A DNA stretch of 22,500 nucleotides from a virus, in IMG/VR virus record IMGVR_UViG_3300042567_000192, positions 1-22,500 of that record. One strand, written 5' to 3'. The notes under the pieces were generated by a model, which had not been told where the DNA came from, ran no database searches, and saw nothing but the letters and a program-made list of their open reading frames with translations. The position numbers were made by a program, and so were the translations under genes. Positions 1 through 22,500 of this stretch are shown piece after piece (position 1 is the stretch's first letter; each line of letters starts with the position of its first letter).

Positions 1-2
1 CT

Positions 3-689
3 GGTATTCAACAAGCAGAAGGCGCACAACAGGCATTTAAACCATTACAAACTGGTGCTGAGAGTTTGTTTAAACTTGGTGCAGGTTATCTTGCTGAGAA
101 GCCTGAAGATGTTGCTAAAAACTATCTTGCCTCTCAAATGGCTCTCTTGAAACCAGGCAGAGAACTAGAACTTGCTAATCTGCAAAACAGACTCCAACAA
201 CAAGGTCGTGGCGGCCTGTCTGTTGCTCAAGGTGGCACTATGGGTGCTACTACTCCTGAACTACAGGCTTTGTTTAATGCTCGTGCTAGACAAGAGGCTG
301 AATTAGCGGCTAATGCTCAACAATTGGGTCAGAGGGATGTTTTGTTTGGTTCAAGTCTATTGGGTCAAGGCGCACAAACAATGGGGCAATACTATGGTGG
401 TCAGCAAGCCGCCTATGCCCCATTTACAACTGCTTTAGGTCAGGTTCAAGGCTTAGAGACTTTAGGTCAACAACCATTCCAAATGGGCGCTCAACTTGGT
501 AAAGAAGCGTCTACAGCGGGTGCAAGGGTTGGTGAATTGGGATTGGGCGGTGCTAGATTAAGTACAGCCTTAGCGACAAGTGCAAATGCTACTACCAATC
601 CTTATGCCCAAGCATTGATGGCGGCAGGTAATCCAAATGCTATGTTTGGTCAATCACTTGGTAATGTGTTTGGCGGTCTATTTTCGTAA
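3..689 (+). CDS. Probable internal virion protein, 5'-truncated by window edge
   Basis: The frame is open from base 3 with no stop, so the gene enters from outside the window and only its C-terminal 228 codons are seen. A TTG at 66 is in frame but has no ribosome binding site and is not the real start. The protein is rich in Gly, Ala and Gln and has no signal peptide; its first visible half (AEKPEDVAKNYLASQMALLK, then ELELANLQNRLQQQ) looks helical, and the C-terminal half is low-complexity GxG-rich. It precedes two similar proteins with 9-nt and -1-nt spacing. This composition just upstream of a lysis cassette is typical of internal-virion or DNA-ejection proteins of podovirus-type phages. 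I recognise no named family, and the role is inferred from composition and position. Confidence 0.75.
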   Translation, partial: GIQQAEGAQQAFKPLQTGAESLFKLGAGYLAEKPEDVAKNYLASQMALLKPGRELELANLQNRLQQQGRGGLSVAQGGTMGATTPELQALFNARARQEAELAANAQQLGQRDVLFGSSLLGQGAQTMGQYYGGQQAAYAPFTTALGQVQGLETLGQQPFQMGAQLGKEASTAGARVGELGLGGARLSTALATSANATTNPYAQALMAAGNPNAMFGQSLGNVFGGLFS

Positions 690-698
690 GGAATCATC

Positions 699-1955
699 AT
701 GGCAAGTATAGTAGAAGGTCTTTTTGGCATGACTCCTGAAGCGTATCAGGGTCAACAGTACCAACAAGACTTAAAGAGAAGTTATGAATTAGCACAACTC
801 GATCCTGGTGCTGCGGCAAGAGCGCAGTTGGGAGCAAGTGTTGGTCAACTTGGTCGTGGCTTTGCAGGTGCTTTGGGCATAGAAGACCCACAACTGAAGT
901 TAATTAGTGCTCGTCAACAGATTCTTGGTCAACTAGATCAATCTGATCCTGAATCAATCTTAAAAGGCGCTCAGATGTTGGCACAGATGGGTGACCAACA
1001 AGGTGCTATGGCTTTGGCTCAATATGCTCGTCAAGCAGAAAGTGATGTGGCTCAAACTAAACAAAGACTAGCGGCTGCGTTAGCTTCTGAAGCAGCAGCA
1101 AGACGGGAGCGAATCCAAGCCGATCCATTCCAAAAATTAGTGGAATCAGGTAAATATACCCCCGCAAGTCTTGCAGAGTATCAAAGAACTGGATTACCCG
1201 CAGATTTAGTCTTATACGAAAAACCAGAAAAACCTGAGAACCTACGTTCTGGAGAAAAAAGAGAAGCAGTTTCTAATGAAATGTTTGACAACAGATCATT
1301 TAAAGACCTTACACCAAAAGAAAAAGCAATTGTTAATAAGCGTCTAGAAGATGAAGAAGGTACAAGAGCTGAAAAAGGTGCTCCTAAAACTATTTTGCCT
1401 GGTCAACCAGTACCTACAAAAGATTGGATGGACTTTACTCAGAAAGTTTTGAGTAGTGATCCAATAATGCAACGCACTTCTACGATTCTTTCTGATGCAC
1501 CAAGTGCTATTGAAATTATTAGAAACTCAAGAAGCAATGATTTTGCAGCGGCTTCTTTGCCAACTTCAATAGCATTGTTGACAGGTCAAGGTAAGAATAT
1601 GTCAAATGCTGATGTTGACAGGTTTGCCCGTACTGGTGGACTTGATGATCGTTTAGCACAAGATGCTGTAAAGTTCTTTACTGGTAGAACAACTGAAGTT
1701 AAGAAAGATCAAGCAGAGAAGTTTGCTATTGCTCTTTATCGTGGCGCATTGATTGAACGTAAGAAGAAACTAGAGTCGGCAGCAGAAGAGTTTGGCTATA
1801 CCGAGTCACCAAACTACAAAGTTGCACTAAGAAACATTGATAGTCAACTTGCTCAGTTTAAACTTGTTAAAAAAGGTGAAGGCGCACCAACTGCAACAAA
1901 AACTGGCAATCCTTTGATTGACAAATATCTATTCCCTCAAGCGGAGAGTAAATAA
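699..1955 (+). CDS. Probable internal virion / DNA ejection protein (418 aa)
   Basis: The ATG at 699 follows a good Shine-Dalgarno (AAGGA at 689-693, about 5 nt away), just after the stop of the previous gene. The N-terminal 110 residues are Ala/Gln-rich and amphipathic. Residues about 110-145 (AESDVAQTKQRLAAALASEA, then ARRERIQ) look like coiled coil. The middle is charged and the C-terminus ends in IDKYLFPQAESK. There are no transmembrane segments or catalytic motifs that I recognise. The stop overlaps the next start (TAATG), implying translational coupling with the 923-aa protein. Together with its neighbours it fits a set of ejection proteins stored inside the capsid; this is inference, and a tail-associated role is possible. 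Confidence 0.8.
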   Translation: MASIVEGLFGMTPEAYQGQQYQQDLKRSYELAQLDPGAAARAQLGASVGQLGRGFAGALGIEDPQLKLISARQQILGQLDQSDPESILKGAQMLAQMGDQQGAMALAQYARQAESDVAQTKQRLAAALASEAAARRERIQADPFQKLVESGKYTPASLAEYQRTGLPADLVLYEKPEKPENLRSGEKREAVSNEMFDNRSFKDLTPKEKAIVNKRLEDEEGTRAEKGAPKTILPGQPVPTKDWMDFTQKVLSSDPIMQRTSTILSDAPSAIEIIRNSRSNDFAAASLPTSIALLTGQGKNMSNADVDRFARTGGLDDRLAQDAVKFFTGRTTEVKKDQAEKFAIALYRGALIERKKKLESAAEEFGYTESPNYKVALRNIDSQLAQFKLVKKGEGAPTATKTGNPLIDKYLFPQAESK

Positions 1956-4726
1956 TGGCGACTTACGAACAAGTGATGGAAGCCCTGCGTAGAGCAGATG
2001 CAGAAGGTAATGTAGAGGATGCTCAGAAATTAGCGCAAATGGCTACAACGCTTCGCCCAGAAGGTGCTGGTGGTGGTCGAGGCTTGATGGGTGGCCCTAC
2101 TGCTGAAGGTAAAGCTAGAGCCGCTACAGGTTTGGGTGAGTTATTGTATGAAAGTGTAAAGAAGGGTGTTACACAACCATTTGCTAGGGCTACAGCAGGT
2201 AGTGCCATGCAAACAGGTACATTTGCTGGTGCTTTTCCTACTCAACCCGAACTAGAACCCATTACTACCGAGAGTGTTCAACGTGGTATGGGAGTAGACA
2301 CAGGCATTCGCCCTGCAACAGGTACACAAAGATATTTGGCGGCAGGTGTAGAGGCCTTGGCAGACCCAACAAATCTGATTGGTTTGCCAGTTACTACAGC
2401 AGGTCGTTTGGCTCTTGCAACTGGCTCTACTTTGGCTGGTATTGGTGGTGAATTTGGTGGCGAGGTTGGCAAACAAGTTGGAGGCATACCTGGTCAAGTT
2501 ACTGGTGGTATTTTGTTTGCTTTGCTATCAGGCGCAGGTGGGGCTAAAGGTGTTGGCCTAATGGCAGAAGCCAAAAACAGAGTTAATATAAAAGACTTCA
2601 ATGTTGAGGATTTAGCTGGTGTTGAAGGAACTTCTAGAGCTAAAGATTTGGTTGAGAAAGCATTGGCTGCTGATCCAGACCTTAAAACTCGATTAGAAGA
2701 CATCAGGAAAAAGATTGCCTTTGTTGGTGGACAACCTGATATCTTGGCAACTGGCGGTGTTGATAGCAGGATTTTTAGAGCAAGTTTAGAAAATTTAGTC
2801 AGTAAAGATGCAAAAGTAGCTGGTGATTTAAAGAAAATTTATGATGACTTGCAGACTGCTGTGCGTGTCAAAGCTAATGAGCTGTACCCACAGCCTAGTT
2901 CAGGTAATAAATTTATTCCCGCTGAGATTCCAACAGCATCAGCAAAAATTGCAGAACTTGAAATTGACTATGGTAAAAGATTAAAAGCACTTTCTGACCA
3001 ACAAGAAAAACTTACTCAATCTTTGAATTTGGCTGGAAATATTGCGCCTGTTGATCTTGGAAAACCAATTCAAGGTGTTGTTTTAGCGCAAGAGGCTGCG
3101 GCTAGAAACGCCTTGTCTCCAGAGTATGAGAGCGTGAAAAAGCAAGCATCTCAATTGGGTGCTATTTTGCCAGCCAACGAAACTCAAGCCTTGTTAAACA
3201 CGGCTAAAGATTTGTTTATGCAAGACCCTTGGGGTCGTCAATCCGACTTACTCAAGATGGTTCAAAAACAATCTGGTGAGTTTTCACGCCTTAGAAAACA
3301 ACGTCAAGTAGACACAACACTACCTGCGATTCCTGGTCAAGCACCGCCAGTAGATTTAACTGTTGGCTTGGATATTACAAGCCTAGACTCATTAAAGAGG
3401 CGTGTAGCGGCTGATATTCGCACGATCAAAAACGATGCAACTAAAGACAAACTAATCTTGTTGCAACAGCGTGTAGATGATGCTTTGAATCAAGTGCAAA
3501 ACTCTAGTGGCGACATCAATGTTAATTTTCGTGGTGGAAAGACAACATTTGGCGATGCCATGTCACAACTTGATTTGGATTACTACAACAAGGTAGGAAT
3601 TCCATTTAAAGATGCTGATGCCATTCAGAAGATTGGTTCGCAAGAGTATGCAGAACGAATTGCCCCTCAGTTGGCAAGCAGTCCTACAGCAATGACTCAG
3701 TTTTTAAAGGTTGCTGGTGATGAGGGTATGCCTTTGGCTGAAAAAGCAGTTATGTCTAAGTTATATAACGCTGCTTTAAACAAAGAAGGTTTTATTGATC
3801 CTATAAAGCTAAATTCTTTGATTACAAAGACAAGCAACAATGGTGGTTATAGCGATATTCTTGCTCAATTGCCTGGTCTTAAAACTAGGCTTGATGATGC
3901 TGCCAATAGAGCAAATCTTCTTTCTGGTGAACGAGTAGCCATTGATGATGCCGCAAAAGCTGAGAGAGTTCGTTTAGGCGACTCTTTCTTGGCAAACTAC
4001 GAAACTGGTGGTGTTGATGCAATTACAAGTCGTATGCTTGGCTCTACTGGTAAAGGTTATCAATCAAAATTCTTTAATGATTTAAGCAAACTATCTCCAA
4101 ATGACCAAACTAACACTACCTTGGCTGTTCAAAACGCTTTGGTTACAAAGATGTTAGACAACAAAGACCCGTTTGCCTATTTGCAAAAGAACAAAGATAC
4201 GTTTGTCAGATTGTTTGGTAGACAACATTACGATAACTTAGCTTCCTTGGCTGATGTGCAGCGTTTAGCCACAAAGATAAATGTAGATCGTCTTCCTGTA
4301 GATCAGGTAGCTATTAAAGAAATGTCTGCATTACAAAGAACGATGGGTGGTGTTGATCCTAAGAAGGTTTCTGCAATCTTAGTAAACCAAATCTCTAGCG
4401 TGTTTAACAAGGGTTTCCGCATTGCGGCTGCTATTGGTCAAGAAAACATCGACCAAGCGACTAAAGACGCTCACAGGAAATTGTTTTTGGATAAAGGTGG
4501 TTTGGATGGCGTAATTAAAGCATCTACCCGTCTAATAAACAAAAAAGGTCAAGAGGTAGAGTTAACAGACTTTATTAAGCCTGGTGATTTGTCTAATTTG
4601 GCAAACTCAATAGGAATGTCTGTTTTACGAACTGGTTATTTGGGCGGTTCTGTTGCGGCTTCACCAAGCGAGGTGATAGCTCCAGAACCTGAGTCTTCTT
4701 ATCAATATACCCCAATGGTTCAGTAA
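1955..4726 (+). CDS. Large internal virion / DNA ejection protein (923 aa)
   Basis: The start is coupled to the previous stop by TAATG (ATG 1955). Residues 2-30 (YEQVMEALRRADAEGNVEDA...) form a charged helix of a type often seen at the N-terminus of large phage ejection proteins. Residues about 125-200 are Gly/Ala-rich and hydrophobic (LALATGSTLAGIGGEFGG, then GGILFALLSGAGGAKGVG), suiting membrane insertion or channel formation. About 210-900 is mostly helical with coiled-coil-like stretches (340-360, 470-520). No lysozyme or transglycosylase motif (E-S...GLMQ) is visible. Size, hydrophobic N-terminal section and helical bulk match the largest internal virion proteins of T7/P22-type phages, which cross the envelope during DNA entry. 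Function is inferred. It is the largest gene in the window. Confidence 0.85.
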   Translation: MATYEQVMEALRRADAEGNVEDAQKLAQMATTLRPEGAGGGRGLMGGPTAEGKARAATGLGELLYESVKKGVTQPFARATAGSAMQTGTFAGAFPTQPELEPITTESVQRGMGVDTGIRPATGTQRYLAAGVEALADPTNLIGLPVTTAGRLALATGSTLAGIGGEFGGEVGKQVGGIPGQVTGGILFALLSGAGGAKGVGLMAEAKNRVNIKDFNVEDLAGVEGTSRAKDLVEKALAADPDLKTRLEDIRKKIAFVGGQPDILATGGVDSRIFRASLENLVSKDAKVAGDLKKIYDDLQTAVRVKANELYPQPSSGNKFIPAEIPTASAKIAELEIDYGKRLKALSDQQEKLTQSLNLAGNIAPVDLGKPIQGVVLAQEAAARNALSPEYESVKKQASQLGAILPANETQALLNTAKDLFMQDPWGRQSDLLKMVQKQSGEFSRLRKQRQVDTTLPAIPGQAPPVDLTVGLDITSLDSLKRRVAADIRTIKNDATKDKLILLQQRVDDALNQVQNSSGDINVNFRGGKTTFGDAMSQLDLDYYNKVGIPFKDADAIQKIGSQEYAERIAPQLASSPTAMTQFLKVAGDEGMPLAEKAVMSKLYNAALNKEGFIDPIKLNSLITKTSNNGGYSDILAQLPGLKTRLDDAANRANLLSGERVAIDDAAKAERVRLGDSFLANYETGGVDAITSRMLGSTGKGYQSKFFNDLSKLSPNDQTNTTLAVQNALVTKMLDNKDPFAYLQKNKDTFVRLFGRQHYDNLASLADVQRLATKINVDRLPVDQVAIKEMSALQRTMGGVDPKKVSAILVNQISSVFNKGFRIAAAIGQENIDQATKDAHRKLFLDKGGLDGVIKASTRLINKKGQEVELTDFIKPGDLSNLANSIGMSVLRTGYLGGSVAASPSEVIAPEPESSYQYTPMVQ

Positions 4727-4818
4727 TGAAAGACGGGCTGTTTGCTATCTCAGTAGCAGTCCTCATTCTTTGTTTTGTAATTTTCTGTAGTTATATTATT
4801 GTTTGGGCATTTCCGTGA
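4726..4818 (+). CDS. Small single-span membrane protein (30 aa)
   Basis: The ATG at 4726 overlaps the stop of the 923-aa gene (TAATG) and the frame runs to TGA at 4816-4818. The 30-residue product (MKDGLFAISVAVLILCFVIF, then CSYIIVWAFP) is almost entirely one hydrophobic helix with a charged N-terminus. The next gene starts with GTG inside its stop (GTGA). Coupling at both ends and the clean transmembrane profile argue for a real gene, despite its size. It may belong to the lysis or membrane cluster that follows, but I recognise no family. Confidence 0.6.
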   Translation: MKDGLFAISVAVLILCFVIFCSYIIVWAFP

Positions 4819-4928
4819 TCGCCTTTCTCTTGGCGGCAACCATAGAGTACCGATGTATTAAATGGACTTGGACTGGCGATGTTTACAATCGCAGAGTAGT
4901 CTGTCTCAAGTGGGAGAGAAAGAAGTGA
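4815..4928 (+). CDS. Small conserved-looking protein (37 aa), GTG start
   Basis: The GTG at 4815 overlaps the previous TGA (GTGA), and the stop at 4926-4928 in turn overlaps the next GTG (GTGA again). The product begins with a short hydrophobic stretch (MIAFLLAATIEY) followed by an aromatic and basic segment (CIKWTWTGDVYNRRVVCLKW). The two Cys and four Trp/Tyr around a compact basic core look like a small folded domain rather than random sequence. Without it a gap of about 110 nt would separate genes that are otherwise fused stop-to-start. I recognise no named family. The double GTGA coupling is the main support. Confidence 0.6.
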   Translation: MIAFLLAATIEYRCIKWTWTGDVYNRRVVCLKWERKK

Positions 4929-5422
4929 TCGATCCGATTTCGGCTCTAGCTGGCATACAGTCAGCAATCAGCATGGTCAAGAAGGCGGCTAATGTTGCCA
5001 ATGACCTAGGCTCACTTGCGCCCATGATTGGTAAGCTATTTGACGCTAAGTCTGTAGCTACAAAAGCAATGCTTCAGGCTAAACAGTCTGGCAAAGGCTC
5101 GAACATGGGTACGGCTTTGCAGATTGAGATGGCTTTAGAACAGGCTAGGGCGTTTGAGGAAGAGTTAAAGATGCTCTTCATGCAGACAGGAAAGATTGAT
5201 GTCTGGAACAAGATTAAAGCCCGACAAGCAGAGATGGACTTGGCAGATGCTAAAGAGATTAGTGCGCTAAAGGCAGAAGCAAAGAAAGCCAAAGAAAAAG
5301 AGCAAGAGCAACTTGAGATTGGTCTAGCCATTGGCGGGATATTTTTTGTTCTGTTCTTAGTGTTTGTCGGAGTGAATGAGTTGATGGAATTCTGTGCAAC
5401 TACTCGTAGATGTGGCAGATGA
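4925..5422 (+). CDS. Phage helical protein with C-terminal membrane anchor (165 aa)
   Basis: An upstream in-frame ATG exists (4862), but the likely start is GTG 4925, coupled to the previous stop by GTGA. This gives an N-terminus MIDPISALAGIQSAISMVKK, a type I associate with a widespread small phage protein found near lysis or structural genes. Residues about 55-130 are a long charged helix (many A, E, K), and residues about 135-155 (GLAIGGIFFVLFLVFVGVNE) are a transmembrane segment near the C-terminus, giving a tail-anchored topology. The ATG of the next gene overlaps its TGA (ATGA). Function is unknown; association with the inner membrane or virion assembly is inference. Confidence 0.8.
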   Translation: MIDPISALAGIQSAISMVKKAANVANDLGSLAPMIGKLFDAKSVATKAMLQAKQSGKGSNMGTALQIEMALEQARAFEEELKMLFMQTGKIDVWNKIKARQAEMDLADAKEISALKAEAKKAKEKEQEQLEIGLAIGGIFFVLFLVFVGVNELMEFCATTRRCGR

Positions 5423-5574
5423 ATGAGTACCAGAAAACCTTTGATTTGTGCCTCAAAATCTTCGTTTACGGGGTAGTGGCTTTGTATTTCTTGGGTTTTC
5501 TGAAGTTCCTTCCAGATGATCTGTCAGACAGAATTGTTAATCTTTTACTTGGAAAGGTTGGATTGGGCAAATGA
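5419..5574 (+). CDS. Small membrane protein (51 aa)
   Basis: The ATG at 5419 overlaps the previous stop (ATGA) and the frame ends at TGA 5572-5574, itself overlapped by the next ATG. The product has one hydrophobic segment (IFVYGVVALYFLGFLKFL, residues about 14-31) followed by a short amphipathic tail (PDDLSDRIVNLLLGK). Its length, single span and position a few hundred bases before the spanins would suit a holin accessory or antiholin-like protein. That is only a suggestion; I recognise no family. Confidence 0.65.
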   Translation: MNEYQKTFDLCLKIFVYGVVALYFLGFLKFLPDDLSDRIVNLLLGKVGLGK

Positions 5575-5738
5575 GAATCACTACTTACCAACAGAATGCT
5601 CAAATGTTGTCAGAGGCTCACCGAGTGATCCACCAACAGAATATGAAGCGTCTGGCAGAGTTAACCCAACAAGCTCAACAACAACAGAAAGTCCAAGAGA
5701 TTAAGACTCAATGGGCTAAAGTGGATGTTAAGGTATGA
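5571..5738 (+). CDS. Small Gln-rich coiled-coil protein (55 aa)
   Basis: The ATG 5571 sits in the previous stop (ATGA), and the TGA at 5736-5738 overlaps the next ATG (ATGA). The product is strongly helical and Gln-rich (residues 7-47, e.g. NMKRLAELTQQAQQQQKVQE), with heptad-like spacing, and lacks a signal or transmembrane segment. An alternative frame across this stretch gives a 62-residue product without coupling. I prefer this frame because it joins the stop-start chain on both sides. Function is unknown. Confidence 0.6.
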   Translation: MRITTYQQNAQMLSEAHRVIHQQNMKRLAELTQQAQQQQKVQEIKTQWAKVDVKV

Positions 5739-5926
5739 GATATTTATTGCTTCTTTTACTGTTAACTGGTTGTGATGAGAAATATCGGTATTTCTGCCAA
5801 AACCCAGACAATTTCCATGCTGAACCTTGCCAGAAACCTAGATGCCAATTCACTCAGACTTGCCCTGAGTATTTAGTAGCACCAATTTTGGAGAAAAAGA
5901 TTGACGAAGTTAAACCTAACAACTGA
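5735..5926 (+). CDS. Small phage lipoprotein, Cys-rich (63 aa)
   Basis: The ATG 5735 overlaps the previous stop (ATGA). Residues 1-13 (MRYLLLLLLLTGC) are a very short signal peptide ending in a lipobox (LTGC), with C13 the predicted lipidated Cys. The mature part has four further Cys (21, 32, 37, 43) in a compact pattern with Pro (PCQKPRCQF, TCPEYL), suggesting disulphide bonds in the periplasm. It is separate from Rz1, which lies inside Rz 850 bases downstream and lacks these Cys. The gene's 3' end overlaps the next start by 26 nt. A role in envelope modification, superinfection exclusion or lysis is possible, and the sequence does not decide. Confidence 0.8.
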   Translation: MRYLLLLLLLTGCDEKYRYFCQNPDNFHAEPCQKPRCQFTQTCPEYLVAPILEKKIDEVKPNN

Positions 5927-6422
5927 AGAGATTGAGGTAAGGATTTGGGGGTTTGTCGTGGTTGCAGTCACGCTTATCCTCATGTTCATCGTTGCTGCTT
6001 TGCTCTATTCGGTCACGTTTGTGACTCAGCCAATCAAGAGTATGGCCCCGATTGACCAAGCCTATACCAAGATGCTGAACGACATTGTTCTGCTGATCGT
6101 TGGCGGTATCGGTGGAGTGATTGGCAAACGGGCTATGTCTAGTGCCGCTAGAGCGTTTAATCCTCCAACGCAACCAATGTGTCAACCAATGGGCTATCAA
6201 GGCTCTCAGGGCGGTTTTAACCCCTCCTATGGGTCTTCCTATGCCTCTCCGCAATCTGCGTATGGTTTGCCCTCTCAACCATTTGGTGCTATGCCTGTTT
6301 GGAAGAACCCTGAGTTGGATGAATCTTGGACACCTGGCCCTCCTCCGACTACCCCTCCCGACCACTTAGAAGATGACCAAGAGCGTGAAGAATTAGCACA
6401 AGCAAGAAAAGAGGCTGAATAA
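5901..6422 (+). CDS. Putative holin-like membrane protein (173 aa), TTG start
   Basis: The start is TTG 5901, supported by GGAG at 5890-5893 seven nt upstream, inside the end of the lipoprotein gene. Two hydrophobic segments are clear: residues about 15-42 (GFVVVAVTLILMFIVAALLY) and about 62-76 (IVLLIVGGIGGVIGKR). A long Pro/Gly/Ser/Tyr-rich cytosolic-type tail and a very charged C-terminus (EDDQEREELAQARKEAE) follow. Two membrane spans and position directly before Rz/Rz1 and the endolysin fit a class II-type holin that would permeabilise the inner membrane for the signal-less endolysin. The long disordered tail is unusual for a holin, so an accessory membrane protein is an alternative. Its stop overlaps the Rz start. 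Confidence 0.7.
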   Translation: MTKLNLTTEEIEVRIWGFVVVAVTLILMFIVAALLYSVTFVTQPIKSMAPIDQAYTKMLNDIVLLIVGGIGGVIGKRAMSSAARAFNPPTQPMCQPMGYQGSQGGFNPSYGSSYASPQSAYGLPSQPFGAMPVWKNPELDESWTPGPPPTTPPDHLEDDQEREELAQARKEAE

Positions 6423-6925
6423 TGTTTCCTATCCCTCTCCCGTGGCTTATTGTGGGTGTTTTGGTATCTCTCTTTGGTACATACCGAGTTGGACACCACT
6501 ATGGATGGCTAGAGCGTGATAACGACATGAAAATAGCCATTGCTAAAAAGAATGAAGAAGCTCGTCAAATAGAGCAAAACTTGGGTGAGAAACTTAATCA
6601 ACAATCTGCCAAACTACAGGAAGCCAATGATGCTATCAACAAAAAAACTACTGCTCTTGCTGTTGCCAATCGTGCTGGCAAGTTGCGGCTCAACACCGCA
6701 AGTTGTGTACAACCCGCCCAAAATTCCTCCTTTACCTCCTCAAATAGCGAAAAAACAAGAGGTGAATCTTCTGGACAGACTGACGTTGCTTCTGACTCCG
6801 AAAGAGCAACCATCGAAGCAATCGCAGAAATAGTTGCTCAAGGAGATCGAAATACTGCCCAACTAAATGCTTGTATTGATGCTTTCAACGAAGCAAGGGA
6901 TTTAATTAACGGCAAGGGGCAGTAG
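6422..6925 (+). CDS. Rz: Rz-type inner-membrane spanin subunit (167 aa)
   Basis: The ATG 6422 overlaps the previous stop (TAATG). An N-terminal signal anchor (residues about 4-21, PLPWLIVGVLVSLFGTYR) precedes a long periplasmic coiled coil (residues about 33-90), then a low-complexity stretch and a second helical segment (ATIEAIAEIVAQGDRNTAQL). This is i-spanin architecture: the protein spans the periplasm and, with the o-spanin lipoprotein, fuses inner and outer membranes in the last step of lysis. Identification is secured by the nested Rz1 frame inside it. Two Cys (about 95 and 150) lie in the periplasmic part. The last 20 bases overlap the 3' end of the antisense endonuclease gene. Confidence 0.85.
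   Translation: MFPIPLPWLIVGVLVSLFGTYRVGHHYGWLERDNDMKIAIAKKNEEARQIEQNLGEKLNQQSAKLQEANDAINKKTTALAVANRAGKLRLNTASCVQPAQNSSFTSSNSEKTRGESSGQTDVASDSERATIEAIAEIVAQGDRNTAQLNACIDAFNEARDLINGKGQ
6627..6833 (+). CDS. Rz1: Rz1-type outer-membrane spanin lipoprotein, nested in Rz (68 aa)
   Basis: The frame lies completely inside Rz, shifted by one base. Two adjacent ATGs (6627, 6630) follow AGGAAG at 6618-6623; the spacing favours 6630 slightly. An earlier in-frame GTG (6585) would put 14 polar residues before the signal and is less likely. The product has a Leu-rich signal peptide and lipobox (IVLASC, Cys 20 from 6627), then the Pro-rich mature segment typical of o-spanins (YNPPKIPPLPPQIAKK). It would be lipidated, sent to the outer membrane and bind the Rz C-terminus. 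Nested Rz/Rz1 organisation is classical for lambda-type spanins, which makes the assignment firm. Confidence 0.85.
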   Translation: MMLSTKKLLLLLLPIVLASCGSTPQVVYNPPKIPPLPPQIAKKQEVNLLDRLTLLLTPKEQPSKQSQK

Positions 6926-7394
6926 GGTGATAAATAGGCTTGGCTTGTTTATATGCAAGTTTTGCTTCTTCAATGGTTTTATATGTTCCTAATCGTATTT
7001 GTTTCCCATCAATTTCTATTTTTGCATACCAAGTATTTGCATTAGGACTTTTGTAAACGCCAATAAAAGAGTTTTTCCCTTGAGGTTTAAAAAGATTTTG
7101 CATATTTTCGGAGCGAGTCACATCTCTTAGATTGCAAATTCTATTGTCTGATTTGTTTCCATTGATATGGTCAATAAAATTTTTAGGAAAATTTCCATGC
7201 ACATACATCCAAGCAAGTCTATGAGCACCATATTTAACGTTATCAATCCGTATTCTCCAATAGCCTTGCTTATCAAAACCACCTGCTTTTTGCCCAAAAG
7301 TTCTTCCAAAAGGCGCTTTTTTCCAAAAAAACAACCCCGTTTCTGGTTGATATTCGAGAATTTCTCTAAGTTGATTACAATCAATATTGCTCAT
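6906..7394 (-). CDS. AP2/HNH homing-type endonuclease, antisense in lysis cassette (162 aa)
   Basis: The start is the ATG at 7394, eight nt after a strong GGAGG. An upstream in-frame ATG at 7415 precedes that site and is less likely. Residues 1-50 form a lead-in domain (GLFFWKK, GYWRIRI), residues 55-102 an HNH_3-type nuclease (AHRLAW, DHINGNKSDNRICNLR, SENMQN; likely metal and catalytic residues H58, H76, N84, N88), and 108-150 an AP2-like DNA-binding domain (YAKIEIDGKQIRLGTYKTIE). Such enzymes cut phage DNA at specific sites and spread by homing. The gene faces against all neighbours and looks AT-richer than them. Its C-terminus (residues about 152-162, PIYHPTAPCR) departs from the family's usual end and is encoded within and just beyond the last bases of Rz, as if trimmed at an insertion junction. 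Confidence 0.88.
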   Translation of the reverse strand: MSNIDCNQLREILEYQPETGLFFWKKAPFGRTFGQKAGGFDKQGYWRIRIDNVKYGAHRLAWMYVHGNFPKNFIDHINGNKSDNRICNLRDVTRSENMQNLFKPQGKNSFIGVYKSPNANTWYAKIEIDGKQIRLGTYKTIEEAKLAYKQAKPIYHPTAPCR

Positions 7395-7430
7395 GCTGTT
7401 GTCCTCCATAGACAATGGTATGTGAAGTGG

Positions 7431-7456
7431 GTAACGGGGACTGCAATCCCTGTTAC
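7431..7456. promoter_or_regulatory. Hairpin upstream of the endolysin gene
   Basis: An inverted repeat can form a 10-bp stem (GTAACGGGGA with TCCCTGTTAC, one G-U wobble) around a 6-nt loop CTGCAA. It ends 13 nt before the endolysin ribosome binding site (7470-7474). No T-run follows on either strand, so it is not a standard terminator. It may be an RNA processing or stability element, or a protein-binding site. It lies in the 88-nt gap between the endonuclease start and the endolysin. Confidence 0.5.
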
Positions 7457-7482
7457 TTGCGATTTTACTAGGAGATCAGTTT

Positions 7483-8076
7483 ATGGTCAATGCTGAACAA
7501 TTAGCTAAATTGCATATTGGCCCAGAATGGGTTGATGCTTTAAATGCCACATTTGAAAAATTTGACATTTTGAACCCACTTCGGAAGGCGGCATTTATAG
7601 GGCAATGCGCTCACGAATCAGGTAATTTTAAACTTCTATCAGAGAATTTGAACTATCGTGCAGAGGCTTTGCAGAAGTTATGGCCTAAAAGGTTTGATGC
7701 TGCCAAGGCTCAAGCGTGTGCGAGAAATCCAAAGCTCATTGCTACGACTGTCTACAGCAACCGAATGGGCAACAGGGATGAGGCTTCTGGGGATGCTTGG
7801 CGGTTTATTGGCAGAGGATGTATCCAGCTAACTGGCTCGGCTAATTATTTCCATGCAGGGAAGGCTCTAGGAGTTGATCTCATTATGAACCCCGAGTTAG
7901 TGGCTACTCCGATGTATGCCGCACTAACTGCGGGATGGTTCTGGGATACGCATAAGCTAAACCAATACGCTGATTCCCGTGATTACAGAACCATGACTAA
8001 GAAGATCAATGGTGGTTTTATCGGTCTTGATGACAGAATTAAACACATTAACCATGCGATAGAAGTTCTTACCTAA
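7483..8076 (+). CDS. GH19-family endolysin (197 aa)
   Basis: The ATG 7483 follows AGGAG at 7470-7474 with 8-nt spacing. The protein is a single chitinase-class-I-like (GH19) lysozyme domain, the type that cleaves the glycan strand of peptidoglycan. Visible landmarks are GQCAHESGNFK (residues 40-50, catalytic-type E45), SENLNY (E54), the family signature GRGCIQLTG (110-118), GWFWD (151-155) and KINGG (174-178). There is no signal peptide, so export would depend on a holin. The length is normal for single-domain phage GH19 endolysins. It is separated from the spanin genes by the antisense endonuclease, and its 3' end overlaps the convergent 71-aa gene by 4 nt. Confidence 0.93.
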   Translation: MVNAEQLAKLHIGPEWVDALNATFEKFDILNPLRKAAFIGQCAHESGNFKLLSENLNYRAEALQKLWPKRFDAAKAQACARNPKLIATTVYSNRMGNRDEASGDAWRFIGRGCIQLTGSANYFHAGKALGVDLIMNPELVATPMYAALTAGWFWDTHKLNQYADSRDYRTMTKKINGGFIGLDDRIKHINHAIEVLT

Positions 8077-8288
8077 GAAATCCTAGCAGGGCAATCTCTA
8101 CCTTGATTGCAAGTGTTTAAACAGGGTGGACACCTTTTCATGTCCCTGACAAAGGAAGCAAAACTCTGTGCTGTGTCACCAAAGGCTTTCATCTTGTCGA
8201 ACTCCTTGGCAACCTCCTCCAACACTTCGTTTCGGTCTGGTCTATCAATGAATTCATGGTCATTGAGCCATGTTCTGATGATTCCCAT
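8073..8288 (-). CDS. Small phage protein with Cys-rich C-terminus (71 aa)
   Basis: This is the last gene of the leftward early operon, directly abutting the stop of the preceding gene. The first 45 residues are a charged helical region (RNEVLEEVAKEFDKMKAFGD). The C-terminus holds four Cys (RCPPCLNTCNQGRDCPARIS), which could bind a metal ion. I associate this CNQGRDCPAR-type ending with small uncharacterised phage proteins. There is no catalytic motif and the function is unknown. An overlapping plus-strand frame at 8107-8319 is a shadow. Confidence 0.75.
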   Translation of the reverse strand: MGIIRTWLNDHEFIDRPDRNEVLEEVAKEFDKMKAFGDTAQSFASFVRDMKRCPPCLNTCNQGRDCPARIS

Positions 8289-8474
8289 TTATCTTACCCT
8301 GCGAAGAGGAAACTCTTGAAACTTCTCGGGTGGTGGGGGCAGCATCTTCTCTGAAGGTGGAGTCCATCCATGCTTTCTCCAGATTGCCTGAACGTCTGAT
8401 CCTGAAGACCATTTAAAGTCTTTGTTTGCCACTGAAGGGTAACTGATCTTTGAATAAGGTGGTTTTTCTATCAT
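8289..8474 (-). CDS. Small conserved phage protein (61 aa)
   Basis: It overlaps the upstream gene by 4 nt and its stop abuts the next ATG, so it is operonic. The product (SYPSVANKDFKWSSGSDVQA, then IWRKHGWTPPSEK, then PPPPEKFQEFPLRRVR) contains an aromatic DVQAIWRKHGWTPPSE motif. I associate this with short phage proteins of unknown role; a helix-turn-helix-like fragment is possible (DVQAIWRKHGW). Pro-rich residues 45-55 may be a linker or disordered tail. There is no membrane or signal segment. Confidence 0.7.
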   Translation of the reverse strand: MIEKPPYSKISYPSVANKDFKWSSGSDVQAIWRKHGWTPPSEKMLPPPPEKFQEFPLRRVR

Positions 8475-8806
8475 TTAATTACTTTCATAACACGTTGAGA
8501 GCGTCCCGTACTGGATTTGCGTCTTTCACCAGTATCCTCAATAAACCCCTTGCGAATTAGTGGCGCATATCGTGGGCTTATTGTTTGTATGCCATGACTC
8601 GGAAAATGTGTCATTACGTCATCTGCAATGCATCCATTTGGGTACTTTGCAATGACCTCATACACCATTTGCTCTAACTTGGTTGAATCAACCTTTTCAG
8701 CAGCATCTTTGCTTGTATCTGGGTCTTCTTTGCGTACCATCTTAAACGCTTCAGTACCAAAGAATCTACCGACTGTCTCATTCATGTTATCAAAAAATGT
8801 ACTCAT
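8471..8806 (-). CDS. Winged-helix-like DNA-binding protein (111 aa)
   Basis: The ATG 8806 follows AGGAG with 6-nt spacing. After about 25 variable residues comes DPDTSKDAAEKVDSTKLEQM, then a winged-helix-like fold: VYEVIAKYPNGCIADDVMTH, ISPRYAPLIRKGFIEDTGER (helix 3 and wing), and a basic end (STGRSQRVMKVIK). The pattern of strand-separating Gly and R-rich wing is common in small phage transcription or replication modulators. It sits between the SSB-like gene (88-nt gap upstream) and two small genes, in the recombination operon. DNA binding is inferred from the pattern, and the target is unknown. Confidence 0.78.
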   Translation of the reverse strand: MSTFFDNMNETVGRFFGTEAFKMVRKEDPDTSKDAAEKVDSTKLEQMVYEVIAKYPNGCIADDVMTHFPSHGIQTISPRYAPLIRKGFIEDTGERRKSSTGRSQRVMKVIK

Positions 8807-8894
8807 TATTAACTCCTGTTGGTTGGGGCTACGACTGCTCGTCTACAAGCTTTCAAAAAGTATAAAACAGCTTTCACCCCGTGGTTATGTTAAC

Positions 8895-9131
8895 TCAAAA
8901 GGGCAAATCCGACTCATCAAAACTTGCCTTTTTAGGGGCTTGTTTAGGCTGATATTCTTCTTTAGGAGATACTGCTAACCCCATGAATTTGCCTGACTTT
9001 CCCTCTTTAATCCATGCAGATAGCCAGTAATCCTGACCGCCCACAGTAATATTTCCTTTGTAATCAGGGTGTTTCTCTGACTCTTTTTTGTCGTTCTTGA
9101 ACAAAACGCCTGAGTTATCCTTCTTTTCCAT
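8895..9131 (-). CDS. Small SSB-like protein with acidic tail (78 aa)
   Basis: The start is ATG 9131, overlapping the endonuclease stop (TGATG) with AAGGA a few nt upstream; a GTG one codon earlier is possible. The body (DNSGVLFKNDKKESEKHPDY, then ITVGGQDYWLSAWIKEGKSG, then KFMGLAVSPK) is a short beta-rich domain with aromatic and basic residues. The chain ends in DESDLPF, an acidic tip with terminal Phe like that of bacterial single-stranded DNA-binding proteins (DDDIPF), which recruits partners. It is encoded with a single-strand annealing protein, supporting a recombination or ssDNA-binding role. It is shorter than true SSB (about 150-170 aa). The body belongs to a family seen in phages and bacteria with no proven function that I know. 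Confidence 0.75.
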   Translation of the reverse strand: MEKKDNSGVLFKNDKKESEKHPDYKGNITVGGQDYWLSAWIKEGKSGKFMGLAVSPKEEYQPKQAPKKASFDESDLPF

Positions 9132-9631
9132 CACATTTCCTTTGCTTTCTTTGCATATTCATTATGCGTATGAAGTTTAACTGCAGCATCACAATATGCT
9201 TTGTGTGCATCTTCTGCTTTAGAAAAATAACCTAAATGCTTTACTTTTCCACAAGCAGTTATTTGAGCTGCGAACCTATTTCCTTTTTTAACAACACCTT
9301 TATACCCAGTAGTATTGTTTATATAAAATTTTTTGTTTTGTGAGTTTTCTGAAAACTTACAATCCCTTAAATTTTCTATTCTGTTGTCATCTCTTATTCT
9401 GTTGATATGGTCTATTGTGTATGTTGGTAATTCTCCGTATATATAAAGCCATGCAAGTCTATGAACTTTAAATGGCTTTCTGTTAATTGATGTTCTCAAA
9501 TATCCGTCAGTACCCATTGTGTTCAAAATTTGCCCAGCTTTTGCATTGTTTGCTACAGTAACTTTTCTTGTAAAAATTCCTGTATTGCTGTCGTAATCAA
9601 ATAATGACTTAACAAGTTCCTGCGTAATCAT
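9131..9631 (-). CDS. AP2/HNH homing-type endonuclease within recombination operon (166 aa)
   Basis: The ATG 9631 lies 1 nt past the stop of the annealing-protein gene, with GGAGC five nt upstream. The domain order matches the other endonuclease in the window: N-terminal lead-in (GIFTRKV, GYLRTSIN), HNH_3 nuclease at 55-100 (VHRLAW, IDHINRIRDDNRIENLR, SENSQN; H57, H75, N83, N87), and an AP2-like domain at 108-150 (FAAQITACGKVKHLGYFSKA). Unlike the other copy, the C-terminus (YCDAAVKLHTHNEYAKKAKE) looks complete. It is co-oriented with the operon and wedged between two functionally linked genes. A homing element that landed here while keeping translational coupling on both sides is the likely explanation. 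The DNA is visibly AT-richer than neighbours. Confidence 0.88.
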   Translation of the reverse strand: MITQELVKSLFDYDSNTGIFTRKVTVANNAKAGQILNTMGTDGYLRTSINRKPFKVHRLAWLYIYGELPTYTIDHINRIRDDNRIENLRDCKFSENSQNKKFYINNTTGYKGVVKKGNRFAAQITACGKVKHLGYFSKAEDAHKAYCDAAVKLHTHNEYAKKAKEM

Positions 9632-10240
9632 TTATAGCTCCTTCGCCTTTTTCAAAGCTGAACGCACTTTACTGGGAAGCAGAGTCCACAATGCTATTTT
9701 TTGTTCGCTATCTAAGTTCTCTCCTTCCAACTTATCCCAAGCTGCCTTGGGGTCACCTTGCTCACACATGGCAATCAATTCCATTGCCATCTCTTGCAAG
9801 TACTGTAATTCCTCTGGAGGAATATTATCTTGTGCGCCTTGAGTAGGTGTAATCACTACTGATCTGCCCTCTTCAGGCAAGTCTTCACCCGCAAAAATGT
9901 ATAGCCCGAGTCCATGTAGTGCCAGGGCTTTGGTCATACAACGCATGATGGCTGTGTTTACCGCAAAAGCATCGGGAGTAGGGATGGCCTTGTTTCTGTA
10001 GTCCATCACGGGTAATTGACAAGTCATTGGTTTGCCAAACATGGTAGCGGTAACGAACACCATTGCCGTACCATTTATGTCCATGAAACACTTGTCGCCA
10101 AACATCTCTACTTTGTAGGTAGCGGTAGGATCAGCCTTGAGAGCTTCTGCCCATGCCCAAGCCCATGACAGGTAGGTCAGGTTGTTTTTCTTCTCTGTAT
10201 GAGAATTGACATCTTTTTTAAGTAACGCTTCTATTGACAT
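9632..10240 (-). CDS. Sak3-like (DUF1071) single-strand annealing protein (202 aa)
   Basis: The ATG 10240 has a strong AAAGGAG five nt upstream, formed by the last codons of the previous gene. Conserved blocks of the DUF1071/Sak3 family are visible: LTYLSWAWAWAEALKADPTA (21-40), central strands (VFVTATMFGKPMTCQLPVMD) and AVNTAIMRCMTKALALHGLG followed by LYIFAGEDLP (93-122). The family belongs to the Rad52-like annealing proteins that coat and pair single-stranded DNA for phage recombination and replication restart. The C-terminal 70 residues are helical and variable. The SSB-like protein downstream would be a partner, and RusA in the opposite operon could resolve the resulting junctions. Confidence 0.88.
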   Translation of the reverse strand: MSIEALLKKDVNSHTEKKNNLTYLSWAWAWAEALKADPTATYKVEMFGDKCFMDINGTAMVFVTATMFGKPMTCQLPVMDYRNKAIPTPDAFAVNTAIMRCMTKALALHGLGLYIFAGEDLPEEGRSVVITPTQGAQDNIPPEELQYLQEMAMELIAMCEQGDPKAAWDKLEGENLDSEQKIALWTLLPSKVRSALKKAKEL

Positions 10241-10241
10241 A

Positions 10242-10430
10242 TTAACTCCTTTGATTTTCGTTTAACTCTTGTTGAATAATCTCTTTTTGTTGTTCAGGAA
10301 ATAAATCCTTGAACTCGATAAAGTCTGCTTCTTGGCAGCAAACTATTTTATCCCCTTTGATTGTCAGGCAATAGGGGCAGTAGTGTATGTCTGAGAACTC
10401 TGACACATAGGTTTGGAATAGTGTTTTCAA
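10242..10430 (-). CDS. Small Cys-containing phage protein (62 aa)
   Basis: The ATG 10430 overlaps the upstream gene by 4 nt (ATGA), and its last codons supply the ribosome binding site of the annealing-protein gene. The middle (HYCPYCLTIKGDKIVCCQEA) holds a CxxC pair and a CC pair spaced like a zinc-binding knuckle. The C-terminal half is an acidic helix (FKDLFPEQQKEIIQQELNE). I associate this arrangement with small uncharacterised phage proteins. The early-operon position suggests a role in host takeover or replication, without direct evidence. Confidence 0.75.
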   Translation of the reverse strand: MKTLFQTYVSEFSDIHYCPYCLTIKGDKIVCCQEADFIEFKDLFPEQQKEIIQQELNENQRS

Positions 10431-10627
10431 TGGAAACTTTCATAAGCCATTGTCCACAGAACATCACCCGCCAGATCGGTAAGTTTGTTCAACTCATCTT
10501 CTGTCAATGGTGTTCCATCTTCATAGCATCCACTTGAGAAGTAGGCATCAGAGAAGTCTGGAAAGTCTCTGCTATCTACTCCATCTACTTCTAGGTCTAC
10601 AACCTTTTTTCCATTAAGAATCGGCAT
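10427..10627 (-). CDS. Small acidic phage protein, first gene of the leftward operon (66 aa)
   Basis: The start is set at ATG 10627, five nt after AGGAG. The open frame reaches to 10666 but would put the ribosome binding site inside the gene. The product begins MPILNGKKVVDLEVDGVDSR and continues with an acidic segment (DFPDFSDAYFSSGCYEDGTP) and a C-terminal helix (LTEDELNKLTDLAGDVLWTM). It looks like a small folded acidic protein. There is no enzyme motif. Being first behind the divergent promoter, it should be expressed early. Confidence 0.78.
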   Translation of the reverse strand: MPILNGKKVVDLEVDGVDSRDFPDFSDAYFSSGCYEDGTPLTEDELNKLTDLAGDVLWTMAYESFH

Positions 10628-10644
10628 ATTTACTCCTGTTAAGC

Positions 10645-10681
10645 GTGGGTTACTGTTTGCCCACACCGATAATGTGCCACA
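10645..10681. promoter_or_regulatory. Inverted repeats in the divergent control region
   Basis: There are two dyads. GTGGG at 10645-10649 pairs with CCCAC at 10660-10664. A 9-bp odd palindrome TGTGcCACA occupies 10673-10681. Both lie downstream of the leftward -10 (10694-10699), so they could be operators or 5'-leader elements of the leftward operon. Functional assignment is inference. Confidence 0.35.
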
Positions 10682-10693
10682 CCTTTTTATCTT

Positions 10694-10722
10694 TTTATAC
10701 TAGGATAAACCCTAATAGACAA
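10694..10722 (-). promoter_or_regulatory. Sigma70-type promoter for the leftward recombination operon
   Basis: Reading leftward, TTGTCT (10722-10717) is followed after exactly 17 nt by TATAAA (10699-10694). It lies about 67 nt before the first start codon of the minus-strand operon, in the only sizeable gap between the divergent operons. I could not assign an equally good rightward promoter here. Confidence 0.6.
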
Positions 10723-10750
10723 GCATAAAAACAACAGTAGTATTCTGAGT

Positions 10751-10930
10751 ATGAAAACTGAAATACTTGAAAAAAGATGCGCTGAAGCCTTGCTTGGGTA
10801 CTCTCAAACAATGGCAGATGCTTATACAACCGAACCAGAGGACTTTGATGCGGCTGTAACAGCTTTGCTTGCCAGAACGCTAGAACTCCATCTAAACCGA
10901 ACAATCAACCTGGAGAACCTTTACAAATGA
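10751..10930 (+). CDS. Small helical protein, first gene of the rightward early operon (59 aa)
   Basis: The ATG 10751 to TGA 10928-10930 overlaps the next start (ATGA). The product (MKTEILEKRCAEALLGYSQT, then MADAYTTEPEDFDAAVTALL, then ARTLELHLNRTINLENLYK) is entirely helical and amphipathic, with no Cys-rich or membrane region. The upstream ribosome binding site is weak (only GAG near the start). The coupling to the next gene and absence of an alternative gene in this strip support it; an antisense frame here has no coupling. No family is recognised. Confidence 0.6.
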   Translation: MKTEILEKRCAEALLGYSQTMADAYTTEPEDFDAAVTALLARTLELHLNRTINLENLYK

Positions 10931-11289
10931 CCCAAGAAGCAGTAATCAGAGCATTACAAAACGGCCCACTTACTTCCTACCAAATAGAGGATTTAACAGG
11001 CATACCAAGACTATCTATTGCAGCTTGTTGCACAAAAATGAGCTACAAGAAGAAGCTAAAAATTGGAAAAATTAAGATGGGTCGGTCTTGGGTTTCTCAG
11101 TACACATTAGCTCCACACATGATTGAGGCTGAAAAGGTAGAAGAGCCTCGTGATCTGCTAAACCCGTTTGACATCAGAAACGCTAAAGGCATCTTCACTA
11201 AGGCTGAATATGCTTCTATGAACTCCCAAGCTGTCAGATTGTTTGGCAGACAACCAACAAACGAAATTACCAACAATCAATTTATTTGA
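10927..11289 (+). CDS. Winged-helix-type DNA-binding protein (120 aa)
   Basis: It is coupled to the preceding small gene by ATGA. Residues 1-60 read as a winged helix: helix 1 (QEAVIRALQNGP), helix-turn-helix (LTSYQIEDLTGIPRLSIAAC) and a basic wing (KKKLKIGKIKMGRSWVSQYT). This is the pattern of small phage transcription regulators or replication-linked factors that sense operators. The C-terminal half (RDLLNPFDIRNAKGIFTKAE, then ASMNSQAVRLFGRQ) is of unknown fold. As the second gene from the divergent control region it is a candidate early regulator. DNA-binding specificity cannot be read from the sequence. Confidence 0.78.
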   Translation: MTQEAVIRALQNGPLTSYQIEDLTGIPRLSIAACCTKMSYKKKLKIGKIKMGRSWVSQYTLAPHMIEAEKVEEPRDLLNPFDIRNAKGIFTKAEYASMNSQAVRLFGRQPTNEITNNQFI

Positions 11290-11312
11290 TACAATGTTTT
11301 GAAACACGGCTA

Positions 11313-11394
11313 GGTACGAAGTCATGAGCGTACCGAAAAGAGAAGTCTCCCCTCCTGCCGCAGTTTCTTTTAGGGAGAATTGGAACAAGAGACT
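11313..11394 (+). promoter_or_regulatory. Structured 5' leader of the DUF1376 gene
   Basis: The 108-nt gap contains several complementary segments. GGTACG (11313-11318) pairs with CGTACC (11329-11334) around a 10-nt loop. TCTCCC (11346-11351) pairs with GGGAGA (11373-11378), a purine stretch that could act as a ribosome binding site. AGTCTC (11344-11349) can instead pair with GAGACT (11389-11394), four nt before the start codon at 11398. The last two pairings share bases and exclude each other, as in a switch. This is seen in sequence; function is inferred. Confidence 0.45.
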
Positions 11395-11422
11395 GCTATG
11401 CACTACTATTCATTTCATGTGA
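11324..11422 (+). CDS. Candidate 32-aa ORF overlapping the DUF1376 start
   Basis: The ATG 11324 lies in the loop of the leader hairpin, with AGGT at 11312-11315 about 8 nt upstream, and the frame ends at TGA 11420-11422, 25 nt into the DUF1376 gene. The product is MSVPKREVSPPAAVSFRENW followed by NKRLLCTTIHFM. Translating it would open the stems around the DUF1376 start, so it could act as a coupling leader peptide. It has no recognised family and could be chance; the case rests on position only. Confidence 0.35.
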   Translation: MSVPKREVSPPAAVSFRENWNKRLLCTTIHFM

Positions 11423-12171
11423 GTGACTACATTCACGATACAGCGCATTTATCTTTGTACGAAGATTTAGCGTTTAGGCGTTTACTAGACTTGTACTACA
11501 CAAGCGAAAAGCCTATCCCAAATAAAACCCATGAGGTTTCCAGACGGATAAGGATGGCAAATCAAATCAATGCCGTTCAAACAGTTCTGGAGGAATTCTT
11601 TATGTATGACATAGAGAATGATTGTTGGTTTCACAAAAGATGTGATGAAACTATTTTGGCTTATCAGGCAAAAGCAGAGCGTAATAGGGAGGTTGGAAAG
11701 CTTGGTGGTAGACCTAAAGCAAACCCAAACGCTATCCCACAAGAAACCCAAGTGGTTTCCAAAGATAACCCTAACCAAGAACCAATAACCATTAACCATA
11801 AACCAATTAAAGAGAACAAGAAAGGCTCACGCCTATCTCAAGATTGGTTTCTCAGTAAATCAATGGGAGATTGGGCTACTCAGGAAAGACCAGACCTAGA
11901 TGTTCGTCAGGTTGCTGAACAGTTTAAAGATTACTGGATTGCCCAAGCAGGTCAAAAGGGTGTCAAGTTGGATTGGGATGCAACATGGCGTAATTGGGTA
12001 CGCAACACCAAAGCTGTTAAGCCAAATCCCTATGACGTTGGGAAGACCACAGTTCCTTCAAAGAATGAGCCTAACCTTGCTTTGATAAAGATTGAAGAAG
12101 ACGCAAAAAAGGCAGCACCTATTCCGCTAGAAGTCTTGGCTAAGATGGCTCAAATCAGGGGCAGAGCATGA
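11398..12171 (+). CDS. DUF1376 replication-type phage protein (257 aa)
   Basis: An in-frame TTG at 11380 exists, but ATG 11398 gives the family's usual N-terminus (MHYYSFHVSDYIHDTAHLSL). Residues 1-90 are the DUF1376 domain (EDLAFRRLLDLYYTSEKPIP, then VLEEFFMYDIENDCWFHKRC). A basic linker follows (residues about 95-145, REVGKLGGRPKANPNA). The C-terminal domain (LSQDWFLSKSMGDWATQERP, then LDWDATWRNWVRNTK) resembles the end of phage replication-initiator and helicase-loader proteins. DUF1376 proteins usually sit in phage replication modules; the precise activity is not established. It heads a coupled run with Mom-like and RusA genes, overlapping the Mom-like start by 4 nt. It is the only replication-type gene visible here. 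Confidence 0.85.
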   Translation: MHYYSFHVSDYIHDTAHLSLYEDLAFRRLLDLYYTSEKPIPNKTHEVSRRIRMANQINAVQTVLEEFFMYDIENDCWFHKRCDETILAYQAKAERNREVGKLGGRPKANPNAIPQETQVVSKDNPNQEPITINHKPIKENKKGSRLSQDWFLSKSMGDWATQERPDLDVRQVAEQFKDYWIAQAGQKGVKLDWDATWRNWVRNTKAVKPNPYDVGKTTVPSKNEPNLALIKIEEDAKKAAPIPLEVLAKMAQIRGRA

Positions 12172-12824
12172 GAGTGTTGCCAATAAACAACTTTGAAGTT
12201 GAACCTTGGTTGCTTGAAAAACACTATGCCAAGCGTATGCCACAAATAATGTTTTCTTTTGGGCTATACAAGGATGATATTCTTGTTGGCGTAATCACTT
12301 ATGGCATCCCTGCCTCGCCATCACTTTGCATGGGAATCTGTGGCAAAGAATACTCAGATAAGGTTTTAGAGTTAAATCGAGTCTGTCTGTTGGACAACCA
12401 CAAAAACGAAGCATCATTCCTTGTTGCGAACTCAATCAAGTTATTGCCAAAACCAATGATTGTTGTTTCTTATGCTGATACCAGTAAGGGTCATGTTGGC
12501 TACGTTTATCAAGCCACCAATTTCCTTTACACAGGACTTTCAGCAAATAGAGTTGATTGGACCATCAAAGGGCAAGAACATAAGCATTCAAAAACCATTA
12601 GTGATGGTATGACACTTGAGGGAATAAAAGAGCTTCATGGTGATGATTTTTATTACACAGAGCGTTCAAGAAAACATAGATATATTATCTTTCATGGTTC
12701 AAAAACTGATAAAAAAGTTTTACGTTCTAAATTGAAATACGAAGTTATGCCATATCCAAAAGGTGACTCTGAAAGATATGACTCTGGAACAACTGTAAAA
12801 ACACAACAACTTTTATTCGTATGA
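12168..12824 (+). CDS. Mom-like DNA adenine-modification protein (218 aa)
   Basis: It starts in the previous stop (ATGA) and ends in the next start (ATGA). The protein has hallmarks of the Mom family (phage Mu Mom, a GNAT-fold enzyme that adds a methylcarbamoyl group to adenine N6 in DNA and protects it from restriction): MFSFGLYKDDILVGVITYGI (28-47), LELNRVCLLDNHKNEASFLV (67-86), SYADTSKGHVGYVYQATNFL (101-120) and a basic C-terminal block ERSRKHRYIIF (165-175). The conserved SYAD...GH.G..YQATN core matches what I know of the family. Length is close to Mu Mom (about 230 aa). No Com-like zinc-finger translational activator is adjacent. The 3' half is AT-rich compared with neighbours. Activity on this phage's DNA is inferred. 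Confidence 0.85.
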   Translation: MRVLPINNFEVEPWLLEKHYAKRMPQIMFSFGLYKDDILVGVITYGIPASPSLCMGICGKEYSDKVLELNRVCLLDNHKNEASFLVANSIKLLPKPMIVVSYADTSKGHVGYVYQATNFLYTGLSANRVDWTIKGQEHKHSKTISDGMTLEGIKELHGDDFYYTERSRKHRYIIFHGSKTDKKVLRSKLKYEVMPYPKGDSERYDSGTTVKTQQLLFV

Positions 12825-12934
12825 ACTACTTTGAAGCCATGAGACTGCTAGACAGAGTTAAGGAAGGCGTACCTTATCCCGTACGTTTAATCAATCAAGC
12901 ATTGGAGCTAACTGGTGATCTGGAGCAGACGTAA
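12821..12934 (+). CDS. Small conserved-looking phage protein (37 aa)
   Basis: The ATG 12821 overlaps the Mom-like stop (ATGA) and the frame ends at TAA 12932-12934, 20 nt inside the next gene. The product (MNYFEAMRLLDRVKEGVPYP, then VRLINQALELTGDLEQT) is a compact helix-loop-helix. The pattern YFEAMRLLDRV..GVPYPV..IN.AL.LTGD looks conserved to me from other phages, though I cannot check. It supplies the ribosome binding site of the next gene. Function unknown. Confidence 0.65.
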   Translation: MNYFEAMRLLDRVKEGVPYPVRLINQALELTGDLEQT

Positions 12935-13127
12935 TATTCAAGGCCCAAGCGATAGAGTAATCCTCGAACAGTCTGAAGCTAGAGAACTCTATCGGAATTG
13001 GGAAGGCAGTAAAAATCGTGACCTTATCAGGGCGAGACTTGAGAGAGCCGAAAGAATTTATGGTACTGGTGCTAGAGACAGAATCCGAGCTTTTATGAAA
13101 CAAATGCAAGATGGGACACTACTATGA
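12915..13127 (+). CDS. Small basic helical phage protein (70 aa), GTG start
   Basis: The GTG 12915 is supported by GGAG at 12904-12907 seven nt upstream and overlaps the previous gene by 20 nt; it ends in the RusA start (ATGA). The chain is basic and helical, with MIWSRRNIQGPSDRVILEQS, then LYRNWEGSKNRDLIRARLER, then AERIYGTGARDRIRAFMKQM. The regular Arg spacing suggests nucleic-acid contact. It lies between a DNA-modification gene and a junction resolvase. No named family is recognised. Confidence 0.75.
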   Translation: MIWSRRNIQGPSDRVILEQSEARELYRNWEGSKNRDLIRARLERAERIYGTGARDRIRAFMKQMQDGTLL

Positions 13128-13552
13128 GCTTCATGGTCAATTTCAAAGTAGACGCTAACCCTGTTGGCAAACAAAGGGCTAGATACGTCAAGAGGGGAAA
13201 CTTTGTGCAAACTTACACCCCTGACAAAACAAGAAACTACGAGGCTTTACTCAAGGATGCCGCAATCGAGGCAATGGGAAGTTCCGAACCCTTGGAAACC
13301 CCTGTGAGCCTATATCTTTACATTCGAGTACCAATCCCTAAGTCATGCACTAAAAAGCGTCTAGAAGCCATTGATAACGGGTCAGAGAAGCCAACAAAGA
13401 AGCCTGACGCAAGCAATATCCTAAAAAGCGTAGAAGATGGTATGAACGGGGTTGTTTACCATGACGACTCGCAGATCATAAACATCCATGTAACTAAGGT
13501 TTATTCAAGTCTGCCAGGCGTTGATATTTGCGTAAAAGAATGCTTGGACTAA
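13124..13552 (+). CDS. rusA: RusA-type Holliday junction resolvase (142 aa)
   Basis: It is coupled to the previous gene by ATGA. RusA-family landmarks are an N-terminal strand and basic loop (VDANPVGKQRARYVKRG), a central strand (SLYLYIRVPIP) and the catalytic block KKPDASNILKSVEDGMNGVV followed by YHDDSQI. RusA enzymes form dimers that cut four-way junctions symmetrically using three acidic residues and a Lys. Aligning with E. coli RusA by spacing, D95 matches D70, K101 matches K76 and D114 or D115 matches D91, but the D72 position is Ser97. It would resolve junctions made by the annealing protein of the opposite operon. Length is near the family's typical 120-140 aa. Confidence 0.9.
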   Translation: MSFMVNFKVDANPVGKQRARYVKRGNFVQTYTPDKTRNYEALLKDAAIEAMGSSEPLETPVSLYLYIRVPIPKSCTKKRLEAIDNGSEKPTKKPDASNILKSVEDGMNGVVYHDDSQIINIHVTKVYSSLPGVDICVKECLD

Positions 13553-13618
13553 GGGTAAGTCCCAATAGAAAAAGAAACAAACAAGAGTAAATTAAAGGTT
13601 TTAACAAGGGTGAATATT

Positions 13619-13855
13619 ATGAATACATGGGAATTTGACACAACAATCGGACAAGGTAGTGAAGTAGTGACAGTTGTCTATGAATACGAAATAGACGAGG
13701 ACAAATCCACCTATAACGAATCAGTTAAGGAAGTTTGGTTTGAAGGGCGTGATATTGTGGGATGTATGTCACAAGAGGCTTGTGCTGAATTGGAAATGGA
13801 AGCTGCAATGCGTTTTCAGCACCATAAACTGAACTACAAAATGGAGGATGTATGA
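13619..13855 (+). CDS. Small acidic phage protein (78 aa)
   Basis: The start is ATG 13619 (MNTWEFDTTIGQGSEVVTVV), eight nt after AAGGG at 13606-13610; a GTG at 13610 is part of that signal. The gene follows the longest break (66 nt) in this operon. The first 50 residues look beta-rich (VVTVVYEYEIDEDKSTYNES, then VKEVWFEGRD), and the C-terminus is helical and ends MEDV, overlapping the next ATG. Strong acidity is typical of small phage regulatory or DNA-mimic proteins, but nothing more specific can be read. Confidence 0.72.
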   Translation: MNTWEFDTTIGQGSEVVTVVYEYEIDEDKSTYNESVKEVWFEGRDIVGCMSQEACAELEMEAAMRFQHHKLNYKMEDV

Positions 13856-14040
13856 CTATAGAAGGCATTATCCGCATGGCAAAACAGGCAGGGTTTGCTG
13901 ATGAAGAAATTGATACTTGTCAACAGATATTGATTCACTTTGCCAAACTGGTAGCAGAGCATGAACGCAATGAAATAATCGAAATTTTGGATGCTTCAAC
14001 TGGCTATGTTCACATGGATGCGATCAGGGAAAGAACATGA
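13852..14040 (+). CDS. Small helical phage protein (62 aa)
   Basis: ATGA overlaps at both ends. The sequence (MTIEGIIRMAKQAGFADEEI, then QQILIHFAKLVAEHERNEII) fits a short helical protein of a type common in phage early operons: IIRMA..AG followed by FA.LVA..ER. Function unknown. It has no Cys pairs, signal or membrane segment. Confidence 0.72.
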   Translation: MTIEGIIRMAKQAGFADEEIDTCQQILIHFAKLVAEHERNEIIEILDASTGYVHMDAIRERT

Positions 14041-14363
14041 GCGATAACCCACACAAGGCGGTGCAATTCCTGATTGACACTGCACCCCTTTATTCCAAGG
14101 CCAAGGCTACTCGGATGTTTCTAGAGGAATTCAGAAAAAGCCGCAAAGCCCAGCTCATGTCACAAGCGGGAACTGAGGTTTTAGGAAAGCAGGAAACCTA
14201 TGCCTATGCTCACCCTGACTACATCGAAATACTCGAAGGAATCAGGGAAGCTGTCGAATTAGAAGAGCGTTATCGCTGGCTTATGACGGCTGCACAAACC
14301 CGCATCGAGGTATTTAGAACCGAGCAATACAGTGCCAGGCATGAAATAAAAAACACCCAATAA
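14037..14363 (+). CDS. Conserved-looking helical phage protein (108 aa)
   Basis: It is coupled upstream by ATGA and downstream by TAATG. The protein is almost all helix: AVQFLIDTAPLYSKAKATRM, FLEEFRKSRKAQLMSQAG, YAYAHPDYIEILEGIREAVE, LEERYRWLMTAAQTRIEVFR. The EEFRKS..A.LM and LEERYRWLMTAAQ.RIE.FR motifs are ones I associate with an uncharacterised phage family found next to Ref-like HNH nucleases. A role linked to DNA metabolism is inferred from position only. Confidence 0.78.
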   Translation: MSDNPHKAVQFLIDTAPLYSKAKATRMFLEEFRKSRKAQLMSQAGTEVLGKQETYAYAHPDYIEILEGIREAVELEERYRWLMTAAQTRIEVFRTEQYSARHEIKNTQ

Positions 14364-14665
14364 TGCAATCAAAGAACAAACCTAAACCGAGCGCAGGGGA
14401 AAGGCTGCACATAGCCAAAATTAAACTCATGTCATGCATTATTTGCGACTCACCACCACCGAGCGAATGCCATGAAATAAACCAGGGCCAATGGTTTACA
14501 TCAATGCCACTATGCGCAGATTGTCATCGGGGAAGCTTAAACGGGATACATGGGCAGCGCAGATTGTGGAACGTCTACAAAATGGACGAATTGTCAGCAT
14601 TAAATGAAACCATCCGCAGAATATGCGAAGAGATGCCCCTAAAAAGCATTAAAACCCCGTTCTAG
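14363..14665 (+). CDS. Ref-like HNH nuclease (100 aa)
   Basis: The ATG overlaps the previous stop (TAATG). Zinc and catalytic-type residues are clear: C25-x2-C28 (CIICDS), C36-H37-E38 (ECHEI), C51-x2-C54-H55 (LCADCHRG) and H63 in GIHGQRRLW. This arrangement matches the RecA-dependent Ref nuclease family of P1 and relatives, small HNH enzymes that nick DNA within RecA filaments or help phage recombination. It closes the rightward early operon. An uncharacterised HNH of another subfamily is the alternative. Its length is shorter than P1 Ref (about 186 aa), whose N-terminal part is disordered. Confidence 0.78.
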   Translation: MQSKNKPKPSAGERLHIAKIKLMSCIICDSPPPSECHEINQGQWFTSMPLCADCHRGSLNGIHGQRRLWNVYKMDELSALNETIRRICEEMPLKSIKTPF

Positions 14666-14705
14666 GCGTTTTTTATCATCGGTGCATAGTAGGGTAGCAC
14701 AAACC

Positions 14706-14727
14706 AAAAAAAAGCCCGTAAAGGCTT
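14706..14727 (-). terminator. Second intrinsic terminator of the accessory minus cassette
   Basis: Reading leftward, AAGCC and GGCTT (14723-14727 and 14712-14716) form a 5-bp stem with a 6-nt loop, followed by a run of T. It lies just beyond a stronger terminator, in the convergent gap between the rightward early operon and the leftward cassette. Confidence 0.55.
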
Positions 14728-14741
14728 AGATTTTAGGCAAC

Positions 14742-14766
14742 AAAAAACCCGCTGATTAGGCGGGTT
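14742..14766 (-). terminator. Intrinsic terminator of the accessory minus cassette
   Basis: Reading leftward, AACCCGC (14766-14760) pairs with GCGGGTT (14752-14746) around a 7-nt loop, followed by TTTT. It is a GC-rich 7-bp stem with U-tract, 57 nt after the last stop of the cassette. Confidence 0.8.
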
Positions 14767-14822
14767 CTAGGTTTATCGTTTACCTGAGAGTATTCGCAGA
14801 ATTAGGGCTGCAATGGCATATA

Positions 14823-14993
14823 TCATTCAAACCCCACAAATTCTAAAGCTTCAATTTTGCAAGCTTCAACCTGATCAACCGATAACCCAAAGGCTATTTT
14901 TTCGGCTAACTGTGAAGCTTGATCGGCTTTTTTATCGTTTGGCGCTGTTAAGGCTAAGATTAAACACTGGGTTAATGCATCAATTTGTGTCAT
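14823..14993 (-). CDS. Small helical protein, last gene of accessory cassette (56 aa)
   Basis: The ATG 14993 follows AAGGGG six nt upstream, and the frame ends at 14823. The product (MTQIDALTQCLILALTAPND, then KKADQASQLAEKIAFGLSVD, then QVEACKIEALEFVGFE) is helical with two Cys and looks like a short repeat-type or regulatory protein. It is 10 nt downstream of the GP88-like gene and just before the cassette terminators. A plus-strand frame covers the same bases (14813-15007) but lacks a ribosome binding site and runs against the cassette. Confidence 0.68.
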   Translation of the reverse strand: MTQIDALTQCLILALTAPNDKKADQASQLAEKIAFGLSVDQVEACKIEALEFVGFE

Positions 14994-15003
14994 TTTTAGC
15001 CCC

Positions 15004-15651
15004 TTAAATTTGCTTTAACTTGATAACCCGAGCCATTTTCAGCCCATGCGCAGGGTATGCAATCAATGGCACATCTTTAGCCCAGCAAGCTCTGCAGCCG
15101 TTACAGTTACCCCCATGCAAATAAGCTTCGCATAATTTAACCCCATCTCGAGCCTGGAAGGTTGAAACGTCTGGCCCGATAACCGAACCATGCAAACCCT
15201 CGATATATTCCCCTTGAATTGAATCACTGGAAAACCTAACCTTAACATTAGGCAGAGCTTCCATTTGTGCGAAAACATGGGAAAATTTAGGGAATTTGTG
15301 CATTCTGGTGGGCAGCCAATGGTTAACCCATGGGGTTTGAATCATTACTTCTAGAATTTTCTCAGCCAGCCCGAGAGTGTAAACGTCCCCAGAATCAAAC
15401 CAGCGAAAATAGCGATCAGAATCAAGCTCTGCCACCATATCAGACACCCAATCTAAGCGCTGCCAATCTTCCCGATTAGACAATCTGGGCGCTTTCACAT
15501 TGGGGTAATTGTAATTTCCCGTAGTGGCATAACAGCCCTTACATGCATCAACCAATTCACCTGGCGCAGCCCATGAGCCTGGGCATGTATCAAGGGCTTG
15601 CAAGCTCCATGATCTAGCATTTAATTTTGACGTTTGAGAGATTTTGATCAT
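15004..15651 (-). CDS. GP88-like protein with two cysteine clusters (215 aa)
   Basis: The start is ATG 15651, six nt after AGGTG; a GTG three codons earlier overlaps that site. The sequence matches the pattern of the phage GP88 family: LDTCPGSWAAPGELVDACKG then CYATTGNY (C23, C37, C40), then RWFDSGDVYTLGLAEKILEV, NHWLPTRMHKFPKF, VRFSSDSIQG, and a second cluster (LCEAYLHGGNCNGCRACW; C174, C183, C186, C189) before IAYPAHG. A triple-Cys site followed by CYA, and a C-x8-C-x2-C-x2-C set, suggest iron-sulphur clusters, reminiscent of radical-SAM-like enzymes with an auxiliary cluster. The reaction is unknown. It is the largest gene of a self-contained minus cassette between the two main plus-strand blocks. 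Confidence 0.78.
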   Translation of the reverse strand: MIKISQTSKLNARSWSLQALDTCPGSWAAPGELVDACKGCYATTGNYNYPNVKAPRLSNREDWQRLDWVSDMVAELDSDRYFRWFDSGDVYTLGLAEKILEVMIQTPWVNHWLPTRMHKFPKFSHVFAQMEALPNVKVRFSSDSIQGEYIEGLHGSVIGPDVSTFQARDGVKLCEAYLHGGNCNGCRACWAKDVPLIAYPAHGLKMARVIKLKQI

Positions 15652-15679
15652 TATTGACACCTATTAAAAAAAGATTGAT

Positions 15680-15832
15680 TTAAGATTCTAGAAGTATTTT
15701 CTTAAGAAAAGGGATTGCATAACCAGTCAAATTAGACAATTCTTTCAATGTCATATTGGGGTTATTGTCATATATCCGCTTGATTTCATCGTATGACAAA
15801 CCATTGATCGAGCGCTTTAGAGTGTATGACAT
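15680..15832 (-). CDS. Small helix-turn-helix protein (50 aa)
   Basis: The start is ATG 15832, preceded by AAGGGG; the open frame extends to 15892 but lacks a ribosome binding site there. The product contains LSYDEIKRIYDNNPNMTLKE then LSNLTGYAIPFLKKILLES, an evident helix-turn-helix (MTLKELSNLTGYAIPFLKKI) with little else. It could regulate the cassette or another phage promoter. It lies one base from the stop of the upstream gene. Function inferred. Confidence 0.7.
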   Translation of the reverse strand: MSYTLKRSINGLSYDEIKRIYDNNPNMTLKELSNLTGYAIPFLKKILLES

Positions 15833-15833
15833 G

Positions 15834-16256
15834 TTATTCCCCTTCCACAAATAAACGCTCTTCAAATATCGCAGGGTATTCGGTGCGAACATATTCTGCA
15901 GCTTCTACCATCGCTAGATCGATATCGTCGCTAAGATCGAGCATGTATTCCCCTTGATCTAATAAGCGGATAGAACCATCGGTTAAAAGCTCAACAACAA
16001 CAAAACCATCGCCATCGCAGCAATAAGAGCCAATAGTGGGGATTTCATCGTAATTTGAGCCAGGGTAAAAATCCCACCTATCAAACTCTTTTGAGACAAA
16101 AAATTCTGAGGGTTTGCTGGCTGGGTGGGTTGAACCCAAAACATAGCAGCGCCCATTTGTATGCTCTTCAACCCGTTCACCTGTTACGATGTTTACATAC
16201 ATATACAGGGTATTTGTAAAATGATGGGGTTTTTGAACCCAGGTAATTGTTTTCAT
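15834..16256 (-). CDS. Uncharacterised acidic protein of accessory cassette (140 aa)
   Basis: The start is ATG 16256 with AGGTG five nt upstream (TATAGGTGTCAACATG); an in-frame ATG at 16316 lies inside the upstream gene. The first 100 residues look beta-rich (ITWVQKPHHF, NTLYMYVNIVTGERVEEHTN, GRCYVLGSTHPASKPSEFFV, GFVVVELLTDGSIRLLDQGE), and the C-terminus is acidic helix (LSDDIDLAMVEAAEYVRTEY). No family, signal or membrane span is recognised. The high D/E content and cassette context would fit an anti-defence or regulatory protein, which is speculation. Confidence 0.68.
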   Translation of the reverse strand: MKTITWVQKPHHFTNTLYMYVNIVTGERVEEHTNGRCYVLGSTHPASKPSEFFVSKEFDRWDFYPGSNYDEIPTIGSYCCDGDGFVVVELLTDGSIRLLDQGEYMLDLSDDIDLAMVEAAEYVRTEYPAIFEERLFVEGE

Positions 16257-16278
16257 GTTGACACCTATAAAAAGAAAA

Positions 16279-16374
16279 TTATTTAACCAAAACATCGAAG
16301 TAATGCAAAGCCCCAATGCAAAGAATCAGGCCAATTGCAATTGCAGCTAGATAGTCTAAAAACCCGTTTTCCAT
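16279..16374 (-). CDS. Small single-span membrane protein of accessory cassette (31 aa)
   Basis: The ATG 16374 lies just after the stop of the upstream gene (TGATCATG) with AAAGG seven nt upstream; the frame ends at 16279. The product (MENGFLDYLAAIAIGLILCI, then GALHYFDVLVK) is one hydrophobic helix of about 18 residues flanked by short polar ends. It fills the gap between two stronger genes in the cassette. No family is recognised. Confidence 0.55.
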   Translation of the reverse strand: MENGFLDYLAAIAIGLILCIGALHYFDVLVK

Positions 16375-16376
16375 GA

Positions 16377-16607
16377 TCAAACCTTTCCATCTGTTTTTGT
16401 AGTCAATTTAAAGGCTATAGAAGCCCTCTCAGAGCGTGAAAACGATTGACGTAATGCCAGCCAGTCAGTCAGTCGCATTGTGTTCGCCACGAAGTCGCAA
16501 ATTGTCAGTGTAGGTATGTTGCCCGTGCATTGTGCATAGTGCATCGTATAGCGCAGGCCATTGTCACGAATTGATCTGCGAATCGTTTTGTATGTTGTTT
16601 TATCCAT
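16377..16607 (-). CDS. First gene of accessory cassette, unknown function (76 aa)
   Basis: The start is ATG 16607, preceded by AATAGGTTTCAAT, a variant of the leader shared with two other cassette genes. The product is basic (MDKTTYKTIRRSIRDNGLRY, then TMHYAQCTGNIPTLTICDFV, then MRLTDWLALRQSFSRSERAS) with two Cys and a helical C-terminus. No family is recognised. The open frame continues upstream to 16694, but that part covers the promoter and lacks a ribosome binding site. Confidence 0.65.
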   Translation of the reverse strand: MDKTTYKTIRRSIRDNGLRYTMHYAQCTGNIPTLTICDFVANTMRLTDWLALRQSFSRSERASIAFKLTTKTDGKV

Positions 16608-16658
16608 ATTGAAACCTATTAAGAGTTGATAAGAGAGAGAGTAAAAATCTACCCTCTC

Positions 16659-16687
16659 ACTATATAAGCATAAAAGAATCGTGCCAA
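16659..16687 (-). promoter_or_regulatory. Sigma70-type promoter of the accessory cassette
   Basis: Reading leftward, TTGGCA (16687-16682) and TATAGT (16664-16659) are separated by exactly 17 nt, about 50 nt before the first start codon. This is the best promoter match that I see in the window. Because the cassette runs against its surroundings it needs such a promoter, and its host-like form suggests expression without phage factors. Confidence 0.75.
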
Positions 16688-16792
16688 CTCTCATAAGCTG
16701 TTGATTCTATTGACCCCTCCAAAACCCTATAAGTATTTACCCCTAGAACTATTGTGTGCAATAATTAAATAAATCAATTTTTTGGAATAAAA

Positions 16793-17023
16793 ATGGCTGG
16801 TAGATATCCGCAGATTGACACAATCCAATTCCGCAGGAAATTAGACAGCCCGAAGCGCAACATCTTATTGGCTGCGGGAAAGGGGAACATAACGAAGGGG
16901 TTTGAAAACATCCTAGCGATCTACCAGCATCTTCATTCCATCGGGTATAGGGTAGATAGCCCCCTGGAGCAAATCGCATTGGTTACGATTGAATCTGCGG
17001 GTAAACAGACAGCCCCAACTTAG
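16793..17023 (+). CDS. Small phage protein upstream of terminase genes (76 aa)
   Basis: The ATG 16793 follows TGGAAT 7-9 nt upstream. The product (MAGRYPQIDTIQFRRKLDSP, then KRNILLAAGKGNITKGFENI, then LAIYQHLHSIGYRVDSPLEQ) is basic at the N-terminus and helical after. Its AAGKGN.TKGFENILAIYQ.LH motif is like one I associate with conserved phage hypotheticals, but I know no function. It is isolated between two non-coding regulatory stretches and might be a packaging or regulation factor. Confidence 0.72.
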   Translation: MAGRYPQIDTIQFRRKLDSPKRNILLAAGKGNITKGFENILAIYQHLHSIGYRVDSPLEQIALVTIESAGKQTAPT

Positions 17024-17067
17024 ATGAACTAGTAAGGAATGACACAAGGGAAGGATAAGACAAGGTA

Positions 17068-17158
17068 ATGCGAATAGTTCTCAATAAGATTCAAGTACAT
17101 GGAAAATGGTGCTTCGCTTCTATACGCTCTTCTAAACCTAAATGAGAATCATTCGCAT
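17068..17158. repeat. Inverted repeat of two operator-like dyads
   Basis: Arm 1 is ATGCGAATAGTTCTCA (17068-17083) and arm 2 is TGAGAATCATTCGCAT (17143-17158). They are complementary over 16 bases except one A-C mismatch and one G-T, enclosing 59 nt. Each arm is itself a near-palindrome of 7-1-7 form (TGAGAAT-C-ATTCGCA), like Fur-family operators of Proteobacteria. It may act as two protein-binding sites or as a long RNA or DNA stem. Confidence 0.7.
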
Positions 17159-17168
17159 CTGTGGCCAT

Positions 17169-17225
17169 TAAGGGTAAACCCTATAAGGGTAAACGAGTAG
17201 GTAGAAACCCTTAGGTAGAAACCCT
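17169..17225. repeat. Two pairs of short tandem repeats with AGGGT/ACCCT cores
   Basis: TAAGGGTAAAC occurs at 17169-17179 and 17184-17194 (period 15). TAGGTAGAAACCCT occurs perfectly at 17198-17211 and 17212-17225 (period 14), followed by a partial third copy. TAAGGGT at 17184-17190 can also pair with ACCCTTA at 17207-17213. Iteron-like repeats of this type commonly bind packaging, replication or regulatory proteins. Confidence 0.75.
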
Positions 17226-17328
17226 AGGTGGTGAGATGTATGGGGGGGGAGGGGGTAGGTTGGGTTGGTAGATATTTGTGTACCCGCCTATCCTCAGAAA
17301 AAGCTAAATTCAACTCCAAGGAGAACTA

Positions 17329-17697
17329 ATGGAACAATTGAAAAGAGGAAGAGGAAGACCCAAGGGAAGCGTCAAGATGACCATACAGAGGTTTGCTGAC
17401 AATCCACCCCTTGTACTACCTAAGACAGACCATCAACGTCTCAAGGAGCTTAAAGAGCTAATGATCAGGAGTGGAGGTAAGGATGTGGCTCAGAAGGTTA
17501 TTGAGATTGCCCTTAATGATGAGCATCCCCATCAATTGGTAGCTTTGAAGATGTGTTTAGATAGGACTCTTCCTGTTTCTTTGTTTGAAAAGGATAAGAG
17601 CCAGAGAAGTGCCGTAACCATCAATATCACTGGTTTAGGACAAGAGCCGACAATAATCGACACTGAACCTGAAGATGTAGAGGCTAAATATGGTTAA
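17329..17697 (+). CDS. Putative terminase small subunit (122 aa)
   Basis: The ATG 17329 follows AAGGAG with 5-nt spacing. The N-terminus is a basic GRGRPKGS motif (AT-hook-like), common in small terminase-type proteins. Residues 30-80 are helical (DHQRLKELKELMIRSGGKDV, then VIEIALNDEHPHQLVALKMC), and the tail is acidic. Small terminases bind the packaging site and hand DNA to the large subunit. The gene lies right after a repeat-rich region and 160 bases before the large subunit. Assignment rests on position, size and basic N-terminus, since the family is very variable. Confidence 0.6.
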   Translation: MEQLKRGRGRPKGSVKMTIQRFADNPPLVLPKTDHQRLKELKELMIRSGGKDVAQKVIEIALNDEHPHQLVALKMCLDRTLPVSLFEKDKSQRSAVTINITGLGQEPTIIDTEPEDVEAKYG

Positions 17698-17869
17698 TTG
17701 GATTCTTACTGTAAACAGACCTGAATACATGGAAAAGAGTGAGTTGTTGGTTCCGAAGGATAAGTTGCCTGAGTTATTGGAAGCCATATTGAACAACAAG
17801 GATTGGTCTATTAGTGCTTCAATAACGATTAAACCCACAGATATGGAGTACTTTGATGGCAGACCTTAA
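17690..17869 (+). CDS. Small protein wedged between the terminase genes (59 aa)
   Basis: The ATG 17690 overlaps the small terminase by 8 nt and the TAA 17867-17869 lies 14 nt inside the large terminase gene. The product (MVNWILTVNRPEYMEKSELL, then VPKDKLPELLEAILNNKDWS, then ISASITIKPTDMEYFDGRP) has a plausible beta-alpha-beta pattern and carries the large terminase's ribosome binding site (GGAG at 17845-17848). Without it there would be a 158-nt gap in an otherwise packed block. No family is recognised. Confidence 0.65.
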   Translation: MVNWILTVNRPEYMEKSELLVPKDKLPELLEAILNNKDWSISASITIKPTDMEYFDGRP

Positions 17870-19115
17870 TTTCTCTCTCTTGCCCTGGCAACAAGAAGTC
17901 TTCAAAGATTCCACGAGATTCAAGGTTGTGGCTGCTGGGCGTAGGTGCGGTAAGTCACGTATGGCGGCAGTTACCCTACTCATTGAAGGACTAAAGTGTC
18001 CACAAGGCTCTGCGGTTCTTTATGTTAGTCCCACTATGGGACAATCAAGACAGATTATTTGGGACTTACTGCTAGACCTTGGCAGAGAGGTTATTCAGTC
18101 ATCCCATGTAAACAACCTAGACATTACCCTGATAAACGGGGCTAGGATATACGTTCGTGGTGCGGATAGACCTGATACCCTTCGTGGCGTTAGCTTGACC
18201 TATGCCGTACTAGATGAGGTTGCTGACATTAAACCCGAAGCATGGGAACAGGTCATTCGTGCCAGTTTGTCTGATAAACGGGGGAGAGCACTCTTTATCG
18301 GCACTCCTAAGGGACGCAACTGGTTCTACGATACCTTCAAACTAGGTGAGTCAGAGGATGACCCTGATTGGAAGAGTTGGCACTTCACCACTGCTGATAA
18401 CCCCTTGATTGACCAAGCAGAGATAGATTCCGCTAAAAAGACCCTGAGTTCTTTCGCTTTTAAGCAAGAGTTTATGGCTTCGTTTACCAATGCGGGTTCT
18501 GATATCTTCAAGGAAGAGTGGATCAAATACGGGGTTAGTCCTGAACATGGAAGCTATTACATCGCTGTTGACCTTGCGGGATTTGAGGAAGTTGCCAAAC
18601 AAGCAGCCAATGCTAAGAAACGTCTGGACGAGTCTGCTATCTCAATCGTGAAGGTGACAGACGATGGGAAGTGGTTTGTTGAGAAGATTGAACACGGGAG
18701 ATGGGACATCCGAGAAACCGCCTCCAAGATACTGATAGCTATTCGGGACTACCGCCCTTTATCCGTGGGGATAGAGAGGGGGGCACTAAAGAACGCTGTT
18801 TTGCCGTATCTTAGTGACTTAATGCGTAAGAATAATACCTATGCTCACATTATAGATTTGACCCACGGGAATAGAAAAAAAGCAGACAGAATCATCTGGG
18901 CTTTACAAGGTAGGTTCGAGCATGGCAGAATTGTGTTAAATTCGGAAGAAGATTGGGATGAGTTTGTAGACCAGTTAATCCTGTTCCCTGCTCAAGGAGT
19001 CCATGATGACTTGCCTGACTCCCTCAGTTACATTGACCAACTGGCTGTTACATCTTACATGGAAGAAGATGACAGTGAGGATTGGCAACCTGTAGATATT
19101 ATTAGTGGGGTATAA
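17856..19115 (+). CDS. terL: Terminase large subunit (419 aa)
   Basis: The start is ATG 17856, seven nt after GGAG at 17845-17848; a TTG one codon earlier is possible but weaker. The ATPase domain shows Walker A (VVAAGRRCGKS, about 24-34), Walker B with catalytic Glu (TYAVLDEVAD, D120 and E121) and the coupling motif FIGTPKG (147-153). The C-terminal RNase H-like nuclease shows AVDLAG (D239), GIERGA (E307) and HDDLPDSL (D384 or D385). It drives DNA into the prohead and cuts it to genome length. All core motifs are intact and length is typical for a compact phage terminase. The portal gene starts 2 nt after its stop. Confidence 0.95.
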   Translation: MADLNFSLLPWQQEVFKDSTRFKVVAAGRRCGKSRMAAVTLLIEGLKCPQGSAVLYVSPTMGQSRQIIWDLLLDLGREVIQSSHVNNLDITLINGARIYVRGADRPDTLRGVSLTYAVLDEVADIKPEAWEQVIRASLSDKRGRALFIGTPKGRNWFYDTFKLGESEDDPDWKSWHFTTADNPLIDQAEIDSAKKTLSSFAFKQEFMASFTNAGSDIFKEEWIKYGVSPEHGSYYIAVDLAGFEEVAKQAANAKKRLDESAISIVKVTDDGKWFVEKIEHGRWDIRETASKILIAIRDYRPLSVGIERGALKNAVLPYLSDLMRKNNTYAHIIDLTHGNRKKADRIIWALQGRFEHGRIVLNSEEDWDEFVDQLILFPAQGVHDDLPDSLSYIDQLAVTSYMEEDDSEDWQPVDIISGV

Positions 19116-19117
19116 GA

Positions 19118-21091
19118 ATGGAATTCCAAGAACCTAGCGACTCAGACAAAGAGATAGTTAACTTTGTTGTCAACCATTGTGACAGGTGGAGGGATTGGAG
19201 AGATGTCAATTGTCTTGATGATTGGCTAGAGTATGAGCGCATCTTCAATGGTGAATGGGATGCCCAAGATAAAACTCGTGAGTCCGAGCGTTCAAGAATC
19301 GTTACCCCCGCTACCCAACAAGCCGTAGAGACACGCCATGCCGAGATCATGGAAGCCATCTTTGGTCAGGGTGAGTTCTTTGACATTCAAGACGATATTC
19401 GTGATGTCAATGGTAGCCCCCTAGATGTCGCTGCCATCAAAGCACAACTGATGGAAGACTTCAAAGTAGACAAGATTCGCAAGTCTATTGACCAGATTGA
19501 GCTGTTGGCAGAAATCTATGGTACTGGCATCGGTGAGATTGTTGTCAAAACAGAGAAAGTCTTTGTTCCCGCTACTCAAGCAATACCTGGTCAAATGGGA
19601 CAAGCCGCTATCGGTGTAGTAGAACAAGACCGAATCGCAGTCAAGATTGTTCCTGTTAACCCCCGTAACTTCCTGTTTGACCCCAATGGAACATCTATTG
19701 ATGACTGTATGGGTGTGGCTATTGAGAAGTATGTCTCCATCCACAAGGTCGTTAAAGGTCAAGAAGAAGGCATCTACCGCAAGGTAAAAGTCGGCACTGA
19801 CTCGATGGATACAGACTTAGAACCTACACAAGAAGTCTCTCAGTACGAAGACGATAAAGTTAAACTTTTGACTTACTATGGACTCGTTCCCCGTGAGTAC
19901 TTAGAACAGTTGGAAAACGAAGAAGATGGAGAAGTAGAAGACTTATTCCCCGAAGACTCTATTCAGGATGAGTATTCCGATATGGTTGAGGCTATTGTCG
20001 TTATCGCTAATGATGGGACTCTTCTGAAGGCAGAAAAGAACCCATACATGATGAAAGATCGCCCAATCCTTGCTTATCAGGACGATACAGTTCCTAATCG
20101 TTTGTTGGGTCGTGGTACTGTTGAGAAGGCTTACAACTCACAAAAAGCCATAGATGCCCAAGTGCGTAGCCATTTAGATTCACTAGCTCTTACAACTAGC
20201 CCAATGATGGCTATGGATGCTACCCGTCTCCCAAGGGGTGCTAAGTTTGAAGTCAAACCAGGCAAGGCAATCCTGACAAACGGCAATCCCAATGAGATTC
20301 TGTTCCCGTTCAAGTTTGGCAATACGGATGGTTCTAACCTGACAACTGCCAAAGAGTTTGAGCGTATGCTTTTGATGGCAACAGGCACTTTAGACTCACA
20401 GGGAATGGTTACTGCTGTCTCCAGAGATGCAGGTCAGGGCGGTATTTCGATGGCTACTGCCTCGATTATCAAGAAATACAAGCGTACATTGGTGAACTTC
20501 CAAGAGGATTTTATGATCCCCTTTATCACCAAAGCCGCTTACCGCTATATGCAGTTCGATCCAGAGCGTTACCCTACTGTGGACATGAAGTTCATTCCTA
20601 CGGCAGCACTCGGTATCATTGCTAGAGAGCATGAGCAACAACAGTTCATTGCCCTTTTACAGACTCTTGGCCCTAATACACCTGTTTTGCCTATCATTTT
20701 GAAGGGCATCATGGCTAATTCTTCTCTGTCAAACAGATTTGAGTTGATTGAGATGCTAGACAAGATGGCTACTGCTGATCCACAGGCTCAACAAGCGGCT
20801 CAGATGCAACAACAATTGGCTATGCAACTGGCTCAAGCACAGATTGCTGTCCAAACTACGCAAGCAGAGCAGAACAAGGCTGAAGCGCAAAAGTTATTGA
20901 CTGAAGCGCAATTGATGCCTATTGAGTTGCAAGCAAAGAGCATGGCGGCTAATACCAAGAACCTCCCAACTGACGATGCTTTGGCTTCACGAGAGTTTGA
21001 TAAGCGTGTCAAAGTTGCTGAATTGATGCTAAAAGAAGCAGATATTCAGAACAAGGCTAAGATTGTTGAAAAGCAGATGACTAGACAATGA
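19118..21091 (+). CDS. Portal protein (657 aa)
   Basis: The ATG 19118 follows the terminase stop with a GGGG stretch upstream. Size and order (after the large terminase, before scaffold and capsid) fit a P22/T7-type portal, the dodecameric ring at one capsid vertex through which DNA enters and leaves. The N-terminal part (residues 1-70) is charged with many Trp and Asp. Middle motifs typical of such portals include VPVNPRNFLFDP, LLTYYGLVP, QDDTVPNRLLGRGTVEKAYN and MLLMATGTLDSQGM. Residues about 550-657 are a long Gln/Ala-rich coiled coil (ATADPQAQQAAQMQQQLAMQ), like the barrel of podovirus portals. The stop overlaps the next gene by 4 nt. Confidence 0.92.
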   Translation: MEFQEPSDSDKEIVNFVVNHCDRWRDWRDVNCLDDWLEYERIFNGEWDAQDKTRESERSRIVTPATQQAVETRHAEIMEAIFGQGEFFDIQDDIRDVNGSPLDVAAIKAQLMEDFKVDKIRKSIDQIELLAEIYGTGIGEIVVKTEKVFVPATQAIPGQMGQAAIGVVEQDRIAVKIVPVNPRNFLFDPNGTSIDDCMGVAIEKYVSIHKVVKGQEEGIYRKVKVGTDSMDTDLEPTQEVSQYEDDKVKLLTYYGLVPREYLEQLENEEDGEVEDLFPEDSIQDEYSDMVEAIVVIANDGTLLKAEKNPYMMKDRPILAYQDDTVPNRLLGRGTVEKAYNSQKAIDAQVRSHLDSLALTTSPMMAMDATRLPRGAKFEVKPGKAILTNGNPNEILFPFKFGNTDGSNLTTAKEFERMLLMATGTLDSQGMVTAVSRDAGQGGISMATASIIKKYKRTLVNFQEDFMIPFITKAAYRYMQFDPERYPTVDMKFIPTAALGIIAREHEQQQFIALLQTLGPNTPVLPIILKGIMANSSLSNRFELIEMLDKMATADPQAQQAAQMQQQLAMQLAQAQIAVQTTQAEQNKAEAQKLLTEAQLMPIELQAKSMAANTKNLPTDDALASREFDKRVKVAELMLKEADIQNKAKIVEKQMTRQ

Positions 21092-21327
21092 ATCCAGAAC
21101 TAGAACGCTACTATTCTGAGAGATTTTCCATGATGTCCACTCAAGGGTGGATAGATTTAATGGAAGATGTTGACAAAATGATAGAGCCTTTGAATAATAT
21201 TGCAACAATTGCAGACGAAAAAAGTCTACAATTCAGAAAAGGCGAGTATTCAATACTAATTTGGCTGAAAAACTTGAAACAAGTCAGCGAAAGAGCATTT
21301 GAGGACTTAAATGAGAAGAATGTATGA
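21088..21327 (+). CDS. Small conserved-looking helical protein after portal (79 aa)
   Basis: It overlaps the portal stop (ATGA). The product is helical: MNPELERYYSERFSMMSTQG, WIDLMEDVDKMIEPLNNIAT, FRKGEYSILIWLKNLKQVSE. The GW.DL..D...M..., FRKGE.S.L.WL motif looks like one found in phages between portal and scaffold genes. Possible head-assembly helper; function is unknown. The next gene starts 17 nt before its end. Confidence 0.75.
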   Translation: MNPELERYYSERFSMMSTQGWIDLMEDVDKMIEPLNNIATIADEKSLQFRKGEYSILIWLKNLKQVSERAFEDLNEKNV

Positions 21328-21538
21328 ATTTGCCTGTATAAACGGGCATAAGACAGAGAGATTTGTTGATTATGAGACAACAAGTCTTGTGTGTGATTGT
21401 GGTGAGGAAACTCATCGCATTTTATCTGCACCAGCTTTTAAGCTAGAAGGGTGGTCTGGAGCGTTTCCATCAGCGCATGGAAGGTTCGAGAAAAGTCACT
21501 TAGATAGATTAAAAGCCGAGCAGAAACTCAACTCATAA
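21311..21538 (+). CDS. FmdB-like zinc-ribbon protein (75 aa)
   Basis: The ATG 21311 has GAGG seven nt upstream and overlaps the previous gene by 17 nt; an ATG three codons later is the alternative. Residues 1-40 form a zinc ribbon of the FmdB regulator type: MYEFACINGHKTERF, then SLVCDCGEETHRILSAPAF (C9, H13, C28, C30). The C-terminus is basic and helical. Small FmdB-like proteins are frequent in phage head modules and their function there is not established. Confidence 0.8.
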   Translation: MRRMYEFACINGHKTERFVDYETTSLVCDCGEETHRILSAPAFKLEGWSGAFPSAHGRFEKSHLDRLKAEQKLNS

Positions 21539-21595
21539 GCAATTATGCCGAGTTGAATCTCCTACAACCGAACAACGGCAGGAAAAGGAAAAAGT

Positions 21596-22336
21596 ATGTT
21601 GATTGATGATGACAAAGAAGAGTTGGGTGAGTTAGAGATTGAGCAACAGAAGATCGAGCAAAAGCCTGAACTTCCTGAGAAATACAGGGATAAAAGTTTA
21701 GACGACATTGTGAGGATGCACCAAGAGGCTGAAAAGCTAATTGGAAAGCAAGCACAGGAAGTAGGCGAGGTCAGAAAGTTAGCCGATGAACTTATCAAAC
21801 AGAACCTTGGTTCACGACAACAAACTAGACAGGAAGAGCCTGAAGTAGATTTCTTTGAGAATCCACAGAAGGCAGTTCAAAGGACTGTTGATAATCACCC
21901 TGACATCCTAGCGGCACGTCAAGTAACGCTAGAAATGAAAAGGGCGCAAATTCAGCAAAGGTTAGCGCAAGAACATCCCGACTTTGGCGAAATTGCTAAA
22001 GATCAGGACTTTGCAAATTGGGTGAAGTCTAGCCCTGTTCGCATCAAGATTTTTGAGCAAGCCGATTCTGGATATGATTTCGACTCAGCCAATGAATTGC
22101 TATCTACCTATAAACAGTTACGTTCTGTTAAACAGAAGCAAACGAGTGATGATGGCGAGGTAACTCGCAAGCAGAACTTAAAGGCAGTAGGTGTTGATAT
22201 AGGTGGCTCTGGTGAATCATCAAAGAAGGTATACAGAAGGGCTGACCTTATTCGGCTCAAAATGCAAGACCCAAATAGATATGACGCTTTAAGTGATGAA
22301 ATCATGCAAGCCTATCAAGAGGGTCGGGTTCGTTAA
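21596..22336 (+). CDS. Putative scaffolding protein (246 aa)
   Basis: The ATG 21596 follows AAGGA six nt upstream. The chain is very charged and helical with no globular motif: LGELEIEQQKIEQKPELPEK, YRDKSLDDIVRMHQEAEKLI, QAQEVGEVRKLADELIKQ. It sits directly before the capsid gene, the usual place for an internal scaffold that guides capsid subunits and leaves before or during packaging. Size and composition match T7/P22-type scaffolds, and the basic C-terminus (SKKVYRRADLIRLKMQDPNR) could bind the capsid. Identification rests on position and composition. Confidence 0.82.
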   Translation: MLIDDDKEELGELEIEQQKIEQKPELPEKYRDKSLDDIVRMHQEAEKLIGKQAQEVGEVRKLADELIKQNLGSRQQTRQEEPEVDFFENPQKAVQRTVDNHPDILAARQVTLEMKRAQIQQRLAQEHPDFGEIAKDQDFANWVKSSPVRIKIFEQADSGYDFDSANELLSTYKQLRSVKQKQTSDDGEVTRKQNLKAVGVDIGGSGESSKKVYRRADLIRLKMQDPNRYDALSDEIMQAYQEGRVR

Positions 22337-22354
22337 ACTTTAGGAGATTTAATC

Positions 22355-22500
22355 ATGGCATATCCAACACCAGCGGTAACAGTAACCACCGCAGAAAAGT
22401 TCATTCCAGAAATCTGGTCTGACGAAATCGTAGCCGCTTACAAGAAAAACCTTGTTTTGGCTAACATCGTAATGAAGATGAACTTCAAGGGCAAGAAAGG
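22355..22500 (+). CDS. Major capsid protein, N-terminus (partial)
   Basis: The ATG 22355 follows AGGAG seven nt upstream and the frame stays open to the window end (48 complete codons). The N-terminus (MAYPTPAVTVTTAEKFIPEI, then WSDEIVAAYKKNLVLANIVM, then KMNFKGKK) carries FIPEIWSDEI..AYKKNLVLAN, the start that I associate with HK97-fold major capsid proteins of podovirus-type phages. It lies immediately after the scaffold-like gene. The rest of the gene is outside the window. Confidence 0.85.
   Translation, partial: MAYPTPAVTVTTAEKFIPEIWSDEIVAAYKKNLVLANIVMKMNFKGKK

Follow-up and report, generated by a model that had tools for sequence, protein, structure and literature searches.

The mom locus and its operon

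The stretch of DNA analysed here, called the window throughout, covers 22,500 nucleotides (positions 1 to 22,500 of virus record IMGVR_UViG_3300042567_000192) and carries, among genes of replication and recombination, an open reading frame that we confirm as a true member of the Mom family. The features needed for the argument are as follows.

10927-11289, + strand: Ren-like 120-aa protein, upstream in the operon (weak match to phrog_142, E=0.011); the second bait for sampling relatives
11380-12171, + strand: DUF1376/primosomal-protein-like gene, upstream border of the slot (PF07120, E=2.2e-21; phrog_3992 primosomal protein, E=2.5e-39)
12157-12161, + strand: AGGGG, a Shine-Dalgarno-like sequence 6 nt before the mom ATG, within the end of the primosomal gene
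12168-12171, + strand: ATGA, cassette entry junction, where the primosomal TGA stop and the mom ATG start overlap
12168-12824, + strand: mom, Mom-family (GNAT-fold) protein of 218 aa with an ATG start (matches to PF25680, phrog_1384 and 8bv8)
12821-12824, + strand: ATGA, cassette exit junction, where the mom stop and the start of the 37-aa ORF overlap
12821-12934, + strand: conserved small ORF of 37 aa (MNYFEAMRLLDRVKEGVPYP...), just outside the slot
12915-13127, + strand: conserved 70-aa protein, downstream border of the slot and the bait for mom-independent sampling
13124-13552, + strand: RusA-family Holliday-junction resolvase (PF05866, E=6.1e-33)

A preliminary description of this DNA had placed mom, start-stop coupled, inside a replication and recombination operon, and both parts of that statement hold: the mom ATG shares the ATGA at 12168-12171 with the TGA of the upstream gene, the primosomal-type gene lies upstream and RusA downstream, and from 9.1 to 18 kb the + strand shows no terminator-like site. 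Promoter and terminator scans of the window gave no matches above chance. The opposite strand of the window encodes a Sak-type annealing protein and an HNH endonuclease, and the terminase and portal genes come later in its 22.5 kb. Three long ORFs (207, 418 and 923 aa) at 66-4726 have no Pfam or PHROG matches and are possibly virion or tail genes. RNA structure hiding the mom start, as in Mu, was considered and dropped, as the local fold at the start does not exceed shuffled sequences in stability (z=0.66); the Mu region, at z=0.71, is not flagged by the same test either.

Family membership and predicted fold of the Mom protein

The profile of the Mom family (PF25680) matches the 218-aa protein over model positions 14-202 of 202 with E=4.9e-37 and 128 bits, well over the curated cut-off of 27.1, and is its sole Pfam match, with no generic GNAT family scoring. 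The match to phrog_1384 ('Mom-like DNA modification protein') has E=2e-56, and phmmer recovers Mu Mom (8bv8) with E=2.4e-10 at about 28-29% identity. The two stretches that the preliminary description had quoted as the Mom-family core are found exactly, at residues 101-120 and 165-175. Of its relatives, 133 are full-length and ungapped, a single one of them with an internal stop; with a median dN/dS of 0.036 among distinct copies, mom is under strong purifying selection. An AlphaFold model built with 49 related sequences (pLDDT 86.5, pTM 0.80) has as its top PDB matches in Foldseek the two chains of Mu Mom, 8bv8_B and 8bv8_A (E=1.4e-10, probability 1.00, TM 0.66-0.70), and GNAT acetyltransferases rank after them, in agreement with the GNAT-type fold that had been proposed from the letters.

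The title of PDB entry 8bv8 reads 'inactive mutant S124A', and Mu S124 aligns with S83 of the protein described here, which is invariant in 49 of 49 sequences. The residue whose mutation inactivates Mu Mom, according to that title, is thus conserved in the alignment as S83. The likeness to Mu Mom extends from the predicted GNAT-type fold and this serine to the motifs HY..R, L[NT]R, S[YF]AD, GxVYQAxNF and PYPK; the relatives of mom differ from each other in the middle region and the C-terminus, while the core motifs are invariant. Taken by itself, the Mom finding is ordinary, this being a routine member of its family.

Mom without Com

Phage Mu expresses its mom late and under tight control; the gene is protective to the phage and toxic if made early (PMC4461284), and it requires C and Com. 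The mom gene of the window differs in being without Com and ATGA-coupled in a replication operon, and the Mu arrangement of a com gene overlapping upstream of mom is absent from the window. No small ORF with a CxxC...CxxC pattern was found within 1.2 kb of mom on either strand, and tblastn with Mu Com gave no convincing match, while the same scan recovers Com in Mu, which bears out the earlier statement that no Com-like zinc finger is adjacent. Around 136 distinct mom genes no Com homologue was detected except in Mu itself; candidates for a hidden Com-like zinc finger near relatives' mom genes were rejected, as the forward-strand matches are mainly HNH/DUF968-like endonucleases and none is Com. 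A 100-aa protein at 14363-14665 of the window (phrog_1588) also has the CxxC...CxxC pattern and is probably HNH/DUF968-like, not a Com relative.

The implication of the preliminary description that the lack of Com sets this phage apart does not hold. Among 50,697 public phage records a Mom homologue is present in 278 and a Com homologue in 24, the latter from Mu-like Escherichia/Shigella phages and from Pseudomonas and Moraxella phages; Mom without Com is thus the normal case. Nor is the location of mom in a replication region a peculiarity, since named phages have it too: it lies near a helicase and a VRR nuclease in Roseobacter phage CRP-902, a few genes away from DnaD-type genes in Exiguobacterium phage EauM-23, and near a DNA polymerase in Enterococcus phage PMBT2. 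Many phages are known to carry Mom-like genes, and a protective role has been proposed for momylation (PMC7824862). Those of Listeria, Staphylococcus and Bacillus (Riggi) phages and of EauM-23, PMBT2 and CRP-902 encode proteins about 38-46% identical for most to the one described here; in the regions read no Com is annotated beside them, and some adjoin replication genes. They differ in that none is known to sit in an exchangeable modification slot.

One position with alternative DNA-modification genes

It is the location, a fixed but swappable slot, that is less ordinary here than either Mom or the absence of Com. The preliminary description was right about the identity of Mom and overlooked that its position is variable and shared with other DNA-modification modules. 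Relatives were collected with the flanking genes (70-aa and 120-aa) as bait, mom not being used, and gave 102 distinct loci; any difference in sequence sufficed to make a locus distinct, so some near-duplicates are among them. The slot was bounded by the upstream genes and by the 70-aa gene, or by RusA where the 70-aa gene was absent from the matches. It contains mom in 24 loci and a dpdA-like gene with a VUT/YhhQ-type transporter in 18; methyltransferases occupy it in a further 12, of N4/N6 type (PF01555) in 10 and of C5 type (PF00145) in 2, and one locus each has an ABC-GNAT fusion and a PAPS-reductase-like gene. A modification-type gene of one of six kinds is thus present in 56 of 102; the other 46 have no recognised modification gene. 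HNH genes or small genes of no known function also enter the slot, and together with these 46 loci this means that the slot is not dedicated to modification. Two kinds of modification gene never share a slot (0 observed against 9.0 expected, with 0 of 20,000 permutations as low), an exclusivity which is partly trivial, as there is a single slot, and which comes from phylogenetically non-independent loci.

Where a cassette comes immediately after the primosomal gene, or after the gene that stands in for it, a 4-bp stop-start overlap is present in 44 of 45 junctions, whichever cassette it is. In empty slots the overlap with the 37-aa ORF is made by the primosomal gene, in the majority of loci in which this ORF could be placed. 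The 37-aa ORF (MNYFEAMRLLDRVKEGVPYP...) at the slot exit is retained in relatives with an empty slot.

The dpdA-like gene matches phrog_887 (queuine tRNA-ribosyltransferase) with E=5e-69, and in 18 of 18 slots it is paired with a transporter matching Vut_1 (E=1.2e-9, above the cut-off; to the NCBIfam preQ0-transporter model it has a weak match that falls short of the cut-off). The relatives' slot thus holds both parts of a DpdA-like cassette, TGT/DpdA homology and a putative precursor transporter; examples are L173:2815-3555 with the downstream ORF, and L202:7448-7969. Deazaguanine modification by DpdA is protective for phage DNA, and the YhhQ homologues that occur in some phages show no correlation with any phage group (PMC6884629). 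The alternative cassette resembles such DpdA plus queuosine-precursor-type transporter systems, whose chemistry, unlike that of Mom, replaces guanine; in contrast to the uncorrelated YhhQ homologues, here the pair is constant. The pairing with a small VUT/YhhQ-like transporter suggests import of a deazaguanine precursor.

Two rarer occupants are of interest in their own right. The 361-aa ABC-ATPase/GNAT fusion at L194:1403-2488 (the same gene is found in L256) matches phrog_11143, of no known function, with E=3e-112. A GNAT-ABC pair has been predicted to modify DNA bases (PMC7824862), and the presence of the fusion in the mom slot supports that prediction. PAPS-reductase-like genes lie in the mom slot or at the second site described below (L161:2760-3557, L263:3040-3906, L368:5990-6841); the one in L161 belongs to phrog_424, and PADLOC finds an SspD-like match at about 1e-15 in L161 and 1e-14 in L263, hinting at a link of these genes with DNA modification.

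Exchangeable conflict genes at one genomic position are known from the hotspots of P2-like phages and P4-like satellites (PMC9122126). The present slot is alike in this respect and differs in content and context, since those hotspots hold anti-phage defence systems, while this one holds DNA-modification genes in a replication operon and is entered through a 4-bp stop-start overlap. Searches of an open-access library found no description of a slot exchanging Mom, DpdA and methyltransferases, and with this scope no priority is claimed.

Exchange between relatives and the second site

Close relatives appear to swap their DNA disguises at the slot. Loci L005 and L006 have mom genes 99-100% identical to that of the window, with an upstream-gene match of just 62-64%, and conversely the primosomal gene of L161-L163 is 95-97% identical to that of the window and is followed not by mom but by nothing, HNH genes or the PAPS-like gene. 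Slot contents change 44 times when mapped on a tree built from the upstream 120-aa gene and 39 times on one from the downstream gene, compared with 48.5 and 48.1 with shuffled labels. Exchange is not unique to the slot, because mosaicism pervades these phages.

A second variable site follows the 70-aa gene and ends at RusA or the alternative nuclease-like gene; of 95 loci, 23 have a C5 methyltransferase there. These methyltransferases sit just upstream of RusA or of its replacement, and the replacement itself, a short nuclease-like gene of another kind (cluster s1), takes the place of RusA (13124-13552 in the window) in about a quarter of relatives. Over 156 distinct loci, a C5 methyltransferase at the second site accompanies mom in 1 of 60 and is present in 31 of 96 loci that lack mom (Fisher p=8e-7, uncorrected for kinship). 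This rarity could reflect redundancy, incompatibility or linkage. The idea that modification genes exclude each other genome-wide proved wrong, as dpdA loci carry the downstream C5 methyltransferase in 6 of 15 cases.

The phage group

The group is uncultured, widely sampled and probably freshwater, the last judging by the metagenomes from which its members come; comparison by portal gene, primosomal gene or DNA found no cultured close relative. Among species-level bacterial and archaeal genomes the Mom profile hits only 9 contigs of metagenome-assembled genomes, 8 of which are clear Mom relatives (39-57% identity) scattered over unrelated lineages, and we therefore assign no host. A search of 30 related contigs (26.6-40.8 kb) for tyrosine and serine recombinase families detected its positive controls and gave no match in the contigs. 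This is suggestive of a virulent lifestyle, under which there would be less need of Mu-style silencing of mom, bearing in mind that the contigs may be fragments.

Proposed role of the Mom cassette

What would the Mom enzyme do for such a phage? By analogy with Mu (PMC4461284, PMC7824862) and from the company that the gene keeps in the slot, it most likely attaches a small acyl-type group to adenines of the phage's own DNA; in Mu the group on adenine is methylcarbamoyl. With an identity of only about 28-29%, the modifying group and the target sequence may differ from those of Mu. Modified adenines in replicating phage DNA would be shielded from host restriction. The enzyme is probably made early, since its gene lies mid-operon with its start codon overlapping the primosomal stop; position is the basis for this timing. 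It would be made alongside the replication proteins by ribosome hand-over at the overlap, helped by its own Shine-Dalgarno-like site, so that Com would not be needed. Because mom usually comes without a partner gene, whereas every dpdA-like gene comes with its transporter, the donor of the group is presumably taken from host metabolism. The mom gene would then be one of several alternative DNA-modification cassettes exchanged among related phages at the slot. We put the probability of this whole reading, a Mom enzyme acylating the phage's adenines against restriction, probably early, and carried as an exchangeable slot cassette, at about 80%.

The strongest competitor leaves DNA as the substrate and changes the chemistry, with another acyl group, base or site context than in Mu. 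The low identity to Mu Mom and the variable middle region and C-terminus of the relatives leave room for this, and an acyl-CoA such as glycyl-CoA has been proposed as donor for the Mom family (PMC7824862); the invariant core motifs and S124 equivalent, together with Mu Mom as the best fold match, speak against it, and we consider it unlikely while taking it seriously. Much harder to sustain is the idea of a GNAT acetyltransferase that targets a protein of the host, such as RNA polymerase, during takeover. Phage GNATs acetylating RNA polymerase are on record (PMC7824862), the fold is right and several Mom homologues are annotated just as 'acetyltransferase'; yet the sole Pfam match is Mom, and it is DNA methyltransferases and a DpdA-like gene that replace mom in the slot, which makes a host-protein target highly improbable.

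Two further alternatives concern control and location rather than chemistry. Since early production of Mu Mom is toxic (PMC4461284), some control of mom could be expected, and an activator replacing Com could be encoded elsewhere in the phage, for example by the conserved 70-aa or 37-aa neighbour, for which no function is known. The same neighbours stay in loci with an empty slot or with other genes in it, however, and most Mom-bearing phage records lack a detectable Com, so we regard a dedicated activator as improbable. The slot might also be a generic insertion site of mosaic phages, its enrichment in modification genes being functionally meaningless. The HNH and other genes that enter it, the 46 loci without a modification gene and the exchange of neighbours too (RusA against the other nuclease-like gene) would fit such a site; they have to be set against the six kinds of modification-type gene that fill the majority of slots, never two together, and against the near-absence of the second-site C5 methyltransferase from mom loci, uncorrected for kinship as this is. 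A meaningless slot seems to us rather doubtful.

Combining these observations, there may be one coupled slot through which the group exchanges adenine hypermodification, deazaguanine, methylation and possibly uncharacterised ABC-GNAT modules, with Mom incompatible or redundant with the second-site C5 methyltransferase and the exchange adaptive to host restriction. We put this wider proposal forward tentatively, at somewhat under even odds. If it is true, the swapping of modifications would be an adaptive response to host restriction. The slot offers close relatives with different DNA disguises, so that the protective value, cost and compatibility of these could be compared in one context, and its position ties the ABC-GNAT fusion and the PAPS-reductase-like proteins to DNA modification. 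With Mom found apart from Com in most phages, the elaborate control known from Mu looks specific to Mu-like and a few other temperate phages.
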